Source: Peptostreptococcus equinus (GTDB taxonomy: Bacteria > Bacillota > Clostridia > Peptostreptococcales > Peptostreptococcaceae). Taken from it: 64,000 nucleotides of DNA. The stretch covers positions 434,001 to 498,000 of the forward strand of contig NZ_CP114052.1 of the NCBI RefSeq assembly GCF_027125355.1, in the 5' to 3' direction. Positions 1 to 64,000 of this stretch are shown piece by piece; position 1 is the first letter of the stretch, and every line of letters begins with the position of its first letter. Both the position numbers and the translations under genes were made by a program. The notes below the pieces were generated by a model, which was given only the letters and a program-made list of their open reading frames with translations, made no database searches and was not told the DNA's origin.

Positions 1-253
1 ATTATATTATACAATACACGTAACGTGTTGTCAATACTTTTTTAAAAAATATTTTTATTTTTTTTTTGAAGAAAAAAGTATAATAGTATCACAATTTATA
101 GAAAAAATAATATCTGATACTATCAATAGAAGAAAAAAGTACTACTATGATACTAAAGCATTTATATTTCAATGTTTTTAGATGTTTTTTAATGAAGCAG
201 TTAACAGTAATTAACAGTAATTAACAGTAGTTAACATAAAAGCATAAACAGAA
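1..253. other. Non-coding AT-rich stretch before the broken pilin gene
   Basis: No open reading frame of note. It holds an odd-length dyad (acacg-taa-cgtgt, 16-28), a 13-base direct repeat (gaagaaaaaagta at 68-80 and 129-141), an inverted pair agtatca/tgatact (85-91 and 115-121), a TATAAT hexamer at 79-84 without a good -35 box, and a 10-base tandem repeat at 201-236. No ribosome binding site precedes the ATG at 254. The density of short repeats suggests regulatory DNA or the edge of a rearrangement. The sequence does not decide which. Confidence 0.6.
201..236. repeat. 10-base tandem repeat (ttaacagtaa)
   Basis: Three full copies of a 10-base unit (201-210, 211-220, 221-230, the last base changed to g) followed by a partial fourth (231-236). 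The period is close to one helical turn. It ends about 18 bases before the point where recognisable pilin coding sequence begins. Confidence 0.9.
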
Positions 254-568
254 ATGGTTTTAGTTATTACAATAATTGGAATCTTAGCCGGTATAATAGC
301 ACTTAAATTTAGCGGAGCTCAACAAAAGGCCAAAGAAAATGCTGATTATGCTAATGCAGCTAACATAGCTACTGCGTATTATTTAGCAGAAAGTGAAGGT
401 AAAAATAAAGATCAAATAGATACAGTAGAAGAATTGGTAAATGAAAAATATTTAGAGAGTGTTCCAAAAGTTCAAAGTGTAGGGGAATCTAAGGATTTTA
501 TATTAGATTTTACATCAGGTGAACTCCAAGTTAAGGTCAATAATAAGCAATTTTATCCAAAAAAATAA
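254..568 (+). pseudogene. Type IV pilin-like protein lacking its leader peptide
   Basis: The 104-residue frame begins with the hydrophobic alpha-1 segment of a type IV prepilin (MVLVITIIGILAG), and a charged globular part follows. Prepilins normally carry a basic leader and a Gly-Phe-Thr-Leu-Ile-Glu cleavage motif. Here only Thr-Glu codons (248-253) precede the ATG, with an in-frame TAA at 245-247 before them. The leader, the cleavage site and any Shine-Dalgarno sequence are absent, so the product could not be processed by prepilin peptidase and is probably not translated. The C-terminal end looks complete for a short Gram-positive pilin. Pilus assembly-like genes follow directly, so I read this as a 5'-truncated remnant. 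A distant promoter and start supplying the leader cannot be excluded but is not visible. Confidence 0.7.
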
Positions 569-582
569 TAGGGAGATTTAAA

Positions 583-1671
583 ATGTTTTTATTAATTAAT
601 TTAGAGATGGAATCTTGTAGTATAAGAATCTTTGGAGAATGTAAAATAAGCAAAACAATATCGTTAAAAGATGACTTAAGGGGAAAAATAGATTTATCTA
701 ATATATATTATTTTACAAATTTGATTGTAGAAAGTATTATAGGTCTAATTGATGTAAAGAAAATAAAAAGGATATTTTTATTTTATCAAAGAGATGATGT
801 TATTATTAAAACTATAGAGGTTAGAAGAAAGTCTAGTGAAAAAGATATAAAAAACTTAGTTTCTATGATATTTGAAAGAGAATTGAATATAAACATCAAT
901 GAATATATGTATTATTATAAGAAGCTAAATTGTCTAGAAGAAAACTCACAGAATTCTATAGGGGATACTGAGCTTATTAAAATAACATTGGTGCCAAACT
1001 ATGTTTTGGATATATCCTCATGTATTGAAAAAGTTTTAAAGAAAAAAATAAAAGCAGTCCACTTAAATTATCAAATAATAGAAGAGGCATTTAAAGAGGA
1101 CATTACTAAATACTCTCCTAATACTATATTAGAAATAAGAAATTCATATATATATCTTTATACGGTTAAAGAAAAGATTATAGATGAAGTCATGGTAATA
1201 GATGAATTTGATGTTGAAGAAAATATAATAAAATATATAAATTCAAGAGGTAAGTGCATTATATTAAACGATGATAAAAATAGCAGTATGTTCAATAATA
1301 AGTTTTTTAAAGATGATGTTTTGAAGGATAACAGCGAAGATATTTCTGGAGAACACTCCTCTATTAAAGATAATAATTTTATTGTAATTGATAGATATTA
1401 TGATAAAATTTGTGATTTTATTATATATAGATACGAAAAATCTAGAATTGAGAATTTTATTTTTGCTTATAAAAAACCGTATATAAATCTCAAATACCTA
1501 TCAAAAAAGCTTGATACAAGTTATAATATTATCTGTATTTTGTGCGTTTTTGTACTTATACTTTCATTAGGTTCATTATTAAATGACTATAATGCTTGTA
1601 TTGAGCTTATAGATAATTTAGAAAATGTACAAAAAAATAGTAGAGCAACTGGCAAAAGAACAAAAAAATAG
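583..1671 (+). CDS. PilM/PilN-like pilus assembly protein, N-terminal part of a frameshifted gene
   Basis: A 362-residue frame preceded by a good ribosome binding site (gggag at 571-575). Residues 1-310 resemble a divergent PilM-type actin-fold domain. This is a weak match, made mainly from layout and the beta-rich start. Residues about 315-333 form one transmembrane helix, after which a PilN-like coiled region starts. The last 14 residues are basic and nonsensical. At A7 tract 1631-1637 a shift to the next frame continues as IVEQLAKEQK, and at A7 tract 1662-1668 a second shift joins the frame of 1746-2012. Removing one A from each tract gives a single protein of about 475 residues. The intact gene was therefore probably 583-2012, now disrupted, or read by slippage. 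Confidence 0.65.
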   Translation: MFLLINLEMESCSIRIFGECKISKTISLKDDLRGKIDLSNIYYFTNLIVESIIGLIDVKKIKRIFLFYQRDDVIIKTIEVRRKSSEKDIKNLVSMIFERELNININEYMYYYKKLNCLEENSQNSIGDTELIKITLVPNYVLDISSCIEKVLKKKIKAVHLNYQIIEEAFKEDITKYSPNTILEIRNSYIYLYTVKEKIIDEVMVIDEFDVEENIIKYINSRGKCIILNDDKNSSMFNNKFFKDDVLKDNSEDISGEHSSIKDNNFIVIDRYYDKICDFIIYRYEKSRIENFIFAYKKPYINLKYLSKKLDTSYNIICILCVFVLILSLGSLLNDYNACIELIDNLENVQKNSRATGKRTKK

Positions 1672-1745
1672 ATAATAAGAGTTTATTAGATTCTAATAAG
1701 GTAGATAAGATTGATAGAATAATTACTAACATAAATGATGATAAT

Positions 1746-2012
1746 ATGATAATAGATTTTGATAAAAATTATGGTATTAGATTAGAATTTAGTGTAGAAA
1801 ACAAGGATGATTTGAAAATTATTGCATCAAAAGATCTGGAAAGTCAAATTATATTAGAAGAAGTAAAAAAAGATAAAATAAAAAGAATTGAAAAAGTTAA
1901 AATAGATGATAATAAAAAAGAAGAATATAATAAGAAGGATGAAAAAAATCAGAAGATCAATGATAAAGTTACAGAAAAAGACATATATAGAATAAAAGCA
2001 CTAATCAATTGA
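1746..2012 (+). pseudogene. Detached C-terminal part of the PilM/PilN-like gene
   Basis: An 88-residue, highly charged frame with no ribosome binding site before its first ATG. Reading the same frame upstream from 1669 to 1745 shows no stop and continues the coiled region that begins after the transmembrane helix of the 583-1671 frame. Two single-base corrections in A7 tracts (1631-1637 and 1662-1668) bring the two frames together exactly. I therefore treat it as the 3' part of the same gene rather than a separate protein. The region would lie outside the membrane if the PilN-like reading is right. Confidence 0.65.
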
Positions 2013-2071
2013 GACTTAGCAAGTGCTAATATAAAATATATTGCATTAGTAAGAATGTAAATGGTGATATT

Positions 2072-2533
2072 ATGAATAAAATTTTTATGAAGAGAATAGT
2101 AATTATCTTTTTCCTTATAAGTATAATATTTATTAGGGGATTTTTTAGTGCGTATATTAAAAAGCAGACTATAGAATATCAAGATAGGATCTCTAAGTAT
2201 CAAAAATTTGATAGGAGATTAGATAACAACAAATATGATTTGAATGAGAATGGAGAAAATAGCCAATTTAATAGAGCCAATAATTCTTTAAGCAATAAGG
2301 ATAGGATTAAGCAGTCAGAAAAGACATATATAATAAATAAATTATTAGAAAATACAGAAATAATACAAATAATAAATAGTGATAGAAAAAATACTTTTCA
2401 AATTATAGCTAGCTGCGATAAGAAAGATTTTAGAAATATAATAAATAAAATTTATAAGGTAAATAAGTCAATAATAATAGAAAAAATACACTATGATAAA
2501 GGTAAATATGACATTTATTTCAGTCTTTTATAA
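2072..2533 (+). CDS. Small single-pass membrane protein, PilO-like by position
   Basis: A 153-residue protein with one N-terminal transmembrane helix (about residues 8-28), a charged coiled linker (30-85) and a compact C-terminal alpha/beta part (90-153). This is the architecture of PilO-type alignment proteins of type IV pili, and it follows a PilM/PilN-like gene as PilO does. Sequence identity to PilO is not recognisable by eye, so the name rests on context. The frame is intact, unlike its two upstream neighbours. The ribosome binding site is weak (ggtgat before the ATG). It is the last gene of the pilus remnant, since a new promoter lies just downstream. Confidence 0.5.
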   Translation: MNKIFMKRIVIIFFLISIIFIRGFFSAYIKKQTIEYQDRISKYQKFDRRLDNNKYDLNENGENSQFNRANNSLSNKDRIKQSEKTYIINKLLENTEIIQIINSDRKNTFQIIASCDKKDFRNIINKIYKVNKSIIIEKIHYDKGKYDIYFSLL

Positions 2534-2536
2534 CAA

Positions 2537-2565
2537 TTTACAATAATTCTTATATATGATATAAT
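2537..2565 (+). promoter_or_regulatory. Sigma-A promoter for the SEC-C gene
   Basis: TTTACA (2537-2542), 17-base spacer, TATAAT (2560-2565), with TG at 2557-2558 making an extended -10. It lies about 70 bases upstream of the next start codon and marks a fresh transcription unit. Confidence 0.7.
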
Positions 2566-2632
2566 GGCTCTTGGCAATTATATTGTCATTTTATTAGAAT
2601 ATAAGTGAATTTTACATATAGGGAGTGGAAGT

Positions 2633-3718
2633 ATGTTAAATAGGAATGATTTGTGTCATTGTGGTAGTGGTAAAAAATACAAAAAATGTTGTATGGAAAA
2701 AGATAAATTAAATAAGGTAGACGAATTAAATAATAAGGCTTTACAGAGTAAGAAAAATAAAATAGATAAAAAATATTCTCAAACTATATTAAAATTAAGC
2801 CAGTCTTTGGAAAATCTTATACAGAGTGATGAGAAATTTGCAAAAATGGAAGAAGATGCGAGAGAATATTTGTTCAATGGTGTTAAAATAAAAAATGTTG
2901 CAGCAAATAGATTTTTTGCTTCATATTTTTCATATGATTTTTATGTAGACAATTATAATACACCTGCCATATATGCTATAAAGCATGGTAAATTTAAAGA
3001 AGATGAAAAAAGAATTGTATACAGCTGTGTAAATTCTTACCCAAGTTTATTTGAAATAGCAGAGATTGGTGAAAGAGAAGTTGATATCAAGGATGTAATT
3101 ACAGGTAAAGTGTATAAAACGCTAGATGAGAATATATTAGGAGATTTCAAAACTGGTGATTATTTACTAGGTAGACCAGTAAATATTGATGGTATATATA
3201 TATTAATTGATCTTACAATTAGGATACATGAAGAAACTAAGGATATAATATATAATGCAATTATGGATGCTTATGAAAAGAATAAAGAAAACATAGCCGA
3301 TATAGAATATTTTATATCTATTAATGCAGTATTCTTCTATAAATATATGTTACAACTGTTGCAATTAAGTGATTATCAAGATGAAGAAATGGAAAAGAAT
3401 ATAGAAGAAATGGGTATTGATGAAAATACTGTAAATGTTGAACATAATGAGTCAGATGATAACAAATTAGTTATTTTATTGGAAGAAAACATAAAGGATA
3501 AAGATACATTAAATGAAATAATGAAATTATGGTCTAGAGTTAATGAAGACATAACTGTAAATAACACTGAAGCAGGTTGGGCTTCAGCATTAGAATATAA
3601 TTATAAAAAATCTATAGGTGAAAGTGTTACACAGGCCAATATTGCTACAAAATATGGAGTGAGTGTATCAACACTTGCAAAAAGAAATAAGGAAATAACT
3701 AGTATATTAGGTAAATAA
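2633..3718 (+). CDS. SEC-C motif protein with C-terminal helix-turn-helix
   Basis: 361 residues. Residues 8-20 (CHCGSGKKYKKCC) are a zinc-binding SEC-C motif of the type found at the SecA C-terminus, here at the very N-terminus. Residues about 25-75 are charged and probably helical. The middle part (75-260) is not recognised. The last 25 residues (about 332-354) look like a helix-turn-helix (IATKYGVSVSTL), so nucleic-acid binding is possible. The start is supported by gggagtgg upstream of the ATG. A small unknown gene follows 18 bases downstream and is probably co-transcribed. The function is unknown. The SEC-C motif suggests contact with ribosomes, SecB-like partners or nucleic acid, but this is inference from the motif family. 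Confidence 0.8.
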   Translation: MLNRNDLCHCGSGKKYKKCCMEKDKLNKVDELNNKALQSKKNKIDKKYSQTILKLSQSLENLIQSDEKFAKMEEDAREYLFNGVKIKNVAANRFFASYFSYDFYVDNYNTPAIYAIKHGKFKEDEKRIVYSCVNSYPSLFEIAEIGEREVDIKDVITGKVYKTLDENILGDFKTGDYLLGRPVNIDGIYILIDLTIRIHEETKDIIYNAIMDAYEKNKENIADIEYFISINAVFFYKYMLQLLQLSDYQDEEMEKNIEEMGIDENTVNVEHNESDDNKLVILLEENIKDKDTLNEIMKLWSRVNEDITVNNTEAGWASALEYNYKKSIGESVTQANIATKYGVSVSTLAKRNKEITSILGK

Positions 3719-3736
3719 TTTACCACAGGAGGTACA

Positions 3737-4111
3737 ATGAGTCTAAATGTAGGAAAAAGTATTGCTGTAGCAACAAATTTTGTAAAATCTAATCCAGCTA
3801 TACCAGTTTATAAGGGAGAAGAAAAGATTGAAAATCTTCATGCTGTGATATATCATATTGAAATAGGTTTTAATAAGAATCAAAAACAAGAAGTTTTTCA
3901 ATACGTTATAGTAGATTACAAATCTTTTAAACTAGATGAAAATGAAAAAGAGGAAATGCTAAAAATTGCTAAGAACTACTGCAGTGAAAAAGGTATTTTA
4001 GAAGATGAAAATCTTGAAATAAAATTCTTGGATGATGAAATGGCAGAAAATTTCATTGAAAAAGTATTTAGCAATATGAAATTGATAAGAGGATTAATTT
4101 CTAATGACTAA
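3737..4111 (+). CDS. Conserved-looking small protein of unknown function
   Basis: 124 residues, soluble and acidic, with a strong ribosome binding site (aggagg, 8 bases before the ATG). No signal peptide or membrane segment is visible. The pattern suggests a beta-rich first half (residues 15-65) and helices near 70-85 and 105-118. I do not recognise the family. It lies 18 bases after the SEC-C gene and just before a strong terminator, so the two genes form a short operon and may work together. Confidence 0.75.
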   Translation: MSLNVGKSIAVATNFVKSNPAIPVYKGEEKIENLHAVIYHIEIGFNKNQKQEVFQYVIVDYKSFKLDENEKEEMLKIAKNYCSEKGILEDENLEIKFLDDEMAENFIEKVFSNMKLIRGLISND

Positions 4112-4115
4112 TTTG

Positions 4116-4137
4116 AAGACCACTTTTGTGGTCTTTT
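4116..4137 (+). terminator. Rho-independent terminator
   Basis: Perfect 8-bp stem aagaccac/gtggtctt (4116-4123, 4128-4135) with a tttt loop and a T-rich tail, starting five bases after the stop codon at 4111. Confidence 0.85.
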
Positions 4138-4208
4138 GTTATTATTTGTAGTTTGTTAGTTGTTATTATATGAATATGTAAGAAGTTATTATTTGAGAAG
4201 AGGACAAT

Positions 4209-5807
4209 ATGCTTAGAGTAGCAAATATTAAAATAGATATAGATGATTCAATAGATTTAGTTAAGAAAAAACTTTGTAAAAATCTAAAAATAAATGAAAG
4301 TGACATAAAAAACTTTTCAATTTATAAGGAATCAGTTGATGCAAGAAAAAAGGATAAAATATCTCTTGTTTACACAGTTGATATAGAAGTGAAAAATGAA
4401 AAGAGAATATTATATTATAAAAATAAGGATGTAAAACAAATTCAGACAAATGAATATCATGATATTGATATGGGAGAAGAAAAGCTAGTAAATCAGCCAA
4501 TTATAGTCGGTGCTGGACCTGCAGGACTGTTTGCAAGTTTGTTACTAGCTCAAAGAGGCTATAATCCTATACTAATAGAGCGAGGAGCAGATGTAGATCA
4601 AAGAACGCAAGATATAGAAACATTTTGGAAAACTGGAACTTTAAAAGATGAATCAAATGTTCAATTTGGTGAAGGTGGAGCGGGGACATTTTCGGATGGA
4701 AAGCTTACTACTAGAATGAAAGATATTAGATGTAGAAAAGTTCTGAAAGAATTTGTTAATTTTGGTGCACCAGAAGATATTTTATATTCTCATAAACCTC
4801 ATGTAGGAACTGATATTTTAAAAAATGTAGTAAAAAATATAAGAAAAGAAATAATAAGATTAGGTGGTCAGGTAAGATTTAATTGCAAGCTTACAAATAT
4901 ACTTATAGAAGATGAGCAAGTAAAAGCTATTGAAGTTAATAACCATGAGATAATAGAGTGTCAACATCTTATTTTAGCAATTGGGCACAGTTCACGAGAT
5001 ACTTTTAGAATGTTGAAAAAAAATTCAGTTCATATGGAGCAAAAATCATTTGCTATGGGTGTTAGAATAGAACATTTACAGAGCTTAATAAACAATAGTC
5101 AATACGGAAAATTTTCTAGTCATGATAAATTAGGTCCAGCTGATTATAGATTAACCACACAAGTATCTAATGATAGAAGTGTATATAGTTTTTGTATGTG
5201 TCCAGGAGGAATGGTTATTGCCTCTGCAAGCTCTAAGGGGCAATTAGTGACTAATGGAATGAGCGAACATGCAAGAAATCAAGATAACGCTAATAGTGGG
5301 CTTTTAGTCAATATTAGGACAGAGGACTTTGAAAGTGAGGATGTATTGGCAGGGGTATATTTTCAAGAAAAATATGAAAAAATAGCATTTGAGCTAGGAG
5401 GTTCAAACTATTATGCTCCATGTCAAAGTGTAGGAAACTTTTTGGATTCAGAAAAAGAAAATATTATAGGAAAGGTAAAACCATCTTATAAACCCGGTGT
5501 TAAAATGGTTGATTTAAGAGAGTGTTTACCAAAATTTGTAGCTGATGCTTTGAGCGAAGGCTTGATTAATTTAGATAAAAAATTACATGGGTTTGCTGAT
5601 GATGATGCTATTATGACGGGAATCGAGACTAGGTCTTCCTCTCCAGTGAGAATAAATCGAGATATGAAAACATTGAATTCATTAAATATAAAGAACTTAA
5701 TTCCATGTGGAGAAGGGGCGGGCTATGCAGGTGGTATAGTTACAGCAGGAGTAGATGGCATAAAATGTGCTGAGTATATAATATCTAATTTTAGGTCTTT
5801 TAAATAA
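4209..5807 (+). CDS. FAD-dependent dehydrogenase-like protein (COG2509 type)
   Basis: 532 residues. An N-terminal domain of about 95 residues is followed by a Rossmann FAD-binding site with GAGPAG at residues 101-106 and an acidic residue at the end of the second strand (LIERG). The motif GEGGAGTFSDGKLTTR lies about 60 residues later, and a C-terminal PCGEGAGYAGGI segment closes the flavin site. This layout matches the uncharacterised NAD/FAD-dependent proteins (COG2509) widespread in clostridia. The substrate is unknown. The start is supported by agagg upstream. It appears to be transcribed alone, between a terminator and the pgi promoter. Confidence 0.8.
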   Translation: MLRVANIKIDIDDSIDLVKKKLCKNLKINESDIKNFSIYKESVDARKKDKISLVYTVDIEVKNEKRILYYKNKDVKQIQTNEYHDIDMGEEKLVNQPIIVGAGPAGLFASLLLAQRGYNPILIERGADVDQRTQDIETFWKTGTLKDESNVQFGEGGAGTFSDGKLTTRMKDIRCRKVLKEFVNFGAPEDILYSHKPHVGTDILKNVVKNIRKEIIRLGGQVRFNCKLTNILIEDEQVKAIEVNNHEIIECQHLILAIGHSSRDTFRMLKKNSVHMEQKSFAMGVRIEHLQSLINNSQYGKFSSHDKLGPADYRLTTQVSNDRSVYSFCMCPGGMVIASASSKGQLVTNGMSEHARNQDNANSGLLVNIRTEDFESEDVLAGVYFQEKYEKIAFELGGSNYYAPCQSVGNFLDSEKENIIGKVKPSYKPGVKMVDLRECLPKFVADALSEGLINLDKKLHGFADDDAIMTGIETRSSSPVRINRDMKTLNSLNIKNLIPCGEGAGYAGGIVTAGVDGIKCAEYIISNFRSFK

Positions 5808-5839
5808 GATGTATATTTTATTTATATAAATTATGTAAC

Positions 5840-5868
5840 TTGATAAAAAAATACCGATAATGTAGAAT
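5840..5868 (+). promoter_or_regulatory. Sigma-A promoter for pgi
   Basis: TTGATA (5840-5845), 17-base spacer, TAGAAT (5863-5868), about 65 bases before the pgi start codon. One mismatch to each consensus hexamer. Confidence 0.6.
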
Positions 5869-5933
5869 ATAAATAATAATATTATTATGTTTAAGATAAG
5901 TAATAGCTTAATAACACAATTAAGGAGTAATAT

Positions 5934-7289
5934 ATGAAAAGTATAGAATTAGACTATAGTAATGCAAAAAACTTTATAAGTGACGAAGATATAAAAAATT
6001 TGTTACCGTTATTAAAAAATGCTCATGATAATTTACATACAGGAAATGGTTTAGGTAGTGACTATTTAGGATGGATGGATTATCCAATAAATTATGATAA
6101 AGACGAATTTGAAATAATAAAAAAATCAGCTAAAAAAATTCAAAATGATTCAGATGTTTTAATAGTAATTGGTATCGGAGGATCATATTTGGGCACTAGA
6201 GCAGCAATAGATATGTTGGGTCACAACTTTAGAAATAATATAGATAAAAAAGAAAGAAGAACACCTGAAATATACTATGCTGGTAACAATATTAGTTCCT
6301 CATACATATTAGACTTATTTGATGTAATAGGTGATAGAGATTATTCTATAAACATTATCTCAAAATCTGGAACTACTACAGAGCCAGCTATAGCTTTTAG
6401 AATTTTTAAGGATCATTTAGAAAAAAAATATGGTAAAGAAGAAGCTTCTAAAAGAATATATGCAACTACAGATGCTAAAAAAGGCGCATTAAAACAATTG
6501 TCTGATAAAAAAGGATATGAACAGTTTGTTATAAGAGATGATATAGGTGGAAGGTATTCAGTAATTACACCAGTAGGTTTACTTCCAATAGCAGTAGCAG
6601 GATTTAATATTGATATGATAATGGAAGGTAATAAAGATGCAAGAGAAGAGTATATGAACGAGGATGTATATAAAAATGATGCATATATGTACGCACTATG
6701 TAGGATGATTTTAGAGCAAAAGGGAAAAGATATTGAGCTATTAGTAAATTATGAACCCCAACTACAGACATTTTCTGAATGGTGGAAGCAGTTATTTGCA
6801 GAAAGTCATGGAAAAAATCAAAAAGGCATATATCCATCTTCTTTAAATTACAGTACAGACTTGCATTCAGTTGGACAATATATTCAAGATGGTAAGAGAA
6901 TAATGTTTGAAACGGTATTAAATGTTAAAAAGCCTAGAAAAGATTTAAAAATTATATTAGATGAGGAAAATCTTGACAAGTTGAATTATATGGCGAATAA
7001 AAGTGTAGATTATGTAAATCATAAAGCCTTAGAAGGTGCTATGCTTGCTCATACGGATGGTCAAGTACCTAATTTAATGATTAATATTGAAAGACTTGAT
7101 GAATATAATTTCGGAAAGCTAATTTACTTCTTTGAAAAAGCTTGTGCGATAAATGGATATATGATGGATATTAATCCATTTGACCAACCCGGTGTTGAAG
7201 ACTATAAAACCAATATGTTTGCACTACTTGGAAAACCGGGTTATGAAGATAAATCTGATGAATTAAAGGAAAGAATAAAGGGTATATAA
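5934..7289 (+). CDS. pgi: Glucose-6-phosphate isomerase
   Basis: 451 residues, the usual length for the short Firmicute form. It interconverts glucose 6-phosphate and fructose 6-phosphate in glycolysis and gluconeogenesis in the cytosol. The first family signature is seen at residues 202-215 around GGRYS (205-209), and the second at 416-425 ([10 protein letters not shown]). The sugar-phosphate binding loop [10 protein letters not shown] is in the first third, and the ESHGKNQKG segment carries the expected catalytic glutamate. The ribosome binding site aaggagt supports the start. It is monocistronic by its own promoter and terminator, while the other glycolytic genes pfkA and pyk lie at the far end of the window. 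Confidence 0.97.
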
Positions 7290-7306
7290 ATTAAATAGTT
7301 GTCGGG

Positions 7307-7337
7307 GATAGGTATAATAGTTATGCCTATCTTTTTT
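7307..7337 (+). terminator. Rho-independent terminator after pgi
   Basis: 11-bp stem with one G-U pair (7307-7317 with 7321-7331), loop tag, then six Ts (7332-7337). Confidence 0.85.
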
Positions 7338-7407
7338 ATTAATTTTAAGTTATTTTTAAGACTGAGGGAATAAAATTAGATAAATAGATTTTGCAAGGAG
7401 GAATCAA

Positions 7408-8505
7408 ATGAAGTTTAAAAGTATAATAGGTCTTTTAATTGTAGCAATATTTTCATCTATATTTTCAAGTATGACAACAGTAAATTATCTTGAAAAAAAG
7501 AATATGATAAATCAAAGTCAGGCAAATAAAAGCATGGATAGCAAGAGGAATACTATCAATATACAATCAAATAACAGTGGTAAAAGTCAAAATATATACC
7601 AAGCAGTTGCCCAAAAAGCTTCTCCGTCGGTAGTAGGTATAGTATCACAAACAGTATCAGAAGATAATTTTTTTTCTAGTGGACAAGTACAGGCAGGTTC
7701 TGGAACTGGTATTGTAGTGGATAAAAGGGGTTATATACTTACAAATTCACATGTGATATCTGATGGTAATGCACAAAAAGTAGATGTACTATTTAATGAT
7801 AAGAAAACTAGTTCAGGTAAAGTAATTTGGAATGATATTAATATTGATCTTGCTATATTAAAGGTAGATAGAAATGACCTTATACCTGCAGAGCTTGGAG
7901 ATAGTGATAAGCTCAATGTAGGTGATATTTCCATTGCTATAGGTAATCCATTGGGAACAGACTTTATGTATTCTGTAACGCAAGGAATTATCAGTGGTTT
8001 GGATAGAGATATAAGTATTCAAGGTGGAAATATGTCGGGATTAATACAGACTGACGCAAGTATAAATCCAGGAAACAGTGGTGGCCCCTTACTTAATCAA
8101 GATGGTCAGGTGATAGGCATAAATACTGTAAAAGCAAATGCAGATAATCTTGGTTTTGCAATACCTATAAATACAGCTAAAAATGTAGTAAAAAGAGTAG
8201 TTGACGAAAGAAATTATGAAAGAGCTTTATTAGGTGTATCTGGTATTGACGTGAAAACTTATGAATCTTATACAGGAGAAAGCTTAGGACTTGATAGCGG
8301 TATAATAATTAGAAGAGTTCAAGGTGGAACTATAGCTCAAAAAGCAGGGCTTAAAAAGAATGATATAATCTTAAAAATAGGAGACACTGATATAAAGAAC
8401 ATGGGGGATGTGAGTAAGAAAATGTACTCGTATTCAAAGGGAGACAAGGATACTATAACAGTAAATAGATCTGGAAAAACTATTAAGTTGAATTTTTCTT
8501 TATAA
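7408..8505 (+). CDS. htrA: HtrA/DegP-type membrane-anchored serine protease
   Basis: 365 residues. An N-terminal transmembrane anchor (about 5-25) places the rest outside the membrane. A low-complexity linker (28-65) precedes a trypsin-like domain with the full catalytic triad: His115 (SHVISDG), Asp147 (NIDLAILKVD) and Ser224 in GNSGGPL. One C-terminal PDZ domain follows (about 265-360). Proteins of this family degrade or refold misfolded envelope proteins. The start is supported by aaggagg seven bases before the ATG. It is flanked by terminators on both sides, so it is a single-gene unit. No two-component system is next to it, unlike some Gram-positive htrA genes. Confidence 0.93.
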   Translation: MKFKSIIGLLIVAIFSSIFSSMTTVNYLEKKNMINQSQANKSMDSKRNTINIQSNNSGKSQNIYQAVAQKASPSVVGIVSQTVSEDNFFSSGQVQAGSGTGIVVDKRGYILTNSHVISDGNAQKVDVLFNDKKTSSGKVIWNDINIDLAILKVDRNDLIPAELGDSDKLNVGDISIAIGNPLGTDFMYSVTQGIISGLDRDISIQGGNMSGLIQTDASINPGNSGGPLLNQDGQVIGINTVKANADNLGFAIPINTAKNVVKRVVDERNYERALLGVSGIDVKTYESYTGESLGLDSGIIIRRVQGGTIAQKAGLKKNDIILKIGDTDIKNMGDVSKKMYSYSKGDKDTITVNRSGKTIKLNFSL

Positions 8506-8550
8506 TCTTTATAATAAATAATCTTTATAATCTTTATAATAAATAATAAA
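8501..8550. repeat. 25-base tandem duplication over the htrA stop codon
   Basis: A 20-base unit (tataatctttataataaata) at 8501-8520 recurs exactly at 8526-8545, giving a period of 25. The first copy contains the htrA stop codon (8503-8505). It looks like a slippage duplication and has no evident function. Confidence 0.85.
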
Positions 8551-8610
8551 AATTCATTCTAAAAAAGCTATAAAAAATTATTACTAATAAATATAAAATA
8601 TAACAATACA

Positions 8611-8640
8611 AAAAAATAGAGGCATTTGCCTCTATTTTTT
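8611..8640. terminator. Bidirectional terminator between htrA and the Gx-type membrane gene
   Basis: Perfect 13-bp inverted repeat (8611-8623 and 8628-8640) with a four-base loop. Six A and six T at the ends provide a U tract on either strand, which fits the convergent genes on each side. Confidence 0.9.
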
Positions 8641-8692
8641 ATATATAAATTAATTATATATACTAATATTAAATACATTTAAAAATTTTACA

Positions 8693-9211
8693 CTAATAAT
8701 TAGTTAATTTATGTGCTTTCATAACAGGATCTGCATATTTTACTACTATACCTATAAAAATACCAGTTACTAAGGAAGCGCCAAGCATCATAGGAAGTAA
8801 AGACATTATTGCAAGGTTAATTATAATTATTGAAGCCACTAATAACTGCCCAATATTATGAAGTATTGCTCCAAAAATGCTCACACCTATAGTAGAAAAT
8901 CCTTTTAATTTTAATGCAAGTTGCATACCTATTAAGCTGAAATATCCTCCAGCTATGCTAAATAATAATGTAGATGCTGGTCCGGCAAATACTGTTGAAA
9001 GTATTATTCTAATACTTAATATTTTGAAAGTATCTTTAAAACCAAAATTTATTAGGCAAAGTAAGGTTATAATATTACTTAGACCCAATTTTGCGCCTGG
9101 AAAAATTGCCAATAAAGGATTTGGTATAATTGTTTCAAGTATATATAAAGCTAAGCTATAGGCGACCATTAAGCTTAACATTATTAATTTTTTAGTTCTT
9201 CCATTTTGCAT
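8693..9211 (-). CDS. Gx transporter family / heptaprenyl diphosphate synthase component I-like membrane protein
   Basis: 172 residues, five or six hydrophobic helices, and the conserved block IPNPLLAIFPGAKLGLSNII (about 26-45) typical of the Gx_transp family (PF07456). Its members are annotated either as Gx transporters or as heptaprenyl diphosphate synthase component I and resemble small substrate-binding (S) components of ECF uptake systems. The substrate is unknown. The start has a perfect aggaggt in the minus direction. It is divergent from pepF. The usual clostridial partner, a NusG domain II protein, is not seen next to it. Confidence 0.8.
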   Translation of the reverse strand: MQNGRTKKLIMLSLMVAYSLALYILETIIPNPLLAIFPGAKLGLSNIITLLCLINFGFKDTFKILSIRIILSTVFAGPASTLLFSIAGGYFSLIGMQLALKLKGFSTIGVSIFGAILHNIGQLLVASIIIINLAIMSLLPMMLGASLVTGIFIGIVVKYADPVMKAHKLTNY

Positions 9212-9294
9212 GTATTCAACCTCCTACCGAAATAGTATATCATATGAGAGCAAGGTATGGTAGAATATAATTAAAATATTTATAGGAGGTTACT

Positions 9295-11076
9295 ATGGCT
9301 AAAGATAGAAAAACGATTGAGGATAAGTTTAAATGGAATTTAGAAGAAATGTATAGTGGTTCAAAAAATATTGAATCTGATCTTAAATATATAAAAAAAA
9401 ATATAGAAGAAATTAAAAATTATAAAGGAAAATTATCTGACTCTGCCGATAATTTATACATAGTAATGAAATTGATGGAAGAGTGTTCTAGAAAACTATC
9501 TCATTATTATGTATATACTCATATGAAGCATCATGAGGATACTAGAATAAATGAAAATTTAGGAGAAGCTACAAAAAGTGAAATGCTATCAACTGATTTA
9601 GATAAGGCTACTTCATATGTGGTACCCGAAATTCTAGAAATGGATGAAAAAAAGTTAGACGAATACTTAAAAGAAAAGAGATTATTAAAATATAGAAAAA
9701 TGATCGATGAAATATTGAGAGATAAACCATATATTTTAAGCGAAAAAGAAGAACAAATAATGGCCCAAGTATCTGATTTAACGGGTGTGCCAGAAAATGC
9801 TTACGAAATGCTATCTTATGCGGATATGAAGTTTCCAGAAATAACAGATGAAGAAGGAAATAAGGTAGAATTAAATCATTTCAATTATAATAAATTTATA
9901 AAAAGCGCAGATAGGCGTGTTAGAAAAGAAGCATTTGAAGCAGAGTTTGGAACTTATAAGAAATATTCAAATACATTTGCAGCCACTTTATTTGGAGCAA
10001 TTAAAGCTGAAATATTTAATGCAAACATTAGAAAGTATCCATCAGCACTATATGCATCTCTTTTTGCTGACAACATAAATATAGAGGTATATGAAAACTT
10101 GATTACATCGGTAAGTGAAAATATACCTGCACTAAATAAATATTTGAATGTTAAGAAGAAATATTTAGGATTAGATAAAATGCATATGTATGATCTTTAC
10201 CAACCTATGGCAAAAGACTTCAAAATGGAAATATCATATGAAAAGGCACAGGAAATTATTATTAATGCACTAGAACCAATAGGAAGTGAATATCAGGATT
10301 TAATTAAAAAGGCATTTTCTCAAGGTTGGATAGATGTGTATGAAAATGAAGGCAAAAAAGGTGGAGCCTATTCATGGGGAAGCTATGATTCACATCCTTA
10401 TATATTAATGTCTTATAATAATGATCTAAATTCAATGTTTACTTTAATACATGAATTAGGACATTCGATACATAGTTATTATTCAAGAAATAACCAAGAA
10501 TATATATATTCTTCTTATAAGATATTTGTTGCAGAAGTAGCATCAACAGTAAACGAAACTTTATTAATAAAATATCTATTGAAAAATTCGACAAGTAGAG
10601 AAGAAAAGATTTATCTACTAAACTACTATTTAGAACAGTTTAGAACTACTGTTTATAGGCAAACTTTATTCGCTGAATTTGAAAAGATATGTCATGAAAA
10701 GGTAGAAAAAGGTCAGCCAATGACTGCTATGGATTTTAGCAAGGTATATTTTGAATTAAATCAGAAGTACTATGGAGGTGCTTGTGAAGTGGATCAAATT
10801 TCTGAAGTTGAGTGGGCTAGAATACCACATTTTTATTCTAATTTCTATGTATATAAATATGCTACAGGCTTTTCTGCAGCTTCAGTGTTGAGTAGTTTAA
10901 TACTAGATAGTAGAGAGAATGTTGATAGATATATAGAATTTTTAAAGAGTGGAGGTTCTGAGTATCCACTTGATCAGCTGAAAAAGGCTGGTATTGATAT
11001 GAGTAAAAAAGATGCTGTAGATAATGCACTAAAGGAATTTGCTAAGTTAGTAGATGAGTTGGATAGTATAATTTAA
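9295..11076 (+). CDS. pepF: Oligoendopeptidase F
   Basis: 593 residues, the normal family length. A cytosolic zinc metallopeptidase (M3B) that cleaves short peptides, useful for an amino-acid fermenter. The catalytic HEXXH motif is HELGH at residues 386-390, with the third ligand expected in the downstream EVAST helix (about 416-420). The N-terminal half has the long helices typical of PepF. The start is supported by taggaggtt before the ATG. A 57-residue membrane protein gene follows 13 bases after the stop, so read-through into the sigma-54 regulator unit is possible. Confidence 0.95.
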   Translation: MAKDRKTIEDKFKWNLEEMYSGSKNIESDLKYIKKNIEEIKNYKGKLSDSADNLYIVMKLMEECSRKLSHYYVYTHMKHHEDTRINENLGEATKSEMLSTDLDKATSYVVPEILEMDEKKLDEYLKEKRLLKYRKMIDEILRDKPYILSEKEEQIMAQVSDLTGVPENAYEMLSYADMKFPEITDEEGNKVELNHFNYNKFIKSADRRVRKEAFEAEFGTYKKYSNTFAATLFGAIKAEIFNANIRKYPSALYASLFADNINIEVYENLITSVSENIPALNKYLNVKKKYLGLDKMHMYDLYQPMAKDFKMEISYEKAQEIIINALEPIGSEYQDLIKKAFSQGWIDVYENEGKKGGAYSWGSYDSHPYILMSYNNDLNSMFTLIHELGHSIHSYYSRNNQEYIYSSYKIFVAEVASTVNETLLIKYLLKNSTSREEKIYLLNYYLEQFRTTVYRQTLFAEFEKICHEKVEKGQPMTAMDFSKVYFELNQKYYGGACEVDQISEVEWARIPHFYSNFYVYKYATGFSAASVLSSLILDSRENVDRYIEFLKSGGSEYPLDQLKKAGIDMSKKDAVDNALKEFAKLVDELDSII

Positions 11077-11089
11077 GTTAGGTGAACAA

Positions 11090-11263
11090 ATGGGAATAAT
11101 CAATTTTAAAGTAGTAGCAGGAGTTATGTTATTTGTGATTCTTCTTTCGATACAGTTTACTTTGAATAAAATATTAGTTTTATTAAAAGATATTAATAAA
11201 GAAATAAAACTTGGTAAGAGAAATACTGATGGGGTGATAGAAGATGAAGTTAGACGTTATTAA
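11090..11263 (+). CDS. 57-residue single-pass membrane protein upstream of the sigma-54 activator
   Basis: Starts at ATG 11090 with aggtga seven bases upstream and ends at TAA 11261-11263. The product has one hydrophobic helix (residues about 7-25) and a basic, then acidic tail. It overlaps the next gene by 20 bases in another frame, which suggests translational coupling. I do not recognise the family. The position suggests it works with, or tunes, the following regulator. A chance frame is possible, but the ribosome binding site, membrane helix and overlap argue for a real gene. Confidence 0.65.
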   Translation: MGIINFKVVAGVMLFVILLSIQFTLNKILVLLKDINKEIKLGKRNTDGVIEDEVRRY

Positions 11264-13133
11264 AAATGAAATACAAAAGGTAGCCGATGCTATTTCGCTA
11301 GTGATAAAAATAGATGTAACTATTGTAAATGAAGATATGCAAAGAATAGCAGGAACAGGTAAATATGCTGACCAAGTTGGTAGTAGAATCTCTAGGTCTT
11401 CGGCTTTTGGGATTTCAATGAGAGATAAAAAGACAATGATAATAGACTCTCCTAGAGAATCTCCTTTATGTGAGGAGTGCTTTATGATGAGTTCTTGCAA
11501 AGAAGAGGCAGAATTATGTTGTCCTATTATTCTAAATAATCACTGTTATGGTGTAATTGGATTGATTGCATTTGATATAGAACAAAAGAAAAGAATTACA
11601 AACGAAAAAGAAAATTTAGTTGCGTTTATAGAGAAAATGGCAAGTTTAATATCAGGAAATTTAAATGCTGAGATTAAGTCTTACCAATTTAATATTGAAA
11701 AAGAAAGAATTATAAACGTATTTGATGGTATGGATAAGGCTGTTGTATCAACTGATGAAAATGGTCTAATAATAGCATACAACACAAAATTTACTAAGAA
11801 TTTTGGTATATCATATGATCCTACAGGCATGGATATAACTAAAATAATAGATTACGGAGAAAAAGGACTATTAGAAAAATTTAAAAGAGGGAGAAAAAAT
11901 AGCGATACCGTATACGCAGAAGGCAAAAAGATGAAAGGCATCTGCAATATGAACAAAGTGTTTTATAAGGGGCAATTAAAGGGTTTTGTAATAGATTTTG
12001 TAGATAAAAAAGATGCTATAGAAAATTTCAATAAAATGAATGTAGATTATACTATGACTATAGAAGATATAATAGGTGATAGTCCTAGTATAGTAAGAGT
12101 AAAAAAGAGTGCTTTGATGGCATCAGAGTCAACATCAACAATATTGATAACTGGAGATAGTGGTACAGGTAAGGAATTATTTGCTAGAGCTATTCATACT
12201 CACAGTAAAAGAAGCGACAAACCTTTTGTAACACTAAATTGTGCAGCGATACCTAGTGAACTACTTGAAAGTGAATTATTCGGCTATGAAGATGGGGCCT
12301 TTACTGGAGCACGTAAGGGGGGAAAAATTGGTATGTTTGAACTTGCCAATACAGGTACAATTTTTCTGGATGAAATAGGTGATATGAGTTTACATCTTCA
12401 ATCTAAACTTCTAAGAGTACTTCAGGAAAAAGAAGTGAGAAAGGTAGGAGGAAAGAAAAATATAAAAATAGATGTAAGAATAATTGCAGCTACCAACAAA
12501 AATTTGCTAAAAATGGTAGATGATAATTTATTTAGAGAAGATTTATATTATAGATTGAATGTGATACCTATAGTACTTCCATCTTTAAAGGAGAGAAAAT
12601 CAGACATACCAAAGTTATTAGAACATATGATGAAAATTTATTCTAATAAATTAGAAAAAAAAGTGGATAGTATAGATCCGGATGTTTTAGAGATGTTTAT
12701 GACTTATGAATGGCCAGGAAATATAAGAGAGTTGCAAAATGTAGTAGAATTTTGCATAAATATGGCTGATTCAAACATAATAGAAAAATCAGAACAACTA
12801 ATGGCTAGATTTAATTTTAGAAAAGAACCAATAAAATCAAGTGATCCACTTATAAAAATGGATAAGCCTTTGATTTCTATGGGAGGATCATTGGTGTCAG
12901 AGATGAAACCTAAAACAGATTCATCTAGATTAAACAGGCAAAAAGAAAAAAACATAACTAAATATGAAGAACCATTTGAGATAAGAACTATTGAAGAACT
13001 TGAAAGAAGAGAAATAAAGAAAGCACTAGAAAGATATCGAGTATATAAAAGAGATAAAGAAATTATTGCTGAAAAACTGGGAATATCTAAGGCAACTTTA
13101 TATAGAAAGCTGAAAAAATATGATCTTGAATAA
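11244..13133 (+). CDS. cdsR: Sigma-54-dependent transcriptional activator, CdsR-like
   Basis: 629 residues. Residues 1-140 form a GAF/PrpR-like sensor with a cysteine cluster (Cys76, Cys79, Cys85, Cys92, Cys93). A PAS-like domain spans about 155-265. The AAA+ domain has Walker A GDSGTGKE at 304-311 and the sigma-54 contact loop GAFTGA at 351-356. A Fis-type helix-turn-helix closes the protein (about 590-627). Such proteins bind upstream sites and drive RNA polymerase with sigma-54 (SigL). The next gene is a cysteine desulfidase with a -24/-12 promoter, the pair I know from C. difficile as cdsR-cdsB. The cysteine cluster may sense cysteine, sulfide, metal or redox state; that is inference. Confidence 0.85.
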   Translation: MKLDVIKNEIQKVADAISLVIKIDVTIVNEDMQRIAGTGKYADQVGSRISRSSAFGISMRDKKTMIIDSPRESPLCEECFMMSSCKEEAELCCPIILNNHCYGVIGLIAFDIEQKKRITNEKENLVAFIEKMASLISGNLNAEIKSYQFNIEKERIINVFDGMDKAVVSTDENGLIIAYNTKFTKNFGISYDPTGMDITKIIDYGEKGLLEKFKRGRKNSDTVYAEGKKMKGICNMNKVFYKGQLKGFVIDFVDKKDAIENFNKMNVDYTMTIEDIIGDSPSIVRVKKSALMASESTSTILITGDSGTGKELFARAIHTHSKRSDKPFVTLNCAAIPSELLESELFGYEDGAFTGARKGGKIGMFELANTGTIFLDEIGDMSLHLQSKLLRVLQEKEVRKVGGKKNIKIDVRIIAATNKNLLKMVDDNLFREDLYYRLNVIPIVLPSLKERKSDIPKLLEHMMKIYSNKLEKKVDSIDPDVLEMFMTYEWPGNIRELQNVVEFCINMADSNIIEKSEQLMARFNFRKEPIKSSDPLIKMDKPLISMGGSLVSEMKPKTDSSRLNRQKEKNITKYEEPFEIRTIEELERREIKKALERYRVYKRDKEIIAEKLGISKATLYRKLKKYDLE

Positions 13134-13267
13134 TATTTTATAATTAATTCAATAAAATAGTTATAAAATATATCTAAATGATTTAAAATAGTATCAATAT
13201 GAATTAAAAATAGATCAATTTTTTTGGAAAACAGTTAAAAAATAAAAAATATAAAAATATAACCATA

Positions 13268-13303
13268 GAGCTATTCCAAAATACATGGAATAGCTCGTTT
13301 TTT
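13268..13303 (+). terminator. Rho-independent terminator after the sigma-54 activator
   Basis: 11-bp perfect stem gagctattcca/tggaatagctc (13268-13278, 13286-13296), seven-base loop, then six Ts (13298-13303). It insulates the regulator gene from the sigma-54 promoter 37 bases downstream. The 13134-13267 stretch is AT-rich and probably holds the activator's upstream binding sites, but I see no clear dyad there. Confidence 0.88.
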
Positions 13304-13339
13304 GATTTCGCAATAAAAATAAAATTGAAGCATAAAAAT

Positions 13340-13355
13340 TGGCATACTAATTGCT
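13340..13355 (+). promoter_or_regulatory. Sigma-54 (-24/-12) promoter for the cysteine desulfidase gene
   Basis: TGGCAT-A-CTAA-TTGCT matches the sigma-54 consensus TGGCACG-N4-TTGCW with exact spacing: GG at 13341-13342 and GC at 13353-13354. Transcription would start near 13366, about 40 bases before the start codon. A gene for a sigma-54 activator lies directly upstream, which strongly supports the call. Confidence 0.88.
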
Positions 13356-13407
13356 ATTTATATAGTAAAAATTAAAAGTAAAAATAGTAATAAAATTGGA
13401 GGGTAAG

Positions 13408-14715
13408 ATGAGAGATTTAAGAAAAGAGTTTGTAGAGATGTTAAAAGCTGAAGTTAAACCAGCTGTTGGATGTACTGAACCAGTAGCGCTTGCTTTAGCA
13501 TGTGCTAAGTGTAAAGAGGTACTTGGGGAAAAGGTTATTGAAAATAAAATCTTAGTGAGTCCAAGCATATATAAAAATGGTATGTGTGTTGGTATACCTG
13601 GAACAAACAGATTGGGATTAAAGATAGCTGCTGCTATTGGTATAGTTGGGGGAAAATCTGAAAATGGACTAAGTGTATTAGAAGGTATGTCAGCTCAAGA
13701 AATAAAGGCTTCAGAAGATTTAATGGATGAAGGTAAATTATCAATAGAACCAGCTGATACAACTCAGAAAGTATTTATTAGCGTTGAATTCGTTGGCGAT
13801 AATAGCAAGGCAAAGGTTATTATTAGAGAAAAACATGATAATTTCACATATATAGAAAAAGATGGAAATGTAATATTAGATGTAGAAAAAGATTTTATGC
13901 CAGTTGAATCAGCTACACAGAAGAAAACTACTATAATGGATGATTCTTCGGTTGAAGAGATAGTAAAAAATGTAGAGGATATTGACTTTGAAGAAATAAA
14001 GTTCTTATTAGATGGTGCTAAGATGAATTTAGATATGGCACAGGTAGGACTTGAAAAGAAAATAGGAATAGGTGTCGGTTATGGTATATCTGAATCTATA
14101 AAGGAAGGACTTTTAGGTGATGATGTAATAAATAATTCAATGAAATTGACAGCAGCGGCATCTGACGCGAGAATGGCTGGACTTGATTTACCAGTTATGA
14201 GTTCAAATGGAAGTGGTAACCATGGCTTAACAGCAATATTACCGATAGTTGCTTATTGTCAGAAGTTCCCTCAGTCAGATGAAAGATTGGCTAGAGCTTT
14301 AGCTATATCTCATTTAATTACAGGATATATTAAGAATTTTACAGGTAGATTGTCTGCAATGTGTGGATGTGGTGTATCAGCTTCGACAGGAGCAACAGCG
14401 GGTATTGCATGGTTGATGGATGAATCAATAGAACAAATTGGTGGGGCTATAAAAAATGCTATAGCAGATCTTAGTGGTATGATATGTGATGGTGCAAAAT
14501 CAGGTTGTGCGCTTAAGTTATCTACAGCAGCATCTGCAGCAGTACAAAATGCAGCACTTGCTAAGAGAGATTGTTATGCAGATACAGTAAATGGTATAGT
14601 GTCATTAACAGTTGATGAAACAATCAGAAATTTAGGTAAGGTAAGTAATGATGGTATGACAATAACAGATAAAGTAATTTTAGATGTTATGAATGATATT
14701 AATAAAGTAAAATAA
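13408..14715 (+). CDS. cdsB: L-cysteine desulfidase (UPF0597 / YhaM-CyuA family)
   Basis: 435 residues from ATG 13408, chosen because ggaggg (13398-13403) sits at proper distance; a TTG at 13396 would overlap it. The family converts cysteine to pyruvate, sulfide and ammonia using a [4Fe-4S] cluster. Cysteines are placed as in characterised members: Cys22 in GCTEPVALA, then Cys319/Cys321 (MCGCG), Cys360 and Cys367. It lies behind a sigma-54 promoter and a dedicated activator, so expression is probably induced by cysteine. Products feed pyruvate into fermentation. In C. difficile the equivalent gene is linked to cysteine catabolism and sulfide release; that link is carried over here by homology. 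Confidence 0.88.
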   Translation: MRDLRKEFVEMLKAEVKPAVGCTEPVALALACAKCKEVLGEKVIENKILVSPSIYKNGMCVGIPGTNRLGLKIAAAIGIVGGKSENGLSVLEGMSAQEIKASEDLMDEGKLSIEPADTTQKVFISVEFVGDNSKAKVIIREKHDNFTYIEKDGNVILDVEKDFMPVESATQKKTTIMDDSSVEEIVKNVEDIDFEEIKFLLDGAKMNLDMAQVGLEKKIGIGVGYGISESIKEGLLGDDVINNSMKLTAAASDARMAGLDLPVMSSNGSGNHGLTAILPIVAYCQKFPQSDERLARALAISHLITGYIKNFTGRLSAMCGCGVSASTGATAGIAWLMDESIEQIGGAIKNAIADLSGMICDGAKSGCALKLSTAASAAVQNAALAKRDCYADTVNGIVSLTVDETIRNLGKVSNDGMTITDKVILDVMNDINKVK

Positions 14716-14753
14716 TTGCATGAAATTCTGTGTGATTCTATAAAATATGTTTA

Positions 14754-14782
14754 TTGTATTTTACTAAAAGACAGAGTATAAT
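14754..14782 (+). promoter_or_regulatory. Sigma-A promoter and flanking dyad of the GntR gene at 14815
   Basis: TTGTAT (14754-14759), 17-base spacer, TATAAT (14777-14782). The promoter is flanked by an inverted pair ctgtgtgat (14728-14736) and atcacatag (14792-14800), eight of nine bases matched. These could be half-sites for the regulator itself. Confidence 0.65.
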
Positions 14783-14814
14783 AAAAGTAATATCACATAG
14801 AAAGGATAGTTGTT

Positions 14815-15441
14815 ATGAAAAAAGTAGATATCTATGAAGAGTTAAAGAATAGAATTGTAAAAAATGAATATGCTCCTGGACAGGTATTGAATGAAATAGA
14901 GATTTCCAAAGAATTTAATATTAGTAGAACGCCAGTAAGAAATGCATTCCAAAGATTAGAGATGGACATGCTTTTGACTATAGTACCAAGATATGGTGTT
15001 CAAGTATCTTTTATCGACTTTACTAATATGAAATCATTATTTGAACTTACAAGAGTTTTAGATCCTATGGCTACTAGAGAAGCAGTTCATAAAATTTCTA
15101 AGGTTAAACTTGATGAATTACGAGACATTACTGAAAAACTAAGTAATATAAAAGAAGATGATGATTATCAAACAGCTATCGATTTGGATGAGGCTTTTCA
15201 TTCTATAATTATGGATTCTTGTGGTAATCCTTGGCTTAGATCAACATTAAAAGATTTACATATACATACGGAGAGACTATGGCACTATTGCAATGAATAT
15301 TTCAATGATGTGACAATATTTTCAAAAAGATTTAAGAAGATAATTGAAGCAATAGAGATAGGAGATGAGAATATGGCTGAGGAAAATGCAAGACTTCATA
15401 TTGATGATTATGTATCAAAAGTAAAAGAAGCATTATTTTAA
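14815..15441 (+). CDS. GntR/FadR-family transcriptional regulator
   Basis: 208 residues. An N-terminal winged helix-turn-helix (about 5-70, with IEISKEFNISRTPVRNAFQRL) is followed by an all-helical FCD effector domain (75-205). FCD domains bind small carboxylates, often through a metal held by Asp/His residues, and candidates are seen in LDEAFH and HIHTERLWH. The effector is unknown. It has its own promoter and terminator and stands between the cysteine desulfidase and pepD genes. A second regulator of the same family lies at 22805. Autoregulation through the dyad around its promoter is possible. Confidence 0.88.
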   Translation: MKKVDIYEELKNRIVKNEYAPGQVLNEIEISKEFNISRTPVRNAFQRLEMDMLLTIVPRYGVQVSFIDFTNMKSLFELTRVLDPMATREAVHKISKVKLDELRDITEKLSNIKEDDDYQTAIDLDEAFHSIIMDSCGNPWLRSTLKDLHIHTERLWHYCNEYFNDVTIFSKRFKKIIEAIEIGDENMAEENARLHIDDYVSKVKEALF

Positions 15442-15477
15442 TATTTTTTATAAAAACAGAAAAATAATATGATTATT

Positions 15478-15517
15478 AACAGATAGTATATGGATATCTA
15501 TATATTATCTGTTTTTT
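15478..15517 (+). terminator. Rho-independent terminator after the GntR gene
   Basis: 13-bp stem with one G-U pair (15478-15490 with 15501-15513), ten-base loop, and a T run from 15512 to 15517. The rest of the gap to pepD (15518-15727) is AT-rich. It has one possible promoter (TTGAAG 15619-15624, 18 bases, TATCAT 15643-15648) and nothing else I can name. Confidence 0.8.
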
Positions 15518-15727
15518 ATTAGCATAATTTAAAAAATATAATTAGGTAAATAATTTTCTTAATTTAAGATACTTTAAAGTTAATTTACTATATTATAAAT
15601 TAATATCTACTCAATTGACTTGAAGTTTTTAATAAAATAAGTTATCATTAAATAAAGAAAACACTTTCAGAAAAAGCGATTTTTTTAGTTGAAATATACT
15701 AGATAATAAAAATATGGAGGTTTTTAT

Positions 15728-17158
15728 ATGGATAATTTAAGTAATTTAGAACCAAAGGAAGTCTTTAAGTGGTTTTATGAATTGAACCAGATTCCAAGAA
15801 GTTCAGGTAATGAAAAAGCAGCAACTGATTTTGTATTAAAATTTGCTGAAGAAAGAGGTTTAGAAGCTCATCGTGATGAACTTTTAAATGTGATAGTAAA
15901 AAAACCGGGTACTGTTGGATATGAAAAATCTGAACCAGTTATTATACAAGGTCATATAGACATGGTATGTGTCAAGGCTGATGATTCTAATCATAATTTT
16001 GATACTGATCCTATTGAAATGATTGTTGATGGTGACCTATTAAAGGCAAATAAAACAACTTTAGGTGGAGATGATGGAATAGCTGTAGCTATGGGATTGG
16101 CTTTATTGGATTCAAATGATATACCACATCCACCACTTGAAATATTGATAACTACTAATGAAGAAACAGGTATGGATGGTGCTATGGCACTAAAGGCTGA
16201 TTATTTAACAGGTAAAAGATTAATAAACCTTGACACAGAAGAAGAAAAAGAATTTTTAGTAAGCTGTTCAGGAGGTTCAAATATAGATATATCTTTTGAT
16301 ATAGAAAAAGAAGCTGCAAAAGATTCAGCATATAAGATTGTAATATCAGGTCTTAAGGGTGGTCACTCTGGAGCGGAAATAATATTACAAAGGGCAAATG
16401 CGATTAAACTAGAAGCTAGACTTTTAAATTCTATAAGAAATTCTATAAGACTTGCGTCAATTGAAGGTGGAATCAAGCATAATGCTATACCATCAAATGC
16501 TACGGCTAAATTTACAAGTAGTGACTTTGATAAGATAAAAGAAACATTGAATGAATTAATAGATGGCTTAAAAGAAGAATACAGAGTAGAAGAACCAGGA
16601 TTAAAGATAGAAATATCTGATTGTGAAATTGAAGAAGTATATGTAGAAGACTTAAGTAATAGAATTATAGATTTCTTGATGATGTTACCAGATGGGGTAC
16701 AGTATATGAGTAAGGATATAGATGGTTTAGTTCAGACTTCATTGAATAATGCTATCATAGGAGAAAAAGATTCTAAATTAGTATTAACTACTTCTGTTCG
16801 TTCAGCATCTACAACTTCACTAAGAGAATTGTTAAATGTCTTAACTGTTATATCTCAAAAGTCAGGTGCAAAGACAAGAGAGTATGCTGCTTATCCTGCA
16901 TGGCAATTCGACGCTCATTCTCCTCTTAGAGAAAAAGCGATAGAAGTATTCGAAAAGCAATATGGAGAAGAACCAAAGATAAACTCAATACATGCAGGTC
17001 TTGAGTGTGGTTTATTCAAAAATATTATGCCAGATACTGATATGTTATCATATGGACCACAAATAAGGGATGCACATACACCACTTGAAAATATGAGTAT
17101 TTCTTCTGTAGAAAGAGTATGGAAATTCACTAAAGCTCTATTAGGAGAATTAAAGTAA
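15728..17158 (+). CDS. pepD: Aminoacyl-histidine dipeptidase (M20C peptidase, PepD)
   Basis: 476 residues, near the usual 480-485. A cytosolic two-zinc dipeptidase that hydrolyses dipeptides including carnosine-like Xaa-His. Zinc-site motifs are seen in order: GHIDMVCV (first His/Asp), LGGDDGIAVA (bridging Asp), TTNEETGMDGA (catalytic Glu and zinc ligand) and IHAGLECG (late ligand). The dimerisation or lid domain lies between about 190 and 380. The start has tatggaggttt upstream at good spacing. It is monocistronic, ending in a strong bidirectional terminator. With pepF it supplies amino acids for fermentation. Confidence 0.93.
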   Translation: MDNLSNLEPKEVFKWFYELNQIPRSSGNEKAATDFVLKFAEERGLEAHRDELLNVIVKKPGTVGYEKSEPVIIQGHIDMVCVKADDSNHNFDTDPIEMIVDGDLLKANKTTLGGDDGIAVAMGLALLDSNDIPHPPLEILITTNEETGMDGAMALKADYLTGKRLINLDTEEEKEFLVSCSGGSNIDISFDIEKEAAKDSAYKIVISGLKGGHSGAEIILQRANAIKLEARLLNSIRNSIRLASIEGGIKHNAIPSNATAKFTSSDFDKIKETLNELIDGLKEEYRVEEPGLKIEISDCEIEEVYVEDLSNRIIDFLMMLPDGVQYMSKDIDGLVQTSLNNAIIGEKDSKLVLTTSVRSASTTSLRELLNVLTVISQKSGAKTREYAAYPAWQFDAHSPLREKAIEVFEKQYGEEPKINSIHAGLECGLFKNIMPDTDMLSYGPQIRDAHTPLENMSISSVERVWKFTKALLGELK

Positions 17159-17190
17159 TACCAGTAAATAAAAATAAAATATACAAAATA

Positions 17191-17226
17191 TAAGAAAAGG
17201 CTACTCAAAAGAGTAGCCTTTTCTTA
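17191..17226. terminator. Bidirectional terminator between pepD and pdxR
   Basis: Perfect 16-bp inverted repeat (17191-17206, 17211-17226) around an aaaa loop, with A/T runs at the stem ends giving U tracts in both directions. Confidence 0.93.
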
Positions 17227-17251
17227 TATTTAAAATTTGTTTTAGATATAG

Positions 17252-18652
17252 TTACATAATTATATCTAAAATATCAATGATATTATTAAAAATATGAGGT
17301 TCTATGCCAGCATAGTTTACTATACATATACTATTTTCACACTGAGAAAATTTACTATATTCTGATAAAAAAGATAAATTTAAACCATATTTTTCAGCAT
17401 CTTTTTTAAGGCATAAATCATTTTTTTTCGATTTGATTTTCATAACAAAGTGTAATCCGGATTTTTCCTTGTAGATTTTAATCTTATTGGATATTTTACT
17501 TGATTCTAGTATTCTAACTATTTCATCAAGATTATTTTTATATATTTTTCTCATTCTTCTAATATGCCTTGAATAGTATGATTGAGAAATAAATCTAGCC
17601 AATGTGTACTGCTCGAAACTTGTAACAGTGCAAGAATAGAAAGATAATTTTTTTTCATATAATTTTACAAGTTTATCTGGTAGTATCATATAACTAATTC
17701 TAAGAGAAGGAGATATAGTATTGGAGAAGGTATTAATATATATAACTTTGTCATTGTTATCTATACTTTTGATGGGAGGAATTGTTCTACCTGTATACCT
17801 AAATTCACTATCATAATCATCTTCAATTATATATCTACTATTAGATTCATTTGCCCATTTTAGTAGTTCTGACCTTCTTGTGATAGGCATTACTATACCT
17901 GTTGGGTATTGATGTGAAGGAGTTATGTGTATATAGTCTATGGATTTTCCGTTAAGATTTGAAGAGTAAAGAAAGTCAGTCCTCATACCAAAATCATCTA
18001 CTGGTATATGTATAATATTTGTATGTTCTGATTTATATATTTTATATATTTTTTGGTAGCCAGGGTCTTCTATTGCATAAATTTTGTCTCTTCCTAATAA
18101 CTTAACTATTTGTCCATATAAATGTTCCGTACCTGAACCGATTATTATATTGTTTGGATTTACATTAATATCTTTATATTTTTTTATATATTGGCATATA
18201 GCAACTCTTAAGTCCCAGAGTCCAGCATTAGGAAGTTTATCTAATAGCAAATCATAATTTTCACTTATTACTTGCCTCATTAATTTTGACCAAGTGGAAA
18301 AAGGAAATAGTTTTGTATTTATAGAATTTTTTGATAAATCAATGTTGATTTTTTCATCTTTAGAAGCAACTTTATTAAAAAAATCACTTGCTTTTCTGGT
18401 ATTATTAAAATAGAAATCTATATTTGATACAAAGTAACCTATTTTTTCCTTTGAATAAATATAACCTTCTGCTAGTAACTGATTATATGCGTTTTGAACT
18501 GTTACCGTACTTACATTTAGACTTTCTGCAAGAGATCTTTTGGATGGTAATTTTTCATCTGGTATCATCTTATTTTCTTCAATATTATTTTTTATTGATT
18601 CATATATAGAAATATATAGAGTTTTATTAGAATTAATATCAATATTGAACAT
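17252..18652 (-). CDS. pdxR: MocR-family regulator (GntR helix-turn-helix fused to aminotransferase fold), PdxR-like
   Basis: 466 residues from the ATG at 18650-18652 (minus strand), with agagg eight bases upstream; a GTG at 18661 overlaps that site. Residues 1-70 are a GntR winged helix (LPSKRSLAESLNVSTVTVQNAY). The rest is a class I aminotransferase fold that binds pyridoxal phosphate as effector. The expected PLP-lysine loop falls at the NTFSNTISPSLRISY segment, where no lysine is seen. So lysine may be missing, or the motif may lie elsewhere. It is divergent from pdxS with 194 bases between start codons, the classic PdxR arrangement, where it controls vitamin B6 synthesis. Confidence 0.85.
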   Translation of the reverse strand: MFNIDINSNKTLYISIYESIKNNIEENKMIPDEKLPSKRSLAESLNVSTVTVQNAYNQLLAEGYIYSKEKIGYFVSNIDFYFNNTRKASDFFNKVASKDEKINIDLSKNSINTKLFPFSTWSKLMRQVISENYDLLLDKLPNAGLWDLRVAICQYIKKYKDINVNPNNIIIGSGTEHLYGQIVKLLGRDKIYAIEDPGYQKIYKIYKSEHTNIIHIPVDDFGMRTDFLYSSNLNGKSIDYIHITPSHQYPTGIVMPITRRSELLKWANESNSRYIIEDDYDSEFRYTGRTIPPIKSIDNNDKVIYINTFSNTISPSLRISYMILPDKLVKLYEKKLSFYSCTVTSFEQYTLARFISQSYYSRHIRRMRKIYKNNLDEIVRILESSKISNKIKIYKEKSGLHFVMKIKSKKNDLCLKKDAEKYGLNLSFLSEYSKFSQCENSICIVNYAGIEPHIFNNIIDILDIIM

Positions 18653-18713
18653 ATTTATCACCTCTGGTATTTAAAATATTAATAAAAATGGATATTTTTA
18701 TAATATCAAATTT

Positions 18714-18742
18714 ATTATATATTATAAATAATAAAAATACAA
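18714..18742 (-). promoter_or_regulatory. Sigma-A promoter of pdxR
   Basis: On the minus strand: TTGTAT (18742 to 18737), 17-base spacer, TATAAT (18719 to 18714). The -35 box overlaps one arm of the long-range inverted repeat described next, which would allow autorepression. Confidence 0.65.
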
Positions 18743-18822
18743 TACAGCTTCTTGATACTAAATTTTAACAAAAACCATAAAATTTCGATTTAATTACCCA
18801 TAAAATATGAGAGGCTGTATTG
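18740..18822. promoter_or_regulatory. Candidate PdxR operator between pdxR and pdxS
   Basis: Perfect 9-base inverted pair caatacagc (18740-18748) and gctgtattg (18814-18822), plus a direct repeat ccataaaat (18775-18783 and 18799-18807, spacing 24). One arm covers the pdxR -35 box and the other lies just before the pdxS ribosome binding site. A possible pdxS promoter is TTGATA 18752-18757 with CATAAA 18776-18781. MocR regulators are known to use repeated half-sites; the assignment here is inference. Confidence 0.55.
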
Positions 18823-18846
18823 AAATTTATAAAAGGAGAAAATGAA

Positions 18847-19722
18847 ATGACTTTTGACAAACAGAAACATAATAAAAAATTAGCAGAGACTTTGAAAGGC
18901 GGAGTTATAATGGATGTTATGACTCCTGAGCAAGCAAAAATAGCTGAAGAAGCGGGAGCATGTGCTGTAATGGCACTTGAAAGAATACCTGCTGATATAC
19001 GTGTAGCTGGTGGTGTATCCAGAATGAGCGATCCCAAAATGATAAAAGAAATAATGGATTCAGTATCTATACCAGTCATGGCTAAGTGTAGAATCGGACA
19101 TTTTGTAGAAGCTCAAATATTGGAAGCTATAGGAATTGATTATATTGATGAGAGTGAAGTATTAGCACCAGCAGATGATGTATATCACATAGATAAAAAT
19201 AAATTTGAAGCACCATTTGTATGTGGATGTAGGGATTTAGGAGAAGCTTTAAGAAGAATTAATGAAGGTGCAAGTATGATAAGAACAAAGGGAGAAGCTG
19301 GTACAGGGGATGTAGTACAGGCTGTTAGTCATATGAGAACCTTACACAGACAAATAAAAATGGTGGTAGCACAGACAGAAGATGAGTTATACAATACAGC
19401 AAAAGAATTGCAGGTGCCATATGAACTTGTAAAATATGTTCATGAAAATGGTAAATTGCCTGTAGTTAATTTTTCGGCAGGTGGTGTTGCTACTCCAGCC
19501 GATGCAGCATTAATGAGACAGCTAGGAGCTGAAGGTGTTTTTGTTGGTTCAGGTATTTTTAAGTCTGGAAATCCTAAAAAAAGAGCAAAAGCTATAGTTG
19601 AAGCAGTTAAAAACTATGATAATCCTGAAGTAATAGCAAGAGTATCAGAAGATATTGGTGAAGCTATGGTTGGTATAAATGCTGATGAAATAGAAATACT
19701 TATGGCTGAAAGAGGTAAATAA
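18847..19722 (+). CDS. pdxS: Pyridoxal 5'-phosphate synthase subunit PdxS
   Basis: 291 residues from ATG 18847, which has aggag eight bases upstream; an in-frame TTG at 18820 lies before that site. PdxS is the ribose 5-phosphate/triose phosphate condensing subunit of the DXP-independent vitamin B6 pathway. The catalytic lysine is Lys80 (MAKCRIGH), the second lysine is in RTKGEAGTG, and Asp23 is in [10 protein letters not shown]. It forms a dodecamer that normally takes ammonia from the glutaminase PdxT. No pdxT follows; the next gene is a 47-residue protein. Either pdxT is elsewhere or free ammonia serves. Divergent pdxR probably controls it. Confidence 0.95.
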
Positions 19723-19796
19723 AAAGTCTGAATGTTTAGTATATATTGATATGGGTAATAATATAATATTAGATTTCTATATAGGAGGTATATATT

Positions 19797-19940
19797 ATGA
19801 CAAAAACAGATATTCTAGACAAGGCAGAAAAAACGGTAGATAAGACATTAGCGGATGCTACTGAAAAAGCAGACAATAGTAAGGAAAAAGCAAATGAATT
19901 ATCCGATAAGGCTAAGGAAGAAATAAACAAGCATAGATAG
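19797..19940 (+). CDS. 47-residue charged helical protein
   Basis: Starts at ATG 19797 with a near-perfect ataggaggt eight bases before it and ends at TAG 19938-19940. The product is rich in Lys, Glu, Asp and Ala, with no cysteine or aromatic residue and a repeating KA-D/E pattern, and should be one amphipathic or disordered helix resembling stress-associated LEA or CsbD-like proteins. A strong terminator begins three bases after the stop. Function unknown; real translation is likely from the ribosome binding site and tight terminator. Confidence 0.75.
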   Translation: MTKTDILDKAEKTVDKTLADATEKADNSKEKANELSDKAKEEINKHR

Positions 19941-19942
19941 AT

Positions 19943-19976
19943 AAAAAGCACCAGTCAATTGACTGGTGCTTTTTTA
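19943..19976 (+). terminator. Rho-independent terminator
   Basis: 14-bp perfect stem (19943-19956, 19961-19974) with loop aatt and a T run into 19975. It serves the 47-residue protein gene and pdxS. Confidence 0.92.
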
Positions 19977-20059
19977 ATAAAAAATACAAGTTGTTATCAA
20001 GCTAGTTAGCTGGGTATATATATATTCAAGTATTTAATTATTGAGTAGGAGGACAAAGT

Positions 20060-20911
20060 ATGGGACAAAGTGATATAGGGAAGCCAAAGAAAAAGAAAAA
20101 AATAAACTTGCTTGGAATTATAGATTTTTCTTTTAAATCAAGCATATTAACAGAATCTATAAATAAAATAAAAGAGATAGGTTTTGATTATAAAAAAAGC
20201 AAGAGAAAAAAAGAAATTAGTGAAAATGGATCTATGTATGATGATTTATATTTATCAAAGGTAAAAAAAGCATTAATTGAAGTGGGAGTAAATCATCCTG
20301 ATAAAGTTAAATTGTTAATTGAAGAATTTGAATATATGAGCGAAAAAATTGCTGCTATGTTAATACCAGTAAAGAGAGCACTTACATTACTAGCTATTTA
20401 TATAGCTAAAGAATTCTTGCTTGGATATTTAATGAAAATAAGTGATCAAATAGGCGGAGGAAACCTATCTAGTATTGATACTAGTAGTGTACAAGGGATA
20501 ATGAATACCGTTAGTCTTGATCAAATATTTGGTGGTGTATCATCAATGATATCATTCCTAATTTTAATTATATTATTTATTATAGTAATCTATATAATTG
20601 TATCTTTAATTATGCACTTATTTCAATCGGTATTTTACAAGCAGCAGTTTATTAGAATGGTTCTGATTGAGCTATATTATAGATATGAAAAAATAGTACC
20701 AAGCAAAAGTATTAATGGTTATTATAAAGATTTAGATATTAATCAAAATGAAGGTAATATCCAACAGAGTGCTAATCCATATAATGTTTTCGATGGGAGT
20801 AATTTAACATACGGAAATAATGAAAAAATAATACTAGATAACAATAATAATGCTAGGCAAATAAAGAGGCTAGATAGCAAAGACTATATTAATGAAAAAT
20901 TAGATAAATAA
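20060..20911 (+). CDS. Membrane protein of unknown function
   Basis: 283 residues. A basic N-terminus (KPKKKKKINL) and soluble first third are followed by a moderately hydrophobic segment (about 109-133) and a strong transmembrane helix (about 158-190). A polar, Asn-rich tail ends the protein. No enzymatic motif is visible and I do not recognise the family. The start has ggagga nine bases upstream. It stands alone between two terminators. Two membrane segments with both ends cytosolic is the simplest topology. Confidence 0.75.
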   Translation: MGQSDIGKPKKKKKINLLGIIDFSFKSSILTESINKIKEIGFDYKKSKRKKEISENGSMYDDLYLSKVKKALIEVGVNHPDKVKLLIEEFEYMSEKIAAMLIPVKRALTLLAIYIAKEFLLGYLMKISDQIGGGNLSSIDTSSVQGIMNTVSLDQIFGGVSSMISFLILIILFIIVIYIIVSLIMHLFQSVFYKQQFIRMVLIELYYRYEKIVPSKSINGYYKDLDINQNEGNIQQSANPYNVFDGSNLTYGNNEKIILDNNNNARQIKRLDSKDYINEKLDK

Positions 20912-20912
20912 A

Positions 20913-20956
20913 AAATAAAATCTGCTAGTAACTATTAGATCTAGCAGATTTTATTT
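20913..20956. terminator. Bidirectional terminator between convergent genes
   Basis: Perfect 16-bp inverted repeat (20913-20928, 20941-20956), 12-base loop, with A-rich and T-rich outer ends that act as U tracts for both converging genes. Confidence 0.9.
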
Positions 20957-20958
20957 GT

Positions 20959-21363
20959 CTAAAATTCTATTTTTTCTTTTATACTCATCATATCTCTAAA
21001 CTCAGCGGTAGCATTATCAAGATAAAACATTTTCATTTTGAAACCGGTTTTTTCATTGTAAAGCTGACTTAACATAGGTAGGGCTTTTAATGCTTTTTCA
21101 TATATTAGCTCATCATCAGTAAATACGGCTTTTCCATAATATCTTAAAAAGTCAGTATTTACAGTTGCACAGATTTCTATATTATTATTATTCTGGATTT
21201 GTTTGTAAACTTCCTTGTGATCTCCTACACAAAAATATATTTTATCGTTGTGTTCGATAAATAGTCCTAAAGGTCTACATTTTGGGATGTCTAAATCAAC
21301 AGTTGATAAATAAAATACCTTAGCCATTTCTAAAAAATTACTCACTTTGTTAATATTATTCAT
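20959..21363 (-). CDS. Pyridoxamine 5'-phosphate oxidase-family flavin-binding protein
   Basis: 134 residues, a single split-barrel flavin-binding domain. The N-terminal FYLSTVDLDIPKCRPLGLF and central KIYFCVGDHKEVYKQIQNN segments are typical of the small pyridoxamine oxidase-like family in clostridia, which usually bind FMN or F420-like cofactors and reduce unknown substrates. It lacks the extended C-terminus of true PdxH, so a role in vitamin B6 synthesis is unlikely despite pdxS being nearby. The start has aggaggt on the minus strand. It converges on the 20060 gene. Confidence 0.82.
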   Translation of the reverse strand: MNNINKVSNFLEMAKVFYLSTVDLDIPKCRPLGLFIEHNDKIYFCVGDHKEVYKQIQNNNNIEICATVNTDFLRYYGKAVFTDDELIYEKALKALPMLSQLYNEKTGFKMKMFYLDNATAEFRDMMSIKEKIEF

Positions 21364-21577
21364 TTTAAACCTCCTAAATAAAGTATATTTCTTAAGTTGA
21401 TTATAGTATTATAAAATAATTTATTCAAGTACTAATAATTTTAGTATTAAGTATTATAGATTGTACTGCTATATTAAAAATATATATTCTCAAAGAAATT
21501 TAAATAGGGTAAAATAAGTTAATATAAAGCACAAAAATAAAATATTAATCAAATAATAAGTATTAGGAGAAAACACG

Positions 21578-22108
21578 ATGATAATAAAAAATAAAACAAA
21601 TTTATATATGTGTGAATTTGAAAGCGAATTTGGTACGATGTTGACAATAGCATCGGATACACAATTATATCTATTATTGAAAAAAAATAGCAAAAATATA
21701 GACATTATTAAAGAAAAAATATTATCTAATAGTGATGTATCGCCAATAAAAGAAAAGAATGATTTAATAAAAAAAATTGAGTTCGAGCTAATGGAATATT
21801 GTGAAGGCAAGAGAACGAATTTTGATATAGGATTAAATTTACAGGGAAGTGATTTTCAAAAAAAGGTATGGAATGAGCTAATAAATTTAGATTACGGACA
21901 AGATACTACCTACTCAAATATATGCTCTAAAATAAATTCAAAAGCATATAGAGCAGTAGGTAATGCAGTAGGAGCTAATCCAATACAAGTAATTATTCCA
22001 TGTCATAGGGTTTTGAGAACTGATGGTGGCATAGGAGGATTTTCTGGAGGATTGGATATGAAAGTTAAGTTATTAAATATAGAAGGAATTGATCATAATA
22101 TTTTTTAA
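21578..22108 (+). CDS. ogt: Methylated-DNA--protein-cysteine S-methyltransferase
   Basis: 176 residues. It repairs O6-methylguanine by irreversible transfer of the methyl group to a cysteine. The acceptor is Cys142 in IPCHRV, and the following helix-turn-helix and GGFSGGLDMK loop are conserved. The N-terminal domain (1-85) is the usual variable ribonuclease-like fold. Ogt rather than Ada is favoured because there is no zinc-binding N-terminal module. The ribosome binding site is taggag. It seems to be a single-gene unit without a clear LexA box. Confidence 0.93.
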   Translation: MIIKNKTNLYMCEFESEFGTMLTIASDTQLYLLLKKNSKNIDIIKEKILSNSDVSPIKEKNDLIKKIEFELMEYCEGKRTNFDIGLNLQGSDFQKKVWNELINLDYGQDTTYSNICSKINSKAYRAVGNAVGANPIQVIIPCHRVLRTDGGIGGFSGGLDMKVKLLNIEGIDHNIF

Positions 22109-22279
22109 TAGAAATAAAAATATTTAATTCATAATGCTGCATTGTCAATATTTATAATATAAAAATACTTCTAGTAGAAAGTAAAAAGATAGACTTGGTG
22201 ATAAAGAATTGTTATAATTGAATGTGAAATTAAAAAGAACTAAAGTAGTATTTTATATGAAAGGAGATAATGTTATTAA

Positions 22280-22696
22280 ATGGATAAGAAAAGACAGAGG
22301 AAATATATACTAAAAACTGCATATTTTTTCGAACACTTATTGGCTGTTGTTATATTATTGGCTGTAATACTTGGTATTTTCGATACTCTTAGAATAATAT
22401 ATAAGAATTATATAGTCAATTTTAATCAACCAGTCGATTACGCTCTGCTTAATTCTATGTTTGCACAAATGTTATTGTTGGTGATAGGTGTTGAAATTGC
22501 TATAATGCTTGCTTTGCACTTACAGTCAGCTGTAATTGAAGTATTATTGTATGGTATTGCCAGAAAAATACTTCTAGTGCCTGAAAACAATGGAGTACAG
22601 GAAATACTATTGGGTGTAATAGCAATAGGTGGGCTTTTTGTAATTAAAAAGTTTTTGGTTGATAAAAATGAAGAGAATGAAACTAAAATAACTTAG
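22280..22696 (+). CDS. PsiE-like small membrane protein
   Basis: 138 residues with a basic cytosolic start and hydrophobic helices at about 17-40, 62-82, 84-100 and 106-124. The arrangement and the helical pattern (FEHLLAVVILLAVILG, then LLLVIGVEIAIMLALHL) resemble the PsiE family, a poorly understood group first named for phosphate-starvation induction in E. coli. I make the call from layout only. The start is supported by aaggaga. A possible promoter is TAGACT 22190-22195, 17 bases, TATAAT 22213-22218. It ends in a strong terminator. Confidence 0.6.
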   Translation: MDKKRQRKYILKTAYFFEHLLAVVILLAVILGIFDTLRIIYKNYIVNFNQPVDYALLNSMFAQMLLLVIGVEIAIMLALHLQSAVIEVLLYGIARKILLVPENNGVQEILLGVIAIGGLFVIKKFLVDKNEENETKIT

Positions 22697-22723
22697 TCGT
22701 AGAAATTTCTACGACTATTTTTT
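22694..22723 (+). terminator. Rho-independent terminator
   Basis: 12-bp palindromic stem (22694-22705, 22706-22717) that overlaps the stop codon, followed by six Ts (22718-22723). Confidence 0.88.
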
Positions 22724-22742
22724 GATAATATATATTTTTAAA

Positions 22743-22777
22743 TTGCTCTAATAAATTGCCTGTGGTATACTAGTATA
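22743..22777 (+). promoter_or_regulatory. Promoter of the GntR gene with palindrome over the -10 box
   Basis: TTGCTC (22743-22748), 17-base spacer, TATACT (22766-22771). The -10 box is the first half of a perfect 12-base palindrome tatactagtata (22766-22777). The half ctagtata recurs in the dyad downstream of the fld promoter at 23692-23699, which suggests a common operator and autorepression. Confidence 0.65.
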
Positions 22778-22804
22778 GTAGATTGGGATATGGAGTTGAT
22801 GTAT

Positions 22805-23470
22805 ATGGATAAGCCAATATCTTCTGACGTTATTTATTATGATTTACTTGATAAAATTATAAACCTGCGCTTAGAGCCAGGAAGTAAATTAAGTGAAAAT
22901 CAAGCTTGTCTTGAATACAACGTCTCAAGGTCAGTTGTCAGGAATGCGTTTGCAAGACTGACGCAAAATGGTTTTTTAACAGTTTACCCTCAAAGGGGGA
23001 CCTATGTAAGTAAAATTGATTTAGAATATATTAGGACGGCTTTATTGATTAGAATATCAATTGAAAAAGAAGTGCTAAATAGATTTATGAAAAAAGATAA
23101 TAAAGAAGATGTAATTAGTAAAATGGAAGAAAATATCAACCAACAACTTAAATTCTATAATGAAAATGATTATATTGAAGAATTTAGAAGACTTGATGAG
23201 CAATTTCATGAATATATTATGTTAAGTGTTGAAACTAACAATATATTAGCTCTTCTTAATGAGCATTTGCTCCATATAAGCAGATGGAGAAATGTATATG
23301 TAAAGTCTGGTTATAGGCTTGCAAAATTGATAGATGAACATAAATTAATTTTGGATGCTATAAAAGAAAATAATTGTGAAAGAGCATTAGAAGGTATTTC
23401 AAATCATATAGATACAGTATCAACGGTAATAAATTCAAAAGGTGAATTCAGCCATTATTTTATTGATTAG
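22805..23470 (+). CDS. GntR/FadR-family regulator, probable controller of the fld cluster
   Basis: 221 residues from ATG 22805, chosen because ggag (22792-22795) sits nine bases upstream; ATGs at 22790 and 22799 are too close to or before it. An N-terminal winged helix (about 8-75, ENQACLEYNVSRSVVRNAFARL) precedes an FCD effector domain with possible metal ligands in RRLDEQFHEYI and DEHKLIL. FCD effectors are usually small organic acids, so a 2-oxo or 2-hydroxy acid of the pathway is a natural candidate. It lies immediately upstream of the fld genes in the same direction, and a shared dyad motif links both promoters. Confidence 0.85.
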   Translation: MDKPISSDVIYYDLLDKIINLRLEPGSKLSENQACLEYNVSRSVVRNAFARLTQNGFLTVYPQRGTYVSKIDLEYIRTALLIRISIEKEVLNRFMKKDNKEDVISKMEENINQQLKFYNENDYIEEFRRLDEQFHEYIMLSVETNNILALLNEHLLHISRWRNVYVKSGYRLAKLIDEHKLILDAIKENNCERALEGISNHIDTVSTVINSKGEFSHYFID

Positions 23471-23510
23471 TTAGAGTTAGAAATTGTAATATACAGAATT
23501 TAAGAAAATA

Positions 23511-23580
23511 TTTACTTTTAAATTAAATTTAGTATAATCAAGAGAATTTACATATAAATAAAGTTTATATGTAAATTCTT
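23511..23580 (+). promoter_or_regulatory. Promoter-like hexamers followed by a long AT hairpin
   Basis: TTTACT (23511-23516), 16 bases, TATAAT (23533-23538), then a perfect 15-bp inverted repeat (23544-23558, 23564-23578) starting at the expected transcription start. It could be a terminator for the GntR gene, although the tail is only tttaaaa, or the structured 5' end of a leader RNA for the fld operon. Confidence 0.45.
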
Positions 23581-23591
23581 TAAAATGACCG

Positions 23592-23639
23592 AAACAATTT
23601 AACTATTTAATTAAATTGTTATATATTATTTAACAATTT
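23592..23639. promoter_or_regulatory. Array of aacaattt half-sites upstream of the fld promoter
   Basis: The 8-mer aacaattt occurs at 23593-23600, inverted at 23613-23620, and forward again at 23632-23639, so neighbouring copies are 19-20 bases apart (about two helical turns). A near copy, inverted, lies at 23681-23688 between the -10 box and the operator dyad. The regular phase suggests a protein-binding array; AT richness makes chance repeats possible. Confidence 0.4.
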
Positions 23640-23649
23640 ATAAAAGCTA

Positions 23650-23678
23650 TTTACTTATAATATAAAAAGTGATACAAT
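23650..23678 (+). promoter_or_regulatory. Sigma-A promoter of the fld operon
   Basis: TTTACT (23650-23655), 17-base spacer, TACAAT (23673-23678). Transcription would start near 23685, just before the dyad at 23691, leaving a leader of about 125 bases. Confidence 0.6.
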
Positions 23679-23690
23679 CAAATTGTAAAA

Positions 23691-23712
23691 TCTAGTATAC
23701 AAGTAGACTAGA
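23691..23712. promoter_or_regulatory. Operator-like dyad downstream of the fld promoter
   Basis: A 22-base imperfect palindrome: the arms tctagtatac and gtagactaga match in nine of eleven positions when the central aa is included. GT...AC within each arm is the general pattern of FadR-subfamily sites. The position just after the transcription start fits a repressor site, and the half-site is shared with the GntR promoter at 22770-22777. Confidence 0.55.
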
Positions 23713-23811
23713 AAACAACCGTTTTGCAAACTTATGTATTGAGTTTGTATTTATTAGTTGAGAAGGTGTATATGTGAATGAGATGCTTATATACCAAGCT
23801 TGGAGGAGTAT

Positions 23812-25380
23812 ATGGAATTAGTAAAGACAACACTATATCAATGTTTTGTTGATAGAGCTAAAGAAAGTCCGCACAAGCTTTTTATTGAAAATGGCGAAGA
23901 GAGTTTCACGTGGGAAAATGTTAATAATATAACCAACAAATTATCGGTTTTACTATATGAACAGGGTGTAAGAAAAGGTTCAAGAGTAGGATTGTATGGT
24001 ACAAACAGTGCAAGCTGGATAATAGCATTTTTGGCGATTCAAAAAATTGGAGCATCTGCCGTACTAATTAATTCATGTTATAGAATAAATGAACTGGTTA
24101 ATTGTATTGATATAGCTGACATACAGTATATTCTCTACACTAGAAGTTGTGAATGTTCTATGTATGATGAAACAATAAACAAGCTAAGATTAATGAGAAA
24201 ATACAAGCATGTGAAATGTTTTAATATAGAGCACAGCTATAAAGAATGGATGAAAATAGAGGAAAAAACTATTAAACACGCTTTTAACAATATAGAATTT
24301 GAAAAAAGTGATTCACATGATATCTCTTGTGTTCTATTCACATCCGGTACAACAAATAATTGTAAGGGTGTATTATTAAGTCACTATTCCTTAATAAATA
24401 ATGCACGTCAAGTTATTGAAGAGATGAAATGGTCACAAGATGATATAATGTGTTTAGTGGTTCCGTTATTTCATTGTTTTGGTGTGTCGGTAAGCTTGCT
24501 TACAAGTATAATTGTAGGTATGAAAATACAACTATTAGAGAAATATAGTACTATTGAAGTTTGCAAATCAATAGAAGAATACAAGTGTACAGTATTAAAT
24601 GGGGTTCCAAGCATGTTTTTAGCTTTGGTAAGAAATCCAAGAATGCAAGAATTTGATTTATCAACTTTAAAAACTGGGATTATAGCTGGATCACCTATAT
24701 ATAAAGAAGAATATTTAGAAATATGCAACAAGTTACCAAGCTTAAATCTACAGACATCATATGGATTGACTGAAGCATCACCTTGTGTGACAATAGCAAA
24801 GTTTGATGACTCTATAGAAAAAAAATCGATTTCTGCTGGCAAGGTTATTGATAATGTAGAAGTAAAAATACTAGATAGTAATACTTTTGAAGAGTGTGGA
24901 CCTAATGTAATCGGTGAGATATTTGTAAGGGGATATAATGTTACAAAAGGATATCTTACAAACGATCCAGTGGTTTGTGATGCCGTGATGCCTAATGGAT
25001 GCTTAAAAACTGGGGATCTAGGATATTTAGATTCAGATAATTACCTATATATAGTAGGAAGAAGAAAAAATATGATAATAAGAGGTGGAGAAAATATATC
25101 GCCTTATGAAATAGAAGAATATATAAAAAAAGTTGATTCGAGACTTAATGTTTTAGTATTCGGTATAAAATCAGAAGTTTTGCAAGAGGAAATAGTAGCA
25201 ACCATAGAAGGAAAGGATAACTCAGAACTAGTTGCAAAAATAAAAAATGAATTAAACAATTCTATTAGCAAGTATAAAATACCAAAGTTTATAGTCTTCA
25301 TAGAAACGTTTCCTAAAACTTCGACAGGTAAGATTGACGAAAAAGAATTAAAAAGGCTTGTTAATGAAAAATTAAAATAA
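23812..25380 (+). CDS. Acyl-CoA ligase (AMP-forming), FldL-like
   Basis: 522 residues from ATG 23812; ggagga (23802-23807) gives proper spacing, while the TTG at 23800 precedes it. The ANL-superfamily phosphate loop is TSGTTNNCKG (residues 177-186), followed by the YGLTEASP motif, KTGDLGYLD and the C-terminal catalytic lysine in PKTSTGKIDEKEL. It activates a carboxylic acid to its CoA thioester with ATP. As first gene of the cluster it probably makes the initial aryl- or acyl-CoA that primes the CoA-transferase cycle, as FldL does in C. sporogenes. Specificity cannot be read from the sequence. Confidence 0.85.
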   Translation: MELVKTTLYQCFVDRAKESPHKLFIENGEESFTWENVNNITNKLSVLLYEQGVRKGSRVGLYGTNSASWIIAFLAIQKIGASAVLINSCYRINELVNCIDIADIQYILYTRSCECSMYDETINKLRLMRKYKHVKCFNIEHSYKEWMKIEEKTIKHAFNNIEFEKSDSHDISCVLFTSGTTNNCKGVLLSHYSLINNARQVIEEMKWSQDDIMCLVVPLFHCFGVSVSLLTSIIVGMKIQLLEKYSTIEVCKSIEEYKCTVLNGVPSMFLALVRNPRMQEFDLSTLKTGIIAGSPIYKEEYLEICNKLPSLNLQTSYGLTEASPCVTIAKFDDSIEKKSISAGKVIDNVEVKILDSNTFEECGPNVIGEIFVRGYNVTKGYLTNDPVVCDAVMPNGCLKTGDLGYLDSDNYLYIVGRRKNMIIRGGENISPYEIEEYIKKVDSRLNVLVFGIKSEVLQEEIVATIEGKDNSELVAKIKNELNNSISKYKIPKFIVFIETFPKTSTGKIDEKELKRLVNEKLK

Positions 25381-25427
25381 ATATCATTAAGTAATTAATT
25401 ATTATGTATATTGTGGGAGGTAAGGTA

Positions 25428-26666
25428 ATGAGCACAAGAAAGAAACCATTAGAGGGAGTAAAAGTTATTGAACTAGCTACTTTTATAGCAGCAGCGACTA
25501 CAGGAAGATTTTTAGCTGATTTAGGAGCTGATGTAATAAAAATTGAAAGTGCAAAGGGAGATCCGTTAAGATACACTGCACCTACAGAAGGAAGACCTCT
25601 AGATATGTATGAAAATACTACTTGGGAACTTGAAAATGCAAACAAAAGGTGTATATCTTTAAACATGAAAGATCCTAAAGGTAAAGAAGCATTTTTTAAA
25701 TTATTAGATGGTGCTGACATACTTATAACTAACTGGAGAGTACAGGCTTTACAAAGAGCTGGTTTAGATTATGAAACTCTAAAGGTTAAATATCCAAGTC
25801 TAGTATATGCTATGTGTACAGGATATGGTGAATATGGTCCAGACAAAGATTTACCAGGATTTGATTTTACTGCTTTCTTTGCAAGAGGCGGTTACTTAGA
25901 AAACCTAAGACAAAAGACAGATGTTCCAATGAATGTTGTTCCAGGGTTAGGCGACCATAATGTTGGAATTAATCTAGCTGCTGGTGTATTAGCTGCTTTA
26001 TATCATGCTAAACTAACTGGCGAAGGAGAAAAGGTTGAAACAAGCTTGTTTGAGAGTGCAATATTTAATATGGGTATGATGGTACAGGCTGCTCAATATC
26101 CTGACTATGGAGTAAAATATCCAATAAACATCAGTGAAGCAAACAATCCGCTAAATGCATGTTGGCTTACTAGTGATGGTAGATACGTACAGACTTGTAT
26201 GCCTGACTACAATACGTACTTCAAAAAATTCACTGCCGCATTAGGAATAGGTGAATATGGTGAAGATGAAAAATATTACCCTGTACAGAATCTTATAGAA
26301 AATAAATTAGGAACTGATATATACAGTAAGATAATGGCTGCATTTGGTACTAAAGAATATAAAGAATGGGAAAAAATACTAACAGAAGCAGATATTCCAT
26401 TTGCACTAGCTAAAAACTGGGAAGAATTATTGGAAGATGAACAAGCTTGGGCAAATGATTGTTTCTATAAAATGAAATATCCAAAAGGGGAAAGAGTATT
26501 AGTTAAGCATCCAGTAAAATATCAAGAAATGGGACCTACTCCATATGATAGAGGTCCATTCATTGGTGAACATGGTATTGAAATATTAAGCGAATTAGGA
26601 TATAACAAAGAAGACATAGACGCAATGCTAGCAGATAAGACATTATACGTTTGGGAAGACAAATAA
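25428..26666 (+). CDS. fldA: Family III CoA-transferase (FldA/HadA type)
   Basis: 412 residues from ATG 25428 with gggagg (25415-25420) upstream. It moves CoA from the end-product acyl-CoA or enoyl-CoA to the 2-hydroxyacid. The expected catalytic aspartate is Asp146 in PGFDFTAFFARGG. The GDPLRYTAP (44-52) and EGRPL segments resemble my memory of C. sporogenes FldA (cinnamoyl-CoA:phenyllactate CoA-transferase) better than C. difficile HadA, which favours aromatic lactates, though leucine-derived 2-hydroxyisocaproate remains possible. A long hairpin separates it from fldI. Confidence 0.85.
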   Translation: MSTRKKPLEGVKVIELATFIAAATTGRFLADLGADVIKIESAKGDPLRYTAPTEGRPLDMYENTTWELENANKRCISLNMKDPKGKEAFFKLLDGADILITNWRVQALQRAGLDYETLKVKYPSLVYAMCTGYGEYGPDKDLPGFDFTAFFARGGYLENLRQKTDVPMNVVPGLGDHNVGINLAAGVLAALYHAKLTGEGEKVETSLFESAIFNMGMMVQAAQYPDYGVKYPINISEANNPLNACWLTSDGRYVQTCMPDYNTYFKKFTAALGIGEYGEDEKYYPVQNLIENKLGTDIYSKIMAAFGTKEYKEWEKILTEADIPFALAKNWEELLEDEQAWANDCFYKMKYPKGERVLVKHPVKYQEMGPTPYDRGPFIGEHGIEILSELGYNKEDIDAMLADKTLYVWEDK

Positions 26667-26717
26667 GAAACTTTTATTCTTTGAGTATTACTAATTATGT
26701 TGAGTAGGAAATAGAGT

Positions 26718-26758
26718 ATTGGTTATCTGATTTAGAGGGGTCTAAATCAGATACCAAT
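26718..26758 (+). other. Strong intra-operon hairpin between fldA and fldI
   Basis: 18-bp stem with one bulged T (left arm 26718-26736, right arm 26741-26758) and a gggg loop. No T run follows, so it is not a classic terminator. It sits about 20 bases before the fldI ribosome binding site and may protect the upstream mRNA or set the fldA:fldI ratio. Confidence 0.8.
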
Positions 26759-26790
26759 TGTTGGGGAAAAAATCAAAGAGAGGTAAAAAA

Positions 26791-27579
26791 ATGAGTGATA
26801 TTTTTACATTAGGAATCGATATTGGTTCTACATCTTCAAAATGCGTAATGCTAAAGAATGGTAAAGAAATAGTTGGAGAAGGCGTAGTTAATCTAGGTGC
26901 TGGAACAAAAGGCGCTGATCAAGTAATTGAGCAAGTAATTGAACAATCTGGAGTGAAATTTGAAGATATAGATGTAATCGTATCTACAGGTTATGGAAGA
27001 AACAGTTACGAGGGTGCTAAAAAGACAATGAGTGAGCTTAGCTGCCATGCAAAAGGTGGTACTTTCATATTTGGGAAAGTAGGCACAATAATAGACATAG
27101 GTGGTCAAGATATTAAAGTATTAAAGCTTAATCCAAATGGTCAACTTACAAATTTCTTAATGAATGATAAATGTGCAGCAGGTACAGGAAGATTTCTAGA
27201 AGTTATGTCTGGAGTCTTGGATGTAAAATTAGAAGAGCTTGGAGAATTAGATAAAAAGTCAACTGAAAAGACTCCAATAAGTTCTACATGTACTGTTTTT
27301 GCTGAATCAGAGGTTATTTCTTGCATGGCAAAGAAAATACCGATTCCAAATATAATAAGAGGTATACATGCTTCTGTTGCTACAAGAGTAGCGGGATTGG
27401 CAAAAAGAGGTGGGCTAAGTCAACCGGTTGCAATGACAGGTGGAGTAACAAAAAATTCAGGAATTGTAAGAGCTTTAAGTGAAGAATTAGATTGTGAAAT
27501 TAAAATTTCACCAGATTCACAGATGGCAGGTGCAATTGGAGCTGCTTTATACGCGTACGAAGAACATCAAAAAAACTAG
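26791..27579 (+). CDS. fldI: 2-hydroxyacyl-CoA dehydratase activator (FldI/HadI)
   Basis: 262 residues from ATG 26791 with gagagg upstream; an in-frame TTG at 26758 lies inside the hairpin. A homodimeric ATPase of the ASKHA fold with one [4Fe-4S] cluster between subunits. It injects one high-energy electron into the dehydratase. The ATP-binding GIDIGSTSSK is at 8-17. The cluster ligands are Cys128 (NDKCAAGTGRF) and Cys167 (SSTCTVFAESE), the spacing known from the A. fermentans activator. It is encoded directly before the dehydratase subunits. All required residues are present. Confidence 0.95.
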   Translation: MSDIFTLGIDIGSTSSKCVMLKNGKEIVGEGVVNLGAGTKGADQVIEQVIEQSGVKFEDIDVIVSTGYGRNSYEGAKKTMSELSCHAKGGTFIFGKVGTIIDIGGQDIKVLKLNPNGQLTNFLMNDKCAAGTGRFLEVMSGVLDVKLEELGELDKKSTEKTPISSTCTVFAESEVISCMAKKIPIPNIIRGIHASVATRVAGLAKRGGLSQPVAMTGGVTKNSGIVRALSEELDCEIKISPDSQMAGAIGAALYAYEEHQKN

Positions 27580-27600
27580 GTTTAGGAAAGGAGCTTTATC

Positions 27601-28836
27601 ATGAGTAATACAGAAATGGTTGAAGAAAAGCCAGCAAAAGTGTTGTTAGGTGAAATAGTTGCGAAACACTATCAAGAAGCATGGGATGCAAAAAACAGAG
27701 GCGAAAAAGTTGGCTGGTGCGCATCTAACTTCCCACAGGAAATACTGGAAACAATGGATATCAAAGTAGTTTATCCTGAAAATCAGGCGGCTGCTATATC
27801 TGCAAAAGGTGGAGGACAGAGAATGTGCGAAACTGCTGAAAATGCAGGATATTCAAATGATATATGTGCTTATGCTAGAATAAGTTTAGCATATATGGAT
27901 GTCAAAGATGCTCCAGAACTTAACATGCCGCAGCCAGATTTCGTAGCGTGCTGTAACAATATTTGTAACTGTATGATTAAATGGTATGAAAATATAGCTA
28001 AAGAACTAGATATACCTCTGATTCTAATAGATGTACCATACAATGATGAATATGAAGCAGGAGATGATAGAGTAGAATACTTAAAGGGTCAGTTCGATCA
28101 TGCTATTAAACAGTTAGAAGATATAACTGGAAAAAAATGGGATGATAAGAGATTTGAAAAAGTAATGGAAATATCTCAAAGAACTGGTAAAGCTTGGCTA
28201 GAAGCTACTGGGTATGCTAAATATACTCCATCACCATTCAGTGGATTTGATGTATTTAATCACATGGCTGTTGCAGTTTGTGCAAGAGGTAAAGAAGAAT
28301 CAGCAATAGCGTTTGAAAAATTAACAAAAGAATTCGAAGAAAATGTTAAGACAGGTAAGTCAACATTTAAGGGTGAAGAAAAATATAGAATAATATTTGA
28401 AGGTATAGCATGTTGGCCACATCTAAGACATACATTTAAGCAGTTAAAAGATGGCGGTGTGAATGTTTGTGGTACTGTATATGCTGATGCATTCGGATAT
28501 ATATATAATAATACTTATGAATTAATGCAGGCATATTGTGGAACACCTAATGCAATTTCATATGAAAGATCATTAGATATGAGATTAAAATTAGTTGAAG
28601 AAAATAATATTGACGGTATGTTAGTCCACATCAATAGAAGCTGTAAGCAGTGGAGTGGTATCATGTATGAAATGGAAAGAGAATTCAGAGAAAGAACTGG
28701 TTTACCAACAGCAACATTTGATGGTGATCAAGCTGATCCAAGAAACTTCTCAGACGCACAGTATGATACTAGAGTTCAAGGTTTAATTGAAGTCATGGAA
28801 GCTAATAAAGCAGCAAAGATGAAAGGGGAACATTAA
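27601..28836 (+). CDS. fldB: 2-hydroxyacyl-CoA dehydratase subunit alpha (FldB/HadB type)
   Basis: 411 residues, RBS aaaggag. With FldC it removes water from an (R)-2-hydroxyacyl-CoA by a ketyl-radical mechanism. The active-site [4Fe-4S] subunit keeps its cysteines: Cys40, Cys76 (QRMCETAE), Cys89 (NDICAYAR), the Cys117/118-122-124 group (CCNNICNCM) and late cysteines in ACWPHLRH and RSCKQWSG. The GWCASNFPQEI and FDGDQADPRNFSDAQYDTR blocks resemble C. sporogenes FldB as I remember it. The stop is one base before the fldC start, so the subunits are translationally coupled. Confidence 0.93.
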   Translation: MSNTEMVEEKPAKVLLGEIVAKHYQEAWDAKNRGEKVGWCASNFPQEILETMDIKVVYPENQAAAISAKGGGQRMCETAENAGYSNDICAYARISLAYMDVKDAPELNMPQPDFVACCNNICNCMIKWYENIAKELDIPLILIDVPYNDEYEAGDDRVEYLKGQFDHAIKQLEDITGKKWDDKRFEKVMEISQRTGKAWLEATGYAKYTPSPFSGFDVFNHMAVAVCARGKEESAIAFEKLTKEFEENVKTGKSTFKGEEKYRIIFEGIACWPHLRHTFKQLKDGGVNVCGTVYADAFGYIYNNTYELMQAYCGTPNAISYERSLDMRLKLVEENNIDGMLVHINRSCKQWSGIMYEMEREFRERTGLPTATFDGDQADPRNFSDAQYDTRVQGLIEVMEANKAAKMKGEH

Positions 28837-28837
28837 G

Positions 28838-29953
28838 ATGAGTATAGATGCACTATTAAATAAATTAGATGTATGTCCATTAGAACAACTAGATAAATAT
28901 GTTTCAGCTGGAGAGAAAGTAATAGGTTGGACTGGACCATATGCCCCAGAGGAACTAGTTTATGCAGCTGGAATGATCCCAATGGGAATTTGGGGAGCAG
29001 AAGGAGACGTTACACTTTCAAAAGAATATTTCCCAGCTTTCTATGCTTCTCCAATACTTAGAACTATGGACTTAGGATTGGAAGGTAAGCTAGACAAAAT
29101 GTCAGGGATGATTTTACCAGGTTTAAGTGATGGTCTTAAAGGTCTTAGCCAAAACTGGAGAAGAGCTGTAAAAAATGTTCCTGCATTATATATTGGATAT
29201 GGGCAGAATAGAAAGATAGATGCTGGTATAGAATACAATAAAAAGCAGTATATCAAATTAATTGCTAAATTGGAAGAAATATCAGGAGCTAAGATTGAAG
29301 AAGCTAAAGTTGAGGAAGCTATAGTACTTTACAATAAGCATAGAAAGGCTATGCAGGAATTTAGTTCATTAGTAGCGACTCATTTAAATACAATGACACC
29401 ATCAAAGAGAATAATAGTAATGAATAGTGCATTACACTTTGATAAGGAAGAACATTTAGAAATATTAGAAGAAATAAATAAAGAACTAAAAGAAATGCCA
29501 GAAGAAAAATTTGAAGGCAAGAAGATAGTTACAACTGGTGTTTTAGGAAACAGCCCTGATATGTTAAAAATACTTGAAAGTTTTAACTTAGGCATAGTTG
29601 ATGATAATATTAACCATGAGTCAGGACAGTTTGATTATTTAGTTGATGAAGGTACTGACGATCCAATTAGAGCTTTAGCTAAGTGGATTTCAGATATAGA
29701 AGGAAGTACATTCTTGTATGATCCAGATAAGCTAAGAGGAAAGATAATAATAGAAAAGGTTAAAAAACACAATGCAAACGGTGTTATATACCTAATGACT
29801 AAGTTTAGCGATTCTGATGAGTTCGATTACCCAATAATCAAGAAAGAACTTGATGAAGCTGGAATATTAAATATTTTAGTTGAAGTAGATCAGCAAATGA
29901 CTAACTTCGAACAAGCAAAGACTGCATTGCAGACATTTGCAGATATGATTTAG
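28838..29953 (+). CDS. fldC: 2-hydroxyacyl-CoA dehydratase subunit beta (FldC/HadC type) without cluster cysteines
   Basis: 371 residues, full length and homologous throughout (GIWGAEGD, SQNWRRAV, GYGQNRK, FLYDPDKLRG, KFSDSDEFDYP). In HadC and FldC, as I remember them, this subunit holds a second [4Fe-4S] cluster. Here the only cysteine is Cys12. The positions where I recall cysteines are Ala70, Ser97, Gly102, Ser290 and Ser324, so the beta subunit should hold no cluster. Electrons would pass from FldI directly to the alpha cluster, or the enzyme has changed its route. The reading frame is intact and coupled to fldB, so it is not a decaying gene. Confidence 0.9.
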   Translation: MSIDALLNKLDVCPLEQLDKYVSAGEKVIGWTGPYAPEELVYAAGMIPMGIWGAEGDVTLSKEYFPAFYASPILRTMDLGLEGKLDKMSGMILPGLSDGLKGLSQNWRRAVKNVPALYIGYGQNRKIDAGIEYNKKQYIKLIAKLEEISGAKIEEAKVEEAIVLYNKHRKAMQEFSSLVATHLNTMTPSKRIIVMNSALHFDKEEHLEILEEINKELKEMPEEKFEGKKIVTTGVLGNSPDMLKILESFNLGIVDDNINHESGQFDYLVDEGTDDPIRALAKWISDIEGSTFLYDPDKLRGKIIIEKVKKHNANGVIYLMTKFSDSDEFDYPIIKKELDEAGILNILVEVDQQMTNFEQAKTALQTFADMI

Positions 29954-29983
29954 TAAAAAGTTAAAATTTTAAGGAGGCAATCT

Positions 29984-31117
29984 ATGATTTTCGAAAAAGA
30001 ACACGAGTTAGTTCGTCAGCTAGCAAAAGAATTTGCTGAAAAAGAAATAAAACCAACTGCTGAAGAAGTTGATGAAACAGGCGAATTCCCAATGGAAATT
30101 TATAAAAAAATGGCTGAAGCAGGATTTTTAGGTATAAAGATACCTCAACAATATGGTGGATCTGGTGGAGATCACCGTTCGTATGCAATAGTTATGGAAG
30201 AATTATCTAAGGCATCAGGTGTATCAACTATATGGATATCATCACCAAACTCATTACAGTCTACACCTATATTAAGAGATGGTACTGAAGAACAAAAAGA
30301 AAAATACCTTAGACCAATGGTAACAGGTGAAAAAATGTTTGCATTCGGTCTTACTGAACCAGGTGCGGGTTCAGATGCAGCTTCTATATTAACTACTGCA
30401 GTTAAAGATGGAGACGATTATATACTTAATGGTAGAAAAACATTCATAACTGGTGCTCCAGTATCAGATTATGTAATAATATTCGCTAAAACTAACCCTG
30501 AAATGGGTGTTAAGGGAATCTCTACTTTTGTGGTAGACTCTAAACTAGAAGGTGTATCTTTTGGTAAACCAGAACATAAAATGGGTATGATAGGTTGCCC
30601 TACTAGTGACGTAGTACTAGAAAACGTAAGGGTTTCTAAAGATGCTATGTTAGGTAAAGAAGGTAAGGGATTCATCAATGCAATGAAGACATTAAGTGTT
30701 GGTAGACTAGGAATTGCTTGTCAGGCATTAGGACTTGCTGAAGGTGCAATGGAAGAAGCGCTTAAGTATATCAAGGCTAGACAGCAGTTTGGTAAATCAT
30801 TAGCAAAATTCCAGAATACTCAGTTCATAATCGCTGAAATGGAAACAAAAATTACAGCTATGCGCCACCTTGTATATGATGCAGCTTACAAAATGGATTT
30901 AGGACAGCCAGCAGATAAAGAAGCATCTATGGCTAAACTATTCGCTACTGAAGAAGCTAAATGGGTAATAGATAAGGCATTACAGCTTCATGGTGGATAC
31001 GGATATGTCAAGGAATATCCAATTGAAAGAATCTACAGAGACATAAGAGTAACTTCAATTTATGAAGGTACTTCAGAAGTTCAGAAGATGGTAATAGCAT
31101 CAAACGTATTGAAATAA
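29984..31117 (+). CDS. acdA: Acyl-CoA dehydrogenase of the reductive pathway
   Basis: 377 residues, RBS aaggagg. An FAD enzyme that reduces the enoyl-CoA formed by the dehydratase using electrons from EtfAB. The three-domain acyl-CoA dehydrogenase fold is visible: the FGLTEPGAGSDAAS flavin/substrate motif in the middle, RQQFGKSLAKFQ in the C-terminal helical domain, and the catalytic base expected at Glu361 in IYEGTSEVQ. The adjacent etfB and etfA genes indicate a stable AcdA-Etf complex, possibly electron-bifurcating as reported for butyryl-CoA dehydrogenase of clostridia. Bifurcation here is inference. Confidence 0.93.
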   Translation: MIFEKEHELVRQLAKEFAEKEIKPTAEEVDETGEFPMEIYKKMAEAGFLGIKIPQQYGGSGGDHRSYAIVMEELSKASGVSTIWISSPNSLQSTPILRDGTEEQKEKYLRPMVTGEKMFAFGLTEPGAGSDAASILTTAVKDGDDYILNGRKTFITGAPVSDYVIIFAKTNPEMGVKGISTFVVDSKLEGVSFGKPEHKMGMIGCPTSDVVLENVRVSKDAMLGKEGKGFINAMKTLSVGRLGIACQALGLAEGAMEEALKYIKARQQFGKSLAKFQNTQFIIAEMETKITAMRHLVYDAAYKMDLGQPADKEASMAKLFATEEAKWVIDKALQLHGGYGYVKEYPIERIYRDIRVTSIYEGTSEVQKMVIASNVLK

Positions 31118-31133
31118 GGGGAGGTAAAAATAG

Positions 31134-31925
31134 ATGAAAATAGTTGTTTGCATAAAGCAAGTACCAGATACAACAGAGGTAAAACTAGACCCTGTTAAGA
31201 ATACATTGATTCGTGATGGAGTACCTAGTATTATTAACCCTGATGATAAAGCAGGTTTAGAATTAGCATTACAGATAAAAGAAGAAGTGCCAGGAAGTAC
31301 ATTAACAGTAGTGTCAATGGGACCTCCACAGGCAGAAGTTGCTCTAAGAGAAGCTTTGGCTATGGGTTGTGATGATGCAATATTACTTTCTGATAGAGCT
31401 TTCGGTGGTGCAGATACTTGGGCTACTTCTACTACAATAGCAGGAGCTTTAAAGAACATAGATTACGATATTATAATAGCAGGAAGACAAGCTATCGATG
31501 GTGATACAGCTCAAGTTGGACCACAGATAGCTGAACACCTTGGAATTCCTCAAGTTTCATACGTTGAAGAATTAAAGGTTGAAGGAGACAAGTTTATAGT
31601 TAAGAGACAATTTGAAGATAGATATCACATAGTTGAATTACAGTCACCTTGTCTAATAACTACATTAGCAGAAGGAATAACTCCAAGATATATGTCAATA
31701 GCAGGAATATTCAATGCTTATAAAAAGGACGTAACAGTTTGGGGACTAAAAGACATCGAAGACAATTTAAATATTGAACATATCGGTTTAAAGGGTTCAC
31801 CTACAAATGTTAAAAAATCATTTACAAAGCAAGCTAAAGGTCAGGGAGTTAAATTAGAAGGTTTAAGCCCAGAAGAAGCAGCAGATGCAATATTAGCTAA
31901 GCTACAAGAAAAATATTTTATATAA
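31134..31925 (+). CDS. etfB: Electron transfer flavoprotein beta subunit
   Basis: 263 residues, RBS ggggagg. It opens with MKIVVCIKQVPDTTEVKLDP and carries AGRQAIDGDTAQVGPQIAEHLG and LITTLAEGITPRYMS, the conserved Etf-beta blocks. With EtfA it carries electrons between NADH or ferredoxin and the acyl-CoA dehydrogenase encoded just upstream. It lies in the same transcription unit, 16 bases after acdA. Whether it holds the bifurcating FAD instead of AMP needs structural comparison. Confidence 0.95.
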   Translation: MKIVVCIKQVPDTTEVKLDPVKNTLIRDGVPSIINPDDKAGLELALQIKEEVPGSTLTVVSMGPPQAEVALREALAMGCDDAILLSDRAFGGADTWATSTTIAGALKNIDYDIIIAGRQAIDGDTAQVGPQIAEHLGIPQVSYVEELKVEGDKFIVKRQFEDRYHIVELQSPCLITTLAEGITPRYMSIAGIFNAYKKDVTVWGLKDIEDNLNIEHIGLKGSPTNVKKSFTKQAKGQGVKLEGLSPEEAADAILAKLQEKYFI

Positions 31926-31980
31926 GAACGTGAAACTTTAATAAGATAAGATAATATATAATTGAAAGGAAGATTACCTA

Positions 31981-32988
31981 ATGAACAAAGATATTTATGT
32001 AATAGTTGAACAGGTAGACGGTGTCATCCAAAAAGTAGGCATCGAACTAATTGGTATAGCTAGTAAACTAGCTGCTGACTTAGATCAGAAAGTAGTAGCA
32101 GTAGTGCTTGGAGATAAAATAAAAGATCATGCACCTATGTTAATTTCACATGGTGCTGAGAGAGTTATTTGTATAGAAGACCCAATGTTGGCAGTATATG
32201 CTACAGAACCATATACAAAGGCAATAAATGCTTTAATAGAAGATAAAAAACCTAACATTGTTCTATTTGGTGCTACATCAATAGGAAGAGACTTGGCTCC
32301 TAGAGTATCAGCAAGAGTTCATACAGGACTTACAGCTGACTGTACTAAGTTAGAAATAGATGAAGAATCTAAATTATTATTAATGACAAGGCCAGCTTTT
32401 GGTGGTAACATCATGGCTACAATAGTTTGTAAAGAATTTAGACCACAAATGGCAACTGTAAGACCTGGTGTTATGCAGGCTCTACCAAAAGATTCATCAA
32501 GAACTGGAGAAATTGAAAACTTCATAGTAGACTTTACTCCAGAAGATATGAATATAAAAATAAGAGAAGTTGTAAAATCAGCTCACAATGCTGTAGATAT
32601 AACTGAATCAAAAGTTCTTATTTCTGGTGGCAAGGGTATAGGAAGCCCTGAATACTTTGATGTATTAAAAGAACTTGCTGATGAATTAGGCGGATTAGTA
32701 ACTTCATCAAGAGCGAATGTTGATGCTGGTTGGATAGGAAGAGAAAGACAGGTTGGACAGACTGGTAAGACTGTAAGACCAGATTTATATATGGCTTGTG
32801 GTATATCAGGTGCTATACAGCATCTAGCTGGTATGGAAGATTCTGAGTATATAATAGCTATAAACAAGGATGCACATGCACCAATATTCGGTGTTGCTGA
32901 TTTAGGTATTGTTGGTGATGTTAAGCAGATAATGCCAATATTAATAGAAAAAGTAAGAGCTTTAAAAGCTGCAAAGGGAGATATGTAA
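31981..32988 (+). CDS. etfA: Electron transfer flavoprotein alpha subunit
   Basis: 335 residues, RBS gaaagga. The C-terminal FAD-binding domain is clear: GRERQVGQTGKTVRPDLYMACGISGAIQH in two consecutive conserved blocks (residues about 256-284), then AINKDAHAPIFGVADLGIVGD. The N-terminal domain pairs with EtfB. No extra ferredoxin domain is fused at the N-terminus, unlike some clostridial EtfA proteins. It is the last gene of the fld operon, as a hairpin follows and a fresh promoter precedes the next gene. Confidence 0.95.
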   Translation: MNKDIYVIVEQVDGVIQKVGIELIGIASKLAADLDQKVVAVVLGDKIKDHAPMLISHGAERVICIEDPMLAVYATEPYTKAINALIEDKKPNIVLFGATSIGRDLAPRVSARVHTGLTADCTKLEIDEESKLLLMTRPAFGGNIMATIVCKEFRPQMATVRPGVMQALPKDSSRTGEIENFIVDFTPEDMNIKIREVVKSAHNAVDITESKVLISGGKGIGSPEYFDVLKELADELGGLVTSSRANVDAGWIGRERQVGQTGKTVRPDLYMACGISGAIQHLAGMEDSEYIIAINKDAHAPIFGVADLGIVGDVKQIMPILIEKVRALKAAKGDM

Positions 32989-32993
32989 TAAAA

Positions 32994-33021
32994 AATGATA
33001 GAAAAGTTTCATCATTGTTTT
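32994..33021 (+). terminator. Probable terminator after etfA
   Basis: aatgat-a-gaaa paired with tttc-atcatt (32994-33016), one bulge and a short loop, followed by gtttt. Moderate stability in an AT-rich setting. Confidence 0.55.
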
Positions 33022-33061
33022 CAAATCAAATCATATCAAAAGTAAACAAAATATTTAAAAA

Positions 33062-33101
33062 TTATAAACATTTTGTTTAATATAATAAAAAATGTTTATA
33101 A
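33062..33101. promoter_or_regulatory. 13-base inverted repeat upstream of the dehydrogenase promoter
   Basis: ttataaacatttt (33062-33074) and aaaatgtttataa (33089-33101) are perfect inverted copies. A further inverted pair, taaacaaaat and attttgttta, overlaps it (33043-33052 and 33070-33079). Candidate binding region or AT cruciform; no regulator can be named. The rest of the 32989-33371 gap holds the promoter below and AT-rich leader. Confidence 0.45.
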
Positions 33102-33125
33102 AAGTAAAAAAAAATATTAAATGTG

Positions 33126-33192
33126 TTGAAAAATACACAAACTTGTAGTACAATATACCTAGGATGATTGAGTTCTAGGTATATGCTACAAG
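33126..33192 (+). promoter_or_regulatory. Promoter and large dyad in front of the 2-hydroxyacid dehydrogenase gene
   Basis: TTGAAA (33126-33131), 17-base spacer, TACAAT (33149-33154). The -10 box lies inside a two-part dyad: outer arms cttgtag/ctacaag (33142-33148, 33186-33192) and inner arms atatacctag/ctaggtatat (33153-33162, 33175-33184). It could be an operator covering promoter and start site, or fold in the 5' RNA. The inner arm resembles the ctagtata half-site of the fld promoters. The leader to the start codon is about 210 bases and contains a further small hairpin near 33193-33212. Confidence 0.6.
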
Positions 33193-33371
33193 AAGAATTT
33201 TTAGAATATTCTTTTTAATTTGTAATTTTAAAGGATTTGAAACTCAGTTTGAATTTGAAAATTATTTATTAATATTTTTGATTATTAACAATGATGTTGA
33301 AAAAATTTTTGACATATTGGTTAACAAAATAACAAAATTCTAAATTGTGGTAAATACCAAGGGGGTACGTA

Positions 33372-34364
33372 ATGGTAAAGGTTAGAGTAACATGTAACAA
33401 AAACATTATTGAAAGATTCGGAGTTAAAAAGCCAGAAGGATGGGATTTCCAGTATATTAACTATCCTTGTTCGGATGAAGAGTTAGTTGCTCAGTGTAAG
33501 GATGCAGATATAATATTCTGTGGTCCAGTTGATTTTTTTAGAAAAGAAGTTATTGATCAGCTAGAAAACTGCAAATTGATACAATCACTAGGTGTTGGCT
33601 TTGACAAGATAGACCTAAATGCTACTAAAGAAAAAGGTATTTATGTTTGCAATAATAGAGCTGTTAATGCTGTACCAGTTGCTGAATTAGCACTAGGGCA
33701 CATGATTTCTTCTTTAAGAAGAATGCCAGAAGCTGATGCTAAGATAAAAGCTGGTGGGGTTGACGGATTTAATGAAAGTTTTAGAGACTATCAGGTTAAA
33801 GGACAGAGTGAATTATCTTCAAGAACAATAGGACTTGTTGGTTTGGGAGCTATAGGTAAAGCTGCTGTTAGAATGCTAAAAGCATTTGGATGCAAAGTAG
33901 TTTACTATGATGTATTCAGAGCTGATGAAGCTTACGAAATAGAAAATGATCTTGAATTCTGTACTTACGATGAAATACTTGAAAAATGTGACATTATCTC
34001 TTACCATGTTCCAGTTCTTGACTCAACTAGAAATATGGTTCGTAAAGAAACAATTGAAAAAATGAAACAAGATGCGATTATTGTTAACGTTGCAAGAGGA
34101 GAAATAGTAAATAATGAAGATTTAGCAGAGGCATTAAACAACGGAAGAATCTTTGCTGGATTAGATGTTATTGCTCCAGAACCTCCAACTGCAGATCATC
34201 CACTATTTAACTTAACTGATGCTGGTAAGGCTAGATTATCAATCACTCCTCACATTGCAGGAACAACTGATGATGCATTCATTAGAATGTCTCAGTGGTC
34301 TTATGATAACATGGTTAAAGTTATGAACGGCGAAAGACCAAACAACGTAGTTAATGGTCTTTAA
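33372..34364 (+). CDS. D-2-hydroxyacid dehydrogenase (FldH/LdhA-like)
   Basis: 330 residues, RBS gggggt. NAD-binding GLVGLGAIGKA at 154-164 (GxGxxG at 157, 159, 162). Catalytic residues of the D-isomer family appear as Arg in VNVARGE, Glu in VIAPEPPT and His in PHIAGTTDD. It reduces a 2-oxo acid to the (R)-2-hydroxyacid, the first reductive step feeding the FldA-FldBC cycle, and reoxidises NADH. In C. difficile the equivalent ldhA precedes hadA, while here it follows the cluster under its own promoter. The symbol fldH would fit if the substrate is aromatic, but that is not shown. Confidence 0.88.
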   Translation: MVKVRVTCNKNIIERFGVKKPEGWDFQYINYPCSDEELVAQCKDADIIFCGPVDFFRKEVIDQLENCKLIQSLGVGFDKIDLNATKEKGIYVCNNRAVNAVPVAELALGHMISSLRRMPEADAKIKAGGVDGFNESFRDYQVKGQSELSSRTIGLVGLGAIGKAAVRMLKAFGCKVVYYDVFRADEAYEIENDLEFCTYDEILEKCDIISYHVPVLDSTRNMVRKETIEKMKQDAIIVNVARGEIVNNEDLAEALNNGRIFAGLDVIAPEPPTADHPLFNLTDAGKARLSITPHIAGTTDDAFIRMSQWSYDNMVKVMNGERPNNVVNGL

Positions 34365-34413
34365 TTAACAAACGGCTTAGGCCTATAATTTTTATATTAG
34401 AAGGTGAATGACT

Positions 34414-35739
34414 ATGGAAATTAACAAGAAAGACGTTATAATTTGTGGATTTGCATTATTTGCAATATTCTTCGGTGCAGGTAACTTGATTTTCCCTCCA
34501 TACCTAGGTGTTATGGCTGGAGATAAGTGGTATGTAGCAATGATAGCTTTCTTACTATCAGATCCAGTTCTTCCAATACTTGGTGTTATCGTAACAGCAA
34601 GACTAGGTGGTAGAGCAGATGATTTAGGTAAGAGAGTTAGCCCAGCATTTGCAAAGCTAATAGGAACAATTGCCATATTGACAATAGGACCGTTCTTTGC
34701 AATACCAAGAACAGGTGCTACTACTCATGAAATATTTATTAGACCAATATTCCCAAGTGTTCCAATTTGGGCTACTTGTATAGTATTCTTTGGTATAACA
34801 TTATTTATTACATTAAAGCCTGGTAAAGTTATCGATATAATAGGTAAGTATCTTACTCCAATATTATTAATTATACTCGCAGTAATAATAATTATGTCAA
34901 TAGTAAGTCCTCCAGATGCAAAAGTTAGTACTGGTGCACCTTCACTATTTGCTACAGGGTTTAAAGAAGGATACCAAACAATGGATGCTCTTGGGTCTCC
35001 GCTAATGGCAGGTATTGTTATATCTGACTTACTAAGACGTGGATATGCAGATAAAGAATTACAATTCAAAACAAGTATTCAGGTTGGTATAGTTGCATTT
35101 ATATTACTAGCATTAGTATACGGTGGCTTAACATATGCTGGAGCAACAGTTGGAGGTCACTTTAATGCTCAAACTGAAAGAACTGCTTTATTTATAGGTA
35201 TGGTTGAATTATTATTAGGAAAAGCTGGTAAAATTGCAATGGGACTTGCAGTTGCCTTAGCTTGTTTGACAACTTCAACAGGTCTTGCATCTACTTGTGG
35301 TAACTATTTCGATTCAATTACAGGTGGTAAGTTATCTTATAGAAATGTTGTAATCGTAGCAGTAGCAATAGCTTTTGTACTATCATTGATAGGTGTTGAT
35401 GGCCTTATTACAATTGCTGTTCCTATACTTTCAGCTATATATCCAGTTATAATAGTACTTATCATAATGTCAATATTCGATAGAAAGATTAAATACAACT
35501 GGACTTACACAGGTGCTGTAATAGGTGCTTTTGGAGTAGGTTTGCTTGAAGCAATAAATCTTTTCTCAGTAATGAGAGGTGGAAAATTACTAGCTGGGCC
35601 AGTAGAAGCTATAAAAGCTTTGCCACTTGGAAATTTAGGATTTGAATGGGTTATACCTGCTATTATATGTTCGATTATACTTACTCTTGTAAGTATGTTT
35701 GCAAAAGTAGGAAAAACTATAAACGATCCAATAGATTAA
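34414..35739 (+). CDS. brnQ: Branched-chain amino acid transporter, LIVCS family
   Basis: 441 residues from ATG 34414; aaggtg is seven bases upstream and an ATG at 34408 is too close to it. About twelve transmembrane helices. The start FALFAIFFGAGNLIFPPYLG is the hallmark of BrnQ sodium-coupled leucine, isoleucine and valine carriers. It lies 49 bases after the dehydrogenase gene and before an aminotransferase, so imported branched-chain amino acids are probably substrates of this locus. Such carriers may also accept other hydrophobic amino acids, so the substrate question is not settled. Confidence 0.93.
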   Translation: MEINKKDVIICGFALFAIFFGAGNLIFPPYLGVMAGDKWYVAMIAFLLSDPVLPILGVIVTARLGGRADDLGKRVSPAFAKLIGTIAILTIGPFFAIPRTGATTHEIFIRPIFPSVPIWATCIVFFGITLFITLKPGKVIDIIGKYLTPILLIILAVIIIMSIVSPPDAKVSTGAPSLFATGFKEGYQTMDALGSPLMAGIVISDLLRRGYADKELQFKTSIQVGIVAFILLALVYGGLTYAGATVGGHFNAQTERTALFIGMVELLLGKAGKIAMGLAVALACLTTSTGLASTCGNYFDSITGGKLSYRNVVIVAVAIAFVLSLIGVDGLITIAVPILSAIYPVIIVLIIMSIFDRKIKYNWTYTGAVIGAFGVGLLEAINLFSVMRGGKLLAGPVEAIKALPLGNLGFEWVIPAIICSIILTLVSMFAKVGKTINDPID

Positions 35740-35764
35740 TTCACAAAAATTTTAATAATATAAT

Positions 35765-35789
35765 GTTAGGACCCTTACTGGGTCCTAAC
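35765..35789 (+). other. Intergenic hairpin between brnQ and the aminotransferase gene
   Basis: Perfect 10-bp GC-containing stem gttaggaccc/gggtcctaac (35765-35774, 35780-35789), loop ttact. It is followed by aaaaca rather than Ts, so full termination is unlikely. A processing or stability element is more plausible. Confidence 0.75.
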
Positions 35790-35822
35790 AAAACAATAAG
35801 TATACTTTAGGAGGTAAATTTT

Positions 35823-37007
35823 ATGATTTCTCAGGAAATGTTAAAATTAGGTACATCTAAATCAGTAATAAGAGAATTAGCAGGATTTGGAGCTCAGAGA
35901 GCTGCAATAGTTGGTGCAGAAAATGTATTGGATTTTAGTTTAGGTAATCCGTCTGTTCCTGCACCAAAAGAAGTACAGGATGCTATAGTTGATATAATTA
36001 AAAACTATGAACCAAAAGTATACCATAGCTATAGTTCTGGAGCTGGCCATGATGGTTGTAGAACTGCAATAGCAGAGAATCTAAATAAAAGATATGGAAC
36101 TAACTATTCAAAAGATAATTTTATTATGACTTGTGGCGCAGCAGCTTCTTTAAACATAACTATAAAGGCTTTAGTAGCAGAACCAGGTGACGAAATAATG
36201 GTATTAGCTCCATTCTTCCCTGAATATACTGTGTTTATAGCAGCTCAAGGTGGAAAACAAGTACTTGTTCCTTGTAAAGATGATATGCAATTAAATGTTG
36301 AAGGAATTAAGGAAGCTTTAACTCCAAAGACAAGAGGAATAATAGTTAATTCTCCTAACAATCCATCAGGCGTTGTTTATACTAAAGAAGAAATGCAAGA
36401 ACTTTGCGATCTATTAGTTGAAAAGGAGAAAGAATATGGACATCCAATATATATTATAGCTGATGAGCCATATAGAGAATTAGTACTAATAGATGGTTTA
36501 GAAGTACCATTTATACCAAATATGTACAAGAACACAGTAGTATGCTACTCATGGTCTAAGTCACTTTCTTTACCAGGAGAAAGAATTGGTTACGTACTTG
36601 TTCCTAATAATGTTGATGATGAACAGTTAATAGCAGCTTGCGGTGGTGCAGCTAGAGCTTTAGGTTTTGTTTGTGCTCCAACTTTATTCCAGTTAGTAAT
36701 TGAAAGATGTGTCAATGTAGAGCCAGACCTTACAGTTTATAAGAAAAATAGAGATTTACTTTATGATGGACTTACTAAATTAGGCTATAATGTAGCTAAG
36801 CCAGCTGGTGCATTTTATTTATTCATAGAATCTCCAGACGGAGATTCAGAGAAATTCTCTGAAAAAGCTAAGGAATATGATATGTTAGTTGTTCCAGGAA
36901 CCGGATTTGGTTCAAAAGCACATATGAGATTATCTTATTGTGTTGAAACTGAAAAGTGTGAAAAATCACTTGAAGTGTTCGAAAAATTAATGAAAAAATA
37001 TAAATAA
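35823..37007 (+). CDS. Class I/II pyridoxal phosphate aminotransferase
   Basis: 394 residues, RBS aggaggt. The PLP lysine is Lys246 in SWSKSLSLPGERIGY. The NSPNNPSGVVYT segment holds the cofactor-binding Asn, and the carboxylate-binding Arg is in HMRLSYC near the C-terminus. It belongs to the AspC/aromatic aminotransferase group. In this setting it should convert leucine or an aromatic amino acid to the 2-oxo acid consumed by the dehydrogenase upstream, with 2-oxoglutarate as likely partner. It completes the pathway encoded from 23.8 kb on. Confidence 0.9.
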   Translation: MISQEMLKLGTSKSVIRELAGFGAQRAAIVGAENVLDFSLGNPSVPAPKEVQDAIVDIIKNYEPKVYHSYSSGAGHDGCRTAIAENLNKRYGTNYSKDNFIMTCGAAASLNITIKALVAEPGDEIMVLAPFFPEYTVFIAAQGGKQVLVPCKDDMQLNVEGIKEALTPKTRGIIVNSPNNPSGVVYTKEEMQELCDLLVEKEKEYGHPIYIIADEPYRELVLIDGLEVPFIPNMYKNTVVCYSWSKSLSLPGERIGYVLVPNNVDDEQLIAACGGAARALGFVCAPTLFQLVIERCVNVEPDLTVYKKNRDLLYDGLTKLGYNVAKPAGAFYLFIESPDGDSEKFSEKAKEYDMLVVPGTGFGSKAHMRLSYCVETEKCEKSLEVFEKLMKKYK

Positions 37008-37030
37008 TCATAAAAATACATATAAATAAA

Positions 37031-37057
37031 GGGGTTGGTAAATTTACCAGCTCTTTT
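37031..37057 (+). terminator. Rho-independent terminator after the aminotransferase gene
   Basis: 12-bp stem with three G-U pairs (37031-37042 with 37043-37054, the centre opening as a loop), followed by tttt and more Ts. Confidence 0.72.
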
Positions 37058-37169
37058 ATTTTGCAAAGATTGGAATTTATATAATTAATATGTAGTATTT
37101 TTTGTATATAAATATTATAATATTTATTATATAAAAAATACCATATATTATTAAGAGAGGACGTATATT

Positions 37170-38054
37170 TTGATAGGAGAAATAACTGCCATAATGGCAT
37201 CAGTGTGTTGGACTTTGAGTGGAAATATATGTGAAAGAAAAGGTTCAAATTATTCAGCAATAGCTATGAATTTTACAAGACAAATTGTATCTTTTATTTT
37301 GATAGGATTAGTATTATTTTTATTGGAGGGGACAGCTTTAGCTAGTGGTCTAAGTGCCAAAGGGATAGTATTTTTATTTTTATCAGGATTAATTGGTTTT
37401 ACCCTAGGAGATAGTTTTTTAATGTCTGCGTTTGTAAAAATAGGTGCAAAGACAACTTTATTAATATTCTCGTTTTCACCTGTATTGGCAGCTATTATGG
37501 GAAGAATTATTTTTAATGAAAGATTGAGTATCCTAAAAATAGCTGGTATGTTTATAGTATTAAGTGGAATAATGATTGTTATTGCTAATAGTAGTAAAAA
37601 TACTGAAAGTGAAGAAAATATAAGATTCAATTTAAGGGGATTAATTTTTGCCTTTTTGGCTTCGGTTGGCCAAGCATTAGGGGTTGTTCTTAGCAAGATG
37701 GGAATGCTTGAAATATCACCTCTTCTGGCAACTGAATTAAGACTAATAGGTGCATTATTCGGCATCATAATTTTATGTTTTGTATTTAAATCTTGGTTTG
37801 ACGTTAAAGAGATTTTCTTTACAGATAATGGAAGATTAGTTCTTTTTGGTAATGCTATAATCGGCACTAGTATGGGAGTAGTATTCTCTATGTTTGCCAT
37901 AAAATATACTCAATCTGCTATTGCAGCAACTCTTATGTCGCTTTCTCCTATATTAATACTACCCTTATTAAAATTCTATTATAAAGAAAAAATATATGGA
38001 GTTGAAATTTTTGGAGCTATATTATCTGTTATTGGAGTAGCATTTTTAGTTTAG
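37170..38054 (+). CDS. EamA (DMT superfamily) transporter
   Basis: 294 residues, TTG start at 37170 with agagagg nine bases upstream; no closer ATG fits. Ten hydrophobic helices in two repeats of five, each an EamA domain (about 1-137 and 150-292). These proteins export or import metabolites, often amino acids or nucleotide derivatives. Substrate unknown. The end of the first repeat (IMVIANSSKNTESEEN) is the cytosolic linker. It sits alone between a terminator and a convergent gene. Confidence 0.85.
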   Translation: MIGEITAIMASVCWTLSGNICERKGSNYSAIAMNFTRQIVSFILIGLVLFLLEGTALASGLSAKGIVFLFLSGLIGFTLGDSFLMSAFVKIGAKTTLLIFSFSPVLAAIMGRIIFNERLSILKIAGMFIVLSGIMIVIANSSKNTESEENIRFNLRGLIFAFLASVGQALGVVLSKMGMLEISPLLATELRLIGALFGIIILCFVFKSWFDVKEIFFTDNGRLVLFGNAIIGTSMGVVFSMFAIKYTQSAIAATLMSLSPILILPLLKFYYKEKIYGVEIFGAILSVIGVAFLV

Positions 38055-38094
38055 ATAAATAACATGAGAATGGTTTTTAAATTTTATAAATAAA

Positions 38095-38143
38095 AACAAT
38101 GCTGTTAGTAATAAAATGAATTTTTATTACTAACAGCATTGTT
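38095..38143 (-). terminator. Terminator of the AI-2E-family gene
   Basis: Perfect 22-bp inverted repeat (38095-38116, 38122-38143), five-base loop. A U tract (ttttatttat) follows on the minus strand only, so it serves the gene ending at 38210; the stem may still stall convergent transcription from the EamA gene. Confidence 0.85.
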
Positions 38144-38209
38144 AATATAGAATAGATAAGTTTAGTTATTTCTATTCAAAAATAAAAATTATTTGAATAA
38201 AATTTACTT

Positions 38210-39421
38210 TTATTTGGAATCCATCTCTATAATACTACTTTCGGTATTTATATTTGTAATGTCTCTTTCAATTTTTATATCTGTTTTAGTAGTTACTTTA
38301 TTATCAAATAATTCATGAGCATTATCGTTAACTATATCTCTAATCAATTTATAAAGTGTTGCCATAAGGGGTACACCCAATAATATACCAACTACGCCAA
38401 ACAGTCCACCGCCGATAATAATGGCTACTAAAACCCATAATCCAGGTAAACCTACAGATGTACCCACTACCTTAGGATATATTATATTACCTTCTATTTG
38501 TTGTAATACTATGATAAATAATATAAATAAAAAAGCCATAAATGGATTAACTGGAAAAATCATTAAAAAACCAAATAGACAGCCAATATATGCACCTACC
38601 ATCGGTATTAGTGCTGTAACTCCCACAAATGAACCAATCATTGCTGGGTAAGGAAATTTAAATAAAAACATTCCTGCAGTACAAAGACATCCTAGTATTA
38701 TTGCTTCAATAAACTGACCTATAAAGAAAGCTCTAAAGGTATCATTAGCCAGATCTAATATATAATACAATTTTCTATTGCTTTTAATAGTAAATATTTT
38801 TTTGAAAAGTTTATCAAACTGTTCTCTTAGTTTCTCTTTACTACTAACAATATAGATTGCAATTATTACAGCAATTACTGTATTTACTAATATTCCAAAG
38901 ATTGAATTTAAGATAGACAAAACTCCCCCAGCCCAAGAAGTTATAGTACCTGCTATTTTTTGTATTATTGCCTGTGTATCAAAATCTCCATTTTGCAATT
39001 TTTCTTGAAGAGAAGGATAAGCATTGGCGTATTTTTGCAACTCTCCTCTTACGACATCAAATAAATGTGGCAATTGATTTATAAATACTGATAGTGATTT
39101 AGATACCTGAGGTACAATTATATTTAGTAATATATATGATAAAAGTACCATAGATACAAAGGCTAATAATATAGATAAACCTCTCTTTGTTTTTTGGATA
39201 ATTTTGTTATTTGATTTATCAAATAATTTTTTTTCAAAGAGAGTAACAATAATATTTAGTACAAAGGCAGTTATACAACCAATAAGTATAGGCGTTAACA
39301 CTGCAAATAAGACGGAAAATCTTTTAAGTACAAAATCAATATTTAATGTAATACCTAAGATTAAACCAAATATTATCAACAACATTACTTGACTTTTAAA
39401 TGATTTAGTATTTCTTTGCAT
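38210..39421 (-). CDS. AI-2E family transporter (TqsA/YtvI/PerM type)
   Basis: 403 residues with about eight transmembrane helices and a large extracytoplasmic region between helices 3 and 4 (about 95-155). The IYPKVVGTSVGLPGLWVLVA block near the C-terminus is the family signature. Members export autoinducer-2, act as sodium/proton antiporters, or are uncharacterised; the function here cannot be chosen. The start has aaaggaggt on the minus strand, and an extended -10 box lies about 30 bases upstream. Confidence 0.88.
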   Translation of the reverse strand: MQRNTKSFKSQVMLLIIFGLILGITLNIDFVLKRFSVLFAVLTPILIGCITAFVLNIIVTLFEKKLFDKSNNKIIQKTKRGLSILLAFVSMVLLSYILLNIIVPQVSKSLSVFINQLPHLFDVVRGELQKYANAYPSLQEKLQNGDFDTQAIIQKIAGTITSWAGGVLSILNSIFGILVNTVIAVIIAIYIVSSKEKLREQFDKLFKKIFTIKSNRKLYYILDLANDTFRAFFIGQFIEAIILGCLCTAGMFLFKFPYPAMIGSFVGVTALIPMVGAYIGCLFGFLMIFPVNPFMAFLFILFIIVLQQIEGNIIYPKVVGTSVGLPGLWVLVAIIIGGGLFGVVGILLGVPLMATLYKLIRDIVNDNAHELFDNKVTTKTDIKIERDITNINTESSIIEMDSK

Positions 39422-39450
39422 AATACCTCCTTTAATAATTTAATATTTGT

Positions 39451-39459
39451 ATTATACCA
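39451..39459 (-). promoter_or_regulatory. Extended -10 promoter of the AI-2E-family gene
   Basis: TGGTATAAT on the minus strand (39459 to 39451), an exact TGnTATAAT extended -10. No good -35 at 17 bases; TTGTAT lies at a spacing of 14. Confidence 0.5.
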
Positions 39460-39537
39460 CAGAATAGTTGATACAAACAGTAAATCTATGATAAAATTAT
39501 TATAAGCTGAAAATATATACGGATGGGAGAATTTGAT

Positions 39538-39960
39538 ATGGAAGAAATTTATAATGGTGAAAAATTAATAGTTGGTTTCTCAACAAAATGTAGGTTAAAT
39601 TTATCAAATCAGGCTACCAATATGGTGGCACATTGCCTTTTAGGTCATAATAAATTTTCTGGTCCAGTTCCAGATTTATACTATATATTTTTAACTGAAA
39701 ATACTTTTTATGTCGAATATAGTAGAAAGAGTTTGCATGGTGACTTGCCAAAGAGAGTAAAAAAGATAGTAGCTCCAATTTCAACTATAGATAAAATAGA
39801 AATTGCACAAAAAAATTGTAAAGAGTGTAAGGATAAAATAGAGAGTTTATATATAAAAACTAAAGATCAAAGAGAGTATTATTTTCAACTTGAAAATGAG
39901 GATAAAAAGAAGAAAGCACAGTATATGATTGATTATGTGGAAAAACAAAAGCATATATAA
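39538..39960 (+). CDS. Small soluble protein of unknown function
   Basis: 140 residues from ATG 39538, seven bases after gggaga; an ATG at 39523 overlaps that site. The sequence looks like a PH-like beta-barrel: KLIVGFSTKCRLNL, YYIFLTENTFYVEYSR and TIDKIEIAQKN strands, then a helix at the C-terminus. Such bacterial PH-domain proteins are common but mostly uncharacterised. Two cysteines near residue 97-101 (NCKEC) are notable. It has its own terminator. Function unknown. Confidence 0.72.
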   Translation: MEEIYNGEKLIVGFSTKCRLNLSNQATNMVAHCLLGHNKFSGPVPDLYYIFLTENTFYVEYSRKSLHGDLPKRVKKIVAPISTIDKIEIAQKNCKECKDKIESLYIKTKDQREYYFQLENEDKKKKAQYMIDYVEKQKHI

Positions 39961-40013
39961 GTGATACTTAGAAAGAAAGATAGATAATATAGTAAAAATA
40001 ATATGAAAAACTT

Positions 40014-40056
40014 AAATTGCCTGTGAACTAAAAAATTAGTTTATAGGCAATTTTTT
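40014..40056 (+). terminator. Rho-independent terminator
   Basis: 18-bp stem with two G-U pairs (40014-40031, 40036-40053), loop aaaa, and a T run to 40056. Confidence 0.87.
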
Positions 40057-40070
40057 GATTTATCATGTGG

Positions 40071-40106
40071 AAGCATCCAAAAATATTATAATATTTTTGG
40101 ATGCTT
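40071..40106. repeat. Perfect 36-base palindrome upstream of uvrB
   Basis: Arms aagcatccaaaaatatta and its exact complement meet without a spacer (40071-40088, 40089-40106). The + strand is followed by As, so it is not a terminator for the upstream gene. It may be a cruciform, an mRNA-independent element, or a binding site. It lies 15 bases after the terminator and 28 bases before the LexA box. Confidence 0.9.
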
Positions 40107-40134
40107 AAAAAAATTGGGTATACATAAAAAAAGT

Positions 40135-40165
40135 GAACGCATGTTTGCTAATTTTGATGTATAAT
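40135..40165 (+). promoter_or_regulatory. LexA (SOS) box and promoter of uvrB
   Basis: GAACGCATGTTT (40135-40146) fits the Gram-positive LexA pattern GAAC-N4-GTTY. It covers the -35 region of a promoter whose -10 box is TATAAT (40160-40165), 31 bases before the start codon. uvrB is a classic SOS gene, so repression by LexA is expected. Confidence 0.8.
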
Positions 40166-40196
40166 AAATATTATATTATAGAAAAAGAGGTTTGCT

Positions 40197-42173
40197 ATGG
40201 AATTTAAATTAGTTTCGGATTTTCAACCTACTGGGGATCAGCCTCAGGCCATTGAAGAAATATCTAAATCAATATTAGATGGCAATAAATTTCAGACTTT
40301 ACTGGGAGTAACAGGGTCAGGTAAGACATTTGCTATGGCCAATATTATAAAAAATGTAAAAAAACCAACACTTATTTTGGCCCATAACAAAACACTAGCA
40401 GCACAGCTTTATAGTGAATTTAAAGAGTTCTTTCCAGAGAATGCGGTTGAATATTTTGTGTCATATTATGATTATTATCAACCAGAGGCATATGTAGCTC
40501 ATAGTGATACTTATATAGAAAAAGATGCTAGTATTAATGATGAAATAGATAAGCTTAGGCACTCTGCTACTGCTGCTATATTGGAAAGAAGAGATACAAT
40601 TATAATTTCATCCGTTTCATGTATATATGGTTTGGGTGATCCCAAAGATTATAAAGAGTTAATGTTATCACTTAGGCCAGGAATGTTAAAAGATAGGGAT
40701 GAAGTAATAAAAAAATTAGTAGAAATACAATATGAAAGAAATGATATAAATTTTATCAGAGGTACTTTTAGAGTTAGAGGAGATATTGTAGAAATATTTC
40801 CTGCGAGCAATGATGAAAGAGCTATAAGAGTTGAATTTTTTGGAGATGAGATAGATAGAATTACAGAAATAGATTATGTGAGTGGAAAGATTACTGGTGA
40901 GAGAACACATGCTGTGATTTTCCCAGCATCTCACTATGTAACAACTCCAGAGAGAATAGCTAAAGCTATAATTGGTATAGAAGATGAATTAGCTAAAGCT
41001 GTAAATGACTTCAAAATTGAAGATAAGTTGTTGGAAGCACAAAGAATAGATCAAAGAACGAATTATGATATAGAAATGCTAAAAGAAATAGGATTTTGTC
41101 AGGGGATAGAAAACTATTCAAGACATATTACAGGAAGAAGAAAAGGTGAAAAGCCATACACTTTAATGGATTTTTTCCCAGATGATTATTTGATGATAAT
41201 AGATGAATCTCATGTGACATTACCGCAGGTTAGGGGTATGTATGGTGGTGACAGATCAAGAAAAAAATCTCTGATAGAAAATGGTTTTAGACTTGAATCT
41301 GCCTACGACAATAGACCCCTTAATTTTGAAGAGTTTGAAGAAAATCTAAATCAGGTATTATTTACAACAGCAACTCCTGGTTCATATGAAATGGAGCATT
41401 CACAGGTGTTTGCAGAGCAGATAATAAGACCTACAGGTTTACTTGATCCTATAGTTGAAGTTAGACCAGTAGAAAATCAAATAGATGATTTACTAGTGGA
41501 AATAAATAAAACTATAGAAAATGGTGAAAGAGTATTAATTACAACCCTTACAAAAAAGATGAGTGAGGATTTAACTAGATATCTAGAAGACGTAGGAATA
41601 AAGGTTAAATATCTACATTCAGATATAGTAACTCTTGAAAGAACTGAAATAATTAGAGATCTAAGACTTGGGAAATTTGATGTTTTAGTAGGTATAAACT
41701 TGCTTAGAGAGGGGTTAGATATACCAGAAGTTTCGTTAATTGCTATATTGGATGCAGATAAGGAAGGTTTTTTACGTTCTGAGACATCATTAGTTCAGAC
41801 TATTGGACGTGCTGCCAGAAATGCTAATGGTAGAGTAATAATGTATGCAGATAGAATTACCGATTCAATGAGAAGAGCTATAGATGAAACTGAGAGAAGA
41901 CGTTCTATACAGATTGAATATAATGAAGAGCATGGAATAGTTCCAAGAACAATTAAAAAAGAGATTAGAGATAATATAAAAGCGACTCTAATAGCTGAAG
42001 ATGGTGAGTCCTATGATCTAAGTAAGGTTAAGAAGATTAAAGATCCAGAAGATATAGCAGCAGCACTCATAATACTAAAATCAGAAATGATGGATGCAGC
42101 AGAAAAACTTGAATTTGAAAAGGCAGCAGAGATTAGAGACAAGATTATACAACTAGAGAAAAAATTAAAGTAG
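40197..42173 (+). CDS. uvrB: Excinuclease ABC subunit B
   Basis: 658 residues, the family norm. A helicase-like damage-verification subunit of nucleotide excision repair. Walker A GVTGSGKT at 37-44; the DNA-wedging beta-hairpin is around [10 protein letters not shown] (about 92-101). DESH occurs as [10 protein letters not shown], helicase motif VI as QTIGRAARN, and a C-terminal UVR motif (about 622-657) binds UvrC. The start has aagagg upstream. A LexA box precedes it. It heads the unit uvrB - nitroreductase - uvrA, with gaps of 18 and 13 bases. Confidence 0.98.
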
Positions 42174-42191
42174 ATTTAGATGGAGGTTTTT

Positions 42192-42761
42192 ATGAAATTT
42201 AATGAATTAGTTAGAAAAAACAGAACTTGTAGAAGATTTGATGAGTCAAATGAAGTAAAAAGAGAAGATTTAATGGATATTATGGAAACTACTAGATTTG
42301 CCGCTTCAGGTGCAAATAAACAGCCATTGAGATTTTTGGTAGTAAATAGTGATGAAGGAAATGAAAAAGTATTTGCAAATATTGCTTGGGCTGGGTATCT
42401 AAAAGAGTGGCCAGGCCCTATTGAAGGAGAAAGGCCAAGAGCATATATCGTTATAGCAGAGGACGAAAAATATGCTAAAGCCATGGGAGAAGATGTGGGT
42501 ATAGCTGCACAGACCATTGCATTAGCAGCGAGAGACAAAGGTATGGCAGTGTGTATGTTCAAAGCATTTAGGGGTAAGAATATAAAAGAGGAATTTAATT
42601 TGGATAAATCCATTAATATTTTAATGGTTATAGCTATAGGATATCCTGTAGAAGAAGTAGTGACAGATGATATAAAATTGGGAGAAGATATAAAATATTA
42701 TAGAGATGAAAAAGAAATACATCATGTTCCCAAGTTTACTATAGATGATATAGTTTTATAA
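42192..42761 (+). CDS. Nitroreductase-family flavoprotein
   Basis: 189 residues from ATG 42192, with tggagg five bases upstream; an ATG at 42180 precedes that site. An FMN-dependent fold: [15 protein letters not shown] at the start binds the flavin phosphate, and [15 protein letters not shown] and the AIGYPVEEV segment are family blocks. Members reduce nitroaromatics, quinones or other electrophiles. It is placed between uvrB and uvrA, so it is probably SOS-co-induced. Detoxifying DNA-damaging compounds would fit, but no substrate can be inferred. Confidence 0.88.
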
Positions 42762-42774
42762 TTTGGAGGTAGTA

Positions 42775-45600
42775 TTGAACGAATATATTAAGATAAAAGG
42801 GGCAAGAGAGAACAACTTAAAAAATATAGATCTAACTTTACCTAGGGATAAGTTTATAGTTTTTACAGGTCTTTCTGGTTCAGGTAAATCTTCGTTGGCA
42901 TTTGATACAATATATGCAGAAGGTCAAAGAAGGTATGTGGAGAGTTTATCATCATATGCAAGACAGTTTTTGGGTCAGATGAATAAGCCGAATGTAGAAT
43001 CAATAGAAGGATTATCACCAGCTATTTCTATTGATCAAAAAACAACTTCAAAAAATCCGAGATCTACAGTAGGTACAGTTACCGAAATTTATGATTACCT
43101 AAGACTATTATTTGCTAGAGTAGGTCAGGTGCATTGTCCAGTATGTGGTCAGCTAATCAGTCAGATGACTATACAAGAGATTGTAGATAAGATTATGGAA
43201 AATGAAGCTAGAACAAAGTTGCAGATACTTTCTCCTATCGTTAGAGGACAAAAAGGAACACATAAAAAAGTACTGGATAATATAAGAAAAGAAGGCTTTG
43301 TAAGAGTTAGGATAGACGGAGAAAACTACGATATCAATGATGAAATTAAGTTGGAAAAAAATAAAAAACACAATATAGAAGTTGTAGTTGATAGGATCAT
43401 AGTAAAAGATAATATTGAATCAAGACTTGCTGAATCTGTAGAAACATCTGTAAAATTATCTGATGGATTGGTGATAATAGAAGACTTAAATGGTGATGAA
43501 ACTATGTACTCTACAAAGTTTGCTTGTCCAGATCATGGAATAGGTATTGAAGAGTTATCTCCTAGAGTTTTTTCCTTTAATGCACCTTTTGGAGCTTGCG
43601 ATACTTGTAAAGGATTAGGTGAGAGTAAGGAAATAGATATTGATTTAATAGTGCCAGATAAGACCTTATCTCTTAGAGAAGGTGCTATTACAGCCTGGTC
43701 ATCAAATGGTTTAAATGACAACACTTATTATACACAAATGATTTTATCGCTTGCGGACCATTTTGGAGTATCAATAGATACACCATTTGAAGATTTGCCA
43801 GAAGATTTTGTAGATGAACTACTATTTGGGAAGGAAAATATTTTACTAAAATTCAAATTTGATTCAAAATTTGGAGGATGGAAAGAATATAAGAATTACT
43901 ATGAAGGTGTGGCAGTAAATATCAAGAGAAGATACGAAGAAACACATTCAGAGGCAATGAGAGATAGGCTAGAAGAGTATCTATCTGAAAAGCCATGTTC
44001 AGCTTGTAATGGTAAAAGATTGAAGAAAGAAGTCTTAGCTGTAAAAGTTGGTGGAAAAGATATTATTGAAGTGACAGACTTATCTGTTGAAGATTTAATA
44101 AAATTTATTGAAAGCTTAGAATTAAGTGAAAAAGACACTAAAATAGCAAAAGATGTCCTAAAAGAAATAAGGGAAAGAGCTAATTTCCTAAATAATGTCG
44201 GATTAGGGTATCTTACGCTTTCTAGAAAAGCAGGGACGCTTTCTGGAGGTGAGGCACAGAGAATTAGATTGGCTACTCAGATAGGTTCAGCACTTACTGG
44301 AGTTTTATATGTACTTGATGAGCCAAGTATAGGACTTCATCAAAGGGATAATGACAAATTGATTGGAACCCTAAGGGACTTAACAGATCTAGGGAATACT
44401 CTTATAGTAGTAGAGCATGATGAAGATACTATGAGAGCGTCTGATTACATAGTAGATATTGGACCTAGGGCTGGTATACACGGTGGTCAAGTAGTAGCTG
44501 CAGGAACAGTAGATGAGATAGTTGCAAATCCGGACTCTATTACTGGTAAGTATCTGAGTGGTGAAATAACGATAGAAGCACCAAAAGAACTAAGAGAAGG
44601 TAATGGTAATTTCATAAAAATAATTGGAGCAAGTGAAAATAATCTTAAAAATATTAATGTAGATTTTCCTTTAGGTAAATTCACATGTGTGACAGGAGTA
44701 TCAGGATCAGGTAAATCAACCTTGGTTAATGAAATATTATATAAAGGCCTTACACATAAGATTAATAAATCAAGATATAAGCCTGGAAAACACAAAAAAA
44801 TCGAAGGAATAGAGAATATTGATAAAGTTATAAATATAGATCAAAGCCCAATAGGTAGAACTCCTAGGTCAAATCCTGCAACTTATACAGGAGTATTTGA
44901 TTTAATCAGAGATTTATTTGCCAATACAAATGAGGCCAAAGCTAGAGGTTATAACAAAGGTAGATTTTCTTTCAATGTTAAGGGCGGAAGATGTGAAGCT
45001 TGTAAGGGCGATGGTATATTAAAGATTGAGATGTTCTTTTTACCAGATGTATATGTACCTTGTGAAGTATGTAAGGGTGAAAGATATAATAGAGAAACAC
45101 TACAAGTTAAATACAAGGATAAAAATATTGCTGATGTTCTGGATATGAATGTAGAAGAAGCTGTAAAATTCTTTGAAAATATACCTAGTATAAAGAGAAA
45201 ATTAGATACATTAATGGATGTAGGTTTGTCTTATATTAAATTAGGTCAGCCATCTACTCAGCTTTCAGGTGGAGAAGCTCAAAGAATCAAACTTGCTACT
45301 GAACTAAGTAAAAGACCGACTGGCAAGACTATGTATATATTAGATGAGCCAACTACAGGACTTCATTCCGAAGATGTTAGAAAGTTGATTGATGTATTAC
45401 AGAAATTAGCAGACACAGGAAATACTATTGTAGTCATAGAGCATAATTTAGATGTAATAAAGACAGCAGATCATATAATTGATTTAGGTCCAGAAGGTGG
45501 TACTTTAGGTGGTCAGATTGTTGCTATAGGTACTCCAAAAGAAATTACAAAGGTAAAGAAGAGCTTTACGGGCCAATATTTAAAAAAATTATTAAAATAA
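42775..45600 (+). CDS. uvrA: Excinuclease ABC subunit A
   Basis: 941 residues from TTG 42775, chosen because ggagg (42765-42769) lies five bases upstream; the TTG at 42763 overlaps that site and the sequence [16 protein letters not shown] after it matches the usual UvrA start. A damage-recognition ATPase with two ABC modules: Walker A GLSGSGKS (32-39) and GVSGSGKS in the second half, with signatures [12 protein letters not shown] and [12 protein letters not shown]. Zinc modules show CPVCG, CDTC, CSAC and CEAC/CEVC pairs. A terminator follows. Confidence 0.97.
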
Positions 45601-45639
45601 AAAATATATTATTATAAAAAATAACTAAAAATATTAAAA

Positions 45640-45677
45640 AATAATGATTAGGTTTTAGCTTAATCATTATTTTTTTA
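45640..45677 (+). terminator. Rho-independent terminator after uvrA
   Basis: 11-bp stem aataatgatta/taatcattatt (45640-45650, 45661-45671), ten-base loop, and a T run to 45677. Confidence 0.85.
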
Positions 45678-45941
45678 TTATGCAAATTATTCGATAACAT
45701 AATATTATAATGAAAATTAAGAAAAATGAATAATTAATTAAAAATAATTCGCTCTTTGAAATTTAAACATTGAAAATTATATTAATTTAACAATAAAAAA
45801 ATTCTAGTAATAAACACTGTTTTGTTGTATAATATTTTTACATCTAAAAATAATATATGTTTTCTTATGAAAAAATATATGTATTTTAGTTGTTGTTTAT
45901 TATTTGTTATTTTTATTGCAAGTTTTTTTAGGAGGGGTGAA
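45678..45941 (+). other. AT-rich leader region of sstT
   Basis: A TATAAT hexamer at 45828-45833 is a possible -10 box, but no good -35 is seen. An in-frame extension of sstT runs back to 45822 and would be hydrophobic, but the strong aggagggg at 45930-45937 points to the ATG at 45942. No riboswitch-like fold was recognised. Confidence 0.55.
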
Positions 45942-47234
45942 ATGAGAAACTTATTAAATAAGTGGAATAGCATCAGTCTTGTTAAGCGTATTATTATCGG
46001 TATGATTATAGGTATTATATTAGGTATGACTGTTCCTCAAGTAAAAGAAATAGGTATCTTGGGTGCATTGTTTGTAGGAGCTTTAAAAGCTGTTGCACCG
46101 ATACTTGTATTTTTCTTAGTTATGGCTGCTCTTGCTCAACATAGAGAAGGGCAAAAGACAAATATGAAGAGCATAATTGGATTGTACCTTATTGGCACAT
46201 TTTCGGCATCACTTATAGCAGTTATTGCAAGCTTTATCTTCCCAGTAAAACTTGTACTAGCAGAAGCGGCAAAAGGTGATGTTACTGCACCAGGGGGTAT
46301 AGAAGAGGTATTAAAAGCTCTTTTAATGAATTTAGTTGATAATCCGGTTAATGCCTTGGTAAATGCAAATTACATTGGTATATTAACATGGGCTATAATA
46401 TTTGGTCTTGCACTAAAGGCTGCACCTATTACAGTTAAGGATACATTAAATGCTATATCGGAAGCGGTATCTCAAGCAGTAAGATGGGTAATCAATTGTG
46501 CACCATTTGGTATTATGGGCTTAGTATTTACTACAGTATCTGAAAATGGAATTGGTGTATTTACAAATTATGGATATTTACTTGCAGTTTTACTAGGTTG
46601 CATGTTCTTCGTAGCACTTGTAGTAAATCCATTAATAGTATGGTTGAATATTAAAACTAATCCTTATCCATTAGTATTTAGGGTTTTAAAAGATAGTGGT
46701 TTGTATGCATTTTTCACAAGAAGTTCTGCAGCTAATATACCAGTAAATATGAAACTATGTGAAGAATTAGGTTTAGATGAAGATACATATTCAGTATCTA
46801 TACCTTTAGGTGCTACCATAAATATGGCTGGCGCATCTGTAACTATAGCTGTATTATCTTTGGCAGCAGCATATACATTAGGTATAAAAGTAGATGTTCC
46901 TACAGCAATTATATTAAGTTTCTTGGCAGCAATTTCTGCTTGCGGTGCATCAGGAGTGGCAGGAGGATCATTGTTGCTTATACCTCTAGCATGTTCATTA
47001 TTCGGTATCCCTAATGATTTAGCAATGCAAGTTGTAGGTGTTGGTTTTATCATAGGTGTTATTCAGGATTCATGTGAAACAGGTCTTAACTCATCAACAG
47101 ATGTATTATTTACAGCAGCGGCTGAGTTAAAAGAAAGAAGAAAAGAAGGAATAAAAGTGGATTATAAGAGCGTTAAGGCAGATGCTATAAGAATAAATGA
47201 AGAAAAAGCATTAGCAAATCAAGAAGTTTTATAG
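45942..47234 (+). CDS. sstT: Serine/threonine:sodium symporter
   Basis: 430 residues from ATG 45942, with aggagggg upstream. A dicarboxylate/amino acid:cation symporter (DAACS) fold with eight helices and two re-entrant loops. The signature [15 protein letters not shown] (hairpin 1) and [12 protein letters not shown] (unwound TM7) are those of SstT. It imports serine and threonine with sodium, substrates that this organism can ferment. It has its own terminator and stands between uvrA and uvrC without functional link to repair. Confidence 0.93.
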
Positions 47235-47263
47235 TTTAATTGCAATAAAAATAATAAAGTATT

Positions 47264-47289
47264 GAGAGGACCAAAGAGGTTCTCTTTTT
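47264..47289 (+). terminator. Rho-independent terminator after sstT
   Basis: 9-bp stem with two G-U pairs (47264-47272, 47278-47286), loop aaaga, then a T run. Confidence 0.7.
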
Positions 47290-47349
47290 ATTTTGTAAGG
47301 AAAGAATGGGCAAAATATAGTATAATATAAGTATTGGAGGATATAGAAT

Positions 47350-49167
47350 ATGTTTGATATAGATAGACACTTAAAAGAGCTACCAGCTAGTCCAGGAGTA
47401 TATTTGATGAAAGACAAGTATTCAAATATAATCTATGTCGGTAAGGCGGTTTCTCTAAAAAACAGGGTTAGGCAATATTTCCAGTCTTCAAGAAATCATT
47501 CAAGAAAAGTAGTCACGATGGTAAAAAACATCAATAGCTTTGAATATATCATGACAGATTCAGAACTTGAAGCATTGATATTGGAATGTAATTTAATAAA
47601 AAAATATAAACCGAAATACAATATATTATTAAAAGATGATAAGACTTATCCTTATATAAAAGTAACTTTAAATGAGGAATTTCCTAGAGTTTTTAAGGTA
47701 AGAAAAATATTAAAGGATAAGGCTAGATACTTTGGACCATACACCAATGTAGCAGCTGTAAATGAGACTTTGGATATTATAAGACATATGTATCCAATCA
47801 GAACTTGTAATATAGATATTGAAAAAGCAATTAGAACAAAAACCAGACCATGTTTAAATTATCACATTAAAAAATGTGTTGGACCTTGCACTGGTAGAAT
47901 TGATAAGAAAGAATATATGGAAATGATAGATGAAATTATGATTTTTTTATCAGGCAAAGGAGAAAATCTTATAAATATATATAAAGAAAAAATGTTAGAG
48001 GCATCAGCTAATATGAATTTTGAAAAAGCCGCTGCCTATAGGGATAGTATTAATAGCTTAGCTGAAGTATTACAAAAACAAAAAATATCAAAAGTGCAAA
48101 GTGATTCTGATCAAGATGTTATAGCTATGGCAAATTTTGGGGAAGAAGCATGTGTACAAATATTTTTTATCCGAGATGGAAAAATATCTGGAAGAGAAAG
48201 ATTTATGCTTGATAGTGTAAAGGATGATAATAGATATGATATTTTAGGATCATTTATAAAGCAATTTTATATGTCACAAGAATATATACCTAGAGAAATT
48301 ATAGTAGAAGAAGAATTTTTCGACATGGAAATTATAAATGACATGTTGTCTTCTAAGAGAGGTACAAATGTAAGTATTAAAGTTCCTCAAAAGGGAGATA
48401 AAAAAGCATTGGTAATGATGGTAAGAAAGAATGCAGATGAATACTTAGAAAAATTCTACGATCTTAAAAAGAAAAAATATGAAAAGAGTATAGGTGCTTT
48501 AGAGGAATTAAGAAAAGCACTTGGTATAGAGAAAAGTCTAGAAAGAATAGAAGCTTATGATATATCTAATATTCAAGGTGTAGATTCAATTGGTACCATG
48601 GTTGTATATACAAATGGAGTAAAAGATCATAAAGAGTATAGAAGATTTAAGATAAAGACTGTAGAAGGTCCAGACGACTATTCTTCTATGGCAGAAGTGA
48701 TTGATAGAAGACTAAAACACGGAAAACTACCTGATTTGATTTTATTAGATGGTGGAAGAGGACATGTTTCGACTATTAAAAAGGTTTTGGAAATGAATGG
48801 TAATTCTGATATAGAGCTTTGGGGTATGTATAAAGATGATAAACATAGAACAAAAGGTTTAATCAATCTAGAAAAGGAAATTGAATTAGATAGAACTTCC
48901 AGTTTATTCAGATTTGTATATGGAATACAAGAAGAGGTTCATAGATATGCAATATCATATCATAGAAGTTTAAGAGATGATAAAATGACAAAATCTATTT
49001 TGGATTCTGTAGAAGGAATAGGACCAAAGAAAAAAAAGGCATTGATAGACAAATTTGGACATATAGAGAATATTGCAAAGGCAAGTGTAGAGGAAATTTC
49101 AAAGACAGAAGGTATTACTAAGAATCTTGCTGAAAAAGTACTTAGTGCAGTAAAAAGGGTTAGGTGA
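47350..49167 (+). CDS. uvrC: Excinuclease ABC subunit C
   Basis: 605 residues, RBS ttggagg. Makes both incisions in nucleotide excision repair. The GIY-YIG domain is at the start (PGVYLMKDKYSNIIYVGKA), a UVR domain follows at about 200-235 (NFEKAAAYRD), then the RNase H-like endonuclease domain (ILLDGGRGHVS) and C-terminal helix-hairpin-helix motifs (SVEGIGPKKKKAL, SKTEGITKNLAEKV). No LexA box is seen nearby. hprK follows four bases after the stop, so the two are co-transcribed. Confidence 0.97.
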   Translation: MFDIDRHLKELPASPGVYLMKDKYSNIIYVGKAVSLKNRVRQYFQSSRNHSRKVVTMVKNINSFEYIMTDSELEALILECNLIKKYKPKYNILLKDDKTYPYIKVTLNEEFPRVFKVRKILKDKARYFGPYTNVAAVNETLDIIRHMYPIRTCNIDIEKAIRTKTRPCLNYHIKKCVGPCTGRIDKKEYMEMIDEIMIFLSGKGENLINIYKEKMLEASANMNFEKAAAYRDSINSLAEVLQKQKISKVQSDSDQDVIAMANFGEEACVQIFFIRDGKISGRERFMLDSVKDDNRYDILGSFIKQFYMSQEYIPREIIVEEEFFDMEIINDMLSSKRGTNVSIKVPQKGDKKALVMMVRKNADEYLEKFYDLKKKKYEKSIGALEELRKALGIEKSLERIEAYDISNIQGVDSIGTMVVYTNGVKDHKEYRRFKIKTVEGPDDYSSMAEVIDRRLKHGKLPDLILLDGGRGHVSTIKKVLEMNGNSDIELWGMYKDDKHRTKGLINLEKEIELDRTSSLFRFVYGIQEEVHRYAISYHRSLRDDKMTKSILDSVEGIGPKKKKALIDKFGHIENIAKASVEEISKTEGITKNLAEKVLSAVKRVR

Positions 49168-49171
49168 TTTT

Positions 49172-50128
49172 ATGAAAGTAAGCGTAAAAGATTTAATAGA
49201 CGATTTAAATTTAAAAGTGATAATAGCTCCAAAAGGAAAGGCTGAAAATACTTTTATTTATGATAGAGAAATAAATAGACCAGGTATACAATTGGCTGGT
49301 TATTTTGACTATTTTACACCAGAGAGAATACAAATAATAGGAAAAACAGAATATAATTTTTTTGGTGAGTTTAGCGAAGAGCATAGAAAAAAAACATTAG
49401 AAAAATTATTTTCATATGATTTACCTATAGTAGTAGTAACAAGGGGTATGGAACTAAGAGAAGATTTTTTCTATTATGCAAAAAAATATAATACTATAGT
49501 TTGTTCAACTGATAAATTAACCACAAAATTCATGAATAATCTATCTACATATTTGGAAGATAGGATGGCTCCAACAGAAACTGTACATGGTGTTTTAGTA
49601 GACGTGAACGGTGTAGGTGTGTTGATAAAAGGTGAAAGTAGTATAGGAAAGTCTGAAACAGCCTTAGAGCTAGTACAATCAGGAAATAGATTAGTAGCAG
49701 ATGATGCTGTAGAAATAAAAAAATTAGATGATGGATTTCTTCTTGGAACTGCTCCTGAGATTTTAAGACATTATCTTGAGATTAGAGGAGTAGGTATAAT
49801 AGATATAAAAAATTTATACGGAGCAAGAGCTGTAAAATTAAAAAAGAAAATTGATATAGTAGTTTATCTTGAAAATTGGAATCCAGATAAATTTTACGAC
49901 CGCTTGGGACTTGATAGAGACAAAGAAGAAATTTTAGGAGAAAGCATAGATAAAATTACTATACCAGTAAAACCAGGTAGAAATACTGCAATGGTCTTAG
50001 AAGTAGCTGCTATGAATTTTAGACAAAGAGAAATGGGAGATGATGCCGCACTAGAATTCTCAGATAAATTAACATCGGTTATAAAAAAGAATGAAGAAAA
50101 AAATAATAAACAATCAAAAACATTATAA
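49172..50128 (+). CDS. hprK: HPr kinase/phosphorylase
   Basis: 318 residues. It phosphorylates and dephosphorylates Ser46 of HPr, the switch for carbon catabolite control with CcpA. Walker A is GESSIGKS (154-161), His139 is the catalytic residue candidate, and the signature LEIRGVGIIDIKNLYGA lies about 50 residues later. The ribosome binding site (aggtga) overlaps the uvrC stop codon. The product is a cytosolic hexamer in known cases. Linkage uvrC-hprK-murB is the same as in C. difficile. Confidence 0.97.
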   Translation: MKVSVKDLIDDLNLKVIIAPKGKAENTFIYDREINRPGIQLAGYFDYFTPERIQIIGKTEYNFFGEFSEEHRKKTLEKLFSYDLPIVVVTRGMELREDFFYYAKKYNTIVCSTDKLTTKFMNNLSTYLEDRMAPTETVHGVLVDVNGVGVLIKGESSIGKSETALELVQSGNRLVADDAVEIKKLDDGFLLGTAPEILRHYLEIRGVGIIDIKNLYGARAVKLKKKIDIVVYLENWNPDKFYDRLGLDRDKEEILGESIDKITIPVKPGRNTAMVLEVAAMNFRQREMGDDAALEFSDKLTSVIKKNEEKNNKQSKTL

Positions 50129-50248
50129 TTATTTTCATTGTAAATTCAAATAGTAAAAAAATGTATTATAATGAGTAAAAGTATTGTTATTTTCTGTTTT
50201 TTTGGTTATTATATAAGGTGGTACATTTATAAATAGTAGGAGGAAAGT

Positions 50249-51175
50249 ATGGATAAACTAGAAGTATATGAAAGATTAAGAGAAATTCTAGATGAAGAAA
50301 AGATTCTAGTAAACGAACCAATGCATAAGCATATTTCCTTTAAAGTTGGAGGCCCAGCAGATATTTTAGTTAGACCAACGACTGAAGAAGAAATCAAAAA
50401 CTTATTGATATATACAACAAAAAATGAAATACCATTTATAGTAAAAGGTAATGGATCAAATATTTTAATAAAAGATGGTGGATTTAGAGGATTAGTAATT
50501 GAGCTATCTGATAACTTCAGTGATTTTAATTTTCAGGAAGATGTAATAGAAGTACAGTCTGGAGCACTTTTATCTGTAATAGGTAAAGAAGCTATGGGTC
50601 ACTGTCTTACAGGTTTTGAATTTGCATCAGGTATACCAGGAACGTTAGGTGGGGCACTAGCTATGAATGCAGGTGCATATGATGGAGAAATGAAGCATGT
50701 AGTAAAGTCAGTTCGACTAATGGATATGCATGGCAATGTAAAAGAATACTCAAATGAAGACATGAGATTTGGATATAGACATAGTTTATTAACTGATGAA
50801 AGATTGATTGCTATTTCGGCTAAAATACAGCTAGAAAATGGGGATTATAATAAGATAAAAGAAAAAATGGACGATCTTACTAATAGAAGAAGAACAAAAC
50901 AACCATTAGAATACCCAAGTGCAGGAAGTACATTTAAGAGGCCTACAGGGTATTATGCAGGTAAATTAATACAGGATTCTGATTTAAAAGGATATTCGTA
51001 TGGGGGAGCACAAGTTTCTGAAAAACATTCAGGTTTTGTAATAAATTATAAGGATGCAAGTGCAGGAGATATAATAGGTCTAATAGAGCATATAAAACTG
51101 ACTGTATATGAAAAGCACGGTGTGAAACTTGAAGAAGAAGTTAAGATCCTAGGTGAAGAAGATAATAAGAGGTAA
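50249..51175 (+). CDS. murB: UDP-N-acetylenolpyruvoylglucosamine reductase
   Basis: 308 residues, RBS taggagg. An FAD/NADPH enzyme that makes UDP-N-acetylmuramate for peptidoglycan. VKGNGSNILI binds FAD, GIPGTLGGALAMNAGAYDGE is the family core, the catalytic serine is in AGSTFKRP, and the late glutamate is in KLEEEVKILGE. Lacks the extra domain of the E. coli form, as typical for type II MurB of Firmicutes. The PHP gene begins four bases after its stop. Confidence 0.96.
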   Translation: MDKLEVYERLREILDEEKILVNEPMHKHISFKVGGPADILVRPTTEEEIKNLLIYTTKNEIPFIVKGNGSNILIKDGGFRGLVIELSDNFSDFNFQEDVIEVQSGALLSVIGKEAMGHCLTGFEFASGIPGTLGGALAMNAGAYDGEMKHVVKSVRLMDMHGNVKEYSNEDMRFGYRHSLLTDERLIAISAKIQLENGDYNKIKEKMDDLTNRRRTKQPLEYPSAGSTFKRPTGYYAGKLIQDSDLKGYSYGGAQVSEKHSGFVINYKDASAGDIIGLIEHIKLTVYEKHGVKLEEEVKILGEEDNKR

Positions 51176-51179
51176 TAAA

Positions 51180-51917
51180 ATGAAAATTATTGCTGATTAT
51201 CATACACATACGATCTTTTCGTGTGGGAAAAAAGATACAAGAAGACACGCAAAAGGAACAATAGAAGAGAATATTATATCAGCTATTGAAAAAGGAATAG
51301 AAACAATAGGAATTTCAGAGCATGGGTTTGACCACTATACATATGGATTATCGAATAAAAACTTTGAAATTGAATATAATATGATACAAGAATTTAGGGA
51401 AAAATATCCACAAATTAATATATTGATGGGAATGGAATGTAATATTTTGGATGATAAGGGGAATATCGATATGAAGAAAGAGTACATAGATAAATTTGAC
51501 TATATACTTGCTGGCTATCACTTCGGTACCAAAATTAAAGGTCTAAAAGGATTACTTCACACTATGGATAATTATATTTTTGGAGGAGTTTTCTCAAGAA
51601 AGTATAATACTAAGTGCATTGTAAATGCTATGAAAAAAAATAAGATTTTATATATTAGCCATCCTGGAGATAAGGGAAGAGTAGATATTATGGAAATTGC
51701 CAAAGTAGCTGAGCAAACAGGTACTGGCTTGGAAATAAATGGATACCATGATAGGCTAAGTGCTGAAATGATAAAAAAAATCAAGCATATGGATATTAAT
51801 TTTTACATTGGTTCAGATGCACATAGTCCTAGAAAAATAGGAAACTTTGATTTAGCCTACAAGATTATCGAAGAATCGGGGCTAGATTGGAATAAAGTAG
51901 TGAACGTAAAAAAATAG
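51180..51917 (+). CDS. PHP-domain phosphoesterase
   Basis: 245 residues from ATG 51180, with aagagg seven bases upstream; the GTG at 51153 lies inside murB. The metal-binding PHP motifs appear as ADYHTHTIFSCG (5-16), GISEHGFDH, MECNI, SHPGD and GSDAHSP. It resembles YcdX-type and histidinol phosphate phosphatase-like enzymes that hydrolyse phosphoesters with two or three metal ions. Substrate unknown. It lies between murB and rapZ in the same transcription direction. Confidence 0.88.
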   Translation: MKIIADYHTHTIFSCGKKDTRRHAKGTIEENIISAIEKGIETIGISEHGFDHYTYGLSNKNFEIEYNMIQEFREKYPQINILMGMECNILDDKGNIDMKKEYIDKFDYILAGYHFGTKIKGLKGLLHTMDNYIFGGVFSRKYNTKCIVNAMKKNKILYISHPGDKGRVDIMEIAKVAEQTGTGLEINGYHDRLSAEMIKKIKHMDINFYIGSDAHSPRKIGNFDLAYKIIEESGLDWNKVVNVKK

Positions 51918-51958
51918 TTATTTTAATATAGATTATATATAAGTTTGGAGGAGTGAAA

Positions 51959-52822
51959 ATGAAATTTGTAATAGTGACTGGCTTATCTGGCTCGGGTAAG
52001 AGTGAAGCTATGAAAGCTTTAGAAGATATAGGCTTTTATTGTGTAGACAACCTACCTCCAGCTCTTATAGTTAACTTTGCTGAATTATTTTTCCAAGCAA
52101 ATTCTAAGATGGATAAGGTTGCTTTAGGTATAGATATTAGAGGTAGAGAATTTTTTGAAACACTAAACTTTGCATTAGAACAATTGTCAGATGCGAATTA
52201 TAAATATGATATGTTATATTTAGACTGTGATGACAGTGTACTAATAAAAAGATATAAGATGACTAGAAGAAACCATCCATTGGCAGCAAATAGCCAAATT
52301 TCAGATGGTATTTTAGAAGAAAGAAAGATAATGGAACCTTTAAAAAAGTATTCCAAGATGATTATAGATACAACTAACATGAAGCCAAAGGATTTAAAAG
52401 CAGAAATAGCTACTATGTATGATGATGGAGACGGATTTGAAAGTCCTAATATAACAATATCGGTATTATCTTTTGGTTTTAAATATGGTATACCAGAGGA
52501 TGCAGATATTGTTATTGATGTTAGATTTTTACCGAACCCATATTATAATGTGGATTTAAGACCCAAGACAGGGGATAGTCTAGATGTTCAAGAATATGTA
52601 ATGAACTCAGACATAAGTCATATTTTTTTAGAGAAATTGTTTGATATGATGGATTTCTTATTACCTCAATATGTTAATGAAGGTAAACAACATCTTGTAA
52701 TAGCTATTGGATGTACAGGAGGAAGACATAGGTCAGTAACTATAACTAATAAATTATTTGATCATATAGATAATTTAGGATACAGGGCAGTAAAGAAACA
52801 TAGAGATTCAAAGCTGGATTAG
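51959..52822 (+). CDS. rapZ: RapZ/YvcJ nucleotide-binding adapter protein
   Basis: 287 residues from ATG 51959; ggagga (51947-51952) gives better spacing than for the GTG at 51953. Walker A GLSGSGKS is at 8-15, the Walker B-like LDCDDSVLIKRYKMTRRNHPL follows in two blocks, and the C-terminal IGCTGGRHRSV is conserved. In E. coli it guides RNase E to GlmZ; in Firmicutes YvcJ has a GTP/ATPase activity and a role in competence and growth that is not fully explained. Stop and yvcK start are ten bases apart. Confidence 0.95.
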   Translation: MKFVIVTGLSGSGKSEAMKALEDIGFYCVDNLPPALIVNFAELFFQANSKMDKVALGIDIRGREFFETLNFALEQLSDANYKYDMLYLDCDDSVLIKRYKMTRRNHPLAANSQISDGILEERKIMEPLKKYSKMIIDTTNMKPKDLKAEIATMYDDGDGFESPNITISVLSFGFKYGIPEDADIVIDVRFLPNPYYNVDLRPKTGDSLDVQEYVMNSDISHIFLEKLFDMMDFLLPQYVNEGKQHLVIAIGCTGGRHRSVTITNKLFDHIDNLGYRAVKKHRDSKLD

Positions 52823-52832
52823 GAGAATATAT

Positions 52833-53969
52833 ATGAGGACATTGACTAATGTAGAAATGATGTTATTTGTTCTATCTTTTTTTTCAATCTTGGCTTTTTT
52901 GATATCGCTATATATTTTATATAGGTTCTCTAATTTATATAGAAAAGCCATTGAAGTAAATGAACAAACAATACAGAATTTCGAAAATAAGAAAAAAGAT
53001 TATAAAGTAGTTGTAGTTGGCGGTGGTACTGGTCAGTCAGTTTTTCTTAGAGGTATTAAGCACAAGACTAAAGAAATAACAGCAGTGGTCACAGTTGCAG
53101 ATGATGGGGGAAGTTCTGGTGCTCTTAGAGATGATTTAGGAATGTTACCTCCAGGAGATATTAGAAACTGTGTACTTGCACTTGCTAATATAGAGCCTAC
53201 TATGAATGAAGTAATGCAATATAGATTTACTGATGGAGCATTAAAGGGGCAAAATTTTGGAAACCTATTTATTGCTGCTATGACAGGTATTTATGGGAAT
53301 TTTGAAAATGCTGTTTATAAGATGAGTCAAGTTTTCGCAATTACTGGTAAAGTTTTGCCTGTAACTTTAGATGATATCAACCTTATAGCTGAATTAGAAA
53401 ATGGTAATACAATCATAGGGGAATCTATAATACCACATGAAGCCAGAAGACAAAATACTAAAATTAAATCAATTAAGCTTGATAAAATTGATGTTAGACC
53501 TTTGCCTGAAGTAATAGATTCAATTAAAAATGCGGATATAATAGTAATTGGACCGGGTAGTATATATACAAGTATCCTTCCCAATTTATTAGTTGATGGA
53601 GTTGTTGACGCCCTATCTACTGCTAGTGCACCAGTAGTTTACATGTGTAATATTATGACACAGCCTGGAGAAAGTGATGGTATGAACGTACTTGATCATA
53701 TAAAATGTCTGATTGATCATACGGGTATGCAATTTATTGACTATGTAATAGTAAATAATGAAAATCTTCCACAGGTAATATTGGATAGATATTTCAAAGA
53801 TGGTGCAGAGTTAATAATATTAGATCAAAGACAGAGAGAAGAGCTTCATAATCTTGGTATAAGAGTTGTGGAGAAGAGACTTATTGAAATTAAAAATGGA
53901 TATATAAGGCATGACTCAGATCTTTTATCAGATACTGTAGTCGAAATAGTTAGCAATATAAAGCAGTAG
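52833..53969 (+). CDS. yvcK: YvcK/GlmR (gluconeogenesis factor) with N-terminal membrane anchor
   Basis: 378 residues. A transmembrane helix at about 8-30 precedes the CofD-like domain with VVGGGTGQS (61-69), TVADDGGSSG and PPGDIRNC, which bind UDP-sugar in known members. YvcK controls cell-wall precursor supply, in part via GlmS. The membrane anchor is absent from B. subtilis YvcK but seen in clostridial forms, and would put the protein at the membrane. RBS taggag. A nudix gene is placed between it and whiA. Confidence 0.93.
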   Translation: MRTLTNVEMMLFVLSFFSILAFLISLYILYRFSNLYRKAIEVNEQTIQNFENKKKDYKVVVVGGGTGQSVFLRGIKHKTKEITAVVTVADDGGSSGALRDDLGMLPPGDIRNCVLALANIEPTMNEVMQYRFTDGALKGQNFGNLFIAAMTGIYGNFENAVYKMSQVFAITGKVLPVTLDDINLIAELENGNTIIGESIIPHEARRQNTKIKSIKLDKIDVRPLPEVIDSIKNADIIVIGPGSIYTSILPNLLVDGVVDALSTASAPVVYMCNIMTQPGESDGMNVLDHIKCLIDHTGMQFIDYVIVNNENLPQVILDRYFKDGAELIILDQRQREELHNLGIRVVEKRLIEIKNGYIRHDSDLLSDTVVEIVSNIKQ

Positions 53970-54000
53970 AGTATTTAGGTGATTTTTAAGGAGTGATAGT

Positions 54001-54426
54001 ATGAGAGAAGAGATAAGCGCAGGAGGAGTTGTGGTATTTGGAAACGCAATCTTGCTTTTAAAAAAATATAATGGTGATTGGGTTTTACCGAAGGGAAAAG
54101 TTGAAGCTGGCGAAACTCATGAAATAGCTGCCTTACGCGAAGTCAAAGAAGAAGGTGGAGTAAAGGCTTCAATAAATAAATATTTAGGAGAAATACACTA
54201 TACTTACAAGGAGAATTGGAACGAAAATAAGTGTGTTCATAAAATGGTATATTGGTATTTAATGGACACAAAAAGTATGGAAACGACTCCTCAAAGAGAA
54301 GAAGGTTTTGTAGAGGCAAAATTTGTTCATATAGGAAGAGTATTAGATATGGCTCGCTATGATGATGAAAAGGAAATAATAAAAGTAGCTTTAGAAGAAA
54401 TAAAAAAAAGAAGAGGCAAAAATTAA
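54001..54426 (+). CDS. Nudix hydrolase
   Basis: 141 residues, RBS aaggagtga. The Nudix box is complete: GKVEAGETHEIAALREVKEEGG in two contiguous parts (GX5E at about 36-42, then REVKEEGG), so the enzyme should be active on a nucleoside diphosphate derivative. The start ISAGGVVVFGNAILLLKKYNG resembles the Ap4A hydrolase or MutT-like group. The next gene, whiA, starts directly after the stop codon, indicating translational coupling. Confidence 0.92.
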   Translation: MREEISAGGVVVFGNAILLLKKYNGDWVLPKGKVEAGETHEIAALREVKEEGGVKASINKYLGEIHYTYKENWNENKCVHKMVYWYLMDTKSMETTPQREEGFVEAKFVHIGRVLDMARYDDEKEIIKVALEEIKKRRGKN

Positions 54427-55392
54427 ATGTCATTTTCGACTGAAGCAAAGAATGAAATGGCAAGACATGAATCTTCAAATCATAGAGAGAATATTGCAGA
54501 ATTATCAGCAATTGTAAGATTGTCTGGTAGTATAAACCTAAGTGGTAAAATGGAAATAGGCCTAAAAATTTCTACAGAACTAAACTCTATTGCGAGAAAA
54601 GTTTTTAAAATATTAAAAAATGACTTCAATATAAATACAACTATCACCGTAAATAAAAATCAAATGTTAAAGAAAAATAATTCTTATATACTGACAGTAA
54701 GTGCACAAATGGGAGCAGCAAAACTTTTAGTTGATTTAGGAATTATAGAAAATGAAAGAAGTTTTTTTACTAGAAATGATATTGCTATGAAAATAGTAAA
54801 TGAACCTGGGGAAGCTAATGCATACTTAAGAGGAGCTTTTTTGGGTGGAGGTTCAATTAATGATCCAGAAAAAAATTATCATATGGAATTTGTTGCAAAT
54901 AATGAAGACTATGCTAACGAGCTTTCACAACTAATAAATTCTATAGGATTTAAAAGTAAAATAGTTGCTAGAAAAAGTAATTTTGTAGTATATTTAAAAG
55001 AGAGCGAACAAATATCCGATCTTTTGGCTATAATGGGTGCAACAAATGCTATGCTGAAGTTGCAAAACACTAAAATAACAAAAGATATGAGAAATAAAGT
55101 GAACAGAATTGTAAATTGTGAGACTGCAAATCTTTCTAAAACAGTTGATGCAGCTGTTAGACAGGTTGAAAGTATATTGATTGTTCAAAATACAATAGGT
55201 ATTAGCAAACTTCCAAAAAATTTACAAGAACTAGCCCTTTTGAGATTGGAAAATGAAGATATGAGCCTAAAAGAGTTGGGTGAAATGCTTCATCCTCCAC
55301 TAGGTAAATCGGGTGTAAATCACAGATTTAAGAAAATAGAGGAGATAGCTGAAAAATATAGAGATAGGATATCCCCAGAAGATTTATTTTAG
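54427..55392 (+). CDS. whiA: WhiA-family DNA-binding protein
   Basis: 321 residues. Two LAGLIDADG-like endonuclease-fold repeats ([16 protein letters not shown] at about 130-146) without catalytic acidic pair, and a C-terminal helix-turn-helix ([23 protein letters not shown]). In Firmicutes WhiA affects cell division and chromosome segregation and is encoded with rapZ and yvcK. The start codon touches the stop of the nudix gene, and agagg within that gene acts as ribosome binding site. A terminator hairpin begins one base after its stop. Confidence 0.95.
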
Positions 55393-55418
55393 GCTGATGC
55401 TTTGCATCAGCTATTTTT
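55393..55418 (+). terminator. Hairpin terminator between whiA and dnaE
   Basis: 8-bp perfect GC-containing stem gctgatgc/gcatcagc (55393-55400, 55404-55411), loop ttt, then tattttt. The dnaE ribosome binding site starts two bases later, so any dnaE transcription from upstream must read through it. Confidence 0.8.
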
Positions 55419-55437
55419 GAAGGAGGTTAGTATAGAT

Positions 55438-58400
55438 ATGTCTGAAAATATTATAGAAGATAAAGAAAAAAAATCTATCAATACAGATTTCTGCCATCTC
55501 CATGTTCATACAGAGTATAGCCTATTGGATGGATTTTCTAGGTTGGATAAATTAATACCTAGAATAAAGGAATTGGGAATGACTTCATGCGCTATTACTG
55601 ATCATGGATCCATGTTTGGTATAATTGACTTTTACAAAAAGTGCAAAAAAGCTGATATAAAACCTATAATAGGCTGTGAGGTTTATGTTGCTAGTCGAGG
55701 AATGGAAGATAAAGACCCTAATATTGATAAGTACTCATCACATCTTATTTTACTCGCAGAAAATATGGAAGGATACAAAAATTTGATAAAGATTGTATCG
55801 GATTCATATGTAGACGGTTTTTATTACAAACCTAGAACAGATAAAAAATTGCTTAAAAAATACTCAAAGGGAATAATATGTTTATCTGCATGTTTAAATG
55901 GTGAAGTAGCAAAGGCATTACTGGCTAGGAATTATGATTTAGCAAAAAATGTAGCTGCAGAATATAGAGATATTTTTGGTAAAAATAATTTCTTTTTGGA
56001 AGTTCAAGATCATAAATTAGCAGAAGATAAGGAAGTAAATGCGGGAATATTGAAGATTTCAAAAGAGTTATCAATACCTATGGTGGCAACTAATGATGCT
56101 CATTATGTATACAAAGAAGATTCAAAGACACAGGATGTTTTAATGTGTATTTCAACTCAAAGGATAATGGACGATCCTTCTAGAATGAAATTTCCAAATG
56201 ATGAATTTTATATTAAATCTAGAGAAGAGATGGAATCCTTATTTAAATTTGCTCCTGAGGCAATAGACAATACCTTAAAAATTTCGCAAAGGTGTAATGT
56301 AGAGTTTGATTTTAATAATTATCATATACCTACCTTTGATGTTCCTGGAGGTCATACAGAAGAATCATATCTTAGAGAGTTATGTAACAAAGGTCTATAT
56401 GACAGATACGCAAATCCTAGCCAAGAAATACTTGATAGGCTGGAATTTGAAATATCTGTGATAGCTAATATGGGTTATATAGAATATTTTCTTATAGTGT
56501 GGGACTTTATAAGGTATGCTAAAAACAACAGAATAATGGTAGGACCTGGTAGAGGGTCAGCAGCTGGTTCTATAGTGGCTTATACACTATATATTACAGA
56601 TATAGATCCTATTAAATATAATCTACTATTCGAGAGATTTCTAAATCCTGAGAGAGTAACAATGCCTGATATAGATATAGATTTTTGCTACGAAAGGCGT
56701 GAAGAAGTAATAGAATATGTCAAAAGAAAATATGGAGCAGACCATGTTGCTCAAATTATCACATTCGGTACAATGGGTGCAAAACTTGCTATTAGAGACG
56801 TTGGTAGAGTATTGGATGTAGCTTATAACAAAGTGGATTCAATAGCAAAAGAAATACCATTTGCTCTTGGAATGACTATAGATAAAGCTTTTGATGTAAA
56901 TCCTAATTTAGGTCAAATGTATGAAAATGACCAAGAAACAAAGGAGATAATAGATATTTCAAAAGATGTAGAGGGTATGGTAAGACACGCATCTACTCAT
57001 GCTGCAGGAGTTGTAATATCCAAAAATCCAGTATATGACTATGTGCCACTTTATAGAAATCAAGACTCTATAACTACTCAGTTTACAATGACTACATTAG
57101 AGGAGTTAGGATTATTAAAAATGGACTTTTTGGGTCTTAGGACATTAACGGTAATACGTGATGCGCTGGACTTAATTGAACTAAATCGAGAAAAGAAAAA
57201 TTATACAGAACATATAGATTTTTCAAAAATGGAATATAATGATCCAAAAGTGTATGAGATGCTAGCTTCAGGAAATACTTTAGGTGTGTTTCAGCTTGAA
57301 AGTGCTGGAATGAGAAACTTTATGAAACAATTAAAACCTAGTAGCTTTGAAGATATAGTAGCCGGAATATCACTATTTAGACCAGGCCCAATGGATTCAA
57401 TTCCAACTTATATTAAATGTAAATCAGATCCTCAAGAAGTTACGTATTTACATGAAAAGCTTAGACCTATACTTGATGTTACATATGGTTGTCTAGTATA
57501 CCAAGAACAGGTAATGCAGGTAGTTAGGGAATTAGGTGGATACAGCTTTGGACGTAGTGACCTTGTTAGAAGAGCCATGAGTAAGAAAAAGATGGATGTA
57601 ATGGAAGAAGAAAGACAGTACTTTATTCATGGAAAATATGATGAAGAAGGTAATATAGAAATAGCAGGGTGTATAAGAAATGGCGTACCTGAAGACGTAG
57701 CAAATCAGATATTTGATGAAATGATTGATTTTGCAAAGTATGCCTTTAATAAATCTCATGCAGCTGCATATGGTGTACTTGCCTATGAAACAGCATATTT
57801 GAAAACTTATTATCCAGTAGAATTTATGGCAGCATTAATGACTTCTATTATGGGCGTGACAGACAAGGTAGTTGAATATATTAGAGAATGTAATAACTTA
57901 GGTATAAATGTCCTTCCTCCTGATGTAAATAAATCATTCGCAAAATTTTCTGTAGATGGAAATGATATTAGATTCGGACTTGCTGCTGTAAAGAATGTAG
58001 GTGCCAGTGTAATAGATGATATTGTAAAAGAAAGAGAAGAAAATGGTGAGTTTACAGAATTTATAGATATGATAAAGAGGCTTGATGGAAAGGCTACCAA
58101 CAAAAGAGTAATTGAGAGTCTGATAAAATGTGGAGCTTTTGATTTATTAGGATATAATAGGTCTACTTTGATGTTTGGGTTTGAAGATGTATTGGAAAGC
58201 GTATCTAAAGATAAGAAGAAAAACATTGATGGACAGATATCTTTATTTGATTTTAATTCAGATATTGAAGAAGAAGTGGTACTTGAGACAGCAAAGTTAA
58301 AGCCTGTGGACGAATTCAAGCATAGAGTTCTTTTAGATATGGAAAAAGAAGTTATGGGAATTTATGTTTCGGGTCATCCCCTTTCAGATTATGAAGATAC

Positions 58401-59028
58401 TATAGAAAAAAGAACTTCAATAGATAATGGTAAGCTTAATGAATATAGAGAAGATCCACAAAGACTGCAAGAGTTAAATGATAAAGAACATATTATTGGA
58501 GGAATGATTGTAGCAAAAAGAATGATGACTACAAAAAATGGAGATTTAATGGCCTTTCTGACTCTTGAAGATATGTTTGGGACATTGGATGTAGTAGTAT
58601 TTCCAAATACTTACAAAGAATACCAATTATTTTTAAAAGAGGATTCAATAGTATTTGTAAAGGGAAAGATAAGTATCAGAGGAGATGAAGATGTAAGCAT
58701 AATTGCCAGTGAAATTAAAGATATAGAAGATGAAAGTGAATTTAATTCAAATTATAATAAGAAAAAATCTTATAAAACCATGACAGGAACTGGCAAAAAA
58801 ATATTTATTAGGATAGACTCTATGAAAAATCAAGAATTGATAGATGTCATAACTAATATATGTAGAAAACATCAAGGGTCAGATATATTGAATATGTTTC
58901 CAATTGATGAAAATAAAAATGGAAATAAAAAAGTATATCAGCTATCAAACCTAGGTATAATTGCTGATGATAGATTAAAGGATGAATTATGTAAAATAAT
59001 TAATCCAGAAAATGTAGTTTTAAAATAA
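55438..59028 (+). CDS. dnaE: DNA polymerase III alpha subunit (DnaE)
   Basis: 1196 residues from ATG 55438, with aaggaggt (55420-55427) ten bases upstream; the TTG at 55402 lies inside the terminator. The PHP domain starts with HLHVHTEYSLLDG (20-32). The palm carries MPDIDIDF with Asp411 and Asp413 as catalytic residues. GPGRGSAAGS, the FNKSHAAAYG fingers region, a beta-clamp binding segment (QISLFDF) and a C-terminal OB domain follow. Length and order match the DnaE type, not PolC. RapZ-YvcK-WhiA-DnaE linkage is conserved in this family. Confidence 0.97.
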   Translation: MSENIIEDKEKKSINTDFCHLHVHTEYSLLDGFSRLDKLIPRIKELGMTSCAITDHGSMFGIIDFYKKCKKADIKPIIGCEVYVASRGMEDKDPNIDKYSSHLILLAENMEGYKNLIKIVSDSYVDGFYYKPRTDKKLLKKYSKGIICLSACLNGEVAKALLARNYDLAKNVAAEYRDIFGKNNFFLEVQDHKLAEDKEVNAGILKISKELSIPMVATNDAHYVYKEDSKTQDVLMCISTQRIMDDPSRMKFPNDEFYIKSREEMESLFKFAPEAIDNTLKISQRCNVEFDFNNYHIPTFDVPGGHTEESYLRELCNKGLYDRYANPSQEILDRLEFEISVIANMGYIEYFLIVWDFIRYAKNNRIMVGPGRGSAAGSIVAYTLYITDIDPIKYNLLFERFLNPERVTMPDIDIDFCYERREEVIEYVKRKYGADHVAQIITFGTMGAKLAIRDVGRVLDVAYNKVDSIAKEIPFALGMTIDKAFDVNPNLGQMYENDQETKEIIDISKDVEGMVRHASTHAAGVVISKNPVYDYVPLYRNQDSITTQFTMTTLEELGLLKMDFLGLRTLTVIRDALDLIELNREKKNYTEHIDFSKMEYNDPKVYEMLASGNTLGVFQLESAGMRNFMKQLKPSSFEDIVAGISLFRPGPMDSIPTYIKCKSDPQEVTYLHEKLRPILDVTYGCLVYQEQVMQVVRELGGYSFGRSDLVRRAMSKKKMDVMEEERQYFIHGKYDEEGNIEIAGCIRNGVPEDVANQIFDEMIDFAKYAFNKSHAAAYGVLAYETAYLKTYYPVEFMAALMTSIMGVTDKVVEYIRECNNLGINVLPPDVNKSFAKFSVDGNDIRFGLAAVKNVGASVIDDIVKEREENGEFTEFIDMIKRLDGKATNKRVIESLIKCGAFDLLGYNRSTLMFGFEDVLESVSKDKKKNIDGQISLFDFNSDIEEEVVLETAKLKPVDEFKHRVLLDMEKEVMGIYVSGHPLSDYEDTIEKRTSIDNGKLNEYREDPQRLQELNDKEHIIGGMIVAKRMMTTKNGDLMAFLTLEDMFGTLDVVVFPNTYKEYQLFLKEDSIVFVKGKISIRGDEDVSIIASEIKDIEDESEFNSNYNKKKSYKTMTGTGKKIFIRIDSMKNQELIDVITNICRKHQGSDILNMFPIDENKNGNKKVYQLSNLGIIADDRLKDELCKIINPENVVLK

Positions 59029-59059
59029 CGAATAAGTAATAATTAAGGAGCTTATTAAA

Positions 59060-60685
59060 ATGTTAAACAAGTTCAAAAATCAAAATAACAAAGAAATAAA
59101 AATAGGAAAAGCAAAATCTATAATGGATAGATTAAAATTTGATAAAAATGTAAAAATTTCATGGATTCCACTTATAATAGTAATAATATTAGCATTGTTT
59201 ATTGCTTATTATATAGCATTGCCAGCTATGACATTCAACTCTTTTAAGTTCTGTTTATACTTGGCTATTACTATATTTTTTGTGAGTTTTATCATAGCTT
59301 CCAAAAAAGGAAATTGGAAAATAATCAAATTACCTATTTTTCTAATTATGCTTACACTATTAGCTTTAGCTTTTAGTTCACCTATATTTCACGCTAAAAG
59401 ATATTCAAATATGATTAAAATAGACAAAAAGTCTTTTGCTGATGACTTTAAGCTGGATTCAACAACAGATATACCCTTATTGGACAAGACTAGTGCTGAA
59501 AGAGTGGGAGATAAAAAACTAGGTGAATTGACAAATTTGGTGTCTCAGTACGAAATTGAAGACGATTACACTCAAATAAATATAAAAAATATACCTTATA
59601 GAGTATCTCAATTGAAATATGCAGGTTTTATTAAATGGCTTACAAATCATGGTGACGGAATTAGCTACTATGTAAAAATCAATATGACAAATGGAAAAGC
59701 TGAACTAATAAAATTAGATAAACCAATAAAGTACAGTAATGCAGATATGTTTAATAGAAATATTACAAGACATGTACGATTCCAATATCCAACTAAGATA
59801 TTAGATAAATCGCATTTGGAGATTGATGATGAGGATAAACCATATTATATTACTCCTATAATAAAAAATAGAATAATATTTAGCGGTCAAGATGTTGATG
59901 GAATAGTTATAACAGATGCAAATTCTGGACATAGTAAAATGTATGAATTAAAAGAGATTCCTAAATGGGTAGACAGAGTTTATTCAGCTGAAATGATTAC
60001 TGAGCAACTAGTAAATTATGGTAAATTTAAATCTGGATTTTTAAATTCTATATTTACAAAAAGAGGTGTGACAACTCCAACGGATGGATATAACTATTTG
60101 GCTATAAATGATGATGTATATTATTATACAGGTACAACATCCGTAAATAAAGATTCATCAAGTTTGGGCTTTAATCTAGTAAATCTGAGAACAAAAAGTG
60201 CAGTATTTTATAGTATACCAGTGGCAAATGAAAGTTCTGCTATGGAAAGTGCAAAAGGTAGCATACAAGAAAAAAATTATTCACCTACTTTTCCGTTGCT
60301 TTTAAAGATAAATAAAAAACCATATTATATTTTATCTTTGAAAGATGATGCAGGTCTAATAAAGGCTTATAGCTTAGTAGATGCACAAGATTATCAAAAT
60401 GTATATACAGAAAAAAGCTTATCTACATTATTTGAATCATTTGCGAAATCAAATGAATTAATTGAAACAAATGATCCAAATCTAAAACCAACCGTAATTC
60501 AGGGGAAGGTTGAAGATATAAGAGATGTGGTAAAAAATGGAAATACTGTATATTATACAAAAGTAAATGGAAAAATATATAAATTAGAAATCTCTTTAGG
60601 AGATGAGCTTCCATTTATAAAATCTGGAGATAATATAGAATTAAAAGTCAACAAGGATAAGGTTAAAGAAATTAAATTAAAATAA
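59060..60685 (+). CDS. Large membrane-anchored protein of unknown function
   Basis: 541 residues. A basic N-terminus (1-35) precedes three hydrophobic helices (about 37-56, 61-80, 90-107). The remaining 430 residues are polar, beta-rich and probably outside the membrane, with repeated YYI/YYYT strands, several Asp/Asn-Gly turns and a small OB-like domain at the end (about 475-541: VIQGKVEDIRDVVKNG). I do not recognise the family. RBS aaggagc. It lies between dnaE and pfkA and has its own terminator. No lipobox, catalytic triad or peptidoglycan-binding motif is visible. Confidence 0.78.
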   Translation: MLNKFKNQNNKEIKIGKAKSIMDRLKFDKNVKISWIPLIIVIILALFIAYYIALPAMTFNSFKFCLYLAITIFFVSFIIASKKGNWKIIKLPIFLIMLTLLALAFSSPIFHAKRYSNMIKIDKKSFADDFKLDSTTDIPLLDKTSAERVGDKKLGELTNLVSQYEIEDDYTQINIKNIPYRVSQLKYAGFIKWLTNHGDGISYYVKINMTNGKAELIKLDKPIKYSNADMFNRNITRHVRFQYPTKILDKSHLEIDDEDKPYYITPIIKNRIIFSGQDVDGIVITDANSGHSKMYELKEIPKWVDRVYSAEMITEQLVNYGKFKSGFLNSIFTKRGVTTPTDGYNYLAINDDVYYYTGTTSVNKDSSSLGFNLVNLRTKSAVFYSIPVANESSAMESAKGSIQEKNYSPTFPLLLKINKKPYYILSLKDDAGLIKAYSLVDAQDYQNVYTEKSLSTLFESFAKSNELIETNDPNLKPTVIQGKVEDIRDVVKNGNTVYYTKVNGKIYKLEISLGDELPFIKSGDNIELKVNKDKVKEIKLK

Positions 60686-60694
60686 TGATAAAAT

Positions 60695-60739
60695 ATACCA
60701 TGAACTAGGTTTAAAATGGCTTAGTTTATGGTATTTTTA
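60695..60739 (+). terminator. Rho-independent terminator
   Basis: 13-bp stem with one G-U pair (60695-60707, 60722-60734), 14-base loop, then a T run to 60738. Confidence 0.8.
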
Positions 60740-60751
60740 TTTATAGATTAA

Positions 60752-60780
60752 TTGATATTTGATTTCCCTTATGATATAAT
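60752..60780 (+). promoter_or_regulatory. Sigma-A promoter of pfkA-pyk
   Basis: TTGATA (60752-60757), 17-base spacer, TATAAT (60775-60780), one mismatch in total to consensus. The leader of about 110 bases contains the near-repeat ggataagaagta / ggacaagaagtg (60796-60807 and 60845-60856) but no fold I can name. Confidence 0.8.
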
Positions 60781-60900
60781 TTAAGAACAATATAAGGATA
60801 AGAAGTATATTTTTTTACCCTTGACGGGATGAAAAAAAACATGAGGGACAAGAAGTGACCATTAATATAAATATTAAAACTACTTATAATGGAGGTATAT

Positions 60901-61872
60901 ATGAAAAGTATAGGAGTACTAACAAGTGGTGGTGATGCACCAGGTATGAATGCCGCAATCAGAGCAGTTGTGAGAACAGGGATTTTTTATGGTTACAAAA
61001 TTTATGGAATTGAAAGAGGATATAGAGGCCTATTAGATGAAGAAATAATAGAAATGGATCTTTCGTCAGTTGGAGATATTATACAAAGAGGAGGAACAAT
61101 ATTAAAATCTTCAAGATGTGAAGAATTTAAAACTCCAGAAGGTAGAGAAGCGGCTGTAGAAATACTTGAAAAGTATGGAATAGAAAATCTAGTAGTAATA
61201 GGGGGAGATGGATCTTTTAATGGAGCTAACGAACTTAGTAAACTTGGTGTACATACAATAGGAATACCTGGAACAATTGACAATGATTTGGCATATACTG
61301 ACTATACAATTGGATTTGATACAGCAATGAATACAATAATAGATGCTATATCTAAGATTAGAGATACCTCATCTTCACATGAAAGAGTAAATATAATAGA
61401 AGTAATGGGAAGAAATTGCGGAGACTTAGCTTTATATTCAGGATTAGCAGGTGGAGCAGAAACAATAGTAGTACCAGAGATTGAAATTAAAAGTGATGAG
61501 ATTGTAAAAAGGATAAGAACTACTCAAAAAAGAGGAAAAAAACATAGTATAATAGTACTTGCAGAGGGAGCAGGAAGCTTTGTAAATGGAGCTATTGGTT
61601 TAAAAAATGACCTGATGGAAAAGGACGGAGTAGATGTAAGAATTACAGTTCTTGGACATGTTCAAAGAGGAGGGTCTCCATCAGCATTTGATAGAATACT
61701 AGCTAGTAAAATGGGAAATAGAGCGGTGGAATTAATAATAGAAGGAAAAACCGCCAAAGTAGTGGGTATAAAGAATAATGAGACTATTGATATGGATATA
61801 AGCGAAGCACTTTCTTTAGAAAATAACTTCGACGAGGAATCATATGAAATAGCAAAAGTATTATCTATTTAA
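60901..61872 (+). CDS. pfkA: 6-phosphofructokinase (ATP)
   Basis: 323 residues from ATG 60901 with tggagg five bases upstream; the ATG at 60889 overlaps this site. It makes fructose 1,6-bisphosphate in glycolysis. ATP-binding GGDAPGMN is at 10-17, [12 protein letters not shown] in the next part, and [19 protein letters not shown] has the catalytic Asp. The signature [16 protein letters not shown] follows. Gly at the GGDGS position fits ATP rather than pyrophosphate use. pyk lies 112 bases downstream and is probably in the same operon. Confidence 0.97.
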
Positions 61873-61984
61873 TTAGAAAAATTGATTTATATAATTTAAA
61901 TAAATAAGAAATATGAAAATATAAAAAGTGATTATTTTATATATAAAAATGGTAGTGATTTTAAGCAAGAATAGGAGTGATTTT

Positions 61985-63733
61985 ATGCTTAGTAGAAAGA
62001 AAACAAAAATAGTATGTACAATGGGGCCAGCCAGCGACTCAGATGAGATATTAACGCAGTTGGTAGAAAATGGATTAAACGTATGCAGATTCAATTTTTC
62101 TCATGGTACGCATGATGAACAAAAAGAAAGAATGGATAGAACAAAAAGAGTAAGAGAAAAACTTAATTTACCAATAGCTATCCTATTAGATACAAAGGGA
62201 CCTGAAATTAGAACTGGAGATTTTAAAGAACCTGTAATTTTAGAAGAAGGTGCTGAATTTATAATAACAATGGAAAATTGCATAGGAGACCAGCACAAGT
62301 GTACAGTTTCTTATAAAGAAATGATAGATGATGTAAGAGTCGGAGATACTGTTTTGATAGATGATGGTTTAGTTGCTCTAAAGATAGTAGATATAATTGG
62401 AAAAGATATTCATACAAAGGTTGAAAATTCAGGTAAGGTTTCAAGTAAAAAAGGTGTTAATTTACCAGGAGTATCAATTAATTTACCAGCTATCACAGAA
62501 AAAGATATAGAAGATATAAAATTCGGTATAGAACAAGGAATAGATTTTATAGCTGCTTCATTTGTTAGAAAAGCATCTGACGTACTTGAAATTAGAAAAA
62601 TATTAGAAGAAAATGATGCCTGCGATATACATATATATTCAAAGATAGAAAATCAAGAAGGTGTAGATAACATAGATGAAATTTTAAAGGTATCTGATGG
62701 TATAATGGTAGCTAGAGGAGATATGGGTGTAGAAATTCCAAGTGAAGAAGTACCCATAGTTCAAAAGATGATTATCAAAAAATGTAATTCACTTGCAAAG
62801 CCAGTAATTACAGCTACTCAGATGCTTGATTCTATGATAAGAAATCCAAGACCAACTAGAGCAGAAGTTACAGACGTTGCAAATGCAATATATGATGGTA
62901 CAGATGCAATAATGTTGTCAGGAGAAACTGCTGCTGGTAAATATCCAGTAGAAGCAGTAAAAACAATGTATAGAATTGCTAGAAGAACAGAAGAAACACT
63001 TGATTATAGCCATTCTAAGCATTACAATAGTATTAGATCAGAAGAAATAACTGTAACAGATGCTATCAGTCATGCTACTTGTACAACAGCATTAGATCTT
63101 GGTGCGAAAGCAATAATAACTTCTACTACTTCAGGTTATACTACAAGAATGGTATCAAAATTTAGACCTCAAGCACCAATAATAGCTGCAACTAATTCAG
63201 AGAAAGTAATGAGAAAATTGGCTATGGTATGGGGTACTTATCCAGTATTTGGAAATCAAGGGGAAAGTACAGATGAAGTGGTAAATGAAGCTATTGAAGC
63301 TACTAAGAATGCAGGCTATGCAAACTCTGGAGATATAGTTGTAATAACAGCAGGAGTACCAGTAGGACAGACAGGTAAGACAAATCTAATAAGAGTATCT
63401 ACAATATCTGAATTTTTAGGTAGAGGTGTAGGTATAGGCACTGGACAAGATACAATCGAAGGTAAAGCCAAAGTTGTAATGCCAGGGCAAACAGTAGATT
63501 TTAGAGAAGGAGACATCTTAGTTACAATAGGGACAGATAGAGACATGGTAAAGTATATAGAAAAAGCCAGCGCCGTAGTTGCTGAAACAGGTGGAATGAC
63601 ATCCCATGCAGCTATAGCAGGTATAAATCTTGCTATACCAGTAGTAGTATCAGTAAATGCTGTTACAGAAAAGGTAAAAGATGGAGATGATTTAAGAATA
63701 GAATTAACCAGTGGATCTGTCTACAAGATATAA
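61985..63733 (+). CDS. pyk: Pyruvate kinase with C-terminal PEP-utilising domain
   Basis: 583 residues from ATG 61985, with aggagtga upstream. The catalytic barrel has CTMGPASDS, NFSHGTHDE and the signature IYSKIENQEGVDNIDEI in consecutive parts, with the lysine in SKIEN. Residues about 480-583 are an extra domain related to the phosphohistidine domain of PEP synthase (GGMTSHAAIAG), as in Geobacillus pyruvate kinase. In that position Ser-His is seen, so the histidine is kept, but whether it is phosphorylated is unknown. Confidence 0.96.
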   Translation: MLSRKKTKIVCTMGPASDSDEILTQLVENGLNVCRFNFSHGTHDEQKERMDRTKRVREKLNLPIAILLDTKGPEIRTGDFKEPVILEEGAEFIITMENCIGDQHKCTVSYKEMIDDVRVGDTVLIDDGLVALKIVDIIGKDIHTKVENSGKVSSKKGVNLPGVSINLPAITEKDIEDIKFGIEQGIDFIAASFVRKASDVLEIRKILEENDACDIHIYSKIENQEGVDNIDEILKVSDGIMVARGDMGVEIPSEEVPIVQKMIIKKCNSLAKPVITATQMLDSMIRNPRPTRAEVTDVANAIYDGTDAIMLSGETAAGKYPVEAVKTMYRIARRTEETLDYSHSKHYNSIRSEEITVTDAISHATCTTALDLGAKAIITSTTSGYTTRMVSKFRPQAPIIAATNSEKVMRKLAMVWGTYPVFGNQGESTDEVVNEAIEATKNAGYANSGDIVVITAGVPVGQTGKTNLIRVSTISEFLGRGVGIGTGQDTIEGKAKVVMPGQTVDFREGDILVTIGTDRDMVKYIEKASAVVAETGGMTSHAAIAGINLAIPVVVSVNAVTEKVKDGDDLRIELTSGSVYKI

Positions 63734-63749
63734 TAAATAAATAAATTTT

Positions 63750-63798
63750 AAGCTATTGCATTCTGATCAAATTCAATGATAGACTGCAATAGTTTTTT
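63750..63798 (+). terminator. Probable terminator after pyk
   Basis: 11-bp stem with one G-U pair (63750-63760 with 63785-63795), 24-base loop, and a run of six Ts (63793-63798). The long loop lowers certainty. Confidence 0.6.
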
Positions 63799-63818
63799 AT
63801 GTAAAGAAAGGTAAAAAG

Positions 63819-64000
63819 ATGTTAGAAAAAGGAAAAAAATATAGATGTAATATAGTAGATATAGGTCAAGGTGGAGTAGGAATAGGTAAGTACGAAGGTT
63901 TCACTGTATTTGTAGATGGAGCATTATTAGGTGAGATAGTAGATGTTAAAATTACTAAATCTAAAAAGAAATATGCAGAAGGAGTAATATCTAAAATAAT
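63819..64000 (+). CDS. 23S rRNA (uracil-5-)-methyltransferase RlmD-like, 5' part only
   Basis: ATG at 63819 with aaagg upstream; the frame is open to the end of the window (60 full codons). The visible part, beginning MLEKGKKYRCNIVDIGQGG, is a TRAM beta-barrel as found at the start of RlmD/RumA/TrmA-type methyltransferases (VDIGQGGVGIGKYEGFTVFV, then GEIVDVKITKSKKKYAEG). The methyltransferase domain and the iron-sulfur cysteines lie beyond the window, so the exact enzyme cannot be confirmed. Confidence 0.75.
   Translation, partial: MLEKGKKYRCNIVDIGQGGVGIGKYEGFTVFVDGALLGEIVDVKITKSKKKYAEGVISKI

Follow-up and report, generated by a model that had tools for sequence, protein, structure and literature searches.

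A Peptostreptococcus equinus 2-hydroxyacyl-CoA dehydratase whose beta subunit lacks the cluster-ligand cysteines

The window analyzed here, a 64,000-nucleotide stretch of the single-contig (1.995 Mb) genome of Peptostreptococcus equinus, encodes a dehydratase whose beta subunit, FldC, has a cysteine at none of its three cluster-ligand positions. FldABC, together with the activase FldI, would in our estimation probably be a working aryllactyl-CoA dehydratase that has lost the beta [4Fe-4S] cluster, so that the alpha cluster both takes up and keeps the electron. A working enzyme with the alpha cluster only had already been proposed in a sequence-only reading of this DNA. The one-cluster part of that proposal appears well supported by comparison, namely by a clade-wide loss, purifying selection, retained alpha ligands and activase motifs, and some genomes in which no alternative enzyme was seen, but it runs against the printed model of the reaction, in which the beta cluster takes part. 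We infer the absence of a cluster from FldC, the activity of the enzyme, its substrate and a direct transfer from FldI to FldB.

Reviews describe one cluster in each subunit (PMC11574389, PMC8473912). According to the model printed in both (section 6 of the former), the electron passes from the activase to the beta cluster and from there to the alpha cluster, approximately 12 Å away, where the ketyl radical is formed; between turnovers it returns to the beta cluster, which is both entry port and store. In the enzyme proposed here, FldC would be a structural partner completing the dimer. FldI would inject one electron by way of ATP hydrolysis, the electron would reach the FldB cluster directly or over side chains of FldC, and the reduced single [4Fe-4S] cluster of FldB would form the substrate ketyl and also hold the electron until the next substrate.

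The fld locus and its family assignment

All genes of the locus lie on the forward strand. An AMP-dependent, FldL-like acyl-CoA ligase (23800..25380) is followed by fldA, a family III CoA-transferase (25404..26666, with an ATG at 25404 or 25428), by fldI, the ATP-dependent activase or archerase (26758..27579, starting with TTG at 26758 or ATG at 26791), by fldB for the catalytic alpha subunit (27601..28836) and by fldC for the beta subunit (28838..29953). Downstream are an AcdA-like acyl-CoA dehydrogenase (29984..31117), EtfB-like (31134..31925) and EtfA-like (31981..32988) electron-transfer flavoprotein subunits, a D-2-hydroxyacid dehydrogenase with a putative aryllactate-forming role (33372..34364), a branched-chain-type amino acid transporter (PF05525; 34408..35739) and a class I/II aminotransferase that may form the arylpyruvate (35823..37007). 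The names FldL, AcdA, EtfB and EtfA are those that we presume for the genes flanking fldA-fldI-fldB-fldC. This order, with acdA and etfBA present in the window, is also what we take to be the order of the reference phenyllactate dehydratase operon, and it is conserved across the Peptostreptococcus loci that were read.

The fldC open reading frame is intact, with 371 codons for amino acids and an ATG start that is separated from the fldB stop by 1 base. Open frames of 828 residues had raised the possibility of an alpha–beta fusion, which was rejected because the two subunits are separate open reading frames. A promoter scan returned 63 sites against 64.8 in shuffled sequence, i.e. no excess. 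The fld cluster is complete in the window (23800–37007), in contrast to that of P. stomatis, which has been called incomplete (PMC10968020).

Both subunits contain the PF06050 (HGD-D) domain (229.9 and 257.9 bits, cut-off 28.4), and FldI, encoded beside fldBC and carrying its cluster cysteines, matches TIGR00241 with 264.9 bits (cut-off 125.4). Because of the domain, the alpha ligands and the activase, the locus was filed as a 2-hydroxyacyl-CoA dehydratase. The three ligand cysteines that the reviews give as a feature of the beta subunit are absent from FldC; their alpha counterparts are present in FldB. Against the HadC model NF052456, FldC scores 394.2 bits, below the cut-off of 700.

Three characterized systems serve for comparison. 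HadBC (PDB 3o3m) belongs to the same family and has the same subunit layout; residues 14–370 of FldC align with HadC (E = 1e-99) and FldB matches HadB (E = 3.3e-135), but HadC has cysteine at all three ligand columns and FldC at none. The phenyllactate dehydratase FldABC with FldI, of the C. sporogenes type, has a similar gene set, with FldC 39% identical in Clostridiaceae genomes, whereas the six Clostridium fld-type beta subunits read (L183–L188, C. sporogenes FldC itself not being among the named sequences) keep cysteine at 70, 97 and 324. Class I benzoyl-CoA reductase BzdNO is also of this family, and the active-site ligands of BzdO match Cys89, Cys122 and Cys348 of FldB; in contrast, BzdN holds an [8Fe-9S] cluster, and none of its six ligands is found in FldC.

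Ligand columns in the two subunits

FldC has a single cysteine, which is Cys13 and not, as first stated, Cys12. The residues given earlier for the conserved cysteine columns, Ala70, Ser97, Gly102, Ser290 and Ser324, all agree with the translation, and the HadC cysteines that had been given for these columns are indeed found in the aligned chain (PDB 3o3m_B). The [8Fe-9S] cluster of BzdN is bound by Cys36, Cys73, Cys100, Cys263, Cys293 and Cys327, and the active-site cluster of BzdO by Cys95, Cys128 and Cys380 (PMC11971306). On alignment, BzdN Cys73, Cys100 and Cys327 fall on FldC Ala70, Ser97 and Ser324 and on HadC Cys72, Cys99 and Cys325, which would thus be the three cluster ligands of HadC; the remaining BzdN ligands Cys36, Cys263 and Cys293 fall on FldC Gly33, Asn259 and Ser290. 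The six columns therefore read G33, A70, S97, N259, S290 and S324 in FldC. At position 31, the FldC of the window has Trp where the eight other Peptostreptococcus FldC sequences have Cys, a further cysteine loss near the former cluster site.

FldB and FldI had been said to keep their expected cysteines, and this was borne out. FldB contains 12 cysteines, including the cluster ligands Cys89, Cys122 and Cys348, which coincide with FldC positions 70, 97 and 324 in a profile–profile alignment, and FldI has both cluster motifs, NDKCAAGTG and SSTCTVFAES. Cysteine occupies column 89 in 117, column 122 in 121 and column 348 in all 122 of the distinct alpha partners compared, and those missing a ligand cysteine are open reading frames that end before the column. 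Activase genes were looked for at 31 loci. Both motifs were present wherever the gene was recovered, except at L097, where a strict pattern did not match the first motif; no activase gene was found in the examined stretch of L036, L061 and L102.

Columns 70, 97 and 324 are Ala or Val, Ser and Ser in all 16 genomes of the FldC clade that were read, i.e. nine of Peptostreptococcus and seven others (L043–L049, one of them a metagenome-assembled genome and the other six belonging to Peptoniphilus or Aedoeadaptatus). Two of these FldC sequences (L045 and L046) have no cysteine at all. Agreement among the 16 also disposes of chance or a sequencing slip as the source of the missing cysteines. In a first alignment of 32 beta rows, made up of the family from the window's genome and HadC, 23 have cysteine at 70, 97, 290 and 324, and the nine that do not are the nine Peptostreptococcus FldC; the seven named relatives of FldC at 76–82% identity are all from Peptostreptococcus among the matches listed. 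The wider set comprised 124 distinct beta sequences, of which 92 read Cys-Cys-Cys at 70/97/324. Because this set was grown from FldC as the query and is limited to the loci read (for one search 80 out of 450 relatives, and for each of three others at most 30 loci), the fractions are not family-wide frequencies. Two of 196 beta open reading frames were dropped, having no adjoining alpha frame; L108 was excluded from alignments A2 and A3; and position 70 was left unread in L052, whose fldC frame is split and contains N. Thus most beta homologues read keep the cysteines that FldC lacks, yet its orthologues in the clade lack them without exception.

The invariance of Ser97 and Ser324 in the 16 clade members could be taken to mean that FldC still binds a [4Fe-4S] cluster, either through these oxygen ligands or through cysteines lent by FldB, which has extra ones in Peptostreptococcus, such as Cys290. 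We consider this very unlikely. Position 70 is Ala or Val, and therefore at most two side chains are left; FldB Cys40, Cys124 and Cys313 occur also beside ligand-keeping beta subunits, and Cys290 is missing from the Aedoeadaptatus alpha partners read. The BzdN helices begin at or just past the matching sites. Ser, Thr and Asp at position 97 and Ser and Asn at position 324 are ordinary helix N-cap residues, and a capping role would therefore explain their conservation without a metal. The residues replacing the cysteines make no plausible ligand set, so that the earlier proposal was not refuted on this point, and the extra FldB cysteines were rejected as substitute ligands because their occurrence does not track the loss.

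Selection, paralogues and pathway products

Codon-model omega values in Peptostreptococcus are 0.055 for fldC and 0.031 for fldB (nine genomes each) and 0.071 for hadC (seven sequences); purifying selection on fldC is strong. In BzdNO, a related enzyme, Cys-to-Ala exchange gives unstable protein (PMC11971306), and compensating changes are therefore to be expected when beta ligands are lost. Pairs of loci were compared for the shortfall in beta-subunit similarity at a given alpha identity, a comparison that is descriptive because branches common to several pairs make them non-independent. At 78–84% alpha identity, the shortfall is 30.1 points in the 52 pairs that straddle a loss, 16.1 where both keep the ligands (171) and 15.3 where both have lost them (14); at 72–78%, the values are 24.4 (29 pairs), 15.8 (239) and 13.6 (27). 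The difference shrinks at lower alpha identity (21.0 versus 19.5 at 66–72%, and 21.9 versus 18.0 at 60–66%). At 90–97%, ligand-lost pairs diverge more than ligand-keeping pairs (10.9 in 28 pairs versus 6.2 in 31). The pattern is consistent with a spell of rapid change at the time of cluster loss, followed by constraint that is perhaps slightly looser and may fall short of a full return to normal.

These values bear on the possibility that FldBC is decaying or has taken another role, with HadBC dehydrating aryllactyl-CoA or HadC pairing with FldB. A search with PF06050 found five proteins in the window's genome: FldB, FldC, a HadBC pair with its cysteines and a double-cubane protein. A second pair with intact ligands is thus at hand, and a second beta subunit occurs in seven of the eight other Peptostreptococcus genomes, those read keeping all three cysteines. 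The ligand cysteines are kept by the HadC paralogue of the window's genome and by four congener HadC sequences in the first alignment, and likewise by seven named Peptostreptococcus HadC paralogues. Against such a substitution stand the low omega of fldC and the conserved operon order in the Peptostreptococcus loci read. It is also countered by genomes in which no such second pair was seen, namely G415, the one-contig genome of A. ivorii and those of A. coli, P. rachelemmaiella and P. russellii Calf135. In addition, an fldC mutant of C. sporogenes loses arylpropionates (PMC9889317). We judge decay or replacement of FldBC to be improbable. A second copy of fldC, which had been suggested as something to look for, is absent from the five PF06050 proteins of the window's genome and was discarded.

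Only two PF06050 matches, forming a ligand-poor pair, were found in Aedoeadaptatus coli (G772), Peptoniphilus rachelemmaiella (G976), G415 (one contig), G610, G693, G590, G710, G768 (with L108) and G770 (with L097), some of which are drafts. The extra matches in P. russellii Calf135 (G043) and A. ivorii (G480, one contig) are double-cubane proteins only (490.9–510.2 bits, cut-off 350). These genomes would therefore have no cysteine-bearing beta subunit to borrow, unless one is missing from a draft. Double-cubane reductase proteins were seen at four loci in all: the window's genome has one that adjoins an activase, P. russellii Calf135 has two and A. ivorii has one (L001, L210, L229 and L215).

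With regard to pathway products, indoleacrylic and indolepropionic acids in gut bacteria come from this pathway, and a review lists P. anaerobius, P. russellii and P. stomatis as producers (PMC6098093). In culture, indoleacrylic acid is formed by P. anaerobius and P. russellii, in larger amounts than by P. stomatis (PMC10968020). FldC lacks the ligands in sequenced P. anaerobius (L042), in P. russellii Calf135 (L039) and in L009, which is taken as RT-10B. Because HadC with all three ligands (L069 and L087) accompanies FldC in both P. anaerobius and RT-10B of P. russellii, the culture metabolites do not single out FldBC; with the cultured and sequenced strains presumed identical, they are support for FldBC function rather than proof of it.

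Repeated loss of the beta ligands and the electron route

For a beta tree, 124 rows were reduced to 89 (at 88% identity within the same cysteine state) and the cysteine columns were removed. All three cysteines are kept in 63 of the 89 rows and not in the other 26, a distribution that needs at least six changes of state on a tree with 64 of 86 inner branches starred. Although the tree is unrooted, and the changes alone cannot separate gain from loss, they were read as losses because the solved relatives and most rows carry the cysteines. The six groups are (a) the FldC clade; (b) Fusobacterium and family f42, with Tyr-Asp-Asn; (c) L109, L101 and L108; (d) L102; (e) L131; and (f) L071. Rows L047, L052, L061, L071, L097 and L102 come from metagenome bins. 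In group (a), the order of loss looks stepwise: the earliest branches are those of L061 (Ser-Ser-Cys) and L097 (Ser-Thr-Cys), followed by L052 (unread, Ser, Cys) and then by the sequences with Ala-Ser-Ser. Two genomes are hit in both alpha–beta pairs, G767 (L043 and L101) and G769 (L061 and L102); loss in pairs so distant on the beta tree hints at a pressure acting on the host and not specific to a substrate. Other genomes are mixed, as in Peptostreptococcus, where HadC has its cysteines, and in Lachnoanaerobaculum, where one of two pairs does. The Lachnoanaerobaculum beta subunits L109 and L113 read Asn-Asp-Cys, and the second pairs on those contigs (L100 and L095) Cys-Cys-Cys.

The 2-hydroxyglutaryl-type dehydratase of Fusobacterium and family f42 resembles FldBC in having a beta subunit without the three cysteines and an alpha subunit that keeps them, all three being present in the Fusobacterium alpha subunit. 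It differs in its separate loss on the tree and its replacing residues, and probably also in its substrate, since a glutamate symporter adjoins the genes in Fusobacterium, as at the F. vincentii beta subunit with Tyr-Asp-Asn (L207). One might suppose from this enzyme that a different redox cofactor, with a flavin as the likeliest candidate, sits in the beta pocket of FldC as relay and store. Flavin is present in some dehydratases (PMC11574389, section 6), and the 2-hydroxyglutaryl-CoA dehydratase of F. nucleatum was titled an iron-sulfur flavoprotein (Klees 1992, as cited in PMC7033586). That title, together with the ligand-free beta subunit of its relative F. vincentii, makes this the strongest of the rival explanations, the comparison being one by species and not with the sequence of the purified enzyme. 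The replacing residues, however, differ among the loss groups, unlike what would be expected of one shared new site, and we regard a flavin-filled pocket as unlikely.

Ligand loss in FldC, in its close relatives and in several other lineages suggests that the supposed electron store is dispensable in this enzyme family. We give roughly even odds to the broader proposition that the beta cluster is not obligatory, one-cluster enzymes having arisen at least six times and, in G767 and G769, in both pairs, so that activases could pass the electron straight to the alpha cluster, which by itself could hold it for recycling. One-cluster measurements have reportedly been made on an older 2-hydroxyglutaryl-CoA dehydratase. 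A literature search that covered few primary papers on these enzymes found no report of a natural loss of the beta cluster and no paper on the clusters of the Fusobacterium dehydratase; PMC3035267 and PMC12848739 provided nothing bearing on such a loss.

Natural beta subunits without ligands make the printed electron route directly testable with respect to entry, storage and turnovers per activation, and they offer a one-cluster enzyme already stabilized by evolution, in contrast to the unstable engineered cysteine removals in BzdNO. If the one-cluster reading is true, descriptions that assign two clusters to every such enzyme would need correcting, here for an enzyme whose pathway turns amino acids into gut signaling acids.

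Cysteine-keeping dehydratase pairs were also seen in Enterobacterales records of Proteus, Brenneria, Serratia, Symbiopectobacterium and Escherichia albertii (L054–L057, L059, L060, L063, L064, L070, L072 and L084), and horizontal acquisition of these pairs is possible. Three records from a plasmid collection (H1, H2 and H3; 4.1 and 2.1 Mb; Proteus mirabilis and Fusobacterium vincentii) look like misfiled chromosomes.
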